From Thermogemmata fonticola (GTDB lineage: Bacteria; Planctomycetota; Planctomycetia; Gemmatales; Gemmataceae): DNA of 64,000 nucleotides. The translations under genes and the position numbers were made by a program. Where the stretch lies: NCBI RefSeq assembly GCF_013694095.1, contig NZ_JACEFB010000001.1, positions 806,001-870,000 on the forward strand, read 5' to 3'. This document shows, one piece after another, positions 1 through 64,000 of the stretch. The notes under the pieces were generated by a model. It made no database searches, was not told the origin of the DNA, and was given only the letters and a program-made list of their open reading frames with translations. Position 1 is the first letter of the stretch; each line of letters opens with the position of its first letter.

Positions 1-1
1 A

Positions 2-742
2 CTGACAGACCCTCAAGCTCGCGAGATCCACACCGCCATCTCCCAGCTCCGCCGCGCGAAGGACGAAGACGAACTGGAAATGATCCGGCGTTGCCTGCGC
101 GCCACGGAAGCAGGGCATGCCTGGGCACGCCAGCATCTCCAAGCGGGTATGACAGAATTGGAGGTTTACAGCGGCGTCACTCAAGCGGTGTATCAGTTTT
201 TAGGCCATTGGGCTGTGGTGTACGGTGATTTTGTGGCTGCCAAGGGGAAGAAACGGGGCGGCCCGCCGACTAACTACCGCCTGCAACGGGGAGATACTTT
301 CATTCTGGATTACTCCGTCGTCCTCGGCGGTTATCGCAGCGATTGCACGAACACTCTCTGTGTCGGTTCAGTACCACCACGACAGCAAGAGCTTTACGAG
401 GCTTGTCTCGAAGCGATCCGTGCCGGCGAATCTGCCCTTCGCCCTGGTGCCACAGGCCAACACGTGTATCATGCCGTCCGCGATGCCTTCCGCCGCCGGG
501 GTTTAGAGGCATTCTTTACAACGCATGCCGGCCATGGCTTAGGACTTATGCATCCGGAGCCGCCCTTCTTCGTTCCTCACTCCACGGAGGTGCTACAAGT
601 CGGCGACGTCGTTACCCTTGAACCCGGACTATACTGCGACGACTGTGGAATGCGTTTTGAACATGTATATCGCATCACGGAAACGGGTTGCGAGCGCCTT
701 AGCGAGCACACTTTAGCCCTGGCCTGCACCTCCTCACAGTGA
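2..742 (+). CDS. M24 family Xaa-Pro peptidase (5' end outside window)
   Basis: This is a metallopeptidase of the M24 (aminopeptidase P / prolidase) family, which cleaves the bond next to proline in peptides, normally in the cytoplasm. The reading frame is open from base 2, and the residues before the first ATG at 80 (LRRAKDEDELEMIRR) match the family's usual linker into the catalytic domain, so the gene begins upstream and the ATG at 80 is internal. The five metal ligands are visible in order: Asp in ILDYSVVLGGYRSD, the second Asp in the same segment (SDCTNT), His in HAGHGLGLMHPEP, Glu in TLEPGLY and Glu in RFEHVYRI. The N-terminal creatinase-like domain is missing only because of the window edge. 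The next gene is convergent and lies 29 bp away. The exact substrate cannot be told from this part. Confidence 0.9.
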   Translation: MTDPQAREIHTAISQLRRAKDEDELEMIRRCLRATEAGHAWARQHLQAGMTELEVYSGVTQAVYQFLGHWAVVYGDFVAAKGKKRGGPPTNYRLQRGDTFILDYSVVLGGYRSDCTNTLCVGSVPPRQQELYEACLEAIRAGESALRPGATGQHVYHAVRDAFRRRGLEAFFTTHAGHGLGLMHPEPPFFVPHSTEVLQVGDVVTLEPGLYCDDCGMRFEHVYRITETGCERLSEHTLALACTSSQ

Positions 743-771
743 TGGCCCCAGAGAAAAGGTGGAAGAGGTTT

Positions 772-3700
772 TCAGGTGCGTGACGGCTGGAGGGGGTAGC
801 TTGTCAACGCCTGCTGCCAATTGGCCCGAGACCACAAGCGGTTCCAAGGTACCAATCCAACGATGAGCACGGCGCCGTGCAAAGCCCAGGTGATCGTGCA
901 GCCCAGGGCCAATTTGTTGTTGAATCCATAAGCATGCAGGCCCACGCCGAGTTGATTGGTGCCGAACCAACTCCAAGTGGTGATGATGTTTCCGATCACC
1001 GCCAGCAGGGCCATCCCGCGCTCTTTGACTAGCCCCGCCCAGCGGGCATGGAGAATAAGCGCATTCCAGATGACAATCATCACCGCGCCGTTCTCTTTGG
1101 GATCCCAGCCCCAGAATCGCCCCCAGGACTGATCCGCCCAGATGCCGCCGAGAACTGTACCGGTGAAGCTCAGGAGCGTCGCAAAGCACACAACTGCATA
1201 GATCATCTGGCCGAGCATACGCCCGACTTCCATCGACCGGCGTGCAGAGCCTTCTCCCCAACTTACAGACACATCCAGCACTTTTTCGCGGGGTAAGATC
1301 GAAAGCAACACGTAAACCAGCCCGATTGTTCCAGCAACATAGGTGGCAGCATAACCCAAGGTGATGGTCGTCACGTGGGTGGCCAGCCAGAAATTGGTAT
1401 CCAACACCGCCTGCATCATCTCCAGGGTGTCTCCGCTGGTAGCCAGTTGATGCGCAATCAGAGTGGTCAGGAATCCCAACACAGCCCCGACCATGTTGGC
1501 AACGCTGATCGGATAGATGCGTTCCAAAAGCAAGCACAATCCCAGAACGGCCCAACCGATAAACACCGCGGAGGAATAAAGATTGGTGACGAAGACCAGG
1601 GGGCGATCCATCAGGTACATGCGTGACAGCAGGGTGAAGCTATGTACGGCAAACACTACCACCAACCACCACCAGACACACCGGCGGAGGAAGTCGCCCT
1701 TGTCGGGATTGAGGGGCACCAACACCCAAGCGGACAAGCACGCCATAGCCGCCAAAAGGTACATAATCATGCAGTGGTAGAAGAGTGCCGTGTCGTTGAG
1801 GAAAGCCTCGAAAGCCACGCGGCGCCGCTGAGCTGGGGTCAGATGCGACTGCACTAGTTCGTTATATCGGCTCACTGCAACCCGCCATTCTTCCGGCTTG
1901 CCGAACCGATAAGCGCGCAACACCTCCTCCCATGCAGCTAAAGCCGGGTAGCGCTCCGCCGCCTTCCGCCGCGCTTGCAGGGCTAGCTCATCGAGAAACT
2001 GATTCCACTTCTCCTGATCCTGGGCGGAAACAATTTGCAGGACAGAGCGGCGATATTCCTCCAGACTCCGGAAAGGGAGCGAACTGCCATGCTTGGCGTT
2101 CAATTCTTCTAAAGCGATCCGATCGGCTAGCTCCGCAGGTGTTGCCCACTCGGCCTCGCCGTGGATGGGGATCAGCAGAGGTGCCCGGCCGTGGGCAATT
2201 GCCAGGAACCCTTTCTGAATTTGGTGATCCAGTTCGAGCACCTTAGTCTCAAACAGGTCTCGATCTTTGGGGGCACGTTCCCGCGCGCGGGCTACGGCTT
2301 CCATGAACTGTTGTAACTGCTCGCGGTTGCCGAGCATCTCGCGCAGGGAGTAGCGGAGACCCTCGCGGGCGGGCAGTCGCAACAGGTCTCGCACTTGGTC
2401 ATTCTCAATGCGGAACACGGGGACATTGGCCGCCGGTGAGGTCAATCCCGGCTCGTGGGCCGCCACCTCAAAGAACCAATGAATTGCTGGCTTCTTCTTG
2501 CCGTCCGTGTCGGTGAACTCCTCAGCATGGGTGATCAGGCGCAGATGCACGCGGGCAAAAGTGTCCAACGGCTTCAGTCGCCCGCCATCCACGACCGGCA
2601 ACCGCCCAGCATCTCGCAACTCCAAGGCCGACGTTGAACGCTGGGGAAAGATAGAGCTGGCGAGATAGAGCAGCGCCATCCCGGCTCCCACGACTGCCGC
2701 CGAGGAGATGGCCCTGGAATGAATCCCATACACCGCTGGTGCTGCCACCGCTTTCGGCAACCGCCCTTTGGGGGAGCGGAAGTCCCCCCTCTTCGTAGGA
2801 CTTTCTGACGAGGCCACGGGACTATCCAACCCCGGCCTTGAGGTCTTCAGACTGACTCTGGAATCCGAGCGAGAAAAGGCCCGATTCAAGAACTGGAAAA
2901 GATAAAGGCCAAAGTGGAAGATCATGCCCACGGCCACGAGAACGCAGGAGATATATGGCAGCAGCCAACCGGGATTGCGCACCACTTGGAGGATCGTACC
3001 TCGCTCGTCCGGCGTATAACCGGATTGGTAGAATGCTTCGCCCCGGTAACGGAGCGGTTCATTCATACGGATCACCACCTCGCGCTGCTGGTTGTGTTCG
3101 GGATCATGGAGCAGTAGCCGGCTGGAATAATTTTTTGGAATATCGGTTCCCAAATACCGGTCAAAGCGGAACTCCAAGAGTGTAAGAGTGAAGGGCTTGT
3201 AATAGCGGGCATGGCGGAGGATCAGGCCATAGGGAATCCCATCTATCGGGATGATTTGCGCTTGGCGCTGCCAGAGAGTGACCAAACACACACCAAGCTC
3301 TTCTTCACTTCCTTTCTTTAGTAGTCGCACGTAGGCGGCGGGAAAATCGATGCTTTGTGAGTTATCGACTCCCGCCACTTCGGGCCGTGGAACCACCACA
3401 TGATCTTGGCCAAAACCTATGGTCGCCGGATTGGCCACCCCGCTTTCCGGCCCTTTCCACGGCAGCAAATCACTATTCGGCATGTAGCGCAAGACCATCA
3501 GGTCCACGGGTAGATCGGGATGGGAAATCTTCGTTCCCTGGCGAGCCGCTTGGCGGAGTAGGCGGGCAGGTACGACTGTGACTTGATCCGTGCCGTCGTC
3601 GAGCGGACGCAAGAAAGCCAATTCGTAGTTGCGGCTGTCAAAGGCGTAATTGGCTGTCTCGCCCGGTTGGGACAGCACCATCTGCTGTTCGATCTGGAAT

Positions 3701-4158
3701 TCGCGGGTGATCGCCTCCCCGACAAAAAGCAGGAGCAGGCCAAAGTGAAGGATGAGGATCCCCAGGCGCTTCCAAGTCCAGCGGAAGCGGACCAGGTGGG
3801 CAGCCAGCAAGTTGAGGAAGAGCAAGCCACCCAGAAGTTTACCGGCAGGATACGGAAAGCGGAACCAGGAAGGAGCTTGGACCTTAGGGTCCAAACCCAG
3901 AAACACCTTGCCGAACTCGATCAGGTGCTGTCCATCGACGATAACAATCCAGGACCAGAAATACTGATCCACTACTGTCCAGATGCCTGCTGACTTCTGC
4001 GCCAATGTGCCGAAAAATACCAGTCCCAGAGAAAAGACAAAGAGGACCACTGTCAGTTGGAGGGAAGCCAACGGACGCAGACAGCGACGCCACAAAGGCA
4101 CAGTGTAGGGAGGCCGAATGCTCTCAGGTTCCATATATTCCGCCGCGGGAGCACTCAT
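772..4158 (-). CDS. ccsBA: Fused cytochrome c synthase CcsBA (ResB-CcsA, System II)
   Basis: Integral membrane protein that exports haem and attaches it to apocytochromes c on the outer face of the cytoplasmic membrane (System II). Residues about 33-425 are a ResB/CcsB domain with membrane segments near 34-52, 107-125, 132-150 and 400-420 and a large periplasmic part. Residues about 795-1125 are CcsA, with the tryptophan-rich haem-binding WWD segment at 1007-1023 (core FWGWDPKENG) and flanking histidines in ATHVTT (928) and GLHAYGF (1075) that match the family's haem ligands. A segment of about 280 residues between them (510-790) begins with LPVVDGGRLKPLDT, known from other fused CcsBA proteins. 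I chose the ATG at 4158, which has AGGAG six bases upstream, over an in-frame TTG at 4194. Planctomycetes carry many c-type cytochromes, including the PSD1 protein in this window. Confidence 0.93.
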   Translation of the reverse strand: MSAPAAEYMEPESIRPPYTVPLWRRCLRPLASLQLTVVLFVFSLGLVFFGTLAQKSAGIWTVVDQYFWSWIVIVDGQHLIEFGKVFLGLDPKVQAPSWFRFPYPAGKLLGGLLFLNLLAAHLVRFRWTWKRLGILILHFGLLLLFVGEAITREFQIEQQMVLSQPGETANYAFDSRNYELAFLRPLDDGTDQVTVVPARLLRQAARQGTKISHPDLPVDLMVLRYMPNSDLLPWKGPESGVANPATIGFGQDHVVVPRPEVAGVDNSQSIDFPAAYVRLLKKGSEEELGVCLVTLWQRQAQIIPIDGIPYGLILRHARYYKPFTLTLLEFRFDRYLGTDIPKNYSSRLLLHDPEHNQQREVVIRMNEPLRYRGEAFYQSGYTPDERGTILQVVRNPGWLLPYISCVLVAVGMIFHFGLYLFQFLNRAFSRSDSRVSLKTSRPGLDSPVASSESPTKRGDFRSPKGRLPKAVAAPAVYGIHSRAISSAAVVGAGMALLYLASSIFPQRSTSALELRDAGRLPVVDGGRLKPLDTFARVHLRLITHAEEFTDTDGKKKPAIHWFFEVAAHEPGLTSPAANVPVFRIENDQVRDLLRLPAREGLRYSLREMLGNREQLQQFMEAVARARERAPKDRDLFETKVLELDHQIQKGFLAIAHGRAPLLIPIHGEAEWATPAELADRIALEELNAKHGSSLPFRSLEEYRRSVLQIVSAQDQEKWNQFLDELALQARRKAAERYPALAAWEEVLRAYRFGKPEEWRVAVSRYNELVQSHLTPAQRRRVAFEAFLNDTALFYHCMIMYLLAAMACLSAWVLVPLNPDKGDFLRRCVWWWLVVVFAVHSFTLLSRMYLMDRPLVFVTNLYSSAVFIGWAVLGLCLLLERIYPISVANMVGAVLGFLTTLIAHQLATSGDTLEMMQAVLDTNFWLATHVTTITLGYAATYVAGTIGLVYVLLSILPREKVLDVSVSWGEGSARRSMEVGRMLGQMIYAVVCFATLLSFTGTVLGGIWADQSWGRFWGWDPKENGAVMIVIWNALILHARWAGLVKERGMALLAVIGNIITTWSWFGTNQLGVGLHAYGFNNKLALGCTITWALHGAVLIVGLVPWNRLWSRANWQQALTSYPLQPSRT

Positions 4159-4164
4159 GATCGA

Positions 4165-4169
4165 CTCCT
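4165..4169 (-). promoter_or_regulatory. Ribosome binding site fixing the ccsBA start
   Basis: On the minus strand AGGAG lies six bases before the ATG at 4158. The only earlier in-frame start is a TTG at 4194, so this site decides the start. Confidence 0.7.
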
Positions 4170-4261
4170 GAACCTCAAATCCGGTTCCTGACAATATCGG
4201 CTTGAACAGCTCTGGCCACCCGCGCGATTGCCAAGCCCATCATGACTATCAAGGCGAAAAG

Positions 4262-4915
4262 TTATTGGGCGAAGGGTGGCATGCGGTTTTTCCCACCGGG
4301 TCCAGAAAAATCGACCCGGTAGGCTTTCACATCGCCCAACTTAACCTCGGTCACTACGCTTGAGAGATCCGCCTCTTTCACCGGAGGCAAGCCGACCTCT
4401 CCCCGCCAGCGATTGACATTGTCTAGAAGCGAGCCACCGAAGGGCTGGGACAGATACAACTCCGGTTGTTTGCCCTCTCCCGGCGGCAGAAAGGTCACAA
4501 GGCGCATCGCTCGCGGAGGAGCTGCTTTCCAACCAGACGGTGGCGTGTAAGTCAGGCTGGCCGAGTCTGGTGACACTCGTATCGATTGTACAAACGCATC
4601 AAAGGCCCCCACGTGAGGCTCGATTTGCTCCACCGGACCGCTGAACTTCACAAACCAACTCTCTCCTGGGGATTTGGGAATTATCAACCCCAGTAAGCGC
4701 ATCCCTTTCCCCTGGATGCCTCCTCCCGGAGCAGCTACCTTGTCGCTTTCCTTCTCTCTAGGAGCATTGTAAGTGCGGATTTCATCCGTGGGGCCACAGC
4801 TATTCAGCCCGAACATCAAGAGGGTGACTAGAACCACGGCGGCTTGGGGGTACACCCTCAGGATTTGCAGAGGAAACTCATTAGGAAGGTTGCGGAATTG
4901 CGGTCGAAAAGACAT
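4262..4915 (-). CDS. Lipoprotein of unknown function
   Basis: Predicted 217-residue lipoprotein. The N-terminus carries a hydrophobic stretch (AAVVLVTLLMFGL) followed by the lipobox LNSCGP, so the mature protein should begin at that cysteine and be lipid-anchored. The body contains short hydrophobic beta-like segments (MRLLGLII, WFVKFSGP, AYRVDFSGPGG) and no catalytic motif that I recognise. The start chosen is the ATG at 4915, with GGAAA about seven bases upstream; a GTG at 4933 is also in frame. It lies 103 bp upstream of ccsBA on the same strand, so the two may be co-transcribed, and a role linked to cytochrome maturation is possible but only inferred from position. Confidence 0.7.
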   Translation of the reverse strand: MSFRPQFRNLPNEFPLQILRVYPQAAVVLVTLLMFGLNSCGPTDEIRTYNAPREKESDKVAAPGGGIQGKGMRLLGLIIPKSPGESWFVKFSGPVEQIEPHVGAFDAFVQSIRVSPDSASLTYTPPSGWKAAPPRAMRLVTFLPPGEGKQPELYLSQPFGGSLLDNVNRWRGEVGLPPVKEADLSSVVTEVKLGDVKAYRVDFSGPGGKNRMPPFAQ

Positions 4916-5098
4916 AAGAGATTTCCAGCACACGCTTGGAGAAAAGTCGCTTACGGCAGGCTAATGACATTGTACCAGGGGGTCTGCCGTTCGTCAAGGG
5001 AGCCGAAGCGCCAGCCCGTCATGGAAGGCGAAGTTCTCCGGGCCAGAATCGGCTCGGCCAAAGCCGCAACAGCCTCGGTTTGCCCGCCGCAGCAGCGA

Positions 5099-6226
5099 TC
5101 AATTCACTTTCTGCAAAAGGGTGATCCGACCCGTGGACACCCATTCCACGACGAAGATGTTGCCTTGGTGATCAAACGTGGCATCGTGGGGATGGATGAA
5201 CTTACCGGCCGGCCATTCATGGGGCTGAGTGCGGATCGGCTTCATTCCTTTGCCCAAGCTCGCGACCACTTTCTCGCGCCAGGGTTTATCTTCGCCCAAG
5301 TGGACGATCGGCCGGTTGTTCCGATCCAGCAGAGTGAGCCGAGCATGCAAATCAGCGATGAGGAGGACATCTCCCCGTGTTTTCGCATGGGCTGGGAAGA
5401 GCACTAACTCCCGCGGCTTGGAGGCCTCCAAAGCCTTGCCCTGAAGGTCAAACCACTGCAGGCGGGCATTTGCGCGATCGCATACGACAAGCACAGGATG
5501 CTGCGGCTGGCGCATGTCCAACCAATGGCCATGAGGCGTACGCAATTGCCCGATCTTCTCCCCGCTTCCCCCATAAACCCGGAGCAATCGCCCATCCTTA
5601 TCAAAATCGAGCAGGTAGTTGCTACCGTACCCATCTCCTACCGTAAATCCTCCGTCTGGCCGCCAAGAGAGGTTGGTTGGGTGGAACGGTTTCTTGGGGT
5701 CCTCATATTCGGCACAGGGAGGCCGCTTGAGGGTCCAAACGATCTCCCCCTTTAGGGTACACTTCACCACTTTCAATTCCGGAGTCCAGGTGTTGCACAG
5801 ATAGATAAACTCTTCGCGTCCCTCTTTGCGGATTTCGATGCCATGTCCGCCTCCATGCCAGGCTCTGCCGAAAGAACGCACAAACTTGCCGCTCCCGTCG
5901 AAGACCAGCACGGTGTCCATCTGTTTACCAATCCCTTGATGGGTGATGTACACCAAGCCCTCGCCGTCGATCGCCACGTTGTGCGTGGTTTGCCAGGTGT
6001 AATCCCCAGGTAGTTGGCCCCAATTGTGAATGCAGCGGTAGGTGTGCTCCCCACTGCCAATGACAGGTTGCAGGTCGATCCCCCGGCGGCTCATTCCCAA
6101 CAGGATCGGGCCGGAGCAAAATACCAACCCGGTCCCAACCGTTGCTTGGGTCAGAAATTGACGACGGTGTATACTACTTGGGCCTGCCTCATGACACTTC
6201 TGGCCGCCGCTACGCTCTGTCATCAT
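5099..6226 (-). CDS. Tat-exported NHL/six-bladed beta-propeller protein
   Basis: Predicted exported protein of 375 residues. The N-terminus has a twin-arginine motif (HRRQFLTQA) followed by a hydrophobic stretch (GTGLVFCSGPILLG), so it should leave the cytoplasm folded via Tat. The rest is made of repeats typical of NHL-type propellers: NVAIDGEGLVYITHQG, LSWRPDGGFTVGDG, LLDFDKDGRLLRVYG and DATFDHQGNIFVVEW. Such proteins in planctomycetes are often named peptidase or NHL-repeat proteins, but I see no enzyme motif. The start is the ATG at 6226, with GGAG seven bases upstream; a GTG at 6274 lacks this. Neighbours on the same strand are a lipoprotein and a Tat-exported oxidoreductase, so the group looks like a set of envelope functions. 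Confidence 0.82.
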   Translation of the reverse strand: MMTERSGGQKCHEAGPSSIHRRQFLTQATVGTGLVFCSGPILLGMSRRGIDLQPVIGSGEHTYRCIHNWGQLPGDYTWQTTHNVAIDGEGLVYITHQGIGKQMDTVLVFDGSGKFVRSFGRAWHGGGHGIEIRKEGREEFIYLCNTWTPELKVVKCTLKGEIVWTLKRPPCAEYEDPKKPFHPTNLSWRPDGGFTVGDGYGSNYLLDFDKDGRLLRVYGGSGEKIGQLRTPHGHWLDMRQPQHPVLVVCDRANARLQWFDLQGKALEASKPRELVLFPAHAKTRGDVLLIADLHARLTLLDRNNRPIVHLGEDKPWREKVVASLGKGMKPIRTQPHEWPAGKFIHPHDATFDHQGNIFVVEWVSTGRITLLQKVN

Positions 6227-6438
6227 GGCAAACTCCAAAAAAGTCGTTCCCTCTTTCAACACACTTCTTGACACACTCCATAGGAGATATCCGATACGCT
6301 CTCAGCATAAGAAATCCTGCCTGCTCGCCAAGAGAAACTCTGGGAAGCAGACAGGGCGAAGGAATTACGAATAGCTTTCGTTTTGGACTTCGTGGTAAGG
6401 GCAAGCCTGCGTGGACAGGGCCGGTTCAGATCCTGGGT

Positions 6439-7875
6439 TCAAATCTTGTCGGGAACGACGAACGGCGGGCGGTACTTGCGGGTCAGCAGAGCATTGGCCT
6501 CCGGATCGTTGCGGAATTGTTCGAGCTTTCCGTCGAACTCCAGTTTGCGGCCGATTCTCCAGGTGGTCCCTTCGAGTTTGACCCCGTTTTGGCTCAGGTG
6601 CTCGGCCACACGTTGCAAGGCTTCCGAGGCAAACTCATTGCCCGCGATGATCTGCCGTTTGGCATCGAACGGCTCCTCCTTGCCCAAGCGGTAGGAGATA
6701 TTGGCCAAATGGCATAGACCACTGGAAATGTGCCCCTCTTCAATCGGAGCGTGCAACTCCTCGGCTTTTCGACTGCGCACGCATTCGATGAAGTTCTGGA
6801 AGATGCCACCACCCTTGCGGCGCGTGGGGCTGGTCACCTTGGCTAATGGTTCCCCTTCTCCTCGACCCTTGGGGTAGAACTTGCCACCGGCAACCACGCC
6901 TTCTTCAAAATGCAAGACGTTACCGATGCCTTGGCCGTAGTAGGGGGGAGTCTTGAGACCCCGGACCTCGAACATCAGTAACACCGAACCGTAACCCATG
7001 ATGGCAATTTGCGTATTGGGCGTCTCTCCTTGATCGCGATAGCCCAACCGGCCTCCAAAGCTGATGACCCAATCCGGCCAAGTAGCACCCGGAATCAGCC
7101 AACGGGCGATGTCCATCTGATGCACTCCCTGGTTGCCGATGTCACCATTGCCAAAGTCCCAGAACCAATGCCAATTGTAATGGACGAGGTTGGCATGATG
7201 GGGCTGCTCCGGTGCTGGCCCTAACCACAAGTTGAAATCGACTTCCGCAGGCGGCGGCGAAGGTGCCTTGAAGCCGATACTTCCGCGAGGTTTGTAGCAC
7301 AAGCCGCGGGAAACGAGCAGCTTGCCGTATTTTCCGGATTGGACTAAAGCCTGCAGATCCAGCCAGCTCTGGCTACTGCGGCTCTGCGTTCCGTGCTGGA
7401 CAATTCGACCGTACTTCTTCGCGGCCTCCACCGCTATACGGCCCTCATGGATGTTGTGCGAGCACGGCTTTTCCACATAAACGTCCTTGCCCGCTTGGCA
7501 GGCCCATATCGTCATCAGGCTGTGCCAATGGTTCGGCGTTGCGATCGCTACCACATGCACACTTTTGTCATCCAGCACGCGCCGGATATCGGTTTCCGTT
7601 TTGGGAGCGGGCAGGTTCTTGCTGGACAGAGTGGACAGATGCTTGCGATAGGTCCGGCGATCCGGGTCCACCAGATAAGCAATCTCGACATCCGGGATGC
7701 GAGCAAACTCGGCTACGTGAGCGCCGCCCCGGCCATTCAAGCCCGCGACTGCGACGCGAATGCGTTCATTGGCTCCCAGAACTTTGCCAGACGATTTGGT
7801 CCCCGCAATCGTCACCTGAGCCGCCACAGCCAAACCAGTGCCCAGAAACACACGCCGACTCATAGTCTTGGCCAT
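6439..7875 (-). CDS. Tat-exported Gfo/Idh/MocA family oxidoreductase
   Basis: NAD(P)-dependent sugar or polyol dehydrogenase-like protein of 478 residues. The first residues hold a Tat signal (SRRVFLGTGLAVAAQ), followed by the Rossmann fold with the dinucleotide loop AGLNGRGG. The family lysine motif is present as VEKPCSHNIHEGR, and the C-terminal half has the usual Gfo/Idh/MocA alpha/beta domain (GNGDIGNQGVHQMDIARW). Planctomycetes have many exported paralogues, thought to act on sugars from complex polysaccharides; the substrate here is unknown. The start at the ATG 7875 is supported by GGAGG eight bases upstream, while the earlier in-frame TTG at 7890 lies too close to that site. It is divergent from the helicase gene at 8330. 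Confidence 0.9.
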   Translation of the reverse strand: MAKTMSRRVFLGTGLAVAAQVTIAGTKSSGKVLGANERIRVAVAGLNGRGGAHVAEFARIPDVEIAYLVDPDRRTYRKHLSTLSSKNLPAPKTETDIRRVLDDKSVHVVAIATPNHWHSLMTIWACQAGKDVYVEKPCSHNIHEGRIAVEAAKKYGRIVQHGTQSRSSQSWLDLQALVQSGKYGKLLVSRGLCYKPRGSIGFKAPSPPPAEVDFNLWLGPAPEQPHHANLVHYNWHWFWDFGNGDIGNQGVHQMDIARWLIPGATWPDWVISFGGRLGYRDQGETPNTQIAIMGYGSVLLMFEVRGLKTPPYYGQGIGNVLHFEEGVVAGGKFYPKGRGEGEPLAKVTSPTRRKGGGIFQNFIECVRSRKAEELHAPIEEGHISSGLCHLANISYRLGKEEPFDAKRQIIAGNEFASEALQRVAEHLSQNGVKLEGTTWRIGRKLEFDGKLEQFRNDPEANALLTRKYRPPFVVPDKI

Positions 7876-8329
7876 CGTTATGTCCTCCAATAGATAGTCG
7901 GATTCCGCGAGCCACAGCCGGCACTATCGTGTCCCTCATCACACCTTGAACCTTATCCTTGGTCCTGAGAGTGGGAGGCTTCATTGCCCCCCTTCTCCCG
8001 TCAAAGCTGGTTACGTACCTTTATTTTGCACGATAGCCGCTCCCGATGCACGAAAAAAATCCTGCCGCTCTGAGTTTCCGACTTCGTTTGTCGGATCTGA
8101 CCCCCTCATGTCCACCGAGTGCGTAAGAGGACGAACTCGGATTCCTTCTCTTTTCTCTTCATGGCCTTAGTCGACTTGCTGGCCGTGGGTCGATTCCAAC
8201 CCGACCCCTGGTCCAGGTTTTGCCGCAACGGAGGCTGCCTTGCCAGTTCTCATTGGAAACAAAGCAAGCCAAGCGTTACTGCGGAAGGCTCTCTTCGGGT
8301 ACAATGGCGAAAAAGCTTTGGGAAAAACC
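7876..8329. other. Intergenic region between divergent genes
   Basis: About 450 bp between the divergently read oxidoreductase and helicase genes, so both promoters must lie here. A small inverted repeat (TCCGAC/GTCGGA, seven-base loop) lies near 8078-8097. I see no convincing promoter boxes, RNA gene or further coding region. Confidence 0.5.
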
Positions 8330-10789
8330 ATGAATCTACACGCTCAACACGAGGCTACCGCATCGCTTTCGCGCTCGGAACTGGCGATGCGCTACATCGA
8401 GCAGTTACCCTACCCTCCATATCCGGTGCAGGAGGAGGCCCTCTTGGCCTGGTTCACCTCCGAGCAGGGGGTCATGGTTTGCGCTCCGACGGGAACTGGC
8501 AAGACGCTCATCGCCCAAGCCGCGATGTACGAGGCCTTGCACACCGGCAAGGTGGCCTATTACACCACGCCGCTCATTGCGCTGACGGAGCAAAAGTTCG
8601 CCGAGATGCAGGCCGCCGCAGTACGCTGGGGATTCACTCCGGACGATGTGGGACTGGTGACGGGAAACCGCCGGGTCAACCCCCAGGCTCGCGTGTTGGT
8701 CGTCGTCGCTGAGATTCTCCTCAACCGGCTGTTGCACCCGGAAGGATTCCATTTTGAAAATGTGTCGTCCGTGGTCATGGATGAATTCCATAGTTTCGCG
8801 GACCCGGAACGAGGAATTGTTTGGGAACTGACCCTCAATTTGCTGCCCCGGCATGTGCGCTTGCTATTACTTTCGGCTACCGTGGGCAACTCCTTCGAGT
8901 TTCTCCACTGGCTGGCCAATGTCCACGGACGGCAACTGGAATTGGTCGAGAGCACCGAGCGGAAGGTCCCCCTGACCTATCGCTGGGTACCGGACAAATT
9001 TCTCAACGAATTGCTCATGGAGATGGCTCAAGGGGATGAGGACAGCCGTAAGTTACCTGCCCTGGTCTTCGTATTCAATCGGGACGAATGTTGGACTGTC
9101 GCGGAACAGCTCAAGGGTTTGGATTTGATGACCCCACGGCAGAAGGCAGCGGTCAACCGCGTGTGCGACCAACTCGATTGGTCCCACGGCGCCGGACCCA
9201 AGCTCAAGCAAATGTTGCGGCGCGGCATCGGCGTCCATCACGCCGGCGTTCTGCCTAAATACCGCCGCGTGGTGGAGGACTTGTTCGAGCGCAAACTGCT
9301 TTCCGTCGCGTTGTGTACCGAGACTTTGGCTGCGGGGATCAACCTGCCAGCACGTTCTGTGGTGCTGACCTCGCTCGTCAAAGGGCCATTCGGAAAGGAA
9401 CGGCTGATCGATGCCAGCACCGCTCATCAGATTTTCGGGCGTGCAGGGCGCCCTCAATATGACAAAGAAGGCTTCGTCTTCGTACTGGCGGATGAGGACG
9501 ATGTGCGCATCCTCCGCTGGAAACAGCAATACGAGCAGATTCCCGACACCACCAAGGACCCTGCCCTGCTCAAAAAAAAGAAGGAACTCTTGCGGAAGAA
9601 GCCCACACGCAACACTCAGAAGAAATACTGGAACGAGGCGGAATTTGAAAAGCTGCGGCGGGCACCCCCGGCTCGTCTCTACAGCAAAGGCCCGTTGCCT
9701 TGGCGGCTGCTGGCCTATCTCCTGAGCGTCTCGCCCGACGTAGATGCCATTCGCTCCTTCGTTCGCAAGAGACTTCTCGATGGCCCGCGGGTGGAAGCCG
9801 GACTCAAACAGCTCCGACAGATGCTCCTTACCCTGCATCGCAAGGGATTCGTCGAACTGGACCCCCCACCGCCCCCGGAACTGACCCAACCCCAGGCGAT
9901 CGTCCGACTGCTCTCCGACTACCAGCCGGCGCTCGCCCGACCCACCCCAGAGTTGCCCAAGCTGTTGGCCTTCCGCGGCTGCCATCCGCTCTATGGCGTT
10001 TACTTGCTGGATTGGATGGCCGAAGCCAACCGGGAGGAACGCATCCAACTTCTCGAAAGTCTGCTCGACCTTCCCCGGCCTCTGCTCCGCTCGGTGCGGG
10101 TTCCTTTTGATCTGAGCGGCGGACCGCTAGAGCGGAACCGCCTGGACCCGGAACTGATCCAGCGTGGCTTACTCACTGTCCAGCTTCCTCAACGGCAGCG
10201 GCCAGGCCCGGCGGATGATCCTGATGACTCTGATTCCGACCCTGCCCATGCAGCCCAGGACGACGAGAGCGAAACCGGTGAGGAAGAGGGACGGCTTGTC
10301 AACGAGGAGGGGCGCCCCCTCGTTCTGGCCGAGAAAGCCCGCTGCCTTTTCGACGAATTGCATCCCGACGTGACGGATTTGGAAACCCAAGCCGTCTGGG
10401 TCGCTGGCGAGGTCCTCCGCTATGGCGATTTCAACAAATACGTCACGACCCGTGACCTCATCAAGCAGGAGGGGCTGATCTTCCGGCACCTGTTGCGCAT
10501 GATCCTCCTGCTGGAGGAATTCGCCCAATTGACTCCCCCCGGAATGGCAGCAGAGGAGTGGCGCGGGGAATTGCGCGACATTGCCCGGCAGTTGACAGGG
10601 ATTTGCCATGCCGTCGATCCCACCAGCACCCAGCAGGCCATTACCAAGGCCCACGCCGCAGACCTGGTGGAAGGGGAAGCTCAACCGGCCGCGACCGTGC
10701 TCGAATTGCCTTCCGGACCGAACACCTTGGAACCGGCGATCGATTATGCAGCGGAGATCGAAGAGTTCCAAGCAGGCATTCTGGATTGA
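8330..10789 (+). CDS. Ski2-like DEAD/DEAH-box helicase
   Basis: ATP-driven superfamily 2 nucleic-acid helicase of 819 residues. RecA domain 1 carries the Walker A loop APTGTGKT (52-59), the Walker B box DEFH (151-154) and LSAT (motif III, about 181-184). RecA domain 2 carries the arginine-finger motif QIFGRAGRPQ. The C-terminal part, including KQEGLIFRHLLRMILLLEEF, resembles the DSHCT region of Ski2/Mtr4 RNA helicases. An acidic, low-complexity linker (DDPDDSDSD, ESETGEEEG) separates the core from this region. The ATG at 8330 has a weak ribosome site; an in-frame TTG at 8240 preceded by GGAGG would add 30 residues, so the start is uncertain. RNA processing or turnover is the likely role by homology. 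Confidence 0.88.
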   Translation: MNLHAQHEATASLSRSELAMRYIEQLPYPPYPVQEEALLAWFTSEQGVMVCAPTGTGKTLIAQAAMYEALHTGKVAYYTTPLIALTEQKFAEMQAAAVRWGFTPDDVGLVTGNRRVNPQARVLVVVAEILLNRLLHPEGFHFENVSSVVMDEFHSFADPERGIVWELTLNLLPRHVRLLLLSATVGNSFEFLHWLANVHGRQLELVESTERKVPLTYRWVPDKFLNELLMEMAQGDEDSRKLPALVFVFNRDECWTVAEQLKGLDLMTPRQKAAVNRVCDQLDWSHGAGPKLKQMLRRGIGVHHAGVLPKYRRVVEDLFERKLLSVALCTETLAAGINLPARSVVLTSLVKGPFGKERLIDASTAHQIFGRAGRPQYDKEGFVFVLADEDDVRILRWKQQYEQIPDTTKDPALLKKKKELLRKKPTRNTQKKYWNEAEFEKLRRAPPARLYSKGPLPWRLLAYLLSVSPDVDAIRSFVRKRLLDGPRVEAGLKQLRQMLLTLHRKGFVELDPPPPPELTQPQAIVRLLSDYQPALARPTPELPKLLAFRGCHPLYGVYLLDWMAEANREERIQLLESLLDLPRPLLRSVRVPFDLSGGPLERNRLDPELIQRGLLTVQLPQRQRPGPADDPDDSDSDPAHAAQDDESETGEEEGRLVNEEGRPLVLAEKARCLFDELHPDVTDLETQAVWVAGEVLRYGDFNKYVTTRDLIKQEGLIFRHLLRMILLLEEFAQLTPPGMAAEEWRGELRDIARQLTGICHAVDPTSTQQAITKAHAADLVEGEAQPAATVLELPSGPNTLEPAIDYAAEIEEFQAGILD

Positions 10790-10837
10790 GGATCAAGCCC
10801 AAGCGTGGTCTAAAGCCGACTGGAGCCGGCAAGACTG

Positions 10838-11785
10838 TTACTTATCGCGGGCCGGCTCCGAAGGCACGGGTTCTTTGTCCCCGCTCTTCCTCTTCTCAGG
10901 GGCTTTTTCCGGCCCCTTTTCCGGGGCAGGCCGGGCCGGGGTTTCTTTTCGCTCCGCTTCTGGGACTGGAGGGACGCCGGGTTCAATTCCAGGGAAACCA
11001 GGGACGACTATACCCCCTCCTCCTCCAAATCCGCCAAAACCGATCCCTGGGCCACCGATGGGCAGGTTGGGGATAGTTCCCGGCGTGGGTGGACCGCTGG
11101 GAACAGGACCATCCGCATCCGCACGTAGTCGTTCGGCCCGCTCCGCAGAAGTGATGAACAAGATGTTGTTCATTCGCAGGGCACGCAAATCCGCCACTTC
11201 AGCCAATAATCGCACTGCACTCTCCAGGGGAACATCGTCCAATTTCAAGGTGATTGCAACTTGGGCCTTGTCTTTCAGCCGCGGATCCACCACGAGATTC
11301 GCCCCGGTCTCTGCCGCAAGTCGCCGAATAACCTCCGCAAAGGGGGTCCCCTCCCAATCGACCTTCACCCGCTGCCGCAATTGCCGAGCCACCACCAAAT
11401 CCTCGCTGGAGATGACGATCCCTTCGCGAGTCAACGCATATTGCAAGTTGTAAGGGGCCAGAATGCGCCGCAGGGCATCTTGCAGCTTGACTTGCTTCAA
11501 CTCGATATTGACCGATGGATCATGGGGGTTGATGCCGAAATTCATCACGTTAGGGTCCAGGTGAATCGGGATTTTCGTCCGCTCCTTGAGTTCATCCACA
11601 ACTTCCTTGAGAGAGCGGTTCTGGAAGACGAGATCGCATGTTTGATCTAGAGTTTTCCGCCAGGATTCGATCGGTGTACTGGCCGCCGGCGGGTCCGCGG
11701 GAACCGGTGCTGCCATGAATCGGTTGGCGCCCCACACACCGGCCAATAGCACAAACACCCCTCCAAATACCAATTGTCTGTTCAT
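10838..11785 (-). CDS. Exported protein with two secretin/TonB short N-terminal (STN)-like repeats
   Basis: Predicted exported protein of 315 residues with an N-terminal hydrophobic segment (LVFGGVFVLLAGVWG). Two similar segments follow, at about 45-125 and 140-225. Each has the pattern of the STN domain found at the start of secretins and TonB receptors, such as LQDALRRILAPYNLQYALTR and LESAVRLLAEVADLRALRM. No secretin pore domain follows. Instead the C-terminus is a Gly/Pro-rich stretch (IGGPGIGFGGFGGGGG) and a Lys/Glu/Pro tail. The start at 11785 has AGGAG eight bases upstream. STN-only proteins are common in planctomycetes and their function is not established; a periplasmic scaffold is a guess. 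Confidence 0.8.
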   Translation of the reverse strand: MNRQLVFGGVFVLLAGVWGANRFMAAPVPADPPAASTPIESWRKTLDQTCDLVFQNRSLKEVVDELKERTKIPIHLDPNVMNFGINPHDPSVNIELKQVKLQDALRRILAPYNLQYALTREGIVISSEDLVVARQLRQRVKVDWEGTPFAEVIRRLAAETGANLVVDPRLKDKAQVAITLKLDDVPLESAVRLLAEVADLRALRMNNILFITSAERAERLRADADGPVPSGPPTPGTIPNLPIGGPGIGFGGFGGGGGIVVPGFPGIEPGVPPVPEAERKETPARPAPEKGPEKAPEKRKSGDKEPVPSEPARDK

Positions 11786-12038
11786 GTGCTTTTCTCCTGG
11801 AGCTGAGGTCGTACCTTGGTCCCTTTCCGCACAGTTGGATCCGAGAACTCATCTTCCGACGGGAGACCTCACTGGGCATAACGCAGTTAGCTTCTTGTTG
11901 TTGGCCACAGCCCCAACTTTGTTAGACGACTTACCACGGCCGGCACACTTGTTGATGAGTCTTTGCAATTCCGCAAGGGAATATCCACGCTCTTGCCGTC
12001 AACTCCGGCTTCTTTCAAGCATGCAGCCGTCTTGATAC

Positions 12039-12536
12039 TTACTCACGTGTCTCGAATTGATGTCGCAGGCGGATGCTATTGATGTCCAAGGCTTCGAGGA
12101 TTCGCAAAACCTGCTCGATAGGTTGGCCGGTGTCCATAGCCCAGAGGATGACGTGGAGGTTTTCCTTACCGGCGGCGAGTTGATCGAGAATAGCATCGAG
12201 GAGGGGCTTACAGTCGTGAAATTCGCGTTGCAGAAGTCCAAAGTCTCCCCGATCTAACTCGACCCAGAAACATTTTCCTTGGAGGTGTTCGACCCAGCGT
12301 GCGCGGAGATATCCTTGCCAGTGTTTCGCAACCCATTCTCGAATGCAGGATTCGCCCAGATCATATCCCGCTTTTTGACTTTCGATCCACTTATGGCGAT
12401 TGGCCTCTTCGATACTGTCGCTGAAGACGCTTTTGGCAACGACACCAGGAACTCCGTTTCCTGGAGCCGTTCCCCCCGGTGGAGGTTTCTGCCCCGTCCG
12501 GGACACACTGTCCTGAACTAATGAACTGGCGTTCAT
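12039..12536 (-). CDS. Hypothetical protein, Trp/Glu-rich conserved-looking core
   Basis: I do not recognise this family. The C-terminal 130 residues look like a genuine folded, soluble domain (RHKWIESQKAGYDLGE, CIREWVAKHWQGYLRA, FWVELDRGDFGLL), rich in aromatic and charged residues and predicted helical. The N-terminus is of low complexity (PPPGGTAPGNG). The frame is open up to a further possible start at 12746, but those upstream residues look non-conserved, so I used the ATG at 12536; no start has a clear ribosome site. It lies between the STN-repeat gene and an SDR gene on the same strand but with gaps of about 250 bp on both sides, so it is probably a single transcription unit. Confidence 0.6.
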   Translation of the reverse strand: MNASSLVQDSVSRTGQKPPPGGTAPGNGVPGVVAKSVFSDSIEEANRHKWIESQKAGYDLGESCIREWVAKHWQGYLRARWVEHLQGKCFWVELDRGDFGLLQREFHDCKPLLDAILDQLAAGKENLHVILWAMDTGQPIEQVLRILEALDINSIRLRHQFETRE

Positions 12537-12790
12537 GGCGGCCAACCCACTGCGGGAAACACGGCAACATCCTTTCTGTCCGTTATCCCTCGGAGATAGT
12601 CCATTGTACTGAAACTGGACACCGGCGAGCAATACGAATCCTCGGTCCGCCAACATTGGGCGGAATGTGTCACTTGGCGGTCCCAATTCTTCAGGTGCCG
12701 TTTGAAAATACTGTAGCACACAAAGTGACTGAACGTGCCAAGTCACTCCAAAATCGAGGCTAACACGCTAGTCCATCGCCATTGATCACC

Positions 12791-13555
12791 CTATCGGGCC
12801 AACCAGCCGCCATCCACGAACAGGGTCTGGCCGGTGATATAGCTGCCGGCTTCGCTGCACAAAAGTAGGACGGGTCCGACCAGTTCGCGGGGTTCCGCCC
12901 AGCGTCCCAAGGCGGTCCGTTGTGCGAATGCCTGCTTCTCCGCTTCCGAGAGCAATGACATTGGCATATCTGTCAGGAACGGACCGGGAGCGATGCAGTT
13001 GACGGTGATGTTGTATGGCCCCAGATCAATGGCGCTGGCCCGTGCCAGCCCCATTAACGCCGCCTTGGTAGCCGAGTATGCGTTGCGTTTCTCCTTGGAC
13101 ACCTGGCCGAGGATAGAGGAGATGTGCACAATCCGTCCCCACCGCCTCGCTTTCATCTGAGGAACCAATTCTCGGCTCAGGACCATAGCGGAGGTGAGAT
13201 TGACGGCGAGCATGCGATCCCAGACGTCGTCGGTGATAGCATCGATTGGTTGGGGAATGTTCATCCCGGCATTATTGATGAGAATGTCCACATGGCCGAA
13301 GGTATCGAGGGCGAAGCGCGCCAGACGGAGCAAATCTTCCCGTTTGCCTACGTCGGCCACGTGGTAAGCTCCACGGCGGCCCGTCCCTGCCGTGATCTCT
13401 TGGATCGCCTCCCGGAGTTGGTCTTCATGCCGGCTGGCAATGATCACATCGGCACCGGCTTCAGCCAAGCCGCGAGCCATCGCCTTACCCAGCCCCTTAT
13501 TCCCACCTGTCACCAAAGCCACACGGCCGGTTAAATCGAACAGTGACGTGATCAT
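12791..13555 (-). CDS. SDR family NAD(P)-dependent oxidoreductase (gluconate 5-dehydrogenase-like)
   Basis: Classical short-chain dehydrogenase of 254 residues. The cofactor loop TGGNKGLG is at 16-23, the structural NNAG at 94-97, and the catalytic Ser (146/147) with YxxxK (Y160, K164). The C-terminal VDGGW is usual for the family. Overall pattern is closest to gluconate 5-dehydrogenase or 2-deoxy-D-gluconate 3-dehydrogenase types, but SDR substrates cannot be read from sequence. The start at 13555 has GGGAG about nine bases upstream. A GntP-type gluconate permease lies far away at 54.8-56.2 kb and need not be linked. Confidence 0.92.
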   Translation of the reverse strand: MITSLFDLTGRVALVTGGNKGLGKAMARGLAEAGADVIIASRHEDQLREAIQEITAGTGRRGAYHVADVGKREDLLRLARFALDTFGHVDILINNAGMNIPQPIDAITDDVWDRMLAVNLTSAMVLSRELVPQMKARRWGRIVHISSILGQVSKEKRNAYSATKAALMGLARASAIDLGPYNITVNCIAPGPFLTDMPMSLLSEAEKQAFAQRTALGRWAEPRELVGPVLLLCSEAGSYITGQTLFVDGGWLAR

Positions 13556-13769
13556 AACTGGCGTCTCCCTTGGGATGTTCCGGGCATGGCCACCCGCTGC
13601 GGACGACTGCGATCATTCTCCACGTTTGTCTGATCCAGAGGTAATTTAGCGAAAAGCCTGAAGGAAAAAGTGGGGGGAACAGACAGAAGGGCATATGCCC
13701 CTCTACAGGAAGAGATGCAGAGATTCAGGCGGAAGTGGACGTGGTCGTCGTTCCCTGTTCCCCGGCAGA

Positions 13770-14852
13770 TCAACTGGCCAACAGGCGGTCGAACAGCTCG
13801 TCGAATTTCCGGGAGATGGCTTCAGTCGAGAAGTGAGTCGTGAACCGTTGCCAGCCGCGCCAGATTTGCTCTTCCCGTTCCAGAGGGTCATGCAAAACGA
13901 CCCGCGCCAGTTCCGCTGCCAGAAGCTCCGGGTCCGCCGGGGCATATCGGACCGCGTCTCCGCCAGTGAACGGCACCGCCGCATTCGGGACCGCGATCGC
14001 CGGCACTCGTAAGGCCATCGCCTCGACCAAGGGAACACAAAATCCCTCATGTTCGCTGGTCACTAAGAGAGCATCGGAGATCAGGTAAAGGGACTTGAGC
14101 TGCGCGACCGTCAGGCTACCAGTGACAAATACATGGCCTTCCTGGCCTTGATCGTGGACGTACTGAAACACCTGGCGGACATAGTCGGGCAGCGGCCACG
14201 GCCCCGCGACAATCAAGCGGGCATGATCATCGTACCGCTGCCGGAAGATTTTCAAGGTCTCGATAGCCAAGGGTACGTTCTTATTGGGCACCAGGCGCCC
14301 GACCAGGAGGAAGGTGTTCGTCCAATCGTCGAAGCCGATCACGGCGCGCCCGTCTGGTTCCTGATGAAAAAGTTCTTCCACTTGGTGGAACGGCGGCAAG
14401 GCTGTCACCGCGAGTTGGGGATTGCACTGGCGGATGTCCTGAGCATTGAATTCGGAATCAGCCCACAGGTGGGCGCCGCAGCGCGCCAAGCGGGGCACCT
14501 GCTCCATCCCTTCCCGGCAACCGTCGGCCACCTGCCGTTTCACCTGGGAGAAAAACCGGGGAGGAGTAACATTGTGGTACTTGACTGCCTTCCGCCGGAG
14601 GGGCAAGCGCTCCATCGCCCGCACAGCCGTTTCGCAGCCAATCGAGTGATGGTAGATCAGCACATCCTCCGGAGAACAAAGAACCCGGCCGATCTCTTCC
14701 AGCCGCCGGACAGGTTCGGCAACGCCGCTGACCGTCGAGGCGAAAAAGGTGACATCCCAACCGCGCTCACGGAGATGCCGCCCCATTCCTAGCGCATCAT
14801 TGCCAACAGCGTCGCCACTGGCCAAGGTCGGTAAGGCGATCCCAACACGCAT
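13770..14852 (-). CDS. Family 4 glycosyltransferase
   Basis: Retaining GT4 glycosyltransferase of 360 residues with a GT-B fold, which transfers a sugar from a nucleotide-sugar to a glycan or lipid acceptor at the cytoplasmic side. The C-terminal nucleotide-binding half shows LLVGRLVPNKNVPLAIE, the segment ISDALLVTSEHEGFCVPLVEAMA (EX7E-type motif) and a helical end. The N-terminal half has IALPTLASGDAVGNDALGM. I chose the ATG at 14852, which starts MRVGIALP and has GAGGGG upstream; a GTG at 14897 would add 15 unlikely residues. It is followed upstream on the same strand by the large GT2-GT4 gene about 100 bp away, so the two probably act in one glycan assembly. Confidence 0.9.
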   Translation of the reverse strand: MRVGIALPTLASGDAVGNDALGMGRHLRERGWDVTFFASTVSGVAEPVRRLEEIGRVLCSPEDVLIYHHSIGCETAVRAMERLPLRRKAVKYHNVTPPRFFSQVKRQVADGCREGMEQVPRLARCGAHLWADSEFNAQDIRQCNPQLAVTALPPFHQVEELFHQEPDGRAVIGFDDWTNTFLLVGRLVPNKNVPLAIETLKIFRQRYDDHARLIVAGPWPLPDYVRQVFQYVHDQGQEGHVFVTGSLTVAQLKSLYLISDALLVTSEHEGFCVPLVEAMALRVPAIAVPNAAVPFTGGDAVRYAPADPELLAAELARVVLHDPLEREEQIWRGWQRFTTHFSTEAISRKFDELFDRLLAS

Positions 14853-14954
14853 TCTCGCGCACCCCTCGTTTGGTGTTATGGTGTTTGATCTGGACACGTT
14901 TTGCGGCGGTGCCGGCGGAGATTTCTCCGATCAGCTCGATGAGCAATCCCTTTT

Positions 14955-17588
14955 TCAACGGATGAATCCATGTTTCATCAGGACGGCCCGCAACAGTCGT
15001 CCCATCGACCTCCACGTGAAGCGTGTCGCGCGGCATGCCGCCTGCATCCCCAATTGTCGAGCCTGACTCTGATCGGCATAGACCCGCCGCATTTGCTCGA
15101 TCAGCCCCTCCTCATCCGGTTCCGCCCAGTGGCCGGAATAGATGGCATTGCAAACAGGGACCAATCGGTAGGGCACGGTATAACCCACCGTCTCGTCGAA
15201 GAACATGGTCAAGCCGCTGTAAGGAGCGGAGATCAAGGGACGCCCGCAGGCCATCGCTTCGAGCAGATGCAAGCCGAAACCTTCCCCAGCGGAAGCATTC
15301 ACATAAGCCGTCAGAGACTGGTACCACCGCGCCACCTGAGTCACGGGAAGTATAGCGCGAATCACATCAATGCGCGGGTCGTCATAGGTCTCCAATGATG
15401 GCGACTGCGGCGTAATCTTGACCCGCAAGCGCACATCTTGTTGGCGGGGAAAGGCCCGGCGGAACAGATCGATCACCAATTGGGCATTCTTGCGCAATCC
15501 CCCCGCGGAGAGCGCCCCTGCCGTTCCGAACGTGCACACGGAGGGAAAACTGCCTTCATCCGGATGAAACACCACGGGGTCATACCCCAGGGGAACAACT
15601 TCGATCGGCACGCGCACGCCGCAGTTGCGAAAACATTCGGCCCCCCAGTGGCTGGGCACGATCACCACCCGGCAGCGATTCATCAGTTCCACCCAACCGG
15701 GTTCCAGATAGTCGGTTTCCCACATGGTGTATAAAGCCGTGGCCTCATCCGGCTGAAAGCGTTGGAACAAAAACGGCGGCGAGATGATCAGTTGCTTCTC
15801 CCCCGGCTTCCAGCCGCCCGCCGGCAGACGCACTCCGCGCGGCATCAATTCCGCAGTCACCGCACTGACCTGATGCCAGCGTAGGGCCACTCCCGTGCTG
15901 GGCAGTCCTTTCAGCACCGCATAGGAGAGATGATCGTAACCCGATATTCCCTTGAGATCAGTAGACAAAAACAAGGGGTTCTGCGGGGCGGCTGGTTTGC
16001 GTCCCACACGGGCGTGATCCATCAAGGGCCGCTCTTCCACAGGGTAAGCCAGTATGGTTTCCAAAAACCGATGCGGAGCAGCTTTCCAGGATTCCGACCA
16101 TTCCGCCACCTTCTCCACAGATAAGCCCCAGGGGGTTTGCTGGGCCAGGCGGCGTGTGGAAACGGCCCACACTGCCGAGGGATAGCGAAAGCCTGTCTCA
16201 GTTCCGTCCCCGGCGTGGGAAGCGGCACTTGTACTCTCGCCATATGATCGGAAAGAAGAATCGGCTCCGAGAGAAGCAACACCCACGTGCCGCTTGTGGG
16301 AAAGATCAAGGGAAATCGCTGACTCTCCACGGCCTCCACGTAAGGCTAGCGGTGAATCCCGGTCCGCAAAGTTTGCCGCAGGAGGTGGGGGTTCTCTAAC
16401 CGCACCGGCGTTTTCTTTCTGGTCTCTTGGACCCGATAGACGCAGGGAAGATGACGCTGTGGAAGACTTCTCCTCCAGGATACCTTCAGCAACCCCCGTG
16501 TCGAGCCGGGCGCCAACCACCTCTTCGGAGGGATTCTCTCGCAGACATTTCACCCAGTGATATAGGGCGTGTTCCGCCAATTCGACACCGGGAGGAAGCA
16601 CCACCGCCCAGCGGCACTCGGTCGCGGCGAGGGCTTTGCCCATCGCAAAACCCAAACCCATCCAGGGGGACACACGGATGACGTGGACGCGTGGGTCTTT
16701 CGGCAGCAGGTTTTGCACATGGGGTGTCACACCACTCGGACCCGCCGTAACCAAATACAGCTCCCAGTGGGGGTAAATCTGCCGGCGTACCGAATGCGCG
16801 GCCCATTGGGCCAACTCGAGTCGGCCAGGATGCACTGGCACGATCACCGCCACAGGAATGATGTCCTTCCAGGAGTCGCATTCGCGAGCGATGCGTTCCG
16901 CTTCATCACGTGTCAGCGTATGCCGGCGCCACCAAGCGGCATCTACCTCGTCCGCATGGCCGCTCCCCGTGCGGATCTGCCGTCCATCGATCAGCCCTTT
17001 GAGAACCTTCGCTCCAAACTCGCGCCATTGACCTCGTACCAGCATCTTCGCGCCACGCCATAACACCGGACCCGTGCAGCGGTAAGCCCGGATCAACCGC
17101 ATCTTCTCTCTTAATGCCAGGGCCGTGACACGCAGCGGAGACAAGCTCATCACAGTGAAGGACTCTATGGCAAAAGTTCCCTCCACGTTGTGGAATTCTA
17201 GGCGGATTCCCTCCGCAGGACGCGAAAGTTTCACCACGAATTCTTCTGAGAAATTCCGATTCCAACTGAACGTTTCGCGCACCGGCAGCCTTTCGCCCCC
17301 CTCTGCTTTTCCGAAAACCAGTTCACAGCGCTTCTGAACCGTGAATCGCTGGAAGGAACGAATGGCTAAGCGGACCTGATACCACCCCGGCTCCAAACGT
17401 TCCGAGACGACAAAGCGCACCGGTGTGGTCCGGGCTTCCCAATGGCCTGGTTGCTCGCCGGGTACCAGCCCCTCAGACATAGGAACCAAATCCTGAACAG
17501 TCCAGGGACGCCGCTGAGGTGCTCCTCTGCCAACCCTGCCCTCCGTTCGCCAAAAAATGGCCACGTCCGTCGTCTCCTGTCGGTCCAT
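14955..17588 (-). CDS. Bifunctional GT2-GT4 glycosyltransferase with low-complexity insert
   Basis: Large glycosyltransferase of 877 residues. Residues about 50-150 look like a beta-sandwich. A GT2-type domain spans about 245-360 and resumes at 466-505, with PVAVIVPVHPGRLELAQ as its start. A GT4 domain spans about 537-877, with SGYDHLSYAVLKGL, VVPLGYDPVVFHPDEG and ASAGEGFGLHLLEAMACG. Between the two halves of the GT2 domain is a Ser/Gly/Arg-rich stretch of about 100 residues (364-465) with no sign of a fold. The GT2 part lacks an obvious DxD motif, so it may be degenerate. It is likely to build a surface polysaccharide together with the adjacent GT4 gene. The ribosome site is weak. A 98-bp repeat lies 88 bp upstream of the start. 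Confidence 0.85.
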   Translation of the reverse strand: MDRQETTDVAIFWRTEGRVGRGAPQRRPWTVQDLVPMSEGLVPGEQPGHWEARTTPVRFVVSERLEPGWYQVRLAIRSFQRFTVQKRCELVFGKAEGGERLPVRETFSWNRNFSEEFVVKLSRPAEGIRLEFHNVEGTFAIESFTVMSLSPLRVTALALREKMRLIRAYRCTGPVLWRGAKMLVRGQWREFGAKVLKGLIDGRQIRTGSGHADEVDAAWWRRHTLTRDEAERIARECDSWKDIIPVAVIVPVHPGRLELAQWAAHSVRRQIYPHWELYLVTAGPSGVTPHVQNLLPKDPRVHVIRVSPWMGLGFAMGKALAATECRWAVVLPPGVELAEHALYHWVKCLRENPSEEVVGARLDTGVAEGILEEKSSTASSSLRLSGPRDQKENAGAVREPPPPAANFADRDSPLALRGGRGESAISLDLSHKRHVGVASLGADSSFRSYGESTSAASHAGDGTETGFRYPSAVWAVSTRRLAQQTPWGLSVEKVAEWSESWKAAPHRFLETILAYPVEERPLMDHARVGRKPAAPQNPLFLSTDLKGISGYDHLSYAVLKGLPSTGVALRWHQVSAVTAELMPRGVRLPAGGWKPGEKQLIISPPFLFQRFQPDEATALYTMWETDYLEPGWVELMNRCRVVIVPSHWGAECFRNCGVRVPIEVVPLGYDPVVFHPDEGSFPSVCTFGTAGALSAGGLRKNAQLVIDLFRRAFPRQQDVRLRVKITPQSPSLETYDDPRIDVIRAILPVTQVARWYQSLTAYVNASAGEGFGLHLLEAMACGRPLISAPYSGLTMFFDETVGYTVPYRLVPVCNAIYSGHWAEPDEEGLIEQMRRVYADQSQARQLGMQAACRATRFTWRSMGRLLRAVLMKHGFIR

Positions 17589-17939
17589 TGCTGCTTCGCC
17601 TGAAAAATCGGCCTACCCAAGGTGATGGAACCGACAGCAAAAGTCAAGCTCAATCTCATCACCCCCCGTAAAGGGGTGCAACTAGATTCTCTGGGGGTGG
17701 TGGCTGAACCCGCGAGGTGTTTCCCCAGACTAGCAGAGCTGCCCGGCAGAGAACCCCCAGAGGATTTGGTTGCACTCCCAGCGAAGGAGCAGAGCATCCG
17801 AAACCGGCTCTCTCCCTCCACTGCGAGCAAATCAATAGCCGGGTCAAACCCAAGAGAATGTCTTCATCTTCTGCAGGGCGGACTCCAATGCCGCGGAATC
17901 TAGGTGGGGCCTTCCCGAAATGCCTTGGAGGCTCTCGGA
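17589..17939. other. Intergenic region holding repeat copy A
   Basis: This 351-bp gap between the gamma-glutamyltransferase gene and the GT2-GT4 gene (both minus strand) contains one copy of a 98-bp repeat at 17677-17774. I see no other gene or RNA in it. Confidence 0.6.
17677..17774 (+). repeat. 98-bp MITE-like repeat, copy A
   Basis: Copy A of a 98-bp element whose ends form an imperfect inverted repeat of 22 bases (19/22 matching), beginning TGCAACTAGATTCTCTGGGG and ending with the complement of TGCAACCAAATCCTCTGGGG. It matches the reverse complement of 32292-32389 at 90 of 98 positions without gaps. It has no coding capacity. Flanking bases show no clear target duplication; the right flank (CCCAGCGAAG) resembles the flank of copy B, so a preferred insertion sequence is possible. 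A non-autonomous mobile element is the simplest reading, and a structured regulatory element is the alternative. Confidence 0.75.
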
Positions 17940-19688
17940 TCAGTATCCCACTGCCATACCATCTTTGCGGGCTTCGCTTCCTCCGTAGAGCACATTGCTC
18001 TGGGGATGGATCCAGATTCCTTGATAGCCGCCGCCATTGACGCGCACACGTTCGACGCGGTGGCCGCGACGTTCCAGTTCTCGCAGCACTTCATCAGGTA
18101 TACCTGGCTCGGCTCGCACAATGCCCCCACGAGGGTCCCCAGGCAGGCCTGTGGGTGTCGGATGGCCGACATGCTCAATCCGGGGCGCTTCGCCGGCTGC
18201 CTGGACATTCATCCCAAAATCCAGCAAGTTGACCAACACCTGGACTTGGCCTTGCGGCTGCATATCCCCGCCCATGACCCCGAAGACGAACACAGGCTTG
18301 CCCTTCTGTGTGACCATGGCCGGGATGATTGTATGGAAGGGACGCTTGCCGGGTTCCAGCCGGTTGGGGTGTTTTTCCTCCAAGGCAAACAAGCAGCCGC
18401 GATTCTGGATGCCGAATCCCGTACCCGGTGCGGCCAAGCCGGAACCGAAGCCGCTGTAATTGCTCTGAATCAAAGACACGCAGTTGCGATCCTTATCCAC
18501 CACGCAAAGATAGACGGTTTCCGCACCTCCTAAGCGCGGGTCACCAGGGGGCACATCCGTGCGGGCTTTTTGCATGTCAATTCCCTTGACTCGCTCCGCC
18601 GCATACTTCCGGGAGATCAACTCCTGCACCGGGACCTGGGAGAATTGCGGATCCGCGTAGTAGCGGGCACGATCAGCAAAGGCCAGTTTCTTAGCCTCGA
18701 CAAATAGATGCCAGTAATCCGCCGAGGTAGGACCTAGGCGAGCCAGGTCGAAGTGTTCGAGGAGGTTGAGCATTTGCAGGACAGCGATTCCTTGTCCGGG
18801 AGGGGGAATCTGCCAGACTTCGTAGCCCCGGTAAGTTGTCGCGACCGGTTCGACCCACTCCGACTGATGCCGCTCGAAATCCTCTGCGGTCCACAGGCCA
18901 CCCACTTGTTGGGCAAATTCGACCAGCCTTCGGGCGATGTCCCCTTTGTAAAAGGCATCTCGGCCTTGCTCCGCAATCAGGCGGTAGGATCGAGCCAACT
19001 CGGGATTGCGGAACAGATCGCCGGCACGGGGTGCCCGCCGCCCGCCCTGACCATCGTCAATCAAGAAGGTCGCCCGCATGCCCGGATCACGCATCCGTTC
19101 GACCGAACGCCAGTAGGTGGCGATCACTTCCGGCACCGGCGCCCCTTTTTCCGCATAGGTGATACTCGGCTCCAGCAGTTCCCGCCAGGACCAGCTTCCA
19201 AAACGCCGGCGCAACTGATCCCAGCCATCGACGCATCCCGGAATCGACCAGGAGAGCGGACCCGAGCTCGGAATTTGCTTGTATCCTCTCTCCAGGAAAT
19301 ACGCCCGCGTCGCTCGCAAAGGCGACCGGCCGCTAGCATTGAGACCGTACAACTTCTGGGTCCGCGCATCCCAAACCAGGGCATACAGATCGCCCCCAAT
19401 GCCGCAATTGGTCGGTTCCAGAACTCCCAGGGCGGCACTAGTCGCAATCGCCGCATCCACCGCATTCCCGCCACGCTGAAGCACGTTCAAACCGATCTGG
19501 GCGGCCAAAGGATGACTCGTGGCCACCATCCCTTGTTGGGCCAGTGTCACCGAACGGCCGGCTTGACCCGCTCGGATCACTGGCCGCTCCGCCCAAGAGA
19601 CCCCCGTACATAACCCGGCCATGATCGCCAACCCCGCCATCGCCCGAGCAGACATAACCCACCTCTTCAAAGGTACCGTTTGTTTCAT
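17940..19688 (-). CDS. ggt: Gamma-glutamyltransferase
   Basis: N-terminal nucleophile hydrolase of 582 residues that hydrolyses or transfers the gamma-glutamyl group of glutathione and related compounds, usually in the periplasm. A signal peptide is visible (MAGLAIMAGLCTGVSWA). The protein is made as a precursor that cuts itself before a catalytic threonine, here Thr391 in GGAETVYLCVVD, which gives a large subunit of about 390 residues and a small one of about 190. Family signatures include GGNAVDAAIATSAALGVLEP, NCGIGGD and the oxyanion region GVMGGDMQPQGQ. Length is normal for the family. It is followed on the same strand by the glycosyltransferases after a 350-bp gap and preceded by the nicotinate phosphoribosyltransferase gene about 100 bp away. 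Confidence 0.95.
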   Translation of the reverse strand: MKQTVPLKRWVMSARAMAGLAIMAGLCTGVSWAERPVIRAGQAGRSVTLAQQGMVATSHPLAAQIGLNVLQRGGNAVDAAIATSAALGVLEPTNCGIGGDLYALVWDARTQKLYGLNASGRSPLRATRAYFLERGYKQIPSSGPLSWSIPGCVDGWDQLRRRFGSWSWRELLEPSITYAEKGAPVPEVIATYWRSVERMRDPGMRATFLIDDGQGGRRAPRAGDLFRNPELARSYRLIAEQGRDAFYKGDIARRLVEFAQQVGGLWTAEDFERHQSEWVEPVATTYRGYEVWQIPPPGQGIAVLQMLNLLEHFDLARLGPTSADYWHLFVEAKKLAFADRARYYADPQFSQVPVQELISRKYAAERVKGIDMQKARTDVPPGDPRLGGAETVYLCVVDKDRNCVSLIQSNYSGFGSGLAAPGTGFGIQNRGCLFALEEKHPNRLEPGKRPFHTIIPAMVTQKGKPVFVFGVMGGDMQPQGQVQVLVNLLDFGMNVQAAGEAPRIEHVGHPTPTGLPGDPRGGIVRAEPGIPDEVLRELERRGHRVERVRVNGGGYQGIWIHPQSNVLYGGSEARKDGMAVGY

Positions 19689-19790
19689 GTTCCGCCTCCC
19701 ATCGTACCACAGTCCTAACCCCCTGCCAGTTCTGAGGACGCTTTCCTAAGCACCGGCTGCCCTGCATTCGCTGCCTGCCCTGCCTCTCGC

Positions 19791-21182
19791 TCAGCCAGCC
19801 GGCGTGTGATCCGGAGGATGAAGTTCCGCCCGGAGTTGCTCCGTCAATTGTTTCGTGAGCTGGTGTAGTCGGACACTGAGCTGGACATCGTAGGGCACGG
19901 GATTGTGCAAATCCTTGCAAGGTTCGGGAAGACTTGCCCATTGCTGGCGGAAGTACTGCCGGGAGGCATCCAAGGAAACTGGGGGATGTACCCGCCGCCC
20001 TTCGCGGATCACCTCGTGCAAAAGCGGCTGACCTCCCAAAGGGGGCGGTTCTTCAGCCAAAGCAATTTGATCGTAAAGCATCTGTCCTGTGGGATCGTAG
20101 AAGCGATACACCTGTTTCGATCCCGGTAAAGTTTGTTTGTGCTCGCTCAGTTTGAGCGTGGCGCGTCCGGCATAGCTCACCAGCTTGTATGCGCAGTCCC
20201 CATAAGGAGCATCTTGCGAGACCCCATATTTGGTTCCGACACCAAACGCATCGATGGGCGCACGCTGGGCTACCAACTGCTCGATGGTGTATTCATCAAT
20301 CCCGCCGCTTGCGAAAATTTGGAGATGGGGAAAGCCTGCGGCGTCCGCCAATTGGCGCGCGATGCGGGACAGGGATGCGAGATCACCGCTATCAAGCCGG
20401 ATGCCTCGGAGCTGATGGCCCTGCTGTTGCAATTCCCCAGCGATCCGCAAGGCATGCTTGATGCCCGCCACGGTGTCATAAGTATCGACCAGTAGAGTTG
20501 TGCTATCAGGAAAGGTCCGTGCGTAAGCCCGGAAGGCATCGAGTTCGTGGGGAAAGGCCGTCACGAAAGAGTGCGCCATTGTGCCGTAAAGAGGAATGCC
20601 GTACCGCAGGCCGGCGTGGACGTTACTGGTTCCCTCGAAGCCCACCAGCCAGCCGCTATAGGCTGCCATATCCGCCGCTTCCAGACCGTGGCACCGGCGC
20701 GCCCCGAAGTCCACCACCTGGCGCTGCGGACCCGCAGCCCAACGGACCCGTGCCGCTTTGCTCGCCAACAACGTGTAAACATGCAGGCGATTCACCACCA
20801 GCGTTTCCACAAGCTGAGCTTGCAGTATGGGAGCGGTCACTTCCAGCAGCGGCTCATTCGCAAATACCACGGTCCCTTCTGCCACCGCACGCACCGAACC
20901 GGTAAAACGCACACCGGCTAGATAACTCAGGAAATCCTCGTGGAAGCGCCTCAGTTGCCGTAGGGCGGCGATGTCTTCTTCTGTGAAATGGAAACCATCC
21001 AACTCGGCCAAAAGAGGTTCGATCCCCGCAGCAACCAAGTAACCCCTGTGCGGCGGCAGACTCCGGAAGAAGAAACTGAACGTCGCTGTCTCCGCCATCC
21101 CCTCCTGCCAGTACGCCTGAGCCATCGTCAACTCATAAAGGTCGGTGAAGGTCGCCAGCGAGGGATGCATTCGAGGGGCCAT
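19791..21182 (-). CDS. pncB: Nicotinate phosphoribosyltransferase
   Basis: Cytoplasmic enzyme of NAD salvage that joins nicotinate and PRPP to give nicotinate mononucleotide, with ATP stimulation. The start PSLATFTDLYELTMAQAYW is the family's hallmark; the active-site histidine that is phosphorylated lies in GTMAHSFVTAFP, and the PRPP-binding end of the barrel includes GIRLDSGDL and FASGGIDEY. Length (463 residues) is normal. Starts are ambiguous: the ATG at 21182 and another at 21170 both lack a strong ribosome site, and a TTG at 21248 would add residues outside the conserved domain. The gene is divergent from the CBS-protein gene at 21491. Confidence 0.93.
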   Translation of the reverse strand: MAPRMHPSLATFTDLYELTMAQAYWQEGMAETATFSFFFRSLPPHRGYLVAAGIEPLLAELDGFHFTEEDIAALRQLRRFHEDFLSYLAGVRFTGSVRAVAEGTVVFANEPLLEVTAPILQAQLVETLVVNRLHVYTLLASKAARVRWAAGPQRQVVDFGARRCHGLEAADMAAYSGWLVGFEGTSNVHAGLRYGIPLYGTMAHSFVTAFPHELDAFRAYARTFPDSTTLLVDTYDTVAGIKHALRIAGELQQQGHQLRGIRLDSGDLASLSRIARQLADAAGFPHLQIFASGGIDEYTIEQLVAQRAPIDAFGVGTKYGVSQDAPYGDCAYKLVSYAGRATLKLSEHKQTLPGSKQVYRFYDPTGQMLYDQIALAEEPPPLGGQPLLHEVIREGRRVHPPVSLDASRQYFRQQWASLPEPCKDLHNPVPYDVQLSVRLHQLTKQLTEQLRAELHPPDHTPAG

Positions 21183-21490
21183 GGTCCGCACCACAGGATT
21201 GATTGTTCCATGCCAAAGCTGCACAGCGCTGGAGCACCTCTGGCACAATCTCGCACAGCTTAGCGATTCATCGAGCGGAGTAGACTCAGCGATTGCTGAC
21301 TACCATACACGATAACCGAGACGCTACCAGAGTGATACTACCGAATCTTTTCCCAAAAGATTGGATGCCTGAGACGTGCAGTTAGCCGCGGGGCACGACA
21401 AGGTACCCAAATTGCAGAGGTCATCCGCCAGGACGAGTCCAATAGCCTAGGGGATGACAGCCGGCGTCCGTCTGTTCGGGAGAAGACACC
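21183..21490. other. Divergent intergenic region
   Basis: About 300 bp between pncB and the CBS-pair gene, which are read away from each other; it should hold both promoters. I see no clear operator, RNA or coding region. Confidence 0.4.
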
Positions 21491-22141
21491 ATGGCCGAGG
21501 TCCTCCGCCACTTGTTACACCTCACCGCGGGAGACTTGATGAACCGCGAAGTCAAGACCCTATCCGCCGACATGACTCTGAAGGAAGCGGCGCATGAGCT
21601 GTCCCGGCTGGGTTTACGCGGCATGCCGGTGGTGGAATCGAATCGGCGCGTGGTCGGCATGCTCTCGGTAGCGGACCTGGCCCGTTGGGTGGCCTGGCGC
21701 AATCAGCAAGCCGGAGGCAAACCGCAGGCCTGTGCCTTCCAACAAGTCGAACGGCATCCGGGCGGCAAGGAAGAAATCCGATGCCTCTTGCCCTCAGGCT
21801 CGTGCCCCTTCCAGCGACTGCATGTGCGCCCCGACGGCCAGCCAGTGTTGCTCTGCGGCGATCCTCATGGAATCCCGACAGACTGGCAAATCGTCGAAAC
21901 CGAAAGCCGCCCCCTCCTGGTGCGGGACGTGATGACCACCCTGGTGCGGTCAGTATCACCGGACACGACTGTGCCGCAGTTAGCTCGCCAGATGCTCGAA
22001 GAGGGCGTCCATCGCTTGCTAGTTACGGATGACTCAGGCTCACTCCTGGGAATCGTAAGTGCCGATGACCTGCTCCAGGTCCTGGCCCATATCGATGATG
22101 AACGCTTCGGCGAGCGGCAAGGGGGAACATGTGAAGAGTGA
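21491..22141 (+). CDS. CBS-pair protein with four-cysteine spacer
   Basis: Protein of 216 residues with two CBS motifs, at about 12-70 (DLMNREVKTLSADMTLKEAA, GMLSVADLARW) and 145-205 (VRDVMTTLVRSVSPDTTVPQ, GIVSADDLLQVL). CBS pairs bind adenosyl compounds such as AMP or ATP and act as energy sensors. Between them is a spacer of about 75 residues holding Cys81, Cys98, Cys105 and Cys122, an almost symmetrical C-X16-C-X6-C-X16-C pattern that could bind a metal. No other domain is present. The ATG at 21491 has GGGAG upstream. The glucan phosphorylase gene follows after 91 bp on the same strand, so the pair may be co-transcribed and the sensor may act on glycogen use. Confidence 0.85.
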   Translation: MAEVLRHLLHLTAGDLMNREVKTLSADMTLKEAAHELSRLGLRGMPVVESNRRVVGMLSVADLARWVAWRNQQAGGKPQACAFQQVERHPGGKEEIRCLLPSGSCPFQRLHVRPDGQPVLLCGDPHGIPTDWQIVETESRPLLVRDVMTTLVRSVSPDTTVPQLARQMLEEGVHRLLVTDDSGSLLGIVSADDLLQVLAHIDDERFGERQGGTCEE

Positions 22142-22232
22142 ACTCGCATGCCCCAGTCAATAAGACATATACGAAGGCGTAGCCGATCCTTCTGACCGAG
22201 AAAGTCTGGGATGCGGAGGACCGGGTGCGGGC

Positions 22233-24017
22233 ATGCAGACTTTTCCAGCGACGATCGCCTACTTTTCGATGGAAATTGGCCTGGACCCTGCGATTCCCAC
22301 TTACAGCGGAGGGCTGGGTATTCTGGCAGGGGACACCTTGCGCGCTGCCGCCGACCTGGGAATTCCTATGGTCGGAGTCAGCCTGGTGCATCGACTCGGT
22401 TACTTCCGGCAACGTCTGGATGCTCAAGGCCAGCAGTACGAAGAACCGGCTACCTGGAACCCGGAACAACACTTGGAAGCCCTGCCCCCCAGCATCCGAG
22501 TACCCTTGGAGGAACGACAAGTAAGTGTGCGGGTCTGGCGGTATTGGGTCCAGGGGATCAGCGGCTGGAAAATCCCGGTCTATTTGCTGGATACGAACCT
22601 GGAAGAAAACAACGCTTGGGATCGGCACTTGACGGATCAACTCTATGGCGGCGATGCGTACTACCGCTTGTGTCAAGAAGTGATCCTCGGAGTGGGGGGA
22701 GCCTTGATTCTCCAGGCGTTGGGACACGATACGATTGTGACTTACCACATGAACGAAGGGCACTCTGCCTTCCTGGTTCTGGGATTGTTGCGCCAGTTGT
22801 GCCAGGGAGAGCTGCCCTCGCAATGGACCGCCGAATTGCACGAGCAGGTGCGGCAACGCTGCGTCTTCACCACCCATACACCTGTCCCTGCGGGTCACGA
22901 CAAGTTCGCGGCGGACCTGGTGCGCCGCGTGCTGGGAGAACCGGCGGCTTCCTTGGTGCTCCATCTCGATGGTCAGCCGGACAACATCCTCAACATGACC
23001 GGACTGGCTTTGAGCTGCTCGCGATACGTAAACGGAGTCGCTCTGCGGCATGGCGAGGTTTCCCGCGACATGTTTCCCGGTTACCCCATCAATTCCATCA
23101 CCAACGGCGTCCATGCGGTCACCTGGACCAGCGAGCCATTCCAGGAACTCTACGACCACCATTTTCCGGAATGGCGGCGGGATAACCTGTATCTGCGCTA
23201 TGCCATCAATTTACCGCCTGCGGAAATCCTGGCGGCCCACTCCCGCAGCAAACAGCAACTCCTTCAAGAAGTGGAACGGCGCACGGGACAGAGGCTGGAT
23301 CCGGCTGTCCTGACCCTCGGCTTCGCCCGGCGTGCCACGGCATACAAGCGAGCCGATCTGCTCTTCAGCGATTTGGACCGCCTCCGGCGGATCGTCCGGC
23401 ATGTGGGACCTTTGCAAGTGCTGTTTGCGGGCAAGGCTCACCCTCAGGATGAGGGAGGCAAAGCCATCATTCGCAAGGTGTTTGCCGCCGCCCAAGCCCT
23501 TCGGCCGGATGTGACCGTCCTTTATCTCGAAGATTACGACATGACCTTAGCCCGCCTTCTGTGTGCGGGAAGCGACGTTTGGCTGAATACGCCGCTCAAA
23601 CCTCAGGAAGCCTCCGGCACGAGCGGGATGAAAGCCGCCCTCAACGGAGTGCCGAGTCTCAGCGTTCTGGACGGCTGGTGGGTCGAAGGGTGTATCGAAG
23701 GGGTGACCGGCTGGGCCATCGGCGAGGACGGTCAGCGGCCCAGCGATCCCGCGCGCGAGGCTGCTTCGCTCTACGACAAGCTCGAATATGTCATCGCTCC
23801 GCTTTTCTACAAACGGCCGATGGCCTTTGCGGAAGTCCAACGCTCCGCGATCGCCCTCAACGGTTCGTACTACAACGCCCAGCGGATGATGATGCAATAC
23901 TTGGCTAACGCTTACGCCTCATGCGGGGCCATCAGCAATGTTATCTGCCCAGTGGTCCCGCTGCGCCAGGACTCACCCAATTGTCCCCCGGCGGACTCCA
24001 GCACCCCCACCGGATAG
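22233..24017 (+). CDS. Alpha-glucan phosphorylase, short form (GT35)
   Basis: GT35 phosphorylase of 594 residues that releases glucose 1-phosphate from alpha-1,4-glucans using PLP. The N-terminus starts directly in the catalytic core (IAYFSMEIGLDPAIPTYSGG), so it lacks the DUF3417 N-terminal domain of the longer paralogue at 40176. The PLP-lysine region is intact (EASGTSGMKAALNG) and so are the conserved HMNEGHSAF and TTHTPVPAGHDKF segments. Short forms of this kind occur in archaea and Thermotoga. The ATG at 22233 has GGAGG about 11 bases upstream. It follows the CBS gene by 91 bp. The preferred glucan is unknown. Confidence 0.92.
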   Translation: MQTFPATIAYFSMEIGLDPAIPTYSGGLGILAGDTLRAAADLGIPMVGVSLVHRLGYFRQRLDAQGQQYEEPATWNPEQHLEALPPSIRVPLEERQVSVRVWRYWVQGISGWKIPVYLLDTNLEENNAWDRHLTDQLYGGDAYYRLCQEVILGVGGALILQALGHDTIVTYHMNEGHSAFLVLGLLRQLCQGELPSQWTAELHEQVRQRCVFTTHTPVPAGHDKFAADLVRRVLGEPAASLVLHLDGQPDNILNMTGLALSCSRYVNGVALRHGEVSRDMFPGYPINSITNGVHAVTWTSEPFQELYDHHFPEWRRDNLYLRYAINLPPAEILAAHSRSKQQLLQEVERRTGQRLDPAVLTLGFARRATAYKRADLLFSDLDRLRRIVRHVGPLQVLFAGKAHPQDEGGKAIIRKVFAAAQALRPDVTVLYLEDYDMTLARLLCAGSDVWLNTPLKPQEASGTSGMKAALNGVPSLSVLDGWWVEGCIEGVTGWAIGEDGQRPSDPAREAASLYDKLEYVIAPLFYKRPMAFAEVQRSAIALNGSYYNAQRMMMQYLANAYASCGAISNVICPVVPLRQDSPNCPPADSSTPTG

Positions 24018-24055
24018 ATAGTTACGGCTTCTGAATGCTCGGCCGCCGCAAGGTC

Positions 24056-24433
24056 TCATTTAACGCATTCGTTGTAAAGTTTGTCAAATTCTGGCGAGGT
24101 CTTCTTGGCCGACCGCTTCAACTCTTTAAGCAACTCGATCTCATCCGCATCGACCTTTTTATCCGCGAATATCGTTTTCCGCAGCCAAGCTGCCTCGGTG
24201 TCCGTAATTACACCGTCCGCGAGCATGTGGTTCTTCACCGCCTCGATGAACAGCTTCATGAACTCCTTGACCGTGGATTTGGCAGATTTGCGTAGGTCTG
24301 CCAGAAACTCCAACTCCGATTTGTCGATACGGGCGTCCGCGAACAATGACCGCCGCAGAATTTCCACTTCGCGAGTGTCGATTTTTCCATCGGCCAGGAG
24401 TGCCTCCTTGGCAAGTTTCTTCCAATCGGCCAT
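24056..24433 (-). CDS. TerB-like tandem-repeat protein
   Basis: Soluble, mostly helical protein of 125 residues made of two copies of one unit of about 41 residues: LLADGKIDTREVEILRRSLF onwards at 12-52 and MLADGVITDTEAAWLRKTIF onwards at 70-110. The units agree at many positions, each with a pair of acidic D-x-K/V-x-D-x-x-E motifs. This is the pattern of TerB/DjlA-like domains, which are linked to tellurite resistance and metal or membrane stress, although no function can be assigned. The ATG at 24433 is preceded by GGAGG about ten bases upstream and was chosen over an upstream start at 24514. The gene is convergent with the phosphorylase gene. Confidence 0.82.
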   Translation of the reverse strand: MADWKKLAKEALLADGKIDTREVEILRRSLFADARIDKSELEFLADLRKSAKSTVKEFMKLFIEAVKNHMLADGVITDTEAAWLRKTIFADKKVDADEIELLKELKRSAKKTSPEFDKLYNECVK

Positions 24434-24751
24434 AGCAAGATTACCTCCAAAAGTAAAAAAGAGGGACGAGCTAAACATTCGCTCCAAGCGGGGCGAAGTA
24501 GCCGGCCAACTCATACCCCATTATCTAACCTTACCCCATGAATCCACGCATGCAAGCAGAAAGCGCAGAAATTGCTCTCTGTTTCACCAAGGAGGATACC
24601 GAACGACGCTGGGGAAGAACGGTAGGAAAATGCGGATCAGCAGGTGGGAAGATACTTATGTTATCAAGTGGCCTGGCAGCTAGGTTGGCACCGTGGGTTC
24701 GTTCCCGATCCCCGCAATAGCTCCCTTTAGCTTCTCCTAATCCCCTTCTCC
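24434..24751. other. Intergenic region
   Basis: About 320 bp upstream of the TerB-like gene and downstream of the aminotransferase gene. No gene, RNA, or clear terminator is visible. Confidence 0.4.
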
Positions 24752-25870
24752 TTATCTTCCTCGATCGGCTAAACGGCGTAACACCTCAATTCCTCGCAGG
24801 AGGACCTCATCCGGTGCGGCGTAGGATAGCCGAAAGTGGGTGTCGCGGCGGCTGAAGACTTTGCCGGGAATCAGGAGGAGTTTCTGGCGGATCGCCTCAG
24901 TGACAAACGCCGTCGCATCGCCTCCTGGAACTTTGGGGAACAGATAAAACGCTCCGTGGGGAACTACCAACTCGTAACAATCGCGCAAACCTTCGACCAT
25001 GAGATCCCGCTTTCGCCGATAGGCCTCGCGTATTGCAGACATATCTGTGTCCAAGGCTGTCAGGCCCGCCCATTGGACCATGCTAGGGGCACACACATAG
25101 GTAAACTGCTGGAGTTTCGCCATTTCTTGGATCAATCGCGCGGGGCCGTGAGCCCAACCCAAGCGCCAGCCAGTCATCCCGTAAGTTTTCCCGAAGCCTT
25201 CGATCACGAGGACATTGTCGCCGTATTGAGCTGGGCTGACCGCTTTTCCTTCGTAGAAGAAGTCGCGATAGATTTCGTCACTAATGACGATCACTCCCCG
25301 TCGCTGTGTTACTTCGACCAGTCCACGGGCTGCTTCGGCATCGAGGGCTACACCCGTCGGATTGGCCGGAGTGCTGAGCACCACGGCCTTTGTGCGCGCG
25401 GTGATGGCGGCGGCGACCTTCTCAGGGTCCAAGCGGAAATCGGGATAAGTATCCACGAGAACCAACCGCCCCCCTGTGAGGGCGACATGGTTGGGATATG
25501 CGACAAAGTAGGGATCCGTGGTGATAACCTCATCCCCTGGATCCACCAATGCTAACATGGCGAGGAACAACCCGCCGCTGGTTCCGCTCGTGACTAGGAC
25601 CTCACGCTGCTGGCCGGGAAATCGGCGCCGCACCTGGGCGAGCAATCGGTCTCGCAACTCCGGAATGCCTTGAGTCAAAGTGTAGCCGTTGCGGCCTGCG
25701 GCGATGGCATCTTGAGCAGCTGTTTTGATGGGTTCGGGCACATCGAAATCTGGCTGGCCGATGCTGAGATCGATGGGGTCGGCTAGCGATTTCGCTAGTT
25801 CAAAAATGGACCGGATTCCCGAAGCCTCGACGCGCCGGCTGCGCTCCGCTAGCAATCGCTCGTAATCCAT
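24752..25870 (-). CDS. Class I/II aminotransferase (aspartate aminotransferase-like)
   Basis: PLP-dependent fold type I aminotransferase of 372 residues. The PLP lysine is Lys228 in GFGKTYGMTGWRLGW, with Asn170 (PANPTG), Asp198 and Tyr201 (SDEIYRD) and Arg236 of the classic set. The substrate-carboxylate arginine is in THFRLSYA. The sequence SIGQPDFDVPE near the start is typical of subgroup I. The keto-acid partner cannot be told from sequence; aspartate or aromatic amino acids are both possible. The ATG at 25870 has GGGGAG seven bases upstream; the in-frame ATG at 25885 has its GGAG too close. No operon partner is evident. Confidence 0.92.
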   Translation of the reverse strand: MDYERLLAERSRRVEASGIRSIFELAKSLADPIDLSIGQPDFDVPEPIKTAAQDAIAAGRNGYTLTQGIPELRDRLLAQVRRRFPGQQREVLVTSGTSGGLFLAMLALVDPGDEVITTDPYFVAYPNHVALTGGRLVLVDTYPDFRLDPEKVAAAITARTKAVVLSTPANPTGVALDAEAARGLVEVTQRRGVIVISDEIYRDFFYEGKAVSPAQYGDNVLVIEGFGKTYGMTGWRLGWAHGPARLIQEMAKLQQFTYVCAPSMVQWAGLTALDTDMSAIREAYRRKRDLMVEGLRDCYELVVPHGAFYLFPKVPGGDATAFVTEAIRQKLLLIPGKVFSRRDTHFRLSYAAPDEVLLRGIEVLRRLADRGR

Positions 25871-26088
25871 AAATCCACTCCCCATGCTCCATGCTCGCGG
25901 AGTTTAGCATAGGGATTGCCTCTTCACTTGCCTCAAATCTACTCGTCTTTCGGGGAGGAATGGAAAGCGGAGCTTTTGGGCCTTGGGGAGACAGGAGGCG
26001 AGACACGCCTGCAAGTCTTGGAATCAGGAAACACCCCCCGTGGGTTCCGCAAACGAGGGGCCTGAAAACAGTCGGACCTACATGGCGT

Positions 26089-27564
26089 TCAGGCGATGAT
26101 CGCCTTGATGACATTCGCCTTGGCATCGACTCCGGTCAAGCGTTGATCCAAACCCTGGTAACGGTAGGTGAGTCGCTCGTGGTCGATACCGAGTAGGTAA
26201 AGGACCGTGGCATGGAAGTCCCGAATATGGACGGGGTCTTTGACGATGTTGTAACTGAAATCGTCCGTCTCACCGTAGATTGTTCCGCCTTTGACACCGC
26301 CGCCTGCCATCCACATGGTGAAGCAGCGGGGATGATGATCCCGGCCATAGTTCGTCTTGGACAAGCCGCCTTGGCTATATATGGTTCGGCCGAATTCACC
26401 GCCCCAAATCACCAGAGTGGAATCGAGTAATCCCTTACGTTTAAGGTCCTGAATCAGCGCCCAACAGGGTTGGTCGACATCGCGGCACTGGTCGGGCATT
26501 CGTCCGGCCACATTGCTGTGATGATCCCAGTTGTTGTGGTAAATCTGGACGAAGCGGACGCCCCGCTCGACGAGGCGACGCGCCATCAAGGCGGTGTAGG
26601 CAAAGGTTCCCGGCTTATGGACATCCGGCCCATACATTTCCAGGACTTTCTGCGGCTCTCTGGATAGATCAGTCAACTCCGGCACGCTTGTTTGCATGCG
26701 ATAAGCCATCTCGTACTGGGCAATACGGGTGTTGGTTTCGGGATCGCCCAGCCGTTCATAGGTGAACTCGTTGAGCCGCTTGATCCCATCGAGGGTTTTC
26801 CGGCGAACCTGGGACGAGACACCGGGAGGATCATTGATAAACAGGATCGGGTCGCCACTACTGCGGAAGGAGACAGCGGCATGCTCGCCCGGGAGGTAAC
26901 CGGACTGCCACAAGCGAGCCGAGATGGCTTGTACCTGCTCCTGATTGCTGGGCGTGGCCACCATAACCACAAAGGTGGGCAAGTCCCGGTTGAGGCTTCC
27001 CAAGCCGTAGCTGGTCCAAGCCCCCAAACAGGGCCGGCCGGTGACTTGGTTCCCTGTCTGAATGTAGGTGATAGCCGGTTCGTGATTGATGGCTTCGGTG
27101 TGCATCGAGCGGATGAACACCATGTCATCCACCATACGGGCGGTGTAGGGCAGCAATTCACAGACCCACATGCCGCACTGGCCATGCTGCCGGAACTTGA
27201 ACTTGCTCGGGGCGATCGGAAAACGAGCTTGGCCGCTGGTCATGGTGGTCAGTCGTTGCCCCATGCGGACGCTGTCGGGCAGGTCCTTGTCGAAATAGTC
27301 CAGCATCTTCGGCTTGTAGTCGTACAGGTCCATTTGTGAGGGGCCGCCGACCATATGCAGATAGATGACATGGCGGGCCTTGGCCGGGTGATGGGTCTGT
27401 TTGAGAGCGGCTCCGAAACCGGTCGGGCTGCCATTGCCCGCGGCGCGCCCCTCCTCTTGCAGTAAAGTCGCCAAGGCGGCGGTACCCAAAGTGAAACTGG
27501 CCGATTGGAAGAAATACCGCCGCGTCATCGCCAAGGCATAAGGATGTTCAAACAGGTGGCTCAT
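26089..27564 (-). CDS. DUF1501 domain-containing protein
   Basis: Planctomycete DUF1501 family protein of 491 residues, structurally related to the sulfatase/alkaline phosphatase fold. A Tat-like signal is visible (TRRYFFQSASFTLG), so it is exported. Recognisable segments include VIYLHMVGGPSQMDLYD, GNQVTGRPCLGAWTSYGLGS, VIWGGEFGRT and DHHPRCFTMWMAGGGVKGG. The fold's metal-binding aspartate and histidine positions look kept (GRDHHP), but activity is unproven. The ATG at 27564 has GAGGGG six bases upstream. It ends the same-strand pair with the PSD1 gene immediately upstream (78 bp). Such pairs are a hallmark of planctomycete genomes and are thought to act on sugars. Confidence 0.95.
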   Translation of the reverse strand: MSHLFEHPYALAMTRRYFFQSASFTLGTAALATLLQEEGRAAGNGSPTGFGAALKQTHHPAKARHVIYLHMVGGPSQMDLYDYKPKMLDYFDKDLPDSVRMGQRLTTMTSGQARFPIAPSKFKFRQHGQCGMWVCELLPYTARMVDDMVFIRSMHTEAINHEPAITYIQTGNQVTGRPCLGAWTSYGLGSLNRDLPTFVVMVATPSNQEQVQAISARLWQSGYLPGEHAAVSFRSSGDPILFINDPPGVSSQVRRKTLDGIKRLNEFTYERLGDPETNTRIAQYEMAYRMQTSVPELTDLSREPQKVLEMYGPDVHKPGTFAYTALMARRLVERGVRFVQIYHNNWDHHSNVAGRMPDQCRDVDQPCWALIQDLKRKGLLDSTLVIWGGEFGRTIYSQGGLSKTNYGRDHHPRCFTMWMAGGGVKGGTIYGETDDFSYNIVKDPVHIRDFHATVLYLLGIDHERLTYRYQGLDQRLTGVDAKANVIKAIIA

Positions 27565-27641
27565 GGATACCCCTCACATGTTCAAGGCCGGGTGTTTCCC
27601 CGCAATCTTCTTACACGGACTGATCCTTGGATTATCCCCAT

Positions 27642-30600
27642 TCATTTGTTAAGCACTTCATCGAGGTTGAGCAATTGGTTAGCAATCAAAGTCCAGGCAG
27701 CTAGTTCAGCGGCTTCAAGCCGGGGATCAGACTTATATTCTCCATAAGTGATCAGCTTTTTGGCCTCCTGCGGATTCTGGGTGTAGTAGGACCGCAAGTC
27801 CTGGAGGCTCTCCCGGAGCACCTGCACTTCGCGGGCTTCGAGCGGACGGCAGAGGACACGCCGAGCGATGAAGTCGAGGCGTGCCTCGTCCGCCGGATTG
27901 TACAGGAGCGCTTTTTCCGCTAGGACACGGGCGGCTTCGACAAACTGGACATCGTTGAGAGTGACCAGGGCCTGCAACGGGGTGTTAGTGCGTTCCCGAC
28001 GCACGCAACAGGTTTCCCGGTTCGGAGCGTTCAGGATTTCCATAGAAGCAGGAGGAGCAGCTCGCTTCCAGAAGGTGTACATACTCCGACGGTAGAGATT
28101 CTCGCCGCTGTCGCGCTTGTAGTTGCGGGTGTTGGAACCGATCATGGCCACGGCTTCCCAAACGCCATCGGGCTGATACGGCTTGACACTGGGTCCGCCG
28201 ATCTTGCGCACGAGTAGTCCGCTGGCGGCCAGGGCATAGTCCCGGATCATTTCCGCATCCATCCGGAAGCGCGGACCACGGGAAAGCAGGCGATTGTCCC
28301 GGTCTTTCTCCACTTTCTCCGGAGTCAGGACAGCGGCTTGGCGGTAGGTAGCGCTCGTTACGATGAGGCGGAAGAGCTTCTTGACATCCCAGCCGCTTTC
28401 TCGAAACTCAACGGCCAGCCAATCGAGCAATTCCGGGTGGCTGGGCAACTCGCCGGAGACTCCGAAGTCGCCGGTGGTTTTCACCAGACCTGTACCAAAC
28501 ACCTCTTGCCAGAAGCGATTCACGGTGACGCGGGCCATCAGCGGATGCTCCGGTCGGCAAAGCCATCGGGCCAAACCCAAACGATTGCGAGGTAAATCAG
28601 GGGGCATTGGCGGCAGCACGCGGGGAACATCGGCCTTCACCGGGTCTCGCCGTTTGTCGTACTCGCCGCGGAAGAGGATGTAGGCCATCGGTTCGCTATT
28701 CGGACGTTCTTGCATAATGTGGGCGACGGTTCCCCGTGCGCGGATGGCGGCCTCTTCCTGTTGCAAACGGGCCAATTGCTCCTGCATCTGCCGGGAAGGA
28801 GCATCGAAGGTCTGGAGCCACCAAGTGAACGCCTCCTGCATTTCCTGGGTGGTCCGTTGGGGTAGCGGTTTGCCCAGCACATCCGCGATGACTCCAGTGC
28901 GGGACAGTTGCATCACCTCCGCCGCATGTAGCGGGCGCGTGTAGATGCGGACATCTTCCAAACTGACATTGTCTAAGCGGCTCTGCCCTCCATGCCGTCC
29001 GTTGAGTGTGAGGGGCACGGGGGTACGGATCTCGCCTTGCACGACTTTTGTCGGGGTTACGACGCTTACCGGAACCACCGCGCCGTTGACGGAGATGGTC
29101 ACGCCTTCTGCCCGGCCCGTGCCGTCATAGGTAATCGTCAGGTGATTCCATTTGTTGTACGGCAGCGGATTGTTAGCCACGATCTTGATAGCATCATCTG
29201 GCCAGTTGTGAATAATGTGGATGCCCGGCCGTTCCCCTTCCAGCCAAACGTCCCAACCTCGATGCTGTTGGGAGGGATCCATCCGCGCCAGCACTGCCCC
29301 CGTGACATTTCGGCGGGACACCTTGATCCATAGAGAAACGGTGAACGGTTGCGTGCGGCCAAAGTCGCCAACATCTGGGATACTGGCCACACTGCCGCTT
29401 GCGCGAAAGGTCAACGCTTTGCCTCCGCGGGAACCAGCGCCCCACACGTAGCCGTCTCCCAAAGTTAGATGCCGGACCTGTCCACTGACGGCAAACGCCG
29501 CCTTAGTTCCCGCTCCTTCATTGAGCGGGGCATGCCAGTGCAGCCCTTCCAAAGGATTGCGGTTGAGCACTCCTTCCGGCGTCGCTGTTTGCCACCACTT
29601 ATCAAATTCCGGCTTCACCGCAGCCCGGCGCTGCTCCATCTGTTGCTTGACTGCCGCGATTTCCCTCTGAAGTTGGAAGTAACGCGGGCGATCCTCACGC
29701 CGGGGGACAGGTACCACCGGCGGCGTGTCCGGAATGTTGCCGTCCATCGCCCCCTGCGTGGTGTTGTTGAAAAACGCGGAGAGGGAGTAAAAATCCCGCA
29801 TCGTGAATGGATCGTACTTGTGATCGTGACAAACGGCGCAGTTGAGCGTCATTCCCATCCAAACCGTTGCAAAGGTTTCGGTGCGGTCCCGCGCGTAAAG
29901 CACGATATACTCTTCGGGAATCACTCCCCCTTCGTTGGTAGTAATGTTATTGCGTTGAAAGCCGGTCGCTATCAGTTGATCCAGCGTCGGATTGGGCAAC
30001 AGGTCTCCCGCGAGTTGTTCGATGGTAAACTGGTCGAAAGGCATGTTGGCGTTGAAGGCATCAATAACCCAATCCCGGTAGGCCCAGATTTCCCGGTAGT
30101 TGTCGAAGTGGATGCCATGGGTATCAGCGTATCGGGCATAGTCCAGCCAATAGCGGGCGCGGTGTTCGCCCCAATGGGGCGAAGCGAGCAGTTTATCTAC
30201 GTATTTCTCGTAGTAGTTCGGGTCGCGGTCCTGCACAAAAGCCTCGACCTCGGCAGGATCAGGCGGCAGGCCGGTCAAGTCTAAGGCTAATCGGCGTGCG
30301 AGTGTCCGCCGGTCGGCTTCCGGCGCGGGTTTGAGACCGCGTTTTTCCAGCTCCGCCAAAATGAAGTAATCGATCGGATTTTTCGGCCAACTCTTATCCT
30401 GGACAGCCGGGAGCGGCGGGCGTTGCGGCGGAATCAAGGACCAATGCGGTTGATACTCCGCCCCCTCAGCTATCCACCGCTTCAACAGCGCCTTCTGTTC
30501 TTCCGTGAGCTTCTTCTTGGAATTGGCCGGTGGCATCAAGCCTTCGCCATCCGAGGCGTAGATGCGATGGATCAACTCACTTTGATCTGGCTTGCCGGGA

Positions 30601-31016
30601 ACGATCGCTCCCCCCGCGATGGCATCCTCCCGCCGGTCAAGACGCAAATCCGCCTTGCGTGCCGCACTATCCGGACCGTGACAAGCAAAGCAATTCTCGG
30701 CCAAAATGGGACGAATATCCCGGTTGTATTGCAATCGGCCTGGTGTGAAAGCATTGAGTCCCTGCGCGGGTGCAGCCACTGCTGGCCCCGAGGCCGGCGG
30801 ACCCAAAGATGCAGGAGATGGCGCCGCGGCGGTTCGGGCTGAAGCTCCGGCTTGAACCCAGGTGCTCGCCACAAAGGGAACCACAGCCGAGGCAGCAGAT
30901 GCCTCAGTGGGAGATCGTCCGCTAGCTTCACTTGCGACTAGCAGGAAGCATCCTAACACCCCTGCTCCCGCAATACCTCCCACTCCTATCAACAACCTGG
31001 ATAGACGCCGGTTCAT
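27642..31016 (-). CDS. PSD1-type protein: PSCyt1, DUF1549, LamG-like and DUF1553 domains
   Basis: Large exported protein of 1124 residues. An N-terminal membrane anchor (LLIGVGGIAGAGVLGCFLL) is followed by a low-complexity linker and a planctomycete cytochrome domain with the haem motif CFACH at 109-113. A DUF1549 domain (about 190-410) comes next, then a LamG/concanavalin-like domain (about 490-690, FTVSLWIKVSRRNVTGAVLA) and a DUF1553 domain (about 800-1090). The ATG at 31016 begins the signal segment; an in-frame start at 31088 would add 24 residues. It lies 78 bp upstream of the DUF1501 gene. The LamG part suggests carbohydrate binding. The function of the family is unproven. Confidence 0.93.
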   Translation of the reverse strand: MNRRLSRLLIGVGGIAGAGVLGCFLLVASEASGRSPTEASAASAVVPFVASTWVQAGASARTAAAPSPASLGPPASGPAVAAPAQGLNAFTPGRLQYNRDIRPILAENCFACHGPDSAARKADLRLDRREDAIAGGAIVPGKPDQSELIHRIYASDGEGLMPPANSKKKLTEEQKALLKRWIAEGAEYQPHWSLIPPQRPPLPAVQDKSWPKNPIDYFILAELEKRGLKPAPEADRRTLARRLALDLTGLPPDPAEVEAFVQDRDPNYYEKYVDKLLASPHWGEHRARYWLDYARYADTHGIHFDNYREIWAYRDWVIDAFNANMPFDQFTIEQLAGDLLPNPTLDQLIATGFQRNNITTNEGGVIPEEYIVLYARDRTETFATVWMGMTLNCAVCHDHKYDPFTMRDFYSLSAFFNNTTQGAMDGNIPDTPPVVPVPRREDRPRYFQLQREIAAVKQQMEQRRAAVKPEFDKWWQTATPEGVLNRNPLEGLHWHAPLNEGAGTKAAFAVSGQVRHLTLGDGYVWGAGSRGGKALTFRASGSVASIPDVGDFGRTQPFTVSLWIKVSRRNVTGAVLARMDPSQQHRGWDVWLEGERPGIHIIHNWPDDAIKIVANNPLPYNKWNHLTITYDGTGRAEGVTISVNGAVVPVSVVTPTKVVQGEIRTPVPLTLNGRHGGQSRLDNVSLEDVRIYTRPLHAAEVMQLSRTGVIADVLGKPLPQRTTQEMQEAFTWWLQTFDAPSRQMQEQLARLQQEEAAIRARGTVAHIMQERPNSEPMAYILFRGEYDKRRDPVKADVPRVLPPMPPDLPRNRLGLARWLCRPEHPLMARVTVNRFWQEVFGTGLVKTTGDFGVSGELPSHPELLDWLAVEFRESGWDVKKLFRLIVTSATYRQAAVLTPEKVEKDRDNRLLSRGPRFRMDAEMIRDYALAASGLLVRKIGGPSVKPYQPDGVWEAVAMIGSNTRNYKRDSGENLYRRSMYTFWKRAAPPASMEILNAPNRETCCVRRERTNTPLQALVTLNDVQFVEAARVLAEKALLYNPADEARLDFIARRVLCRPLEAREVQVLRESLQDLRSYYTQNPQEAKKLITYGEYKSDPRLEAAELAAWTLIANQLLNLDEVLNK

Positions 31017-31454
31017 CGCTGGAATACCTCGCTGTGTGGGTTCAACATCGCGGGTAGTCGCACACCCAAACTTTACGACCTTACACACACCCTACATACC
31101 ACACCCGAAACGACAGTTGTGGCTTACGAAGCTACCGGAATTCCCCATTCTCCTAATTGGCAGCGTGGGATTCCTCCAGGTGGAGATTTTCGGCGGGAAT
31201 CCATCAGTGAGGCGGGAAAAATTACTCTCAATCACTACGTATTCTATGGCGCAACTTGGACCCCGCAATGGGAAAATTACTCAAAAAGATGCAAGGAACC
31301 TGCGACGGAGACCTTCCTAAGCGATCGACGCTGCTGTTTTGCACTTTGGACTGCCCGATGTCCCACTCCCACATTCACAGCCATGGCACCAAAAGAGCAC
31401 CAATCTGTTGATGCCTCGAACTTCTCGCAGTTGATACCCCGGAGCGGTAGCGGA
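31017..31454. other. Intergenic region upstream of the PSD1 gene
   Basis: About 440 bp with open frames but no start-plus-ribosome-site pair that I find convincing, so I call no gene here. It should contain the promoter of the PSD1-DUF1501 pair. Confidence 0.4.
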
Positions 31455-31850
31455 CTACTCGTTCTTTTTCTTCCGGCGACGGGTCGTGTTGCTACTCTGA
31501 CCCCGACGACTTCGGCTTCGCTGGGAAGATGAGGGGGAATTAGACGAAGCTTCCGCCGACTTCTCGGAATCGAATTTCGCATCTGAGGTTGATTTTGACG
31601 AATCGTCCTCGGATGAAGAGGTCATGGAGCTTCCCGCCCTTCGAGCTTGAATGCGTTTGCTAATTTCATCGGCTATATACTTACCTAGCAGATTCCCAAG
31701 CTCTACATCTTCCGTTCGCACTACCAAATCAATCAAAACATTGAGAGGGAAAGTAATAATTTTTTCTTCCAATAACCTTTGCCCTATTTGTGATCCACTA
31801 GTCAATGCGAATTTCAAAATATATGCTGTCTCGTAAATCTCCTCACGCAT
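31455..31850 (-). CDS. Orphan protein with Ser/Arg/Lys-rich tail
   Basis: Protein of 131 residues that I do not recognise. Residues 1-70 are hydrophobic/amphipathic and helical in look (YETAYILKFALTSGSQIGQR, FPLNVLIDLVVRT). Residues 71-131 are a disordered tail of Ser, Asp, Glu, Arg and Lys that ends RRRKKKNE. The start at 31850 is firm: GGAGG lies eight bases upstream. The first half of the gene is visibly richer in A+T than its neighbours, as is the non-coding DNA upstream, so the gene may have come from elsewhere. A basic tail of this kind could bind nucleic acid or be a membrane-proximal tether, but nothing supports one choice. Confidence 0.65.
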   Translation of the reverse strand: MREEIYETAYILKFALTSGSQIGQRLLEEKIITFPLNVLIDLVVRTEDVELGNLLGKYIADEISKRIQARRAGSSMTSSSEDDSSKSTSDAKFDSEKSAEASSNSPSSSQRSRSRRGQSSNTTRRRKKKNE

Positions 31851-32279
31851 TGTTTGTCCTCCAAAAGCACAAAAGCCCTTACATTCCCATTGGGATTGCG
31901 TTTCTTACACCATCAAATTCTCTGACCCCTTACAGTACTATTTGCGGTTACTGGATCAGGTTCATTACCGCAAACTCGGCGTATGTTATTGACAAAATTA
32001 GACGTTTTCTCGCTCTGTCGTCATAAAACCCAACTTAGAACAAATAATTTTCCGCTGTGAGACTTCGCCTAAGCACGGGGATACCCACACGGTGATTGTA
32101 CCTACCCCCGTCAGGCAAATGCAAGCATGGATCTGACTCGCAAACCATCATAGGCCTCTCGAAGCCTGAAATGTGCGGCGGGAGGCAGGGCCATGTCAGA
32201 CTCTATGGGCGTTTCCAGTCGCTTGGCGGTCGCTCTCCAATGGAACGTTCCGGCCAGCGGGGTCTCCAAATACTAGCAA

Positions 32280-32290
32280 CTCGCCGCTGG
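32280..32290 (+). repeat. 11-bp direct repeat, left of copy B
   Basis: CTCGCCGCTGG, identical to 32393-32403 on the other side of the 98-bp element; probably a target-site duplication. Confidence 0.7.
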
Positions 32291-32291
32291 G

Positions 32292-32389
32292 TGCAACCAA
32301 ATTCTCTGGGGGTTCCCTGCCGGGCAGCTTCGCTAGTGTGGGGAAACACCTCGCGGGTTCAGCCCCCACCCCCAGAGAATCTAGGTACA
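32292..32389 (-). repeat. 98-bp MITE-like repeat, copy B
   Basis: Inverted copy of the element at 17677-17774, identical at 90 of 98 positions. Its ends pair as an imperfect terminal inverted repeat (18 of 22 bases). It is flanked by the 11-bp direct repeat CTCGCCGCTGG at 32280-32290 and 32393-32403, the pattern left by transposition. There is no transposase gene in the window, so the element would be non-autonomous. It lies 140 bp upstream of the GT39-like start used here. Confidence 0.8.
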
Positions 32390-32392
32390 CCC

Positions 32393-32403
32393 CTCGCCGC
32401 TGG
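32393..32403 (+). repeat. 11-bp direct repeat, right of copy B
   Basis: CTCGCCGCTGG, the second copy of the sequence at 32280-32290. Confidence 0.7.
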
Positions 32404-32529
32404 AATTGACAGTTTCCCCTTGCAGCCGAGTAACCGTTGCTGGTAATGTGCCAAGCTCGCGAGAGGTTGTTTGATCCACTGAGGAGAATGCTTTATCCAC
32501 TTATATTGCTGGGATCGGAGCCAAGGGTG

Positions 32530-34095
32530 ATGCACAATATCGATCAGGGCAAGTCAAATTTGTTGACATGGCGGAACTCCAAGAGTCCGCGACTATGGTA
32601 TGCAATGATACTGCAACAACCTATATTCTGGATTATTGTATCTTTATGTATAGGTGCAATACTGCGCACTCTAATGTATCTATCGGATCGATGTTTATGG
32701 ATTGATGAGTGTATGCTCGCACTGAACATTGCCACGCGTTCTTGGTCCGGCCTACTAGAACCCTTGGAGTGGAATCAGGGGGCACCTCTAGGGTACTTGC
32801 TTCTCGTGAAAGGCATCACGCAATGGGCAGGGATATCGGAAGGATCGCTGCGGAGCGTGTCCTTTCTCTGTTCGTTAGCAAGCCTGGCCGGTTTTGCGGT
32901 GTTGTCCTGGCGATTGTTACCCCCATGGGCGGCAGTGGGAGCGATCGCCTTGTACTCCATTAGTCCTGGCCTGGTGAGCTATGCAGGAGAATGCAAGCAA
33001 TATGCATGTGACACCGTCGTGACAGTAGGATTACTGCTACTGGCGGAGCGACTCCAACGCCACGGGTCTTGGCACGCCATGCTGGGTATGGCCTTGGGAG
33101 GGATGGCGGCCCTATGGTTCTCACACCCGGCGGCATTCGTATTGGCCGGCATCGGCGTTTCATTTTTGATTCAGACAGTGCATCAGAAACAAGTCCGCCG
33201 GTTTTTATCTCTCGCACTTATGGGCCTGAGCTGGATGATGAGCTTCAGCGTGTTGTACTTCCTCCATCTTCGCTATCTCGCCCACAACGATTATCTGCAA
33301 CGATACTGGCAGGAACATTTTTTGCCTCTAACAGGATTGGGAACTGTCAACTGGTTATGGGATCATGGACTAGGTTGGTGTGCGGTCACTGTGGGAAGCA
33401 GCGGTGCGCTTGTAGGTGGGGGTTTGGCGATTTGGGGTGCCATCGTGCTGGGGCGAACGCGACGGGAATGGACGATTCTGGTTGTGGGAGTCGTGGGAGC
33501 GGCCCTTGTGGCAGCCGCTGGCCATCGATATCCTTTAGCAGGGCGAATGGTCCTATTTCTGACCCCGCTCCTCATTCTCCTGATGGCGGCAGGAGGATGG
33601 AGTATCTGGAGGATGTGCACTCCGCAGGCGAGCCTCATCGCCGCCTTTTTGCTTGTAACAGTACTGCTCTCAGCAGCAAGCCAGAGTTTTCGCGAGTGCC
33701 GCCGTCCGAGCCGCTCCGAGGAGATACGTCCCCTGCTGGAAGTTGTACGCCAGCAATGGCGCAACGGGGACAAGGTTTTGGTCCTGCGGTCGGCGTTGCC
33801 CGCCTTTCTCTTCTACACCCATGAGACACCGTTTCCACCCGGTGTCGTCTGGGCTAATTCTGAACGCTTCATCGGTGGTCAGGCATGGGAACAATGGCAG
33901 AGACTGCGTACCAGCGCTCGTCTTTGGGTCCTTGCAAGTCATTACCGCTCGGAAGAAGAAGCGGTGATCCGCACCTTGGCCGAAGGCACAGCTCACCTCG
34001 TCGGCGAGTGGCACGAATCGGGTGCTTGGCTCCGCTGTTACGTTCCCGGCTGCCCCGTCCAGGAATCGCCGGCGCTCGGGAAAGATGCTCAGTAA
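32530..34095 (+). CDS. Membrane glycosyltransferase of the GT39/ArnT-like type
   Basis: Integral membrane protein of 521 residues with about ten hydrophobic segments, the first near IFWIIVSLCIGAILRTLMYL. Straight after the first segment is LWIDECMLALNI, which matches the acidic DE-type motif in the first periplasmic loop of protein O-mannosyltransferase and ArnT-like enzymes. These use polyprenyl-phosphate sugars to glycosylate lipids or proteins outside the membrane. The C-terminal part is soluble (TSARLWVLASHYRSEEEA). The start is uncertain: the ATG at 32530 has GGAG nine bases upstream, while ATGs at 32488 and 32446 and a TTG at 32437 are also in frame. Copy B of the 98-bp repeat lies just upstream. 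No acceptor is known. Confidence 0.8.
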   Translation: MHNIDQGKSNLLTWRNSKSPRLWYAMILQQPIFWIIVSLCIGAILRTLMYLSDRCLWIDECMLALNIATRSWSGLLEPLEWNQGAPLGYLLLVKGITQWAGISEGSLRSVSFLCSLASLAGFAVLSWRLLPPWAAVGAIALYSISPGLVSYAGECKQYACDTVVTVGLLLLAERLQRHGSWHAMLGMALGGMAALWFSHPAAFVLAGIGVSFLIQTVHQKQVRRFLSLALMGLSWMMSFSVLYFLHLRYLAHNDYLQRYWQEHFLPLTGLGTVNWLWDHGLGWCAVTVGSSGALVGGGLAIWGAIVLGRTRREWTILVVGVVGAALVAAAGHRYPLAGRMVLFLTPLLILLMAAGGWSIWRMCTPQASLIAAFLLVTVLLSAASQSFRECRRPSRSEEIRPLLEVVRQQWRNGDKVLVLRSALPAFLFYTHETPFPPGVVWANSERFIGGQAWEQWQRLRTSARLWVLASHYRSEEEAVIRTLAEGTAHLVGEWHESGAWLRCYVPGCPVQESPALGKDAQ

Positions 34096-34249
34096 CAACA
34101 GCAGGGACGGTTCAGCGGATCATGCAGACGGTATCAGGGATGCCTGTCATCGCCAAGTGGTTTTGCTATAGCATTCCGCTTGCAGCATTTTGCCTTCACG
34201 ACTAAGGTCAATATAGGGGCGAGTCCCCCCTTGATCTGGAGCGAGCCTC

Positions 34250-35044
34250 ATGAAGCGAAAGTCTCGAAGCCGGCGGGAGTTCTTGCAGGATGCGGTGTGT
34301 AGCGGTCTGGCCCTGTGGGGCCTGGCGAGCACGAAATCCACCTGCACGGCTCAGATCCTGGATGAAAGAAAGATCAATCGTAATGAAAGAAGGATCGATC
34401 CCATTGAACTCCCTTTGGACAAGCCGGGCGTTTGGACATTGCATTTCCGGTATAAGCCGATCCGCATTGCGAATCTGGAAATCTTCGAAGCCGGCGGACG
34501 ATTGACCCAAGCGACTGTTTGGTACCTCTGGTACCAAGTGTACAACATGAGTGGGGAACCGCAGGTTTTCTTTCCAGAGTTTGAGCTGGTTACCAAAGAC
34601 TTGAACACTTCCCATCTCGATGAAATCCATCCCTATTTGGTTGCCCAAATCGATCGGATCGAGAACCCCACGCGGGAACCCCGGCTCAGGGTCCATTCGA
34701 GCATCGAAATCTCAAAACGTCCGATCCCGCCGAGCAAGCCGGATGCGATTCCGATCACAGTAACTGGAGTTGCCGTTTGGACGAACATGCAACGACGGGC
34801 ACCGGGAACCAACCGCTTCAGTGTGTATATCTCCGGTTTGTCGAATGGCCTTGCTGTAGAAGAGTCGCCAACGGGGGAGCGGATCATCAAACGGAAGACC
34901 CTGCAAATCAACTTTGTCAGGCCCACCGATGACCAACGCCAACGCACCGGCGACATCATACCCGATGAAATGACTGGTCCGGCAGAACAATGGATTTACC
35001 GCTCAGCCAGTGTAATCCGCAAGGAAAAGAAGAAGGCGGATTGA
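34250..35044 (+). CDS. Tat-exported protein of unknown function
   Basis: Protein of 264 residues with a Tat-type signal (SRREFLQDAVCSGLALWG), so it should be exported folded. The body is beta-rich (VWTLHFRYKPIRIANLEI, TVWYLWYQVYN, FSVYISGLSNGLAVE) and resembles a single immunoglobulin-like or jelly-roll unit; it has no enzyme motif that I recognise. The ATG at 34250 has GGAG eight bases upstream. It follows the GT39-like gene after about 150 bp on the same strand, so an acceptor or partner role in that glycan step is possible but not shown. Confidence 0.75.
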   Translation: MKRKSRSRREFLQDAVCSGLALWGLASTKSTCTAQILDERKINRNERRIDPIELPLDKPGVWTLHFRYKPIRIANLEIFEAGGRLTQATVWYLWYQVYNMSGEPQVFFPEFELVTKDLNTSHLDEIHPYLVAQIDRIENPTREPRLRVHSSIEISKRPIPPSKPDAIPITVTGVAVWTNMQRRAPGTNRFSVYISGLSNGLAVEESPTGERIIKRKTLQINFVRPTDDQRQRTGDIIPDEMTGPAEQWIYRSASVIRKEKKKAD

Positions 35045-35259
35045 CAGCCAACCGATGTTTTTAAGGTTTGGTTTTATCTAAGCCCCCTGGACCTTGGCAC
35101 GGCAATTTTCCATTTCCTGCACCGGATTCTTTCCATCTCGGCGCGCAGTGACCAATGGCCCTTCTCCCGCTGCTAAGTTAGTGCAGTCCATCCCTACCCC
35201 TCGGCTTGCAGTTGCATGCTGCAAAGCTTCCAAGGAAAGGGGACATTAAGAGACGACGG

Positions 35260-36573
35260 TCAAAAGTTTGGCTGAGGAAAAGGCGACTCCAGCACCTTCC
35301 GTGCGATCAGCAGGCATGGCTTTTGTGTATCCTCGGTCAGGAGCAGGAAAACGCCCTCCGAGGTTGCGACTGACAGTCGGAAGCTCCGCAGAATCTGTTG
35401 GCAGTGCTTGTCCCACAATGCGGCATCGAGAGGGGAACCACACTGTACGACCGTCACGGAGGTGAAGGCAGATTGTTTCAGCGTGCGGCGCAGGTGGCGC
35501 AGGTCCGCCGGCAACCGTTCGAGAACCTGATAAGTGTCAGCAAACGGTGTTGTCACTGGACGGTCAGCGGTCAGGAGAGTGGTCCGAGGATGGAGGCGGG
35601 CGGCACCCAAGCGCTCGCGGAGCAAATCGAGAAGTCCAGCGCGAACTACAGCAGGCGAAGGATGATAAACATAGTTCGCCAGGGGACCATAGACCGGTGA
35701 CGGCAAGGGGCCGCTCGCGGATAAAGAGGCTATAAGAGGTCGAGGGGGCTTAGGTGCCTCCGTTTCCCTGGCATCAGCAACCGGCGTGTGTGCCACTTCC
35801 GGATCGGGCAGCACAAGGGTAGCACGACGTTCACAGCTTCGCAATGGTCCAAACCACAGGACACATTCCTTTAGCTCCCCTCCCGCAGCAATAAATTCGA
35901 TTTCCGCCTCGGAACGATATGCTTCGACCGCAGAAAGCGGAAGACCAGGAGCCAACTTGATTCCCCACGGACGCGATGTTCCCCAGCGGGACATCAGAAC
36001 GGATAAGGGCGGTTGATAATCGTCAGGATGGAGGTGACGCTGGTGGTTTCTCCGACGATCGGGGTCGATCCAAAGGGCCACCGACTCCGACGCCCGTTGA
36101 GACCAGGACAAGCAATCGGCGAGCTTAGCCCTGACGCGGGAATCCATGTTCCAAGCGGCTGCGTTGGCTTGGGTCAGAGCAACTCGCAGAGGGTCTTGAT
36201 CGATAGCCTCGACGAAGCGGCCAGTCATAGCCAGAGCTAATGCATCAGCTCCCAAGCCACAGGTCAAATCCGCTACCATCGGATATCCGGTGTATCGGCT
36301 GGCACGATAAAGAGCGATTTTCTCGCCACTGGCTTGTTCCAGAGCTTCACGTGTCGCATAAAGACGTTTCCACCAGGTGGGAAATTTCTGCCGGGCTTGT
36401 TGCCGGAGGCATGCCGTTTCCAACGCCGCCTTGGCTAAATCCGGCCGATAGCGCTTCTGTAGTGTCGCTAAACACCGGAGGAGGGACAACCGCGTCGGTT
36501 CCAGTGCTTCGGCGTCCGCAAGAGCAGCTTGACCCTCAGTTTGCAGCAGCGCCTGAAATGTCTTCAGGTCCAT
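35260..36573 (-). CDS. Class I SAM-dependent methyltransferase with THUMP-like domain
   Basis: Protein of 437 residues. The Rossmann-type methyltransferase domain has the SAM loop VADLTCGLGADAL near 100-115 and the acidic VEAIDQDPLRVALTQANAAA after it. The C-terminal part matches the THUMP-like domain (VVQCGSPLDAALWD, LLTEDTQKPCLLIARKV) found in a family related to RNA-modifying enzymes. The substrate is unknown, although an RNA base is likely from the family. The start at 36573 has a weak ribosome site. It is convergent with the Tat-exported gene and divergent from the 55-residue gene at 36870. Confidence 0.87.
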   Translation of the reverse strand: MDLKTFQALLQTEGQAALADAEALEPTRLSLLRCLATLQKRYRPDLAKAALETACLRQQARQKFPTWWKRLYATREALEQASGEKIALYRASRYTGYPMVADLTCGLGADALALAMTGRFVEAIDQDPLRVALTQANAAAWNMDSRVRAKLADCLSWSQRASESVALWIDPDRRRNHQRHLHPDDYQPPLSVLMSRWGTSRPWGIKLAPGLPLSAVEAYRSEAEIEFIAAGGELKECVLWFGPLRSCERRATLVLPDPEVAHTPVADARETEAPKPPRPLIASLSASGPLPSPVYGPLANYVYHPSPAVVRAGLLDLLRERLGAARLHPRTTLLTADRPVTTPFADTYQVLERLPADLRHLRRTLKQSAFTSVTVVQCGSPLDAALWDKHCQQILRSFRLSVATSEGVFLLLTEDTQKPCLLIARKVLESPFPQPNF

Positions 36574-36869
36574 TATGAATACACCAGCCGATTTCCATTA
36601 TGCCTCCTCAAGGGGAGAACCTGTCGTCCTCGGTCATTCCCCAAAGGTACGGTAAAGGGCTTCGTCCTAGCTCGTGATCCGGGGAACACAATAGGAGTAG
36701 TTTTTGGGCCGGTATGTCCCATCCCCCCTCGTCAGCGGCCTAGCCGTTTCTAACCTATGATCATATCCCTGAACCACGCGATGAAGGAGCCGAGTGTCGA
36801 TTCCCCCTCCCAGTGAAACGTAACGGAAACGCGTGATCGTATATTTCAACTAGCTAGAAAGGAGCAGCT

Positions 36870-37037
36870 ATGGGTAATCCCGCAGGTGTACGACGCAAGC
36901 AGCGGTTGAAGCGAAGGAAGCGGTACGAGCAACGACTAGGTCCTGGTGCCTATCTCCCCAAGGCACTCCGGGAGAAATGGCAGCAAGAACATAAGTCCGA
37001 CCCACCACCCTCGGATCGCACACCGGAAGCCAAATGA
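36870..37037 (+). CDS. Small basic protein, 55 residues
   Basis: A short gene with the strong ribosome site AAAGGAG just before its ATG. It encodes 55 residues: a strongly basic N-terminal half (VRRKQRLKRRKRYEQRLGPG) and a C-terminal half with YLPKALREKW and a Pro/Ser/Asp tail. Such a sequence would suit binding to rRNA or other nucleic acid, but I cannot name the family. It lies divergent from the methyltransferase gene and about 150 bp before the convergent tsaD gene. Confidence 0.7.
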   Translation: MGNPAGVRRKQRLKRRKRYEQRLGPGAYLPKALREKWQQEHKSDPPPSDRTPEAK

Positions 37038-37189
37038 TTCTGGAATACGATGCCAATCCGTCTGCGGGGCGAGCTAGATTTGGTCTTCGATTTCTAACTT
37101 CAAGACACGGAAAACCCGGTGAAACCAGGAAAAAGCCCCGAAAAAAGCCTGGAAGGGTCACGGCAGCTCGTAAGGTTCCTCTGGGACTG

Positions 37190-38203
37190 CTATAGCCAGG
37201 TGGGCTGGGCATCCAAGTCTAACGGGGCAAACAATTTTTGTTTCCAGAGTTCCACGGCTCCAGCGGCCATAGCGGCATTGTCGGTACAAAGATGCCGGGG
37301 TGGGACAAACAACTCCACTCCTTCCCGCGCACACATCGCCTCTAGGGCCTGGCGGAAAGCCTGATTGGCGGCCACACCTCCCCCAACTGCCAAGCGGCGT
37401 TGACCCGTTTGGCGCAGGGCCTGCTTGGCTTTGAGAACTAAGACGTCAATCACCGCTTTCTGGAAGCTAGCCGCCAAATTGGCCCGTTTGGGACCGGGAG
37501 GCGGAGGGTCCATGCGGCGGGCATTCTGGCCAAAGCAGGCATACAAGACAGCAGTCTTCAGCCCGCTGAAACTGAATGCTAAACGCCCGTCGTCAGCAAA
37601 GGCCCGTGGGAAATCGTAGGCTGTCGGATCACCTAGAGCCGCTTCACGCTCGACGGCAGGTCCACCAGGAAACCCCAGTCCCAACAGAGCAGCGACTTTG
37701 TCGAAGGCCTCACCAGCAGCGTCGTCCCGTGTCCCTCCCAGAACCTTCATTTCCTGGGCACTGTTGCAGTGCAGGAGTACCGTATGCCCACCGCTAACCA
37801 CCAGACCCACACAGGGGAAAATGTCCCGCCCTGCTGCCAAGCGACAGGCGAAAACATGACTGACCACATGATTCACCGCCAATAAAGGGATATGCAAAAC
37901 TGCCGCAAGCATCTTGGCGGCTGCCACTCCCACCAGCAATGAACCGACCAAACCTGGTGTATGGTGGACAGCCACAGCGGAAAGGTCTTTCAGAGTGATG
38001 CCGGCTTCTGTCAAAGCAGAGTCCACTACGGGTAGCAACTGACGCAAGTGGGCGCGAGCTGCTATCTCCGGGACCACCCCCGTGAAGGGCGCATGCCAGC
38101 GGGTCTGAGAGGCGACGACGTTGGAGCGCACTTCATATTGATCCGTAAATACCGCTGCCGCCGTCTCATCACAACTTGTTTCGATAGCCAGGAAAAATGC
38201 CAT
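37190..38203 (-). CDS. tsaD: tRNA threonylcarbamoyladenosine transferase subunit TsaD
   Basis: Cytoplasmic enzyme that transfers the threonylcarbamoyl group from TC-AMP to adenosine 37 of tRNAs that read ANN codons, working with TsaB and TsaE. The ASKHA fold begins AIETSCDETAAAV; the metal-binding histidines are in NHVVSHVFA, the phosphate loop is VVSGGHTVL, and later family segments are present (FPGGPAVE, SFSGLKTAV, AVGGGVAANQ, CTDNAAMAA). At 338 residues it is of normal length. The ATG at 38203 begins the conserved domain; an earlier in-frame start at 38299 would add 32 unrelated residues. TsaB and TsaE genes are not in this window. Confidence 0.96.
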   Translation of the reverse strand: MAFFLAIETSCDETAAAVFTDQYEVRSNVVASQTRWHAPFTGVVPEIAARAHLRQLLPVVDSALTEAGITLKDLSAVAVHHTPGLVGSLLVGVAAAKMLAAVLHIPLLAVNHVVSHVFACRLAAGRDIFPCVGLVVSGGHTVLLHCNSAQEMKVLGGTRDDAAGEAFDKVAALLGLGFPGGPAVEREAALGDPTAYDFPRAFADDGRLAFSFSGLKTAVLYACFGQNARRMDPPPPGPKRANLAASFQKAVIDVLVLKAKQALRQTGQRRLAVGGGVAANQAFRQALEAMCAREGVELFVPPRHLCTDNAAMAAGAVELWKQKLFAPLDLDAQPTWL

Positions 38204-38430
38204 ACGACTGGATTGAGCCTCTCCTCTCCTTCTCAATAGCCAATGTCTCCGCGGTCCTTTCCCGATGCACCTCGGAGTCAAAAGCATTATAGGAGGCAAC
38301 CCCGCGTGCTCCGAACCAGGAACTGCCGAACTGACTTGAGGATTCTCTTGATGTGCCAGGATCGAAAATAGGGAGAAGACAGGAAGCCCTGCCGCATCGA
38401 CCTGTAACAGATTGTGTCATGGGATCCGGA

Positions 38431-39822
38431 CTATTTGATGGGCACTTCCCGACTGACAGCTTCGGCTTTACGAGACAACTCCTGCCAGCGCTCCCAATGG
38501 TCATCCAGACCCAAGCGCTCCAAATAATCAATATGGGGTCGTTCTCCTTCCCGTTCGCTTAAGAGCGCTTCGGCGGCATGGACCGTTGTAAGCGGTGACA
38601 CGGTCGTTCCCGGACACTGTTCCGGGATGTGATGCCAAGCGACGGCCTCGACGAGAGGATCCGGGAGTCCCCACAAGCCAAGCAAGTACGCACCGACTTC
38701 CGCATGAGTCGCCCCGAAGACCTGGTGTTCCGCCTTAGCCAGTGACATATTCTCGCGGCGCACGAGGTGGAAAACCTCGCGGTAGGTTTCCGGCAACTGA
38801 CTGGCTAACAGCAACTGGCCAATGTCGTGGAACAAACCTGCCAACGTCGAATCTCGCGTATTCCGTTCATCCAAGCGCTCATGTTGGGCGATCCGGCCCG
38901 CAAGTGTGGCCACGGATTGGCTGTGTTCCCAAAGCTGATCGATGCAAAACGGTTTGAGCTGAGCCGGGCTGTAGCGCGAGAACAGATCGGCTGCCAAGAC
39001 CAAGGTGCGTGTCAATTCCCCGCCTAGAACGCGGACAGCCTGAGCCGGCGTAGTGGCCGGCCGGCGTAAGCCGATCAAGGCGGAGTTGGCTACTTGAAGC
39101 AGTTTCGCTGCAATTCCTGGGTCCTGGGAAACCAACTCCCCCACTTTGGCCAGGGAGTAGTCCGGTTTCATCAACTCATCCGCGATCCGGCTGTACAAAG
39201 TGGACAGCGTCGGTATCTGACCGAGCCGCCCTACGACCGTCATAACAGAAGGGCTGCGTAGAAGCTCTCGCAGGGATTGTGTCCGCTGGAGGGTGGCATA
39301 CAATTCCGCAGGATCACAGGGTTTGGATAAAATTCTCTGAACTAAGGGAAGGACGCGGAGTAAGAGGTCCTGATCGCCAGGACCAGCCAAGACGATACGA
39401 ACCGTTTGAGGGGTTTGCTGCCGCGCCTGGAGCAACAATTCCTGACAAAATCCGGCTGCTAAGCGTACATCCGCCATGATGATGGCATAAGGGCCATCTT
39501 CCAGTTGCCGGAGGGCTTCCGGACCGCCACGGCTGTAATGAGGCCGCCATTCCTCCTCCAATGGTTCCATCAACTGTCGCAAAAAGCGGTGCAGATGGGG
39601 ATCATCCGCCACAAACAGAATCCGGCGGGAGGAAGACCGGCTATCTTCAATCACGGGTGGGACGTCCATATTTCCGGCACTGGAGGAGATTGTTGCCTGT
39701 TGCGGTTCCGCTACTCTCCGGACGCTCTTAGCGGAATCATAGTTTAGCTTAGCACTGCGCCAACCGTAATTTCGACCTCGTTTCCTAGGACTGTTATCAT
39801 CTGCTGACCCACCTTCTTCCAT
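38431..39822 (-). CDS. Response regulator receiver-HDOD protein
   Basis: Signalling protein of 463 residues. Residues about 67-185 form a CheY-like receiver domain with the phospho-acceptor Asp118 (IIMADVR) and Lys167 (SKPCD), though the acidic pair at the start is weak (VADDP). Residues about 195-400 form an HDOD domain (DPGIAAKLLQVANSALIG, AGLFHDIGQLLL), a degenerate HD family of unknown catalytic activity linked to signalling, motility or cell-cycle control. The N-terminal 60 residues are of low complexity. No start has a clear ribosome site; the ATG at 39669 is an alternative. It is divergent from the phosphorylase gene. Confidence 0.88.
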   Translation of the reverse strand: MEEGGSADDNSPRKRGRNYGWRSAKLNYDSAKSVRRVAEPQQATISSSAGNMDVPPVIEDSRSSSRRILFVADDPHLHRFLRQLMEPLEEEWRPHYSRGGPEALRQLEDGPYAIIMADVRLAAGFCQELLLQARQQTPQTVRIVLAGPGDQDLLLRVLPLVQRILSKPCDPAELYATLQRTQSLRELLRSPSVMTVVGRLGQIPTLSTLYSRIADELMKPDYSLAKVGELVSQDPGIAAKLLQVANSALIGLRRPATTPAQAVRVLGGELTRTLVLAADLFSRYSPAQLKPFCIDQLWEHSQSVATLAGRIAQHERLDERNTRDSTLAGLFHDIGQLLLASQLPETYREVFHLVRRENMSLAKAEHQVFGATHAEVGAYLLGLWGLPDPLVEAVAWHHIPEQCPGTTVSPLTTVHAAEALLSEREGERPHIDYLERLGLDDHWERWQELSRKAEAVSREVPIK

Positions 39823-40175
39823 TATCGGGCATAATCCCTACAGCATGCCTGCTCATTTCGTCCTGATCGTCATTTTTCACTTTTGCCCGATTCTCGCCCC
39901 GTACCCCATTCCCCCTTTCCCCAATTCCAGGAACCAACGTCCCCAGGGCTAACGACAACGGAAAACAGGACGCCCCATGGCACTTGTAACGCGCACTCAT
40001 ACAAGGAGCAGTCGCGAGAGGAGGCCGCGGTTGGGTATTGGAGCAGAATAAAATACATTATGCGGGAAGACTATATGTCAAACTCTCCCACGTGTCTTCC
40101 AAGCTTCCATCGCCAGGATAGCAGGCTCTGCCTAAGATTTCGGTGTGGCATTTTCGTATTCCGCAAGGGGAGAGC
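39823..40175. other. Divergent intergenic region
   Basis: About 350 bp between the divergent receiver-HDOD gene and the long phosphorylase gene. A short in-frame open reading frame (40060-40179) ends in an ATGA overlap with the phosphorylase start, but it has no ribosome site and I do not call it a gene. No other signal was seen. Confidence 0.4.
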
Positions 40176-42734
40176 ATGATCGGACCGATCCGTACCTATA
40201 CCGTCCTACCCAAGTTACCTGAACGCCTCCGTCCGTTGCAGACTCTGGCTTACAACATGTGGTGGTCCTGGAATGCCGATGCCGTGGCGTTATTTCGCCG
40301 CATCAATCCCGATCTATTTGAGGCCTTGGACCACAGCCCTATCCGATTGCTCGGAGCAACCCCTCAGTCACGTCTGGAGGAATTAGCCGCTGATGATGCC
40401 TTTCTGGCCCACATGGACCGTGTGGCCAGTGCCCTGGAACACTACTTGAATGCTCCGACCTGGTATTCGGCCAATTTTCCTCAGGATCGGACGCTGTGGG
40501 TGGCCTACTTCTCAGCAGAATTCGGCATCCACGAGAGTATTCCCGTCTATTCCGGCGGTTTGGGCGTGTTGGCGGGTGATCACCTCAAAAGCGCCAGCGA
40601 CCTGGGTATCCCCCTCTGTGGCGTGAGCTTGATGTATCGAGAAGGGTACTTCCGTCAATATCTCAACGCCGAAGGATGGCAGCAGGAGCGCTATCCGGAA
40701 AACGATTTCTTCACTTTGCCCCTGCTTCCCGTCCAGGATGAACAGGGAAAACCTCTTCTGGTGACCGTTCCTATCTCGAATCGGCAAGTGAAATTGCGCA
40801 TCTGGCGAGTTCAGGTGGGACGAGTACCCCTTTATTTACTGGATGCCAACATTCCGGAGAATTCTGCGGAGGATCGGGCAATCACCGCTCAATTGTATGG
40901 CGGGGATCAACACATGCGCATTCAGCAGGAGATTGTGTTGGGCATCGGCGGCATTCGTGCCTTGCGAGCCATGGGCAAAATGCCGACCGTGTGCCATATG
41001 AACGAGGGGCACGCGGCCTTTACGGCCTTGGAACGCATTCGCATTCTTATGGAAGAGCAGCACGTAGACGTGGATACAGCTTGGGAAGCCGTCAAGGCGG
41101 GCAGTTGCTTCACGACCCATACACCGGTGCCCGCAGGTAATGATGTCTTTCCCCTAGATATGGTTGAGCACTACCTGGGGGATTACCTGCGGTCGATGGG
41201 CATGGACCGCCAGCGTTGGGCGGAGTTGGGACGGGTCCATCCCCAAAATGAGCAGGAACCATTCGGGATGACCGTGCTGGCCTTAAAGATGGCCAATGTA
41301 AGCAACGCGGTAAGCAAACTGCATGGTGTAGTGACCCGCAAGATGTGGAAGGATTTGTGGCCGGGATTGCCGCCCCAAGAGGTGCCCATCATCCACATCA
41401 CCAACGGCGTTCATACCCAAAGCTGGCTTTCTCCGGAAATCGCCACCCTTTACGATCGTTATTTGGGCATCCAATGGGTGGAAAAACCGACGGATTTTGC
41501 CATCTGGCGGCGCGTCGAGCAGATTCCTGATGCGGAGCTGTGGCGCACGCACGAACGGGCGCGGGAACGGCTCGTCGCCTTTGCCCGCCAACGAGTCAAA
41601 GCCCAATTGAAACGCCGGGGGTCTCCTCCGAGCGAAATCGCCGCGGCAGATGAAGTCTTGGACCCTGACGCTTTGACGATCGGTTTCGCGCGGCGTTTTG
41701 CCACCTACAAGCGGGGCGATCTGGTTTTTCGCAATCCCGAACGCCTGGCTCAATTAGTCAATAACAAGGACAGGCCGGTGCAGTTCATTTTTTCTGGTAA
41801 AGCCCATCCTCGCGATCAGGGCGGCAAGGAGTTGATTCAACGGGTGGTCCACTTCTCCCGTCGGCCGGAGTTTCGCCGCCGCGTGGTCTTTATCGAAGAT
41901 TATGACATGAATGTGGCCCGCCATCTCATCCAAGGTGTGGATGTGTGGTTGAACAATCCCCGCAGGCCCCTGGAAGCCTCTGGAACCAGCGGCATGAAAG
42001 CGGCCGCCAATGGCGGATTGAATCTGTCAATCCTCGACGGCTGGTGGTGCGAAGGGTACGATGGCGACAATGGCTGGGCTATTGGCGCGGGTGAAGAATA
42101 TACGGACCTCACCTACCAGGATGAAGTTGAAAGCCGGGCGCTTTTGGAAATCATCGAAAATGACATTGTACCCGTCTTCTACCGCCGCGGCGCGGATGGC
42201 CTGCCCCGCGAGTGGATCCGGCGAATGAAACGGAGCATCCTAACATTGGTTCCTTTTTTCAACACCAATCGCATGGTGGAGGAGTACACGGAAAAGTGTT
42301 ATCTCCCTAGCCATCGTCGTTCGTTGCAACTCACGGCTGACCAGGTGCAACAGGCCCGCGCCCTCGCCGAATGGCGCCGCCGTCTCCGCAAAGATTGGAA
42401 CCAGATCCGCATCGTACACGTCGATGCCCCCACCCACGAAACCCTCCGGGTCGGAGCCGAGTTTCCCGTCAAAGTCCGGGTTCATCTCGGCCCTTTCCGA
42501 CCCGATGATGTCGATGTCCAGCTTTACTATGGGGCTTTGGATGCCGTCGGGGAAATAGTCGATGCGCGAGTGGCGCCCCTTCAGCCTAATGGCGCCACAG
42601 CCGATGGAGATGTGCTATTTACGGGGAGCGTCCCCTGCTCCGCCAGCGGGCAATTCGGCTTCAGCGTTCGCGTCTTGCCCAAAAACCCCTTTCTGCCCCA
42701 TAGCTACGAACCTGGGTTGGTGACCTGGGGTTAA
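40176..42734 (+). CDS. glgP: Alpha-glucan phosphorylase, long form with DUF3417 (GT35)
   Basis: Glycogen/starch phosphorylase of 852 residues. It begins with the DUF3417 domain (LQTLAYNMWWSWNADAVALF) at about 10-110, then the catalytic core (WVAYFSAEFGIHESIPVYSG, CHMNEGHAAFTALE, TTHTPVPAGNDVF), and carries the intact PLP-lysine region EASGTSGMKAAANGGLN. A C-terminal beta domain (FPVKVRVHLGPFRPDDVDVQ) follows. It releases glucose 1-phosphate from stored alpha-glucan. The ATG at 40176 follows an AAGG site seven bases away; a GTG at 40143 would add 11 residues. It is a paralogue of the shorter gene at 22233, and differs by the extra domains at both ends. Confidence 0.96.
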   Translation: MIGPIRTYTVLPKLPERLRPLQTLAYNMWWSWNADAVALFRRINPDLFEALDHSPIRLLGATPQSRLEELAADDAFLAHMDRVASALEHYLNAPTWYSANFPQDRTLWVAYFSAEFGIHESIPVYSGGLGVLAGDHLKSASDLGIPLCGVSLMYREGYFRQYLNAEGWQQERYPENDFFTLPLLPVQDEQGKPLLVTVPISNRQVKLRIWRVQVGRVPLYLLDANIPENSAEDRAITAQLYGGDQHMRIQQEIVLGIGGIRALRAMGKMPTVCHMNEGHAAFTALERIRILMEEQHVDVDTAWEAVKAGSCFTTHTPVPAGNDVFPLDMVEHYLGDYLRSMGMDRQRWAELGRVHPQNEQEPFGMTVLALKMANVSNAVSKLHGVVTRKMWKDLWPGLPPQEVPIIHITNGVHTQSWLSPEIATLYDRYLGIQWVEKPTDFAIWRRVEQIPDAELWRTHERARERLVAFARQRVKAQLKRRGSPPSEIAAADEVLDPDALTIGFARRFATYKRGDLVFRNPERLAQLVNNKDRPVQFIFSGKAHPRDQGGKELIQRVVHFSRRPEFRRRVVFIEDYDMNVARHLIQGVDVWLNNPRRPLEASGTSGMKAAANGGLNLSILDGWWCEGYDGDNGWAIGAGEEYTDLTYQDEVESRALLEIIENDIVPVFYRRGADGLPREWIRRMKRSILTLVPFFNTNRMVEEYTEKCYLPSHRRSLQLTADQVQQARALAEWRRRLRKDWNQIRIVHVDAPTHETLRVGAEFPVKVRVHLGPFRPDDVDVQLYYGALDAVGEIVDARVAPLQPNGATADGDVLFTGSVPCSASGQFGFSVRVLPKNPFLPHSYEPGLVTWG

Positions 42735-42827
42735 TACACTCAAAATTCACTCTCTGGCGATCCTCCAGCGTCTCTCGTTGGCATACGGGCCGACCACGAC
42801 ACGATAAGGTTCTCTGCATCTCGAACC

Positions 42828-43586
42828 TCAGTAAGTCGCTCGGCCGCCGCTGATGTCAAAGCAGAAGCCTGTGGTGAAGCTGCATTCGGGACTCACAGCA
42901 AAGTGCACCAGGGCAGCAACCTCTTCGGGCGTTCCCGGACGCCCTAACGGAATCTTCGATAGCATCATGTCGATCTGCGCCTGATCCAATTGTTCCAAGA
43001 TGGGAGTGCGAATCACCGCTGGTGCGATGCTATTGACACAAATATCGCCCTTGCCGATCAGTTCCTTGGCCAAAGATTTCGTCAGTGCGATCACCGCGGC
43101 CTTGCTTGCCGAGTAAGGAGCCATCTTCGGGTTCCCTTCCTTGCCCGCAATACTGGCGATGTTGACAATGCGGCCGTAGCGCCGCTCGATCATTCCTGGC
43201 AATACCGCCTTGCAACACAAGACCAGGCCGATCACGTTGATGTTGAAAACATACTCCCAGTCTTCGCGGACACTTTCCCAAATGGGGACATCCCGTCCTT
43301 TACGGCTAGCCACGCCGGCGTTATTGACCAGGATAGATACTGGACCGGCTTTCTCCGCCACCTCTCGGAAGACTCGCTCGACATCCGCTTCGCGGGTCAA
43401 ATCGCCGACCAGCGGCACGCCGCCAATGGCCTCCGCGACGGCATGGGCGTTATCTCGTTGAATGTCGAAGACTCCAACCTTGGCTCCCGCCGCGGCCAAT
43501 CGCCGACAGATCGCTGCCCCGATCCCCTGACCGCCGCCGGTGACAACCGCCACCTGTCCATCCAAGCGATAAAACTCTCGGCTCAT
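42828..43586 (-). CDS. SDR family NAD(P)-dependent oxidoreductase
   Basis: Short-chain dehydrogenase of 252 residues. The cofactor loop TGGGQGIG is at 16-23, NNAG at 88-91, catalytic Ser145 (NIAS), Tyr158 and Lys162 (YSASK). The C-terminal segment has the family's usual SPECSFTTGFCFDISGG. The acidic residue after the second strand (FDIQRD) suggests NAD rather than NADP. The ATG at 43586 has GGAG seven bases upstream, which beats an earlier ATG at 43640. Substrate is unknown. It is a distant paralogue of the SDR at 12.8 kb. It lies alone, divergent from the NYN gene. Confidence 0.92.
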   Translation of the reverse strand: MSREFYRLDGQVAVVTGGGQGIGAAICRRLAAAGAKVGVFDIQRDNAHAVAEAIGGVPLVGDLTREADVERVFREVAEKAGPVSILVNNAGVASRKGRDVPIWESVREDWEYVFNINVIGLVLCCKAVLPGMIERRYGRIVNIASIAGKEGNPKMAPYSASKAAVIALTKSLAKELIGKGDICVNSIAPAVIRTPILEQLDQAQIDMMLSKIPLGRPGTPEEVAALVHFAVSPECSFTTGFCFDISGGRATY

Positions 43587-43972
43587 CTTTCCGCTCCGCC
43601 AGTCCACTTTCGGAACCTCTGCCACGCGAATCCGTGGCATGAGAAATAGGTTAAGAATCCTTCAGATGAACGGCCAACGCTGCGGAATACCGCCCACCCT
43701 CAGCATCTCCGCTCCTTCCACTTTCCGGTTCAGGCAGCTCGATGTAACCATTGGGATAAGATGCCGAACCTTGAAACCCCACACAAGACAGTTGGATCCA
43801 CTCTGGTCACTCCGCCGGTGCTGGGTCAAAATGTATTGTCATAGTCTGTGTCGTGATGCCACAATACGTTTGGCGTCTAGGCCGTGGTATTATGACCATA
43901 CTGGCCGGCAGACGCTGCTGTCGGCTGCTGTTTGAACTAGTAACCCCAACTCCTCACGGATAACAACGCTCC
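43587..43972. other. Divergent intergenic region
   Basis: About 390 bp between the divergent SDR and NYN-LOTUS genes. It should hold both promoters. No convincing promoter boxes, RNA or gene seen. Confidence 0.4.
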
Positions 43973-45607
43973 ATGAAATCGGTACGCAGCGGTGACGGAG
44001 AACGGGCCTTAGCCGTCTTCATCGACTTTGAAAACCTGGGGCTGGGCTTCCAGAATCGCCGAGATCGTTTCGACATCCACAAAGTGCTGGAGCGGTTGGT
44101 GGAAAAGGGAAAAATCGTCGCTAAGAAGGCCTATGCTGACTGGAGCCGCTTCAGCAGTTATACCACGGCCCTCCATGAGGCAGCCATTGAACTGGTCGAA
44201 ATTCCCCGGCGCGGCGTCAGTGGCAAGAACTCGGCGGATATCCGCTTGGTCGTGGATGCCATCGACTTAGCCTATTCCAAAGACCACATCGACACCTTCG
44301 TGATCGTTTCGGGAGACAGTGATTTCTCTCCTTTAGTGTCCAAGCTCAAGGAATTGGGCAAGCACGTGATCGGGATGGGGTTGGCGGATGCCACTTCGGA
44401 CTTGTTGCGGGACAATTGCGATGAGTTCATCTACTACGAAGATCTGGACCGGGCACCCATTATTCCGGTCAGCATGAATGAAAACATACCGGAACGCAAG
44501 CGTAAAGCCTTCGCTTTGCTGCTCGAATCGCTGTTGGCCCTGCGGCGGGAAAACAAGGAAATCATCTACTCCTCGATGATCAAAGATACGATGAAGCGGA
44601 AGAAGCCTTCATTTAACGAGGAATACTACGGCTACCGGACCTTCAGCGAATTCCTGGAGGATGCCCAACGGCTGGGCTTACTGGAGTTGGAAAAGCATAA
44701 ACCAAGCGGCATGTACATCGTGACCCGCTTCGGTTTGGAAATGGCCAAGTCTAGCGGTCCGGTAGAGGAGTCGCCTGGACGCTCCGCTCCAGCAGCCGCC
44801 AGCAGCTCCAGGGGACCAGGGATGGGCGATGCCGCCTCCGCAATGGGCCGCGCTGCCGACCTCAAGGGCGGCGTCGAGGAACGATCTGGTCTTCTTCCCC
44901 GGGAGTCGTTTTCCGGAGAAGATAGCGGGCGTTCTACTTCTCCCCCCCGTGGTACCTCTTTACCTTCTCCTCGGCCAAAACATGCTGAGTTGGACGAGCC
45001 GCTCTCGCCCATCGATCGGCCTTTGGGCCGTGCTTTAGTGGAGGAAGCGGAGTGGGAAGACGATGATTTGGATCAAGTGCCCAGTTACGGCAGCACGCCG
45101 TCCCCCTTGGCACCGCCCCGGTCCAAGTCATCGCCGATGGGGAAAGCCATACCTTCGTCTCCGGTCTCCCCGAAATCCTCGGGTCAAGCAGAGGCTTCTC
45201 CAAGCAAGGGGGGCGTTTCCCTGCCCGCAGCGCCGCGCAGCGCCCGGAGTGCAACGCCGTCCCATAGCACCCGTAGCAGTTCTGCGCCGCCTTCTAGCTC
45301 TTCCCGCAAAGCGACTCCGCGAGGAGAAAAACGCGGGAGTGGCAGTCCTGTCTCCACTGGCCGGTCCGGTGGTTCCCGCAACGGGGGTTCCTCTGCCTCT
45401 GCCACCCGTCGTTCCAGCCCTTCCTCCGACCTAACCGCCCCCCACGCCCCTGCTTCACCTGGCTCGGTCGAAAGCCCTCCGGTGGCGAAAGCGCCTGCTC
45501 CTTCCGGTGGAACAATCGCTCCCTTAGGGCAGTATGGTCCTCCACCTCCTCAGCAAGACCTCGGAATCGACGAGGAGGCTGAATTCCGCGCCGGCTTAGA
45601 AGATTGA
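43973..45607 (+). CDS. NYN domain (LabA-like) and OST-HTH/LOTUS protein with disordered tail
   Basis: Protein of 544 residues. Residues about 12-160 are a NYN/PIN-like domain with Asp18 (VFIDFENLG), Asp89 (SADIRLVVDAIDL) and Asp115/Asp117 (VSGDSDFSPLV), the acidic set that binds metal in ribonucleases. Residues about 175-252 match the OST-HTH/LOTUS fold (LLLESLLALRRENKEIIYSS, YGYRTFSEFLEDA), which binds RNA or partner proteins. The remaining 290 residues are Ser/Pro/Arg-rich and disordered. NYN plus LOTUS is a known combination in bacteria and in eukaryotic RNA regulators such as Limkain b1. The likely role is RNA cleavage or control. Confidence 0.88.
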   Translation: MKSVRSGDGERALAVFIDFENLGLGFQNRRDRFDIHKVLERLVEKGKIVAKKAYADWSRFSSYTTALHEAAIELVEIPRRGVSGKNSADIRLVVDAIDLAYSKDHIDTFVIVSGDSDFSPLVSKLKELGKHVIGMGLADATSDLLRDNCDEFIYYEDLDRAPIIPVSMNENIPERKRKAFALLLESLLALRRENKEIIYSSMIKDTMKRKKPSFNEEYYGYRTFSEFLEDAQRLGLLELEKHKPSGMYIVTRFGLEMAKSSGPVEESPGRSAPAAASSSRGPGMGDAASAMGRAADLKGGVEERSGLLPRESFSGEDSGRSTSPPRGTSLPSPRPKHAELDEPLSPIDRPLGRALVEEAEWEDDDLDQVPSYGSTPSPLAPPRSKSSPMGKAIPSSPVSPKSSGQAEASPSKGGVSLPAAPRSARSATPSHSTRSSSAPPSSSSRKATPRGEKRGSGSPVSTGRSGGSRNGGSSASATRRSSPSSDLTAPHAPASPGSVESPPVAKAPAPSGGTIAPLGQYGPPPPQQDLGIDEEAEFRAGLED

Positions 45608-45798
45608 ACCGCGCTAGCCTCATGCTAGGATGCCCTGGGTTCTCTCATCGTCTTTTCATGCCAGGCGGTTTTGGAAAGCACTCCCCCCCACGCTAGGGAG
45701 TTCCTAAACTTCGCTGTAACCTCTGTGAATTTCGAGGGTAGAAGCCGGAACTGTCTTGCTGGCATTCTGACCTGAAGTCGGAACTGAGGGATCCACCC

Positions 45799-48444
45799 GT
45801 GCCAATCCTCTTTGCGATCACGCTGTTCGTAAGTGCTTCCCTATTGTTCATGGTTCAACCGATGGTGGCGAAGATGATCCTTCCGCTGTTGGGAGGAAGC
45901 CCCGCGGTGTGGAACGCTTGCATGGTGTTTTTCCAGGCGTTACTCCTGTTGGGCTATCTTTACGCGCACCGGATCACCCAACGCATGACGCCGTGGAACC
46001 AGTGGATTCTCCATCTCGTGGTAGTGGCCCTGCCGTTTCTGAGTTTTCTGTTGGCCATTATTTTCGGCTCCCGCCACACACCGATCGCCATTGTGGAAAG
46101 TTTAGCCCCGACAGGTGATGCCAACCCCGTCCTCCACGTTCTGGCCTTGCTCGCCGTGGCAATCGGCATCCCCTTTTTCGTAATTTCGACGAGTGCTCCT
46201 CTGCTGCAACGGTGGTTTGCATACACTGGCCACCCTTCCGCACGAGACCCCTACTTTCTTTACTCCGCGAGTAATGCGGGGAGCATGATTTCGCTCCTCG
46301 GTTACCCCTTACTGATCGAACCGAACCTGAGCATCGTCGGCCAAGCATGGCTGTTTGCCATCGGTTTCGCCTTGCTGGCCTCGCTGGTGTATCTCTGCGG
46401 TCACGCCGCTACCCATCCGGTGAGTGTCCCGCCGCCGAAGAATCTGACGACCTATGGCAGCGGAAAACGCAAAAACAGCTTCGATAGCCGTTCGGCCGGG
46501 ACAGGAGAAACTGCCACATCGCTTGCCGAGGCGGAGGCAGAGCCACCCCCTACTCTGTGGCAAAAGCTCCGGTGGATCGCCCTGGCATTTGTCCCATCCA
46601 GTCTGATGCTGGGCGTGACCTTCCATATGAGCACGGATATTGCCAGCATCCCGCTAATGTGGGTCATTCCCCTTTCCCTGTACTTGCTGACATTCATCAT
46701 CGCTTTTGGCCGGTTGCCAGCTTGGTTCCGGATTGTGATCGGCAATCTCGCCCCGGTTATGATTCTACTCTTGGTATTCACCATGATCTCCAAAGTCGTA
46801 AGTGGACATATGGGCTTGGAAATACTCTTACATATCCTCACATTTTTTGCCGTGGCTTTGATGTGCCACTATGAGTTGGCTTATGATCGTCCCAGTACAA
46901 AATACTTGACGGAGTTCTATTTGCTGATGTCCGTGGGCGGAATGCTCGGAGGTATATTCAACGCCATCGTCGCTCCCCTAGTTTTCAAGCATGCATTTGA
47001 GTACCCATTGGTGTTGATCATGGCCTGTCTATTGGTCCCATCGCTGGCTCAAATGACAGCGGCAAAAACTTCGAGCAGCGATCGAACTGCTTCCGGGAAT
47101 ACATCCGGGAATACTGATTGTCGTCCCAGGCGATCTTGGTCAAAGTGGCTAGTATGGTCCCGGGACCTCATCATTCCCGTGCTGGTTTACTTCGCCTTCG
47201 ACTTTATTCATAAACTTCCTGGTAGCGATTGGTATGCGGCAGAAATCCTCAATGGAAGTGAAAGTGGAGGATCTGATACTTTTTGTCGCATTGTCATTTC
47301 ATTGTCAGATAACTTGAATTTGGCACCTCAGACGATCATTGCCATCCTGGTATTTGCGGTCCCAGTCATGGTGTGTTTCTTTTTCGTGGATCGTCCCTTG
47401 CGGTTTGCATTGTCTGTCGCGGCGATCCTGATGCCCATAAAGTATCAAGACTCCGTGATGGGTTACATTCACGTGGATCGGAGTTTCTTTGGTATTTTGA
47501 AGGTGGAGAAACGGGGTACCTTCAATCGCTTGATCCACGGGACCACGCTGCACGGAACACAATTCAACGAGGAATTCGTGCGGCACTGGCGGGACGACTT
47601 GCAGTTTATGATTCCGAATTCTCCCTGGGATGTGGTAGTCATCGCGGGAGCAAACTGGCATTATGATGTGCGCCAGGAACCGCTGACATACTATCACCGC
47701 ACAGGTCCGGTCGGGGCTGCATTCCGCGAATTGCGCACGCGGAAAGGAGGAGCGGATGCCAAAGCGCCGGTCGCTATGGTTGGCTTAGGCACCGGCAGTG
47801 TTTCCTGTTACGCGCTTCCCGGTCAAAAGCTGGTTTTTTACGAAATTGATCCGGCAGTCAAGGCTCTTGTTGCCGATTCGGACCGCTTTTTCACCTATGT
47901 GCGGGATGCCCGCAACCGGGGGGCCGAGGTTGTTATTCGCATGGGCGACGCCCGCCTCAAACTCAAAGAAGATGTCGATGCTCGCTATGCCCTGCTCTTT
48001 GTGGACGCCTTCAGTTCCGATGCTATCCCAGTTCACCTGATCACGCGTGAGGCCGTGCAACTGTATATGGACCGCCTCACGGAGGATGGCATTTTGGCTC
48101 TGCATATTTCCAACAAGTATGTGGCTCTGGAGCCGGTCGTCGCAGCCATTGCTCAGGACTTGGGTCTGGAAGCCCGTATCTGGAACGATTCCTCGGAACG
48201 CCACATCGGCAAGACAGCTTCGAGCTGGGTGGTGCTAGCCCGCAACCGCCAAACGCTCGGTACCCTCGCCTTACCGCCAGAGGAACAACAGAAGTACGGA
48301 ACCGATTTCCGGCCCCTCCATTCTCTGAAAAACATGGAAGCCTGGACGGATGATTATGCCGATGTGTTGCGGGTCATGATGTTAGACGAAGTGCGGCGCC
48401 TGCGGAAATTGTTCGGCTTGCCAACTTACCGGGATGAGGACTGA
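45799..48444 (+). CDS. Membrane-fused spermidine synthase-like protein
   Basis: Protein of 881 residues with two parts. The first, about 1-560, is a multi-pass membrane region (FAITLFVSASLLFMVQPMVA, MVFFQALLLLGYLYAHR) with some transporter-like features. The second, about 640-800, is a spermidine synthase-like methyltransferase fold with the nucleotide-binding loop VGLGTGSVSCYA, the acidic LVFYEIDPAVKAL and VDAFSSDAIPVHLITREA. Fused proteins of this type are often annotated as spermine synthase or MFS, but whether they make polyamines is unproven. The start is a GTG at 45799, with GAGGGA eight bases upstream. It stands alone just before the C1 cluster. Confidence 0.88.
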   Translation: MPILFAITLFVSASLLFMVQPMVAKMILPLLGGSPAVWNACMVFFQALLLLGYLYAHRITQRMTPWNQWILHLVVVALPFLSFLLAIIFGSRHTPIAIVESLAPTGDANPVLHVLALLAVAIGIPFFVISTSAPLLQRWFAYTGHPSARDPYFLYSASNAGSMISLLGYPLLIEPNLSIVGQAWLFAIGFALLASLVYLCGHAATHPVSVPPPKNLTTYGSGKRKNSFDSRSAGTGETATSLAEAEAEPPPTLWQKLRWIALAFVPSSLMLGVTFHMSTDIASIPLMWVIPLSLYLLTFIIAFGRLPAWFRIVIGNLAPVMILLLVFTMISKVVSGHMGLEILLHILTFFAVALMCHYELAYDRPSTKYLTEFYLLMSVGGMLGGIFNAIVAPLVFKHAFEYPLVLIMACLLVPSLAQMTAAKTSSSDRTASGNTSGNTDCRPRRSWSKWLVWSRDLIIPVLVYFAFDFIHKLPGSDWYAAEILNGSESGGSDTFCRIVISLSDNLNLAPQTIIAILVFAVPVMVCFFFVDRPLRFALSVAAILMPIKYQDSVMGYIHVDRSFFGILKVEKRGTFNRLIHGTTLHGTQFNEEFVRHWRDDLQFMIPNSPWDVVVIAGANWHYDVRQEPLTYYHRTGPVGAAFRELRTRKGGADAKAPVAMVGLGTGSVSCYALPGQKLVFYEIDPAVKALVADSDRFFTYVRDARNRGAEVVIRMGDARLKLKEDVDARYALLFVDAFSSDAIPVHLITREAVQLYMDRLTEDGILALHISNKYVALEPVVAAIAQDLGLEARIWNDSSERHIGKTASSWVVLARNRQTLGTLALPPEEQQKYGTDFRPLHSLKNMEAWTDDYADVLRVMMLDEVRRLRKLFGLPTYRDED

Positions 48445-48539
48445 TCTCCTTAGAAACTCCCGCGTATTGACGGATTCCACGCTGACTCCATGTGCCAGGC
48501 AGGAGGCTCAAGGGCGATACTCCACTCCGCAGGGTAACC

Positions 48540-49772
48540 ATGAGGCGCAGAGGCTGGTTCACAATGGGGGTGGTGGGCGTATCCGCTCGTGCCGCCGTGC
48601 AATCGCTCGCCAGAGCCGGTTGTTCTGCTTGGGCTGTGGACCTATTTGCTGACGTGGATTTGCAGCGCTGGGCTAAAGTGCAAAGGTGCTTGCCTCAGGC
48701 TTATCCCCATGCCCTGTCCCAACTGGCTGCCCAATTTCCCGCCTCGCCCTTCCTTTACACCGGGGGTCTGGAAAATTACCCGGAAGTGATTGCGAATCTG
48801 ATGGCGATTCATGAGCTGTGGGGGAATTGCCCGGAAACGGTGCGTGCTGTACGCGATCCCTGGCAACTGGCCCAATGCTTTCCGGAAGTGATTCCACCAG
48901 TGATTGCGCGACACCAAGCGTGCCCCGCCACGGGACAATGGCTATGCAAACCGCTACGTTCCGGTGGAGGGATAGGCATACGCTTCGCTCGCCCCGGAGA
49001 ATGCCCCGATAATCATCACTATTTGCAGCAATACCAAACCGGCCTGCCTGCCTCAGCCATCTGCTTGGATGATCGTTGCTTAGGCGTCACCCAGCAACTT
49101 CTCGGCCAGTCCTGGTTGCATGCCCGAAGCTTTTGCTGGTGCGGGAATGTAGGCCCCTGGATCGACGATTCGGAGGTGCTTTCTCTTTGCCAGCACTGGT
49201 GCCAGAGGTTCCAGCAGAACTACGGCTTGCAAGGGATTTGGGGCTTCGACTTCATTCGCCATCGGGGCGGGATCAGTGTAGTCGAGATTAATCCCCGCTA
49301 TCCCGCTTCGGTGGAGGTGCTGGAGCATGCGTATGCAAAGGCCGTCCTGCTGGGGGAAGTATCACCCGACATTTCACCCCGCTGGTTCGTGGCCAAGGCC
49401 ATTTATTACGCTCCCCATGATTTGTGTTTCCCGGACGGTGGTCCTTGGCTTGTCGATGTGCAAGCTGTTTTGGACCCGTGGCGCTGGCCAACTTACGCCG
49501 ACATTCCCCCGCCCGGCACTTTTATTCCTAAGAATCGGCCTGTACTGACTCTCTTGGCACGAGGTCACACTCTGACCAGTTGCATCGCGCACCTGCAACG
49601 ACTGGCGGCCCAGCTTGATCACCTTTTTGCCGAGGCGTCGGAGGCTGCTGTTTCTGCGCCAGGGTCTCCCCCAACAGACCAGTTTGTCACAGACATGACA
49701 ATGTGCCAGCCGGCCAATCAAAGTCTAGGCGACGATACATCCTTGAGGGAAGAAACCAAGGAGGAGCGATAA
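48540..49772 (+). CDS. OrfY-like ATP-grasp protein of the H4MPT cluster
   Basis: Protein of 410 residues with an ATP-grasp fold. In the C1 gene clusters of methylotrophs, the gene called orfY sits directly before mch and is needed for tetrahydromethanopterin-linked formaldehyde oxidation. Here it has the same position, 39 bp before mch. Recognisable ATP-grasp parts are WLCKPLRSGGGIGIRFA (ATP loop) and GIWGFDFIRHRGGISVVEINPRYPAS (metal-binding Glu and Asn). The start is taken at the ATG 48540 with AGGG five bases upstream; an in-frame GTG at 48492 and ATG at 48564 are alternatives. The exact ligase reaction is not known; cofactor synthesis is likely. Confidence 0.85.
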   Translation: MRRRGWFTMGVVGVSARAAVQSLARAGCSAWAVDLFADVDLQRWAKVQRCLPQAYPHALSQLAAQFPASPFLYTGGLENYPEVIANLMAIHELWGNCPETVRAVRDPWQLAQCFPEVIPPVIARHQACPATGQWLCKPLRSGGGIGIRFARPGECPDNHHYLQQYQTGLPASAICLDDRCLGVTQQLLGQSWLHARSFCWCGNVGPWIDDSEVLSLCQHWCQRFQQNYGLQGIWGFDFIRHRGGISVVEINPRYPASVEVLEHAYAKAVLLGEVSPDISPRWFVAKAIYYAPHDLCFPDGGPWLVDVQAVLDPWRWPTYADIPPPGTFIPKNRPVLTLLARGHTLTSCIAHLQRLAAQLDHLFAEASEAAVSAPGSPPTDQFVTDMTMCQPANQSLGDDTSLREETKEER

Positions 49773-49811
49773 TCTCCCCGTTGTCTCGACGACCTCTTGG
49801 GAGGAGAATTC

Positions 49812-50756
49812 ATGACCCTGAACGAGATGGCTCAGCGCGTGGCGGAAGAACTGGTGCGGGATCCTGGACGTTATCGCGTGGCGGTTACGCGTGTGGCTGG
49901 TGCTCATGTCATTGATTGTGGCGGGGCGGTGGATGGGAGCTTGGCCGCTGGCATTCTGATGGCTCGGACGTGTCTGGCCGATTTGGGGCAAGTCAGCCTG
50001 GTCCCTTATCCCCTCGGCAATGTCGGGGGGCTAGCGGTGCAAGTGGTGACGGACGAACCGGTGCGAGCCTGTCTGGCCTCCCAGTACGCCGGATGGCGCC
50101 TTCAGGTCGGCGAGTATTTTGCGATGGCATCCGGCCCCATGCGGGCCTTGGCGGCGCGTGAGGAGCTGTTCCAGCACATTCCCGGCCAGGAGCGAGCACC
50201 GGTCGCTGTCGGAGTGCTCGAAACCCACCAGCATCCCACTCCCGAAGTGATTGCTGCCATCGTGGCCAAACTGCCCGAGGATACGGAACATCTGACCTTG
50301 CTAGTGGCTCCAACGACAAGTCTCGCCGGCACGTTGCAGGTCGTGGCACGCTCGGTCGAAACGGCCTTGCACAAACTGCATGAGCTGCATTTCGATGTGC
50401 GGCAAGTGGTCAGTGGGTGGGGTTTGGCTCCCTTGCCTCCTGTGGCCCGCAATACCATCGAAGCGATCGGACGCACGAACGACGCCATCCTGTACGGAGC
50501 GGAAGTGATCCTCTGGGTCCACTGCGATGACGACCTGCTCACCAGCATCGGCCCCCAGGTTCCCGCCTGTGCCTCGCGAGATTATGGCTCACCGTTTGCC
50601 GAGTTGTTCCGCCGATACAATGGAGACTTCTATCAGATCGATCCCCTGCTCTTTGCACCCGCAGTCGTGGAATTCCGAAATTTACGGACAGGCCGTTGCC
50701 ACCGATATGGCCAGCTCTCTCCCGACTTGCTGATCCGATCGTTCGGACGGAGCTAA
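49812..50756 (+). CDS. mch: Methenyltetrahydromethanopterin cyclohydrolase
   Basis: Cytoplasmic enzyme of 314 residues that hydrolyses methenyl-H4MPT to formyl-H4MPT in C1 oxidation (or the reverse in reduction). Segments typical of the family include LVPYPLGNVGGLAVQV, ASQYAGWRLQV, YFAMASGPMRALA and DPLLFAPAVVEFRN. The ATG at 49812 has GGAGGAG just upstream and was chosen over an ATG at 49797. It lies between the OrfY-like and Orf5-like genes with short gaps, as in methylotrophs. No fae, mtdB or fhc genes are in the window, so the pathway must be completed elsewhere. Confidence 0.95.
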   Translation: MTLNEMAQRVAEELVRDPGRYRVAVTRVAGAHVIDCGGAVDGSLAAGILMARTCLADLGQVSLVPYPLGNVGGLAVQVVTDEPVRACLASQYAGWRLQVGEYFAMASGPMRALAAREELFQHIPGQERAPVAVGVLETHQHPTPEVIAAIVAKLPEDTEHLTLLVAPTTSLAGTLQVVARSVETALHKLHELHFDVRQVVSGWGLAPLPPVARNTIEAIGRTNDAILYGAEVILWVHCDDDLLTSIGPQVPACASRDYGSPFAELFRRYNGDFYQIDPLLFAPAVVEFRNLRTGRCHRYGQLSPDLLIRSFGRS

Positions 50757-50782
50757 GGTAAAGCCAGAATCGAGGAAGCCCG

Positions 50783-51670
50783 ATGCGTGTCGCCATATTA
50801 TCCGGAGGTCGCGGCTGGCATGTCCAAGATTTGCTTCGCGCGGCAGAAGGGTTACGCTTGCAAGCCGATGTGCTGGACTTTCGCCATCTGAGTGCGGGAA
50901 CGGGCCAGGGTTGGAATCCAGGGGGTGGACCGCTGGCGGGGTATCAGGCTGCTTTGGTCCGCACGATACCCGCCGGATCGCTGGAACAAATCATTTTTCG
51001 CATGGATTGTCTCCATGCGGCAGTCCTCCGAGGTCTCACCATTGTGAATGCGCCGAAAGCGGTGGAAGTCTGCGTGGACAAGTATCTGACCTCGGTCCGG
51101 TTGAGTCAGGCCGGTTTACCGACACCGCTGACTTTCGTTGCCCAGAGAACCGAGGAAGCCATGCAAGGCTTCGATGTCCTCGGAGGTGATGTCGTCGTCA
51201 AACCATTGTTTGGAGCTGAGGGTCGCGGCTTGCAACGAATCTCTGATCCCGAACTCGCTTGGCGGACCTTCCGCGTCCTGGAAACCAGCGGACAAGTGAT
51301 CTATTTGCAACAGTACCTCCCTCATCAGGGGTATGATGTCCGCGCCTTTGTGCTGGGGAACAAGGTATTGGCCGCCATGCAGCGGCATGCCCGTGCAGGC
51401 GACTGGCGGACCAACGTCGCCCAAGGAGGGATAGCCGTGGCTCGCCCGGTGTGTGGTACGATCGCCGATTTGGCCCGCCGGGCAGCTCAGGCCGTAGATT
51501 GCCTCATCGCTGGCGTCGATCTACTCCAGGACCGCCAGGATCGCTGGTGGGTGCTCGAAGTCAATGCTGTCCCAGGGTGGAAAGCCCTGGCTGCGACATG
51601 CCAAATCGATGTTGCCCAGGAAATCTGGCGCTATGTTACCCGATTGGCTCGAAGTGTGAGAGAGGTGTAG
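50783..51670 (+). CDS. Orf5-like ATP-grasp (RimK family) ligase of the H4MPT cluster
   Basis: RimK-type ATP-grasp protein of 295 residues. Family motifs are present: ATP-binding Lys segments (VCVDKYLTSVRL, DVVVKPLFGAEGRGL), and the metal-binding end QDRQDRWWVLEVNAVPGWKAL. Such enzymes add amino acids to a carboxyl group; MptN in archaea adds glutamate to tetrahydromethanopterin, and the Orf5 homologue in methylotrophs is in this position (after mch). The start at 50783 has GAGGA seven bases upstream. The role is inferred from family and position. Confidence 0.88.
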   Translation: MRVAILSGGRGWHVQDLLRAAEGLRLQADVLDFRHLSAGTGQGWNPGGGPLAGYQAALVRTIPAGSLEQIIFRMDCLHAAVLRGLTIVNAPKAVEVCVDKYLTSVRLSQAGLPTPLTFVAQRTEEAMQGFDVLGGDVVVKPLFGAEGRGLQRISDPELAWRTFRVLETSGQVIYLQQYLPHQGYDVRAFVLGNKVLAAMQRHARAGDWRTNVAQGGIAVARPVCGTIADLARRAAQAVDCLIAGVDLLQDRQDRWWVLEVNAVPGWKALAATCQIDVAQEIWRYVTRLARSVREV

Positions 51671-51758
51671 GCACCGTAGTCTCTCAATCAGCGGGAGGTG
51701 TAGGTGGCTGGATAGGATCAAGAAGCCCTCAGACACGGAGACAGAAGGAGGAAATGTC

Positions 51759-51764
51759 AAGGAG
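51759..51764 (+). promoter_or_regulatory. Ribosome binding site fixing the orf7-like start
   Basis: AAGGAG lies seven bases before the ATG at 51772. Another ATG at 51754 has its GGAGG only two bases away, so this site favours the start at 51772. Confidence 0.6.
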
Positions 51765-51771
51765 ACCGGCG

Positions 51772-52704
51772 ATGCAACTGTTTACGAGGCTGGATCACAC
51801 ACCGCTTATTGCTGCTGCGGAGGCATCCTCCGTGGCCCTGCATGTGCAGACGGCTTGCATTTGGGAAGTTCTTTCCCGAAAGCTCGGTAATGTCCACCGT
51901 TACCAGGATTTCGCCGATACGACACTGGCCGATTTTCTCTTGAGTGCCGCCGCTTGTGCCGGACCGCTGAGTCAGTCGACCCTCCCATTGGGCCAGCGAA
52001 TCTATCAAGCGGTGGCCGCAACGCGGAGGATTGTCAGGGTGAATACTAACCTCGGCATCATCCTTCTATTAGCCCCCCTGACAGGACTGGATTACTCGTC
52101 GCGGTGGGAAAACGAGTTGGGAAAAGTTCTCCAAGCCGCAGACCTGGCCGATGCGCGGGATGTCTATGCCGCGATTCGCTTGGCTCAACCGTCGGGCTTG
52201 GGTCAAGTCCCCCGTGAAGACGTGCGGGGAGAACCTACGTTGCGCTTGCAACAGGTCATGGCCTTGGCAGCAGATTACGATCTTATCGCCCGTCAATACG
52301 TCACAGATTATGCTGACGTGCGGCAGTTTGGACTGCCCGTGTTGATCGAGGCTTGGGAACGCTGGGGCTGTGTCGAAGCGGCTGTTCTCGAATGCCAACT
52401 TCATTGGCTTGCCCAATACGGCGACTCAGCAATCGCCCGAAAAAATGGTCCGGCAGCGGCGCAGTGGGTACAACAGCAAGCCCAAGAGGTGCTAAACTTG
52501 GGGGGGTTGAGCAGTGCCGCGGGGCGGCGCGCTGCCGCCCAACTGGATCGTCGTCTGCGGCTGCCAGATAATCGCTTCAATCCTGGCACCACCGCCGATC
52601 TCATTACCGCCTGTTTATTCGTAGCCCTACGAACTCAGGTATTGCGCCCGGATTCCCCCTTTGTTTGGGCACAATCCCTCGGAGTCGAGTTGGCATCGCT
52701 ATAA
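51772..52704 (+). CDS. Orf7-like triphosphoribosyl-dephospho-CoA synthase family protein of the H4MPT cluster
   Basis: Protein of 310 residues similar in layout to the CitG/MdcB family, which makes triphosphoribosyl-dephospho-CoA; in methylotrophs the gene orf7 of this family lies after orf5 in the H4MPT cluster. Recognisable segments are SRKLGNVHRYQDFADTTLAD (family start), NTNLGIILLLAPL and RRLRLPDNRFNPGTTADLIT. In this setting it probably makes a step of cofactor assembly by attaching a ribosyl-phosphate unit. The longer open frame back to 51451 overlaps orf5 and is not coding. It is close to the preceding gene (101 bp). Confidence 0.88.
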   Translation: MQLFTRLDHTPLIAAAEASSVALHVQTACIWEVLSRKLGNVHRYQDFADTTLADFLLSAAACAGPLSQSTLPLGQRIYQAVAATRRIVRVNTNLGIILLLAPLTGLDYSSRWENELGKVLQAADLADARDVYAAIRLAQPSGLGQVPREDVRGEPTLRLQQVMALAADYDLIARQYVTDYADVRQFGLPVLIEAWERWGCVEAAVLECQLHWLAQYGDSAIARKNGPAAAQWVQQQAQEVLNLGGLSSAAGRRAAAQLDRRLRLPDNRFNPGTTADLITACLFVALRTQVLRPDSPFVWAQSLGVELASL

Positions 52705-52810
52705 CATGGATCGGAGGATCAAGAAGGCACCCAAGGGTCCTGAAGTCTCGCCGGGGAGGACCTCTTTGAGAACAACTGCCCGGAATTCCCCTAGCCTCTG
52801 ATAAAATATC

Positions 52811-53317
52811 ATGCCGACTGAACGCTACAAGGTGCGCGTCACCAAAGATCATCTCGTATTCTGCTGCGGGCACTTTATCAGCTACCGCGGACACCAGTGC
52901 GAACGACTCCACGGACACAATTACCGTGCTGCGGTGGAGGTCGAAGGCCCGTTGCAAGCGGATTTTTATGTGGTGGATTTCATCGCTTTGAAGCATCTGA
53001 CGCGAGAAATCACCGATGAATTGGATCACCACATGCTCCTGCCCACGCGCAATCCGGTGATCCAGGTGGAGGAACGCGGCTCAGTGGTGGCTGTGCGTTA
53101 TGCGGAACGGCAATGGCTCTTTCCCCGCGATGACTGCGTCCTATTGCCCATCGAAAACACCACCGCCGAGCTGCTAGCCCACTATATTGCCGGCCGCTTG
53201 TGGCAATCCCTGCAACAGCGCGAGGGGTTCACACCCGATATCTTGCGTGTGGAAGTGGAGGAAGCACCGGGGCAGAGCGCAACCGTAGAGTGGCGTTCCT
53301 CATCCACCCCGGCGTAA
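52811..53317 (+). CDS. 6-pyruvoyltetrahydropterin synthase family protein
   Basis: Pterin enzyme of 168 residues in the PTPS/QueD fold. Zinc ligands are visible: His21 (CCGHFI), His34 and His36 (RLHGHNY). The catalytic Cys30 (QCERLHGHNY) is kept, and the partner His is in ELDHHMLL. The C-terminal acidic motif VEVEEAPGQSA includes a substrate-binding Glu. In bacteria the family also makes the queuosine precursor (QueD). Because it closes the H4MPT cluster, it may instead supply the pterin of that cofactor. No ribosome site is clear before the ATG at 52811. Confidence 0.92.
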   Translation: MPTERYKVRVTKDHLVFCCGHFISYRGHQCERLHGHNYRAAVEVEGPLQADFYVVDFIALKHLTREITDELDHHMLLPTRNPVIQVEERGSVVAVRYAERQWLFPRDDCVLLPIENTTAELLAHYIAGRLWQSLQQREGFTPDILRVEVEEAPGQSATVEWRSSSTPA

Positions 53318-53349
53318 ACGGCACGCCTAAGCTGCCTAATCCTATCGAG

Positions 53350-54303
53350 TCACCGCCACATCGACCGTTCAGGATGAGCGGCTCCATCTTGCCTCGGAGG
53401 TGGATCAGGAACGGACAAGCGATCGTTGAGCAAACGCTGATACAGCGCGCGCAGTTGTCGCCGCAGCGGCTGAGCTTGGACGAAGAGCTGGCGTTGGGCT
53501 TCGATGTATTCAGCGCGCCCTTCGGTGGTTTCGATGCAGATCGGTTCGAGGCCATAAACGCGGAGATCGTAGGGGCTAGCACGCATGTCCAACTCGCGGG
53601 CGCGCCGGGCGAGATCAAAGGTAGCTGCCACTAGGGATCCCGGACAAAACGGCGCGATTTTATAGGCGAACCGATACAGGTCCATGTTGACGTGAACACA
53701 AGCCGGTTGATCGAAGCGGATCGCATCCGACCGTGTCAACTCCCAGCGGTTGAGCGGACGAGCCGACGGCGTGAAAAACCGGTACGCGTCGTAATGGGTA
53801 CATCGCAACGACTGTTGCCGCACGAAGGCGTCGATTCTCTCGCTCTGAAGTCGCAGTGGCACATAGGGATGACGGATGCAAGACTCCTGATATACCATCG
53901 CCCATTCGTGCAGACCGAAACAACTCCACGCCGGCTCGCGAGCTTCCACAGCCTCCAAATACTCCACTGCCCAACGCAAATAATCCACGCGGTGGGCCGG
54001 AAACGCCTCCACAGGCAATACCACTCCCTCTGTGATCTCGATAAATTCCCGCCAGCCTACGTCTTCAATGCGGGCGCCTTGCAACACGATGCCCCACCCC
54101 GGCGACCAACGCAAAAGATGACTGGGACGATATGAGTAATACTCAAACAAAAAATCATACACCGGATGGCGCTGGCCCCGGCTGGATCGCTGCAATCGCG
54201 CCTCGACCCAGGGACGAAGGAGCGATAGATCCCGTTGCCGCTCTTCACGCCATCGATCCGCTGGCCACCATTCATACGGCTGCCTGATCGCCCCGACGGC
54301 CAT
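53350..54303 (-). CDS. Conserved protein of a family often labelled 3-methyladenine DNA glycosylase
   Basis: Protein of 317 residues with very recognisable sequence blocks (VYDFLFEYYSYRPSHLLRW, CFGLHEWAMVYQ, YDAYRFFTPSARPLN, DMRASPYDLRVYGLEP) that I know from a family widespread in actinobacteria and some other bacteria and often called 3-methyladenine DNA glycosylase. It shares no helix-hairpin-helix motif or obvious catalytic acid with known glycosylases, so the name is not trusted here. The ATG at 54303 has GGAG seven bases upstream, next to an in-frame GTG at 54306. It is convergent with the PTPS gene, 32 bp from its end. Confidence 0.82.
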   Translation of the reverse strand: MAVGAIRQPYEWWPADRWREERQRDLSLLRPWVEARLQRSSRGQRHPVYDFLFEYYSYRPSHLLRWSPGWGIVLQGARIEDVGWREFIEITEGVVLPVEAFPAHRVDYLRWAVEYLEAVEAREPAWSCFGLHEWAMVYQESCIRHPYVPLRLQSERIDAFVRQQSLRCTHYDAYRFFTPSARPLNRWELTRSDAIRFDQPACVHVNMDLYRFAYKIAPFCPGSLVAATFDLARRARELDMRASPYDLRVYGLEPICIETTEGRAEYIEAQRQLFVQAQPLRRQLRALYQRLLNDRLSVPDPPPRQDGAAHPERSMWR

Positions 54304-54823
54304 CACCTCTCTCCAATCCCAGAATCTACGAAGGATTCCACACCGAACGAAGAATCTCTTGACCGCACTATCAGGATTGTACGCGCGCTGAAGCGCTAGC
54401 TCCGGCGAGCCTATCGCTCATCCTATCTGTCCATAGACACACGAAAAATGCCAAAACTTAGCACCGAAGTGGATAGGTGGCAGGGAAAAACAAGGGGTTA
54501 AAAGAAGTGTCCCGCTCCAGATTGTTGCTGCGTCGCCCATTCACAGCAACCATCCTTTGCGGGACAATGGAATCGTAGCACCCGATCTGGGAAAAAGCAA
54601 AAAAATTCTTCCGGACTATCGCAGAAAAAGAGTTTGGCTTGTCAAAATTTTCGACACCTCCCCATCGTTCTCTTCACCTGTCTCAAGTTTGACGTAAATT
54701 ATTGATATTTCTGATGTTGAGATGAAAAAGCTCAAAAAATACGGAGGGAAAATGGAGCGGAACTCAGAATTCCTCAGGGGGAAAGTGTCATTTTCATCGT
54801 TTTTTCATATGAAGCGATTGTGA
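54304..54823. other. Intergenic region with nested inverted repeat and AT-rich tract
   Basis: A 520-bp gap between the gntP gene (its 3' end) and the 53350 gene (its 5' end). It includes a nested inverted repeat (54508-54566) and an AT-rich run (about 54590-54810). No coding region supported. Confidence 0.6.
54508..54566. other. Nested inverted repeat (possible structured RNA)
   Basis: An outer 8-bp perfect stem, TGTCCCGC (54508-54515) with GCGGGACA (54559-54566), encloses a 7-bp perfect stem, GTTGCTG (54524-54530) with CAGCAAC (54544-54550). Such nesting is more than expected by chance at this spot, but no known riboswitch or terminator (no T-run) is matched. Confidence 0.5.
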
Positions 54824-56239
54824 TCAAGAGGGGATAGACACAAGCGGGAACAGAGTAGCGAGAATCAAGGTCACAATCATCCCCGTACATCCTAACACAG
54901 CCAACAGTGGGGTCCAAGATCGCAGGGTTTCCACTTCGGTCAAGCCCCCCATCTTGGCAAAGATCCAGAAACCAGAGTCATTCATCCACGAGCCGACAAG
55001 CGATCCGGAACCAATAGCCAGTGCCAAATAGACGGGATGACAGCCAAGGGAGGTCGGAGAGGTCAACATAGCGCCGAGCATGGAGGCGGTGGTAATCATG
55101 GCCACTGTACTTGAGCCTTGGGCGATTTTCAAAACCATGGAGATGCCGAAACCGAGGAAAAGATAAGCTAAGCCGCCACCTCCAAGTTGTGCAAAGTGAG
55201 CTTCGATAGCAGGCCCAATTTGCGCGGCTTTGAGCATAGCTCCGAAAGCTCCCCCCGCCGCAGTGATGAGAATGATCACTCCTGCGCTCAACAATGAAGT
55301 CTCAACCATTCCTAAGGTTTGCTCTCGTGTAGCTCGTTTCTGTTTGCGATAGATTGCGACAGCAATGATCATGGCTAAAAACAAGGCAAAATTGGGGTCT
55401 CCCAAGAGCTGAAATACCGGCTGAATGTACTCGAGCTGCACGTTCGAAGTAGACTGTTTCATTCCAGCTTCGACGGCTGTATTGGCACTGATGAGGAGCA
55501 CGGGAAGAAGAATCGGTAGTAAGGACAAAAGCAGAGGAGGCAAGCGCTCCTCTGGCAGGGATTCCATGACCTTCAGTCCCGGCACTTCTCGCATGGGAAC
55601 GGGCATGCGGCGGTCCACCCAAGCGGAAAAAAGCAAGCCTACTGCCGCTGCGGGGACAGCTACTAAAATTCCCATGAGGATCATCACACCCAAATCGACT
55701 TGCAATTGGGCTGCAATCACCAACGGCCCTGGTGTCGGAGGCACCAATGTGTGGGTGATCGCTCCCCCTGCTGCGATCGCCATGATAGACAGCAGATAGC
55801 GGCGCTGAGTTCTTTGGTAGAGCGAACGCGCAAGAGGGACGAGAAGGTAAAACACTGTATCGAAGAAGACCGGAATCGCCAGAATATACCCACTCGCTGT
55901 TAGAGCCGCTGGCGCACGCCTCTCTCCCAAACACCGCAGAAGTGCTCGGACAATACGATCCGCAGCGCCACTTTCCATCATGCAGGTTCCGATGATCGAG
56001 GCGAGAGCAATCACTATCCCGAATTTTCCCGTCGCATTTCCAAACTCGATAGCCACCGTGCTAACCGCATTCCCCAACCTCATCGTAGCTGGACCAGTTT
56101 CGGATGCAGGAAGTGTGGTAGCCAACAGACCCACCACAAACGCCGAACTGATCAGAGCCACAAAGGCATGCACCCGAAACACGACAATCAGACCGATAAT
56201 GGTGACAATTCCCACCACTAGGATCACCAATGGGTGCAT
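54824..56239 (-). CDS. GntP family gluconate-type permease
   Basis: Integral membrane permease of 471 residues with about 12 hydrophobic segments. It matches the GntP family, which imports gluconate and related sugar acids or hydroxy acids with protons. Family features include LASIIGTCMMESGAADRIV, the THTLVPPTPGPLVIA loop, GFGISMVLKIAQGSSTVAMI and SGSLVGSWMNDSGFWIFAKM. The ATG at 56239 is preceded by GGGAG; a GTG at 56248 would add three residues. The substrate may be gluconate, glycerate or another acid. No kinase or dehydratase gene is adjacent, so there is no local pathway. Confidence 0.93.
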   Translation of the reverse strand: MHPLVILVVGIVTIIGLIVVFRVHAFVALISSAFVVGLLATTLPASETGPATMRLGNAVSTVAIEFGNATGKFGIVIALASIIGTCMMESGAADRIVRALLRCLGERRAPAALTASGYILAIPVFFDTVFYLLVPLARSLYQRTQRRYLLSIMAIAAGGAITHTLVPPTPGPLVIAAQLQVDLGVMILMGILVAVPAAAVGLLFSAWVDRRMPVPMREVPGLKVMESLPEERLPPLLLSLLPILLPVLLISANTAVEAGMKQSTSNVQLEYIQPVFQLLGDPNFALFLAMIIAVAIYRKQKRATREQTLGMVETSLLSAGVIILITAAGGAFGAMLKAAQIGPAIEAHFAQLGGGGLAYLFLGFGISMVLKIAQGSSTVAMITTASMLGAMLTSPTSLGCHPVYLALAIGSGSLVGSWMNDSGFWIFAKMGGLTEVETLRSWTPLLAVLGCTGMIVTLILATLFPLVSIPS

Positions 56240-56460
56240 ATCTGCCACTCCCGCAGAATCTCGGCGTGTTGTCCGGTCTTGCCTGATTCCTCTTGGCCAT
56301 GTGGCTCGTGGATCAATTCCACACCAAGCCTCTACCCAGGCACGAAACCCCTGCCAGTTTATTGCCTGTTCCTGGAATGGCGAGGCCGAGGTCAGAGAGA
56401 GGGCAAAGCTGTGCTGAGGCTTTCAGAAGCCGAGACTTAGGTCTTTTCTAGAATTGCTTG

Positions 56461-56820
56461 CTACTTGGCGGTGGGGATGGCTTGAACGGTGATTTGACCG
56501 TTAGCTGAGGAGAGGACATAAGTCTGATTGTCGTTTTTGCATGGCAGTTTACCAGTCCAGAGGGGACGGGTGGGATTCTTGGGGTCGTAAATTTCCACAT
56601 TCTTGATCGTGGGAAGGGGGAGAAACTCTCGAACTGTTTCTCCAGCGACTAACTGGATAGGTTTGCCCCGCCGGGCTTGACCCGCGACGATAAATGTCTC
56701 TTGGATGATCAGGGTTTGCCCCGTTTGGTTCTTGATGGTAACCCACCCTGCTAGGGCAACTTCCGCAAACAACAGCAGGAAGCAACCTCCCAACAGGCCA
56801 CGTCTCAAGGTGTATCCCAT
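56461..56820 (-). CDS. Small exported protein of unknown function
   Basis: Predicted secreted protein of 119 residues with a signal peptide (RRGLLGGCFLLLFAEVALA) and a compact beta-rich body (WVTIKNQTGQTLIIQE, GKPIQLVAGETVREFLPL). It lacks any enzymatic motif I recognise. The start at 56820 has GGGAG upstream. It lies in a string of small exported proteins (57291, 58174). Confidence 0.7.
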   Translation of the reverse strand: MGYTLRRGLLGGCFLLLFAEVALAGWVTIKNQTGQTLIIQETFIVAGQARRGKPIQLVAGETVREFLPLPTIKNVEIYDPKNPTRPLWTGKLPCKNDNQTYVLSSANGQITVQAIPTAK

Positions 56821-57290
56821 GCCTCGAACTCCCTGTCTGGAGGGAAAAATGCTCCCATGGCTTCGGCACTCGGATATGGTTTCTCAACCTTTGAGCTTCC
56901 CGTCTCTTAGCCAACTAAGCAAGCGCCTGAAACTCTCTCGATTATGAACGCTTACGAGCACAAAGGCTTGCGCCAAAATGTGGGGAAATCCTGTGGAGTC
57001 ACGAGGAAGCGTCACTTCGGAAGTGAAAAAATGTTTTTATATCGAATCCAAGTCCTGCATTAGCGATAAAACCATGGCCAAAGTGAAAGCTGCGAGGATC
57101 CGTGATGGGAGCCGCAGATACTTACACAGGGGTTACCGGTATGAGCGGGACGCTGCCAATAATCCTCCAGGGAGCGATGCTCCTGTTAGTAAGCGTGCTA
57201 TTCCTAGTGAAGAGCAGCACACAAATAGGAGTGGCTAGTCTCGCCACCCCCGCATTAGGCGGTGATTGCAACCGCAGAGTACTTCCCCTC
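56821..57290. other. Intergenic region
   Basis: A 470-bp gap. Plus-strand open frames here lack ribosome sites and I judge them non-coding. A short inverted repeat (GTGGC/GCCAC, seven-base loop) lies near 57231-57247, just after the end of the 57291 gene; with no T-run it is only a weak terminator candidate. Confidence 0.4.
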
Positions 57291-57668
57291 TCAGTGGGCA
57301 TCCTTTTTCATAGGCATGGGATGGGGCAACTCAGAACCCGAGGGCGTTCCCTGCGGACCCGCGTTAGGAAGAGGAGTTGGCTGCCCGACGATGGGAGGAT
57401 ATGCCCCTGTGGGGAATGTCATCACAGGGGGGGTGGCAGGTAGTGTGGCGATGCCTGGGGGGACGAGGCAGGCATCACAGGCAGTGGGGGGAAGTGGATA
57501 ACCAAATTTGTAATACTTGTGGTGCAACAACGGCTTACGCGGAGGATAGTAGCATGCTGGTGTTGCACAGGGATGCAACCGGAAACCCCAACAGGGATGA
57601 TGGCAATAGCATCCCGTGTTCGCTACCATCACTCCTAACCATACCAGATAAGCCCAGCGCAGCTTCAT
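57291..57668 (-). CDS. Small Cys/His/Tyr/Pro-rich lipoprotein
   Basis: Predicted lipoprotein of 125 residues. The lipobox ANTGC follows a hydrophobic segment (AYLVWLGVMV), so the mature protein starts at that Cys. The mature part is rich in Cys, His, Tyr and Pro (CYCHHPCWGFRLHPCATPAC), ending in a Pro-rich tail. No family is recognised. The ATG at 57668 has GGAGG nine bases upstream. Such short Cys/His-rich lipoproteins could bind metals, but this is only a guess. Confidence 0.7.
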   Translation of the reverse strand: MKLRWAYLVWLGVMVANTGCYCHHPCWGFRLHPCATPACYYPPRKPLLHHKYYKFGYPLPPTACDACLVPPGIATLPATPPVMTFPTGAYPPIVGQPTPLPNAGPQGTPSGSELPHPMPMKKDAH

Positions 57669-58173
57669 GACCATTTCCTCCAAATTCCTCGGAGATCAAG
57701 GGCAAGGAGCAGCCCTCGTCCGCATCCTACGGAGGCCAACGGAATCCTTTCCTCAGCACGCCGGTGCTTTGGCCTAATCATTCTGCGGCTGTTCCATGAC
57801 CGTCTTCCTTACGATCATGCGCCACGCTAGCCTCAAGTCAAAGAAGGATCATCGCCAGAGCAGACGATTCCGAGGCAGACGGCGACAGGTTTACCTTCCA
57901 CGGTAAGTGTGCCGGAACTGTGTTTGTTACCTACGGCAGGAACCCGTGGGAGGCGGAAAAGATAGCTACCCATGCCGGACAAATGGGACCTAAGGAATGA
58001 TCTGGCAATTGAAACTTTTCCCGCACAAAAAGCGGTCCAAGCTGCTCCGCCTGACGTTCTCCTCCCGTGGCAAGAGAAAAACGGGATTGGCCATGTCCTG
58101 CAAGGACAATTTCAAGTCGGACAGGCCAGCGCCAGGTTGTCTTCCGAGTTACCGCCATGAAAGCGGTAAAGTG
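57669..58173. other. Intergenic region
   Basis: About 500 bp between two small lipoprotein genes. An open frame on the minus strand (57931-58158) has no ribosome site and a composition unlike its neighbours, so I call no gene. Confidence 0.4.
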
Positions 58174-58371
58174 TCATTGGGGCACATAGGTCGTGGGCGG
58201 GAGTGGCGGCGGCGGGGGTGGCAGACTGCCCACTGTTGGAGGAGGCGGCAAACTGCCGCAAGGTGGAGCAGCACTGCCGGAAACCAAACAATTCCTCCTC
58301 CAACCGCAACCTGTACTCGTCACCAGAAGAATCAGTCCCGCGAGAAGCCATCGTTTTGTTTTATCCTTCAT
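58174..58371 (-). CDS. Small Pro-rich lipoprotein
   Basis: Predicted lipoprotein of 65 residues: a hydrophobic segment (WLLAGLILLVTSTGC) with lipobox TSTGC, then a short mature part that is nearly half proline (LPPPPTVG, LPPPPPPLPPTTY). The ATG at 58371 has GGGGAGA nine bases upstream, which supports it as a real gene despite its length. No function known; a spacer-like surface peptide is plausible. Confidence 0.65.
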   Translation of the reverse strand: MKDKTKRWLLAGLILLVTSTGCGWRRNCLVSGSAAPPCGSLPPPPTVGSLPPPPPPLPPTTYVPQ

Positions 58372-58633
58372 CCTTATCTCTCCCCAAGCCGTTTTGTGAA
58401 AGGTTTGGCCACCGGCATGTTTTCGACTTTGAGCTCAGCGCTGGGAATCAACCTAATTTAGCCTAGAAGCCATCCTTTCAAGTCGAGGGGACTCACTTGA
58501 AAAAAATCGCCAACTTTTGAACGCATGCAGTTCTGGAAATAGCGAAGGGATAGACTAGGGAGAAAGGGCGAAGTCAAGGGGAAATCCCGATTGTTCCTGA
58601 AGGTGAAATCTTAAGGGCTGCTGGCACAAAAGT

Positions 58634-59896
58634 ATGACAGATAAGAGAACAACGGCACCAGCATTGCTGTGCGATGTGATGATCCAGATCAAACAGCGAC
58701 TCCGGCCATTGGAATCCCAAGAGGTGTTATGGGACCAGGCGGCCGGTCGGGTCTTAGCACAAGCCATTACAGCGCCTGTCTCCTTGCCCTCATTCCCCCG
58801 TGCCGCCATGGACGGTTTTGCTGTGCGCTCCAGCGATCTGGAGGCAGCCTCTCCCGAGCAACCATGCCAGTTACAGGTCCGCGGAGTGGCGTATCCCGCC
58901 CGCCCTTGGCCGGGCACGGTTTCAGTCGGCACTGCGGTACGGATCATGACTGGTGCTGCCATCCCAGAAGGTGCGGATACCGTGGCGATGCTTGAGGACA
59001 GTGAGGTATCCGCGGATGGGCAGTTTGTGAGTTTCCGACGGCCATCCCCACCCGGCCGGCATGTCATCGCTGTCGGCGAAGATGTTCGCGCCGGTCAGGT
59101 CGTGCTCCCCGCAGGCCGCGTGCTCCGTCCTCAAGATGTGGCCTTACTCGTGGCTCTGGGGCTAACATCATGCCCTGTGGTGCGGCAGCCGCGGGTGATG
59201 TTACTCGTGAGCGGCTCGGAACTGGTTCCACCGGGAGTTATCCCGAAAGTTGGAGAGATTGTGGACAGCAATACTCCCCTGTTGCAAGCATTGATTCCCC
59301 GTGATGGCGGTCAAGTAGTAGAGGTGCTGCGAGTCCCTGACGACCCAGTCCTTCTTCGCCAAGCCTTCCGTCAGGCTCTGACAAAGGACATCGACGTTGT
59401 GCTCGTGAGCGGCGGCTCGTCAACCGGAGATGAAGACTTCTGTCCCTGCGTGCTCGCGGAAATGGGAGAATTGGTCGCCCAAGGACTGGCCATCCGACCG
59501 GCAGCACCGACGGGCTTCGGCTGGCTGAACCGAGCTGGAACCCTGCTCCCTGTCGTGCTCTTGCCGGGCAACCCCGTAGCTTGTCTCGTGGCTTACGAGT
59601 TGCTCGCGGGCCGAATCATTCGCCACTTGGCTGGCCGCTCCCTCGACTTGCCCCATTGCCAGCGGACCGCACCGTTGCGCGAGAGCTGGTCTTCACCCCC
59701 GGGACGCCTGGAATGGGTTCGCGTCTGCATCGAGCAGAATCAGGCGGTTCCACTTCGGCAACGGGGAGCATCCTCGATTTCTTCCCTGGTCGCCGCCGAC
59801 GGCTTCTTCTTGGTTCCGGAGGAAGTAACTCTCTATCCTGCTGGTACGATAGTCACTGTGTATCTTTTCGACACTCTGAGCGGTCAGCAATTTTAG
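58634..59896 (+). CDS. moeA: Molybdopterin molybdenumtransferase MoeA
   Basis: Cytoplasmic enzyme of 420 residues that inserts molybdate into adenylated molybdopterin to form the molybdenum cofactor. Family segments are SLPSFPRAAMDGFAVRS, GTAVRIMTGAAIPEGADTVAM, GEDVRAGQVVLPAG, VGEIVDSNTPLL and the catalytic region VSGGSSTGDEDF, followed by LLPGNPVACLV. The canonical SGGVSVG reads SGGSSTG here, a mild variant. The start at 58634 has no clear ribosome site. MogA or other molybdenum cofactor genes are not adjacent. Confidence 0.95.
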   Translation: MTDKRTTAPALLCDVMIQIKQRLRPLESQEVLWDQAAGRVLAQAITAPVSLPSFPRAAMDGFAVRSSDLEAASPEQPCQLQVRGVAYPARPWPGTVSVGTAVRIMTGAAIPEGADTVAMLEDSEVSADGQFVSFRRPSPPGRHVIAVGEDVRAGQVVLPAGRVLRPQDVALLVALGLTSCPVVRQPRVMLLVSGSELVPPGVIPKVGEIVDSNTPLLQALIPRDGGQVVEVLRVPDDPVLLRQAFRQALTKDIDVVLVSGGSSTGDEDFCPCVLAEMGELVAQGLAIRPAAPTGFGWLNRAGTLLPVVLLPGNPVACLVAYELLAGRIIRHLAGRSLDLPHCQRTAPLRESWSSPPGRLEWVRVCIEQNQAVPLRQRGASSISSLVAADGFFLVPEEVTLYPAGTIVTVYLFDTLSGQQF

Positions 59897-59980
59897 CAAC
59901 TTTAGCAACTATTCCGTGCCGGCCGAATACCTCAATGCAGCCGACTTTTCCCCCATCTCACGGGACCGGAGGAAGGCAAC

Positions 59981-61012
59981 TCATTTCCCCATCGGCTTGG
60001 AGACTGATGGAGCGCTTTGCAAACCTTGAACCACCCACTCCAGGAATTCGCGGGCATGCCGGGCCAGCTTGTCCACGTCTTCCGCTTTTTCAGGACGTGG
60101 CAACAGGGGGGCGAAGATATTCTCACAGGCTAAGGGCATGGTCAGCCCTGTAAATGCCACGGGTTGCAACAGACGATAGTGATCGATTTCTCCAAAGCCG
60201 GGGCCGCAGTCTTCCTTCTTAGGCCAGAGGCGATGATCTTTGATGCAAAAGCTGCGGATTTCGGAGACACAGGTGCGTACGTCTGCAATTGGGTCTTTTT
60301 CCAGATAATCCAGGACGTTCCCTGCGTCATAGTTGACTTTGATATGGGGGTGGTTGACCTCCTGAGTGATCGCAGCACACGCTTGACCCGTCCCCGTTTC
60401 ACCCCCATGCTGCTTGATGACCAGGATGACATTGTGATCTTTGGCGATGGGAGCCAGCGCTTTGAAACGTTCCACCCAGAGCTGACGGTTGCCTCCCTTG
60501 GTATGACCAAAGGTTAACACTTGTCCGATGCCCGCCGCTCCGGCTTGCTTGATCCGCTGGGTGAGGACTTCCAGTCCATCCGGGGCTTCGGGGTAAACCA
60601 TACTGAACATCATCACGGGTTCGAGTCCCAAGTCGCGACACCGGCCCGCCAGTTCTTTGGCTTTCGCCGGAGGGTCATCCCTGGCAAGCACTGGGATGTT
60701 TTGTCCGCTGTCTTCCCGATGGGTGGTCCCCCACGCGACGTATTTGAATCCGGCAGCCTGAATACCCTTGAGGGCACGGACCAACGGAAAGCGGGCGTAC
60801 GGCAGGGTCATGCAAGCGATTTGGAAGCGAGTCGGCCCTGCGGGCGTCAAACTCGCATCCTTAGATTGGACTTGAGATTGGGCCTGACTGACGGAAGGAG
60901 AATCTTGACGGTCGCTTTCTGTCCCGCTTGCTTGCTGAGGTTTGGCTGCCTCAAGTCCTCCCCAGCCCGCGAGTAGGACAGTGGATTGCAGAAAATGACG
61001 GCGGTGTATCAT
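59981..61012 (-). CDS. Tat-exported sugar phosphate isomerase/epimerase-like protein
   Basis: Exported protein of 343 residues: a Tat signal (HRRHFLQSTVLLAGWG) followed by a short linker and a TIM-barrel of the xylose isomerase-like/AP endonuclease 2 superfamily. Typical blocks are GIQAAGFKYVAWG, KVNYDAGNVLDYLEKDP and GFGEIDHYRLLQPVAFTG, with acidic and His residues that could bind metal. Planctomycetes have many exported paralogues whose substrates are unproven. The ATG at 61012 is preceded by GGGAGG, which settles the start. The next gene upstream is a DUF1080 protein, which often accompanies this family. Confidence 0.9.
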   Translation of the reverse strand: MIHRRHFLQSTVLLAGWGGLEAAKPQQASGTESDRQDSPSVSQAQSQVQSKDASLTPAGPTRFQIACMTLPYARFPLVRALKGIQAAGFKYVAWGTTHREDSGQNIPVLARDDPPAKAKELAGRCRDLGLEPVMMFSMVYPEAPDGLEVLTQRIKQAGAAGIGQVLTFGHTKGGNRQLWVERFKALAPIAKDHNVILVIKQHGGETGTGQACAAITQEVNHPHIKVNYDAGNVLDYLEKDPIADVRTCVSEIRSFCIKDHRLWPKKEDCGPGFGEIDHYRLLQPVAFTGLTMPLACENIFAPLLPRPEKAEDVDKLARHAREFLEWVVQGLQSAPSVSKPMGK

Positions 61013-61123
61013 CGCAATCCTCCCGGCAATGCCCAGGATGCCTTTGCGACCCCTCCGTGGCGGGATTATTCCTTTCGGATCAGATTCTTCAACGGTCACG
61101 ATCGGATTCCGCGATCCGCTGGC

Positions 61124-61753
61124 TCATTTCGACGACAATTGTGTAAAGCGGATGTTGCGGAATGTCACCGTCATAGGCCCGCCCGCGTGGATCTGGAAGG
61201 CAATGATTCCCGCCGGTGGCAATTTCTCGAACACTTCGTCGATAAAAGTTTCGCCGTTGATGGTGATAGTTACCCGTTGGCCGACGGCTCGAATGCGGTA
61301 TTCGTTGAAACCATCCGGCTTGACGAACTTTTTGACCCGATCCGCTGGGGCCTGCTTCATCATACCGCCGAAACGTTCCCCATATAAGCTCCCCCAGTAC
61401 TGCTGGCCAATGTCGGCTTGCGGACCAGCGACGATGAACTTTCCTTTTTCCTTCGGGCCATCCAGCAAGCGGCTGCGGATTTGTACTCCGCTGTTTCCCT
61501 TGGCATTTTTTAGCTCTACCTCAAATGCCAGCTCAAAGTCACCATACTGTTTCCGGGAGCAGAAGAAGGTGTTGAAACCGGGATCCTTGTCCGCGTGGCC
61601 AATGATCGTTCGGCTCTTGGGGTCCAGCTTCCAATACTGGGGTAACCCTTCCCAATTGGCCGGATCCAGGAAAGCGTCGGTGTCATCGGCCTGAACCCGG
61701 GGCAGAAAGGCTAGCACAACTAAGCCGGTCAGGACCAGCAGGCGGCGGAACAT
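61124..61753 (-). CDS. DUF1080 protein (3-keto-disaccharide hydrolase-like)
   Basis: Exported protein of 209 residues with a signal peptide (LLVLTGLVVLAFLPRVQA) and one DUF1080 domain, a concanavalin-like jelly roll. Members have been linked to 3-keto-disaccharide hydrolysis. Typical blocks are YGDFELAFEVELKNAKGNSG, DGFNEYRIRAVGQRVTITIN and IIAFQIHAGGPMTVTFRNIR. The ATG at 61753 has GAGGAGG seven bases upstream. It precedes the sugar isomerase-like gene on the same strand (111 bp), so the two may work on one sugar. Confidence 0.92.
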   Translation of the reverse strand: MFRRLLVLTGLVVLAFLPRVQADDTDAFLDPANWEGLPQYWKLDPKSRTIIGHADKDPGFNTFFCSRKQYGDFELAFEVELKNAKGNSGVQIRSRLLDGPKEKGKFIVAGPQADIGQQYWGSLYGERFGGMMKQAPADRVKKFVKPDGFNEYRIRAVGQRVTITINGETFIDEVFEKLPPAGIIAFQIHAGGPMTVTFRNIRFTQLSSK

Positions 61754-62022
61754 TGTGGTTTCCTCCTCTGAGGCAGAAATCAGGTGTGGCTCGCCTTACC
61801 TCTTCCGAGTGTAAGGACACCGTGAACGTAGGGTCAATCGCTTCAGACGCTCACCATCATCCGCACGGAGCGTTCCTGCGGCAATAGTGTATTGCATTTT
61901 TTCGCTCATTAGGTCGGGTTGGGGAACTTTCCCCATTCCGTCTCCGCTGGCAAAGCGCGGCTGGTTTGCTAAGCTCATTATCATCCTGCCGAGCCATAGC
62001 TGATCTGAGCTTTGCTGTATCC

Positions 62023-62028
62023 AGGAGG
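62023..62028 (+). promoter_or_regulatory. Ribosome binding site deciding a GTG start
   Basis: AGGAGG lies seven bases before the GTG at 62036. The only earlier in-frame start is a TTG at 62012. Confidence 0.75.
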
Positions 62029-62035
62029 CCACCGC

Positions 62036-63502
62036 GTGACCACAACCCCCCCTTCCGTAGCCGCCCCTCTTTCCCCATTGGTTCGCAGTCTGGTGCTGAT
62101 TGCCGCAGCCATCGGCTTCCTATTTGACACTTACGAACTGCTCATGTTTCCCGTCATTGGTGCCCAGGCGTTGTCGGAACTACTCCAAGTGGAGCAGAAT
62201 TCGACCGAGGTGAGACTGTGGGCTGGACGCATGTTGTGGATGGCGGCTCTCTCCGGCGGCATTTTCGGGCTTTTCGGAGGCGTGCTGGTCGATCGATTCG
62301 GGCGCAAAACGGTTATGATCGGCAGCATTCTGTTGTATTCCCTCTCTCCTGTGGCAGCAGCGGGGAGCACGGCGTTATGGCACTTCGTGCTCTTTCGGTG
62401 TACCACGTTCATCGGTGTATGCGTTGAGTTAGTTGCAGCGGTCACTTGGCTGGCTGAGTTGTTCCTGGACAAACGCCAGCGGGAACGGGCCATCGGTTGG
62501 ACCCTTGCCTTTGCTTCCCTTGGTGGCATCCTGGTGACCGAGGTTTTCAACGGTATTGTTGCCTGGCTTCACCACCAGCCCCAGGGACTGAGCTGGCTCA
62601 GCCACGTGGGCATCTCCCCGACACCGTGGCGCTATACTTTGCTGACCGGTCTGATACCAGGAGTATTGATCCTCCTATTGATGCCGTTTGTTCCAGAAAG
62701 CCGTATTTGGCGGGAGAAAAAGCTAGCTGGCACCTTGCAGCGGCCCCGCATTGCCGAGTTGTTTTCACCCCAGCTCCGGCGAACCACACTGGTTACGACC
62801 ATCCTCTCGGCTTGCAGTTACGGCGCTGCGTTTGGCGCTTTGCAATTAGGGCCATCTGTTATGGTCGCGGGACTGCCCGATGTCCATCAAGCGAGGCAGG
62901 AAAGCAAAGAGAAAGTATCCGCTTTGCAAGCGGCGTTGAAAAGCCCCTCCGCCGAGGAACGCCAACAGGCACAAGAACAGCTCCAGCAGGCCCAGGCTGC
63001 GGTACCGCGGCTGATCGATGCCAAGCGCGGCCAGATGCAACGCTGGCAGGAAATCGGAGGTCTGACCGGGCGTATTCTCTTTGCCTTACTGGTCGTCTAT
63101 GTATCCAGTCAACTCCTCATCCGCATGTTTCTCCTACCCGGCTTGGTCCTGTTCCCCGTGACCTATCTCGTGCTCTACCACAGCGACTTTGCCCTTTTCT
63201 GCGCCGCACTTTTCCTCTGCGGGTTAGTCACTGTGGCACAGTTCAGTTACGTGAGCGAATACCTACCCAAGGTATTTCCGGTGCATCTGCGAGGAACGGG
63301 CAGCAGCTTTGCTACCAACATCGGGGGACGCATGATTGGGACCATGGCAGCCGTCATCAACACGGAACTGCTAGCCCCTCTCTTTTCCGGAGAGAATCCT
63401 CACCGAGTGGCCATCGCCGCGGCGGTCATTGGCACGGCGGTTTATGCCATCGCGTTGCTCGCTTCCTTCTTCCTTCCTCCCCCACGGCAGGAGGCCGATT
63501 GA
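62036..63502 (+). CDS. MFS transporter with cytoplasmic helical insert
   Basis: Major facilitator superfamily membrane protein of 488 residues with about 12 hydrophobic segments and the motif-A signature GGVLVDRFGRKTVM. Between transmembrane segments 6 and 7 is a charged, helical, Gln/Ala-rich loop of about 65 residues (EERQQAQEQLQQAQAAV) that looks like a coiled coil. The end matches sugar/organic-acid transporter types (FPVHLRGTGSSFATNIGGR). The GTG start at 62036 has AGGAGG seven bases away. The substrate is not known; nearby genes for exported sugar enzymes make a sugar or sugar acid a fair guess. Confidence 0.9.
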   Translation: MTTTPPSVAAPLSPLVRSLVLIAAAIGFLFDTYELLMFPVIGAQALSELLQVEQNSTEVRLWAGRMLWMAALSGGIFGLFGGVLVDRFGRKTVMIGSILLYSLSPVAAAGSTALWHFVLFRCTTFIGVCVELVAAVTWLAELFLDKRQRERAIGWTLAFASLGGILVTEVFNGIVAWLHHQPQGLSWLSHVGISPTPWRYTLLTGLIPGVLILLLMPFVPESRIWREKKLAGTLQRPRIAELFSPQLRRTTLVTTILSACSYGAAFGALQLGPSVMVAGLPDVHQARQESKEKVSALQAALKSPSAEERQQAQEQLQQAQAAVPRLIDAKRGQMQRWQEIGGLTGRILFALLVVYVSSQLLIRMFLLPGLVLFPVTYLVLYHSDFALFCAALFLCGLVTVAQFSYVSEYLPKVFPVHLRGTGSSFATNIGGRMIGTMAAVINTELLAPLFSGENPHRVAIAAAVIGTAVYAIALLASFFLPPPRQEAD

Positions 63503-63712
63503 CCCGCCTTCATTATGCAACTTGCAACCGTAGATGCTGCCCGCAATGCCACCCTGGCAAATACAATGCCCCAAGCCAAGCGTTGGGCTACATCGTATAT
63601 TCACTTCCACTTGTGACTCTACTCATCCCCCCAACCTAAAGGAATAGGAATGGTTTGGGCAGTCCCAGGAGCAGCGTAACAGGTCTGCCTTCCGAATCAC
63701 GGAGAAGAGCGA

Positions 63713-64000
63713 CTAGCCGACTAGTTGACGGAGCTGTTTGAGATAGCGGGGGACTGCCACTTTCGGCTCCTCGGCCGCTTCATACTCCAGGGCGACGTAT
63801 CCCTGGAAGTTGGCCTCTTTGAGGATGCGGATAATGCGAGGTAAGTCGGCTTCTTCCCGTTTCTTGTCCGCCCGGATGATCTCCGTTTTCACTTGGGCCA
63901 CAATACCATAGGGCACTATTTTGGCGATGTCGGCGTAGGGGTCAGCAGTGTGGAAATTGCCAGTATCCACATTGACTCCAAAGGCTTTGCTGCGGACTTG
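63713..64000 (-). CDS. Sugar phosphate isomerase/epimerase-like protein (5' end outside window)
   Basis: C-terminal 95 residues of a TIM-barrel protein that resembles the sugar phosphate isomerase/epimerase family: FGVNVDTGNFHTADPYADIA, VAQVKTEIIRA, LKEANFQGYVALEYEAAEEP. The frame is open to the window edge. It is the second member of this superfamily in the last 4 kb. Confidence 0.85.
   Translation of the reverse strand, partial: QVRSKAFGVNVDTGNFHTADPYADIAKIVPYGIVAQVKTEIIRADKKREEADLPRIIRILKEANFQGYVALEYEAAEEPKVAVPRYLKQLRQLVG

Follow-up and report, generated by a model that had tools for sequence, protein, structure and literature searches.

The five-gene cluster of Thermogemmata fonticola analysed here is best explained as an operon that supplies cofactors and the cyclohydrolase to a complete tetrahydromethanopterin (H4MPT)/methylofuran pathway, which probably carries formaldehyde towards CO2. 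The cluster occupies positions 48540-53317 (+) of the window, that is, the whole stretch of 64,000 nucleotides analysed (contig NZ_JACEFB010000001.1, positions 806,001 to 870,000), and its five plus-strand genes encode OrfY/MyfA, Mch, Orf5/MyfB, Orf7 (CitG family) and PTPS. Codon-usage scoring was used in place of longest-ORF calling, which produces antisense artefacts in this GC-rich genome. Since the genes are separated by gaps of only ~25-107 bp, it is plausible that they form an operon. Most of them make cofactors rather than being direct enzymes of the C1 pathway.

The H4MPT gene order orfY-mch-orf5-orf7 claimed in the initial annotation was recovered by BLASTP, in which the four proteins hit the matching genes, in matching order, in annotated proteobacterial clusters (E 1e-79 to 7e-19), and this order is common to Alpha-, Beta- and Gammaproteobacteria and the window. 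The proteobacterial cluster (mptG-mtdB-orfY-mch-orf5-orf7-fae) likewise carries the four genes on one strand, with protein identities of 26-44%, whereas in T. fonticola a different contig carries fae and mtdB, orf7 is followed by a PTPS-III-like gene, and the terminal complex is Fwd-like with selenocysteine (Sec) instead of Fhc-like. The arrangement is not due to chance, given that it recurs in relatives: tblastn detected the complete five-gene order in 7 of 27 sampled regions, the genes being partly dispersed in others.

OrfY (48540 or 48564..49772, +) is an ATP-grasp glutamate ligase (PF02655 ATP-grasp_3, 55.7 bits, 7.8e-15) with 28-30% identity, over nearly its full length, to the ATP-grasp gene immediately 5' of mch in Azoarcus and Thiodictyon (BLASTP, E 1e-28). 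Orf5 (50783..51670, +) belongs to the RimK-type glutamate ligases (TIGR00768, 186 bits, cut-off 143); its nearest profile is MptN, at 226 bits and thus under the MptN cut-off of 350, and it shows 35-41% identity to Orf5 of three proteobacteria (BLASTP). Homology and position therefore place both glutamate ligases of the H4MPT/methylofuran pathway in the cluster, and the H4MPT assignments proposed for OrfY, Orf5 and Orf7 hold by profile search and gene order. An ATP-grasp ligase, MyfA, adds the second glutamate of methylofuran, and MyfB lengthens its polyglutamate tail (PMC8141765); OrfY and Orf5 would thus construct this tail. Between them lies Mch (49797..50756, +), the methenyl-H4MPT cyclohydrolase, with 398 bits to TIGR03120 (cut-off 229), 370 bits to PF02289 and PDB matches 4gvq/1qlm at E 1e-70 to 1e-68.

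The initial annotation had noted that fae, mtdB and fhc are lacking in the window, and had suggested that they are either elsewhere or that the pathway is used differently. The first suggestion proved right, and the second gained support. Seven other H4MPT genes were found outside the window, each in one copy: contig 4 carries fae and mtdB, contig 2 ftr, fwdD and fwdB, and contig 3 fwdA and fwdC. The terminal complex resembles archaeal Fwd, with selenocysteine and FwdD, and not proteobacterial Fhc, and a profile search for PQQ methanol dehydrogenase gave nothing over cut-off. In the resulting scheme, Fae and MtdB would supply methenyl-H4MPT, Mch would open it to formyl-H4MPT, Ftr would move the formyl group to methylofuran, and FwdABCD, with selenocysteine of FwdB as the Mo/W ligand, would oxidise the formyl group to CO2. 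MptG, MfnB, MfnE and MfnF were not present in the genome stretches read, which cover part of the genome.

That planctomycetes carry H4MPT-linked C1 genes, whose C1 carriers are otherwise known from methanogens, agrees with the survey of 101 genomes of the order, of which 96 have Fae and 99 have Mch, so that this is an ordinary core trait of the order; Ftr (31/31), MtdB (30/31) and FwdA (41/41) are similarly widespread. Most planctomycetes are not known as methylotrophs, and for this reason their H4MPT genes, reportedly described since 2004, have puzzled the field. Most of what is found here for T. fonticola is known biology, and a selenocysteine FmdB of a planctomycete, P2, was already published in 2016 (PMC4807772).

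The fwdB gene of T. fonticola (499 bits to TIGR03129) contains a single in-frame TGA at precisely the codon that is Cys or Sec in methanogen FwdB, and this form is the only FwdB over cut-off in T. fonticola as well as in G018, its neighbour in the genus. The same single TGA is present in 46 of 101 genomes of the order, and all 80 best relatives, which belong to Planctomycetota and Acidobacteriota, have TGA. The T. fonticola gene also has a SECIS-like hairpin; such a hairpin just 3' of the UGA was detected in 16 of 16 distinct Sec genes and was absent 3' of 16 Cys versions of fwdB; its pattern, GCCGCCC-AGTT-GGGCGG, occurs in 76 of the 80 best relatives, and in one of the hairpins (L197) a base pair is kept through change on both sides. 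The possibility that the in-frame stop marks a pseudogene or an error of assembly was dismissed, since the same TGA and hairpin are found in many genomes. The genome also encodes selA (533 bits); no tRNA-Sec was found adjoining it, though one may lie elsewhere. SelA is widespread in the order, and its presence does not tell Sec genomes from non-Sec ones; three Sec-type genomes have no selA over cut-off and one has a contig-end fragment only, possibly as a result of draft gaps. Taken together, the TGA at the metal-ligand codon, the hairpin and selA make a selenocysteine formylmethanofuran dehydrogenase the probable last enzyme of the pathway, in place of the proteobacterial Fhc hydrolase. Standard gene callers would cut such a gene in two at the UGA.

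The predicted enzyme shares with the Sec FwdB/FmdB of methanogens and of planctomycete P2 (PMC4807772) the UGA at the Mo/W ligand, the position of fwdD beside fwdB and the FeS cysteines. It differs in the bacterial SECIS-like hairpin right after the UGA, in the inclusion of Fae in the pathway, in that neither FwdF/FwdG nor another electron acceptor was identified in T. fonticola, and in the separation, in the genus Thermogemmata, of fwdA and fwdC from fwdD and fwdB. A fault of a single assembly does not account for this split, since fwdA of G018 is likewise on another contig.

The main alternative is a plain formaldehyde detoxification of the proteobacterial type, ending in formate, in which the complex would serve as a formyltransferase/hydrolase (Fhc) and make no use of its selenocysteine site. 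The early genes and their order are the same as in proteobacteria, and in many relatives within the order there are FwdB copies whose ligand is replaced by Gly, Glu, Ala, Ser, Thr, Asn or Gln, a sign that loss of the redox site is possible. FhcB of Azospirillum has no Cys at this position. T. fonticola, however, has no such loss of the metal ligand, TGA/Sec being retained at that codon in its sole FwdB over cut-off, as in that of G018. Moreover, FwdD is present, the FeS cysteines are kept, and FwdB scores 375 bits against methanogen FwdB versus 51 bits against 6s6y_B; this FwdB-type chain is much shorter, and we take it to be Methylorubrum FhcB. With the TGA and hairpin also maintained across two phyla, an ending in formate seems unlikely. 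The order presents a complete, near-universal H4MPT pathway with, in many members, a predicted selenoenzyme at its end, which makes the question of formate or CO2 directly testable; in addition, its series of FwdB forms (Sec, Cys, Gly, Glu, Ser and others) offers a natural record of the way in which a CO2/formate redox enzyme may become a hydrolase scaffold.

The PTPS gene listed at the end of the cluster is indeed present (52811..53317, +; PF01242, 83 bits, cut-off 22.4), and this listing can be refined, as the protein probably belongs functionally to the cluster: PTPS adjoins Orf7 in 26 of 29 genomes. It has the motif CERLHGH (CExxHGH), and no FolB was found in any of 41 genomes, in agreement with the ExxHGH rule for PTPS-III (PMC5041015), the FolB bypass. 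In the PDB it comes closest to Plasmodium PTPS (2a0s/1y13, E 3e-26 and 1e-24); the catalytic Glu aligns, three residues before HGH, and the long insert is shared. In Plasmodium, PTPS bypasses dihydroneopterin aldolase, and this Glu leads to 6-hydroxymethyl-dihydropterin (PMC2229834); unlike that enzyme, the window protein also keeps a Cys before the Glu, forming a hybrid motif, and its gene stands among H4MPT genes. PTPS is therefore predicted to convert dihydroneopterin triphosphate to 6-hydroxymethyl-7,8-dihydropterin in place of the missing FolB, a product that would feed both folate and H4MPT synthesis. Azoarcus has a FolB homologue just beyond fae, beside its orfY-mch-orf5-orf7 cluster, and MfnB is encoded close 3' of PTPS in several relatives (L116, L117, L127, L135). 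The retained CxxxHGH motif and a QueD match of 67 bits (TIGR03367), itself under the 89-bit cut-off, could instead point to a second QueD for queuosine, located downstream by coincidence. This is quite improbable given the lack of FolB, the separate CxxxHGH paralogue in T. fonticola and at all 30 loci inspected for it, and the extra Glu in all 12 cluster-linked copies checked.

It is also very unlikely that the pathway operates in the opposite direction, with CO2 reduced to formyl- and methylene-H4MPT to serve biosynthesis. Methanogen Fwd does run in the CO2-reducing direction (PMC11656701), and the lack of a methanol dehydrogenase over cut-off would fit, but no low-potential electron donor was identified, and a formaldehyde input is indicated by the retention of Fae across the order and by its clustering with Sec-fwdB in Acidobacteriota, where L209, L220, L230 and L231 carry fae-mtdB-orfY-fwdD-fwdB(Sec) as one cluster, continuing in L220 with fwdA-fwdC-ftr.

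Besides the replacement of FolB by PTPS, a concrete prediction can be made for a second biosynthetic step. Orf7 (~51751..52704, +; PF01874 CitG, 218 bits, cut-off 27) is the only CitG copy in the genome and has 39-43% identity to the CitG gene adjoining mch/orf5 in three proteobacteria (BLASTP). We infer that it is a candidate ribosyltransferase of H4MPT synthesis, which probably adds the alpha-ribosyl unit by CitG-like chemistry; a literature search turned up no link between methanopterin and CitG or triphosphoribosyl synthase. The wider proposal is tentative, possible but short of probable: that in the genus Thermogemmata, and widely in Planctomycetota and Acidobacteriota, H4MPT-dependent formaldehyde oxidation ends in a Sec Fwd-type formylmethylofuran dehydrogenase yielding CO2 and low-potential electrons, and not in a formate-releasing Fhc, and that Orf7 is an ATP-using alpha-ribosyltransferase of H4MPT synthesis. 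Despite its PF01874 membership, Orf7 is highly unlikely to be a true CitG making the prosthetic group of citrate lyase or malonate decarboxylase, since its CitG and MdcB equivalog scores, 33.5 and 49.7 bits, fall far short of the respective cut-offs of 272 and 282, and since it is the only copy in T. fonticola, lies beside H4MPT genes in planctomycetes and three proteobacterial classes, and belongs to a family that, among 14 control genomes, occurs in all four archaea and otherwise only in E. coli.

Five plus-strand genes separated by short gaps (48540-53317) form the cluster that the initial annotation had read as tetrahydromethanopterin (H4MPT) genes in the order orfY-mch-orf5-orf7-PTPS, a reading borne out by profile searches and by comparison of protein matches and gene order with three Proteobacteria. 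The profile searches recovered OrfY as an ATP-grasp protein, Mch with a score well above its curated cut-off, Orf5 as a RimK-type ligase whose nearest profile is MptN, Orf7 as a CitG family member, and PTPS. As an independent check of the gene names, we used the annotated mch regions on plasmids of Azoarcus, Azospirillum and Thiodictyon, all three of which show the order mptG-mtdB-(ATP-grasp)-mch-(RimK-type)-(CitG)-fae. In BLASTP comparisons, OrfY, Mch, Orf5 and Orf7 of the window paired with their proteobacterial counterparts in identical order, and the ATP-grasp gene adjoining mch was a better match for OrfY than the second ATP-grasp gene of these regions; the order orfY-mch-orf5-orf7 is thus common to the proteobacterial clusters and the window. 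Mch is the cyclohydrolase of the pathway. OrfY (MyfA) and Orf5 (MyfB) both act on methylofuran in Proteobacteria, the former attaching the second glutamate and the latter extending the tail (PMC8141765).

Upstream of the cluster lies a plus-strand gene (45799-48444), possibly co-transcribed with it, encoding an 881-aa protein in which a long membrane part is fused to a spermidine-synthase-like domain (NF037959). Convergent to PTPS, a minus-strand gene (53350-54306) encodes a 318-aa protein with no match in Pfam or NCBIfam; in several relatives its place is occupied by MfnB.

The pathway genes missing from the window were found elsewhere in the genome (4.81 Mb, 61 contigs): contig 4 holds Fae together with MtdB, contig 2 holds Ftr, FwdD and FwdB, and contig 3 holds FwdA and FwdC. 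Because these genes are nearly universal among the sampled genomes of the order (Fae 96/101, Mch 99/101, Ftr 31/31, MtdB 30/31, FwdA 41/41), the cluster belongs to the normal core gene set of the lineage. It is real and of an already known kind; according to work cited in PMC5020050, H4MPT genes of planctomycetes have been described since 2004. All five genes occur together in 7 of 27 sampled regions of relatives by tblastn, which may miss the divergent OrfY. Since PQQ methanol dehydrogenase reached the cut-off in none of 31 genomes, methanol oxidation via that route is unlikely. The direction of flux through the pathway and its electron acceptor are inferred.

What the analysis adds is, in part, a functional placement of PTPS and a prediction for Orf7. 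The window PTPS carries the motif CERLHGH, whose Glu was aligned to that of the closest PDB entries, 2a0s (E 3e-26) and 1y13 (E 1e-24), which we take to be Plasmodium enzymes. The motif conforms to the hybrid rule CExxHGH (PMC5041015), and in Plasmodium the equivalent Glu yields 6-hydroxymethyl-dihydropterin, bypassing FolB (PMC2229834). FolB was detected in none of 41 genomes of the order by a search that recovered it in 10 of 14 controls. At least two PTPS genes are present in 39/41 genomes; the Glu was present in all 12 cluster-linked copies checked and missing from the other paralogue at all 30 loci examined (CxxxHGH, QueD type). By a hand count from tables of coordinates, the cluster PTPS adjoins Orf7 in 26/29 genomes, and the corresponding Azoarcus cluster has a FolB homologue directly beyond fae. 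Given the motif, the Plasmodium match, the absence of FolB, the adjacency to Orf7 and the Azoarcus FolB, the most fitting role for PTPS is to supply the pterin for the H4MPT pathway, with 6-hydroxymethyl-dihydropterin as its predicted product. One relative (G023, mch region L119) has Mch and Fae, lacks Orf7, and has a QueD-type enzyme as its sole PTPS, reflecting either joint loss of Orf7 and the cluster-type PTPS or an assembly gap.

Orf7 is the sole CitG-family gene in the genome, and its scores fall well short of the cut-offs for CitG and MdcB. CitG displaces the adenine of ATP and forms an alpha-ribosyl bond, and an alpha-linked ribose is part of H4MPT. By analogy, formation of this bond would be a candidate role for Orf7; our literature search found no paper connecting CitG chemistry with H4MPT.

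The analysis further predicts that, in the genus of the window, the pathway ends in a selenocysteine Fwd and in no other terminal enzyme. The fwdB gene on contig 2 (L052:10813-12168, plus strand), with FwdD upstream, has an in-frame TGA at codon 125 (DSHTSL-U-HGPT), matching the Mo/W-binding Cys or Sec position of methanogen FwdB and followed by a SECIS-like hairpin; under standard annotation it would appear as two ORFs (124 and 318 aa). The genome also has a selA gene. Exactly one TGA was found in fwdB of 46/101 order genomes, and Cys at the ligand position in a further 16 (hand counts from a table). In all 16 distinct Sec genes read, a 7-bp hairpin closed by an AGTT loop begins some 21 nt into the sequence opening with TGA, and none of 16 Cys genes has this hairpin after the Cys codon. 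Among the best 80 relatives in a scan of GTDB contigs (Planctomycetota and Acidobacteriota), TGA was found in 80 and the hairpin pattern in 76; at one locus (L197) a hairpin pair is preserved by change on both sides. Against methanogen FwdB (5t5i_B) the planctomycete protein reaches 375 bits, compared with 51 bits against 6s6y_B, a shorter chain, and Azospirillum FhcB lacks a Cys at the ligand position, whereas the Thermogemmata gene has the TGA codon. As Sec-FmdB with fmdDBAC was published in 2016 for planctomycete P2 (PMC4807772), the planctomycete selenoprotein was already known. Even so, a 2020 phylogeny described bacterial FwdB as absent (PMC7331816), and Sec-FwdB is presented for methanogens in a review of 2026 (PMC13188914). 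Four loci of Acidobacteriota have fae, mtdB and orfY in a single cluster with Sec-fwdB, tying the selenoenzyme to formaldehyde metabolism, and in one of them (L220) the cluster runs on through fwdA, fwdC and ftr.

That locus, from Acidobacteria MAG p16x34bins.10, is one compact cluster of DUF6513, DUF447, mptG, fae, mtdB, orfY, fwdD, fwdB(Sec), fwdA, fwdC and ftr. In the genus of the window, the fwdDBAC operon of relatives is divided between contigs, into fwdA-fwdC (L096:10154-12806) and fwdD-fwdB (L052:10086-12168), and fwdA is also on a separate contig in G018 of the same genus. At the ligand position, other FwdB copies of the order (L100-L115) carry Gly, Glu, Ala, Ser, Thr, Asn or Gln, and a quick tree, in which some nodes are weakly supported, suggests several independent losses. 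Tandem FwdB genes occur as a Sec and a Cys copy (L104:1990-4791) and as a Thr and a Sec copy (L105:4054-6752).
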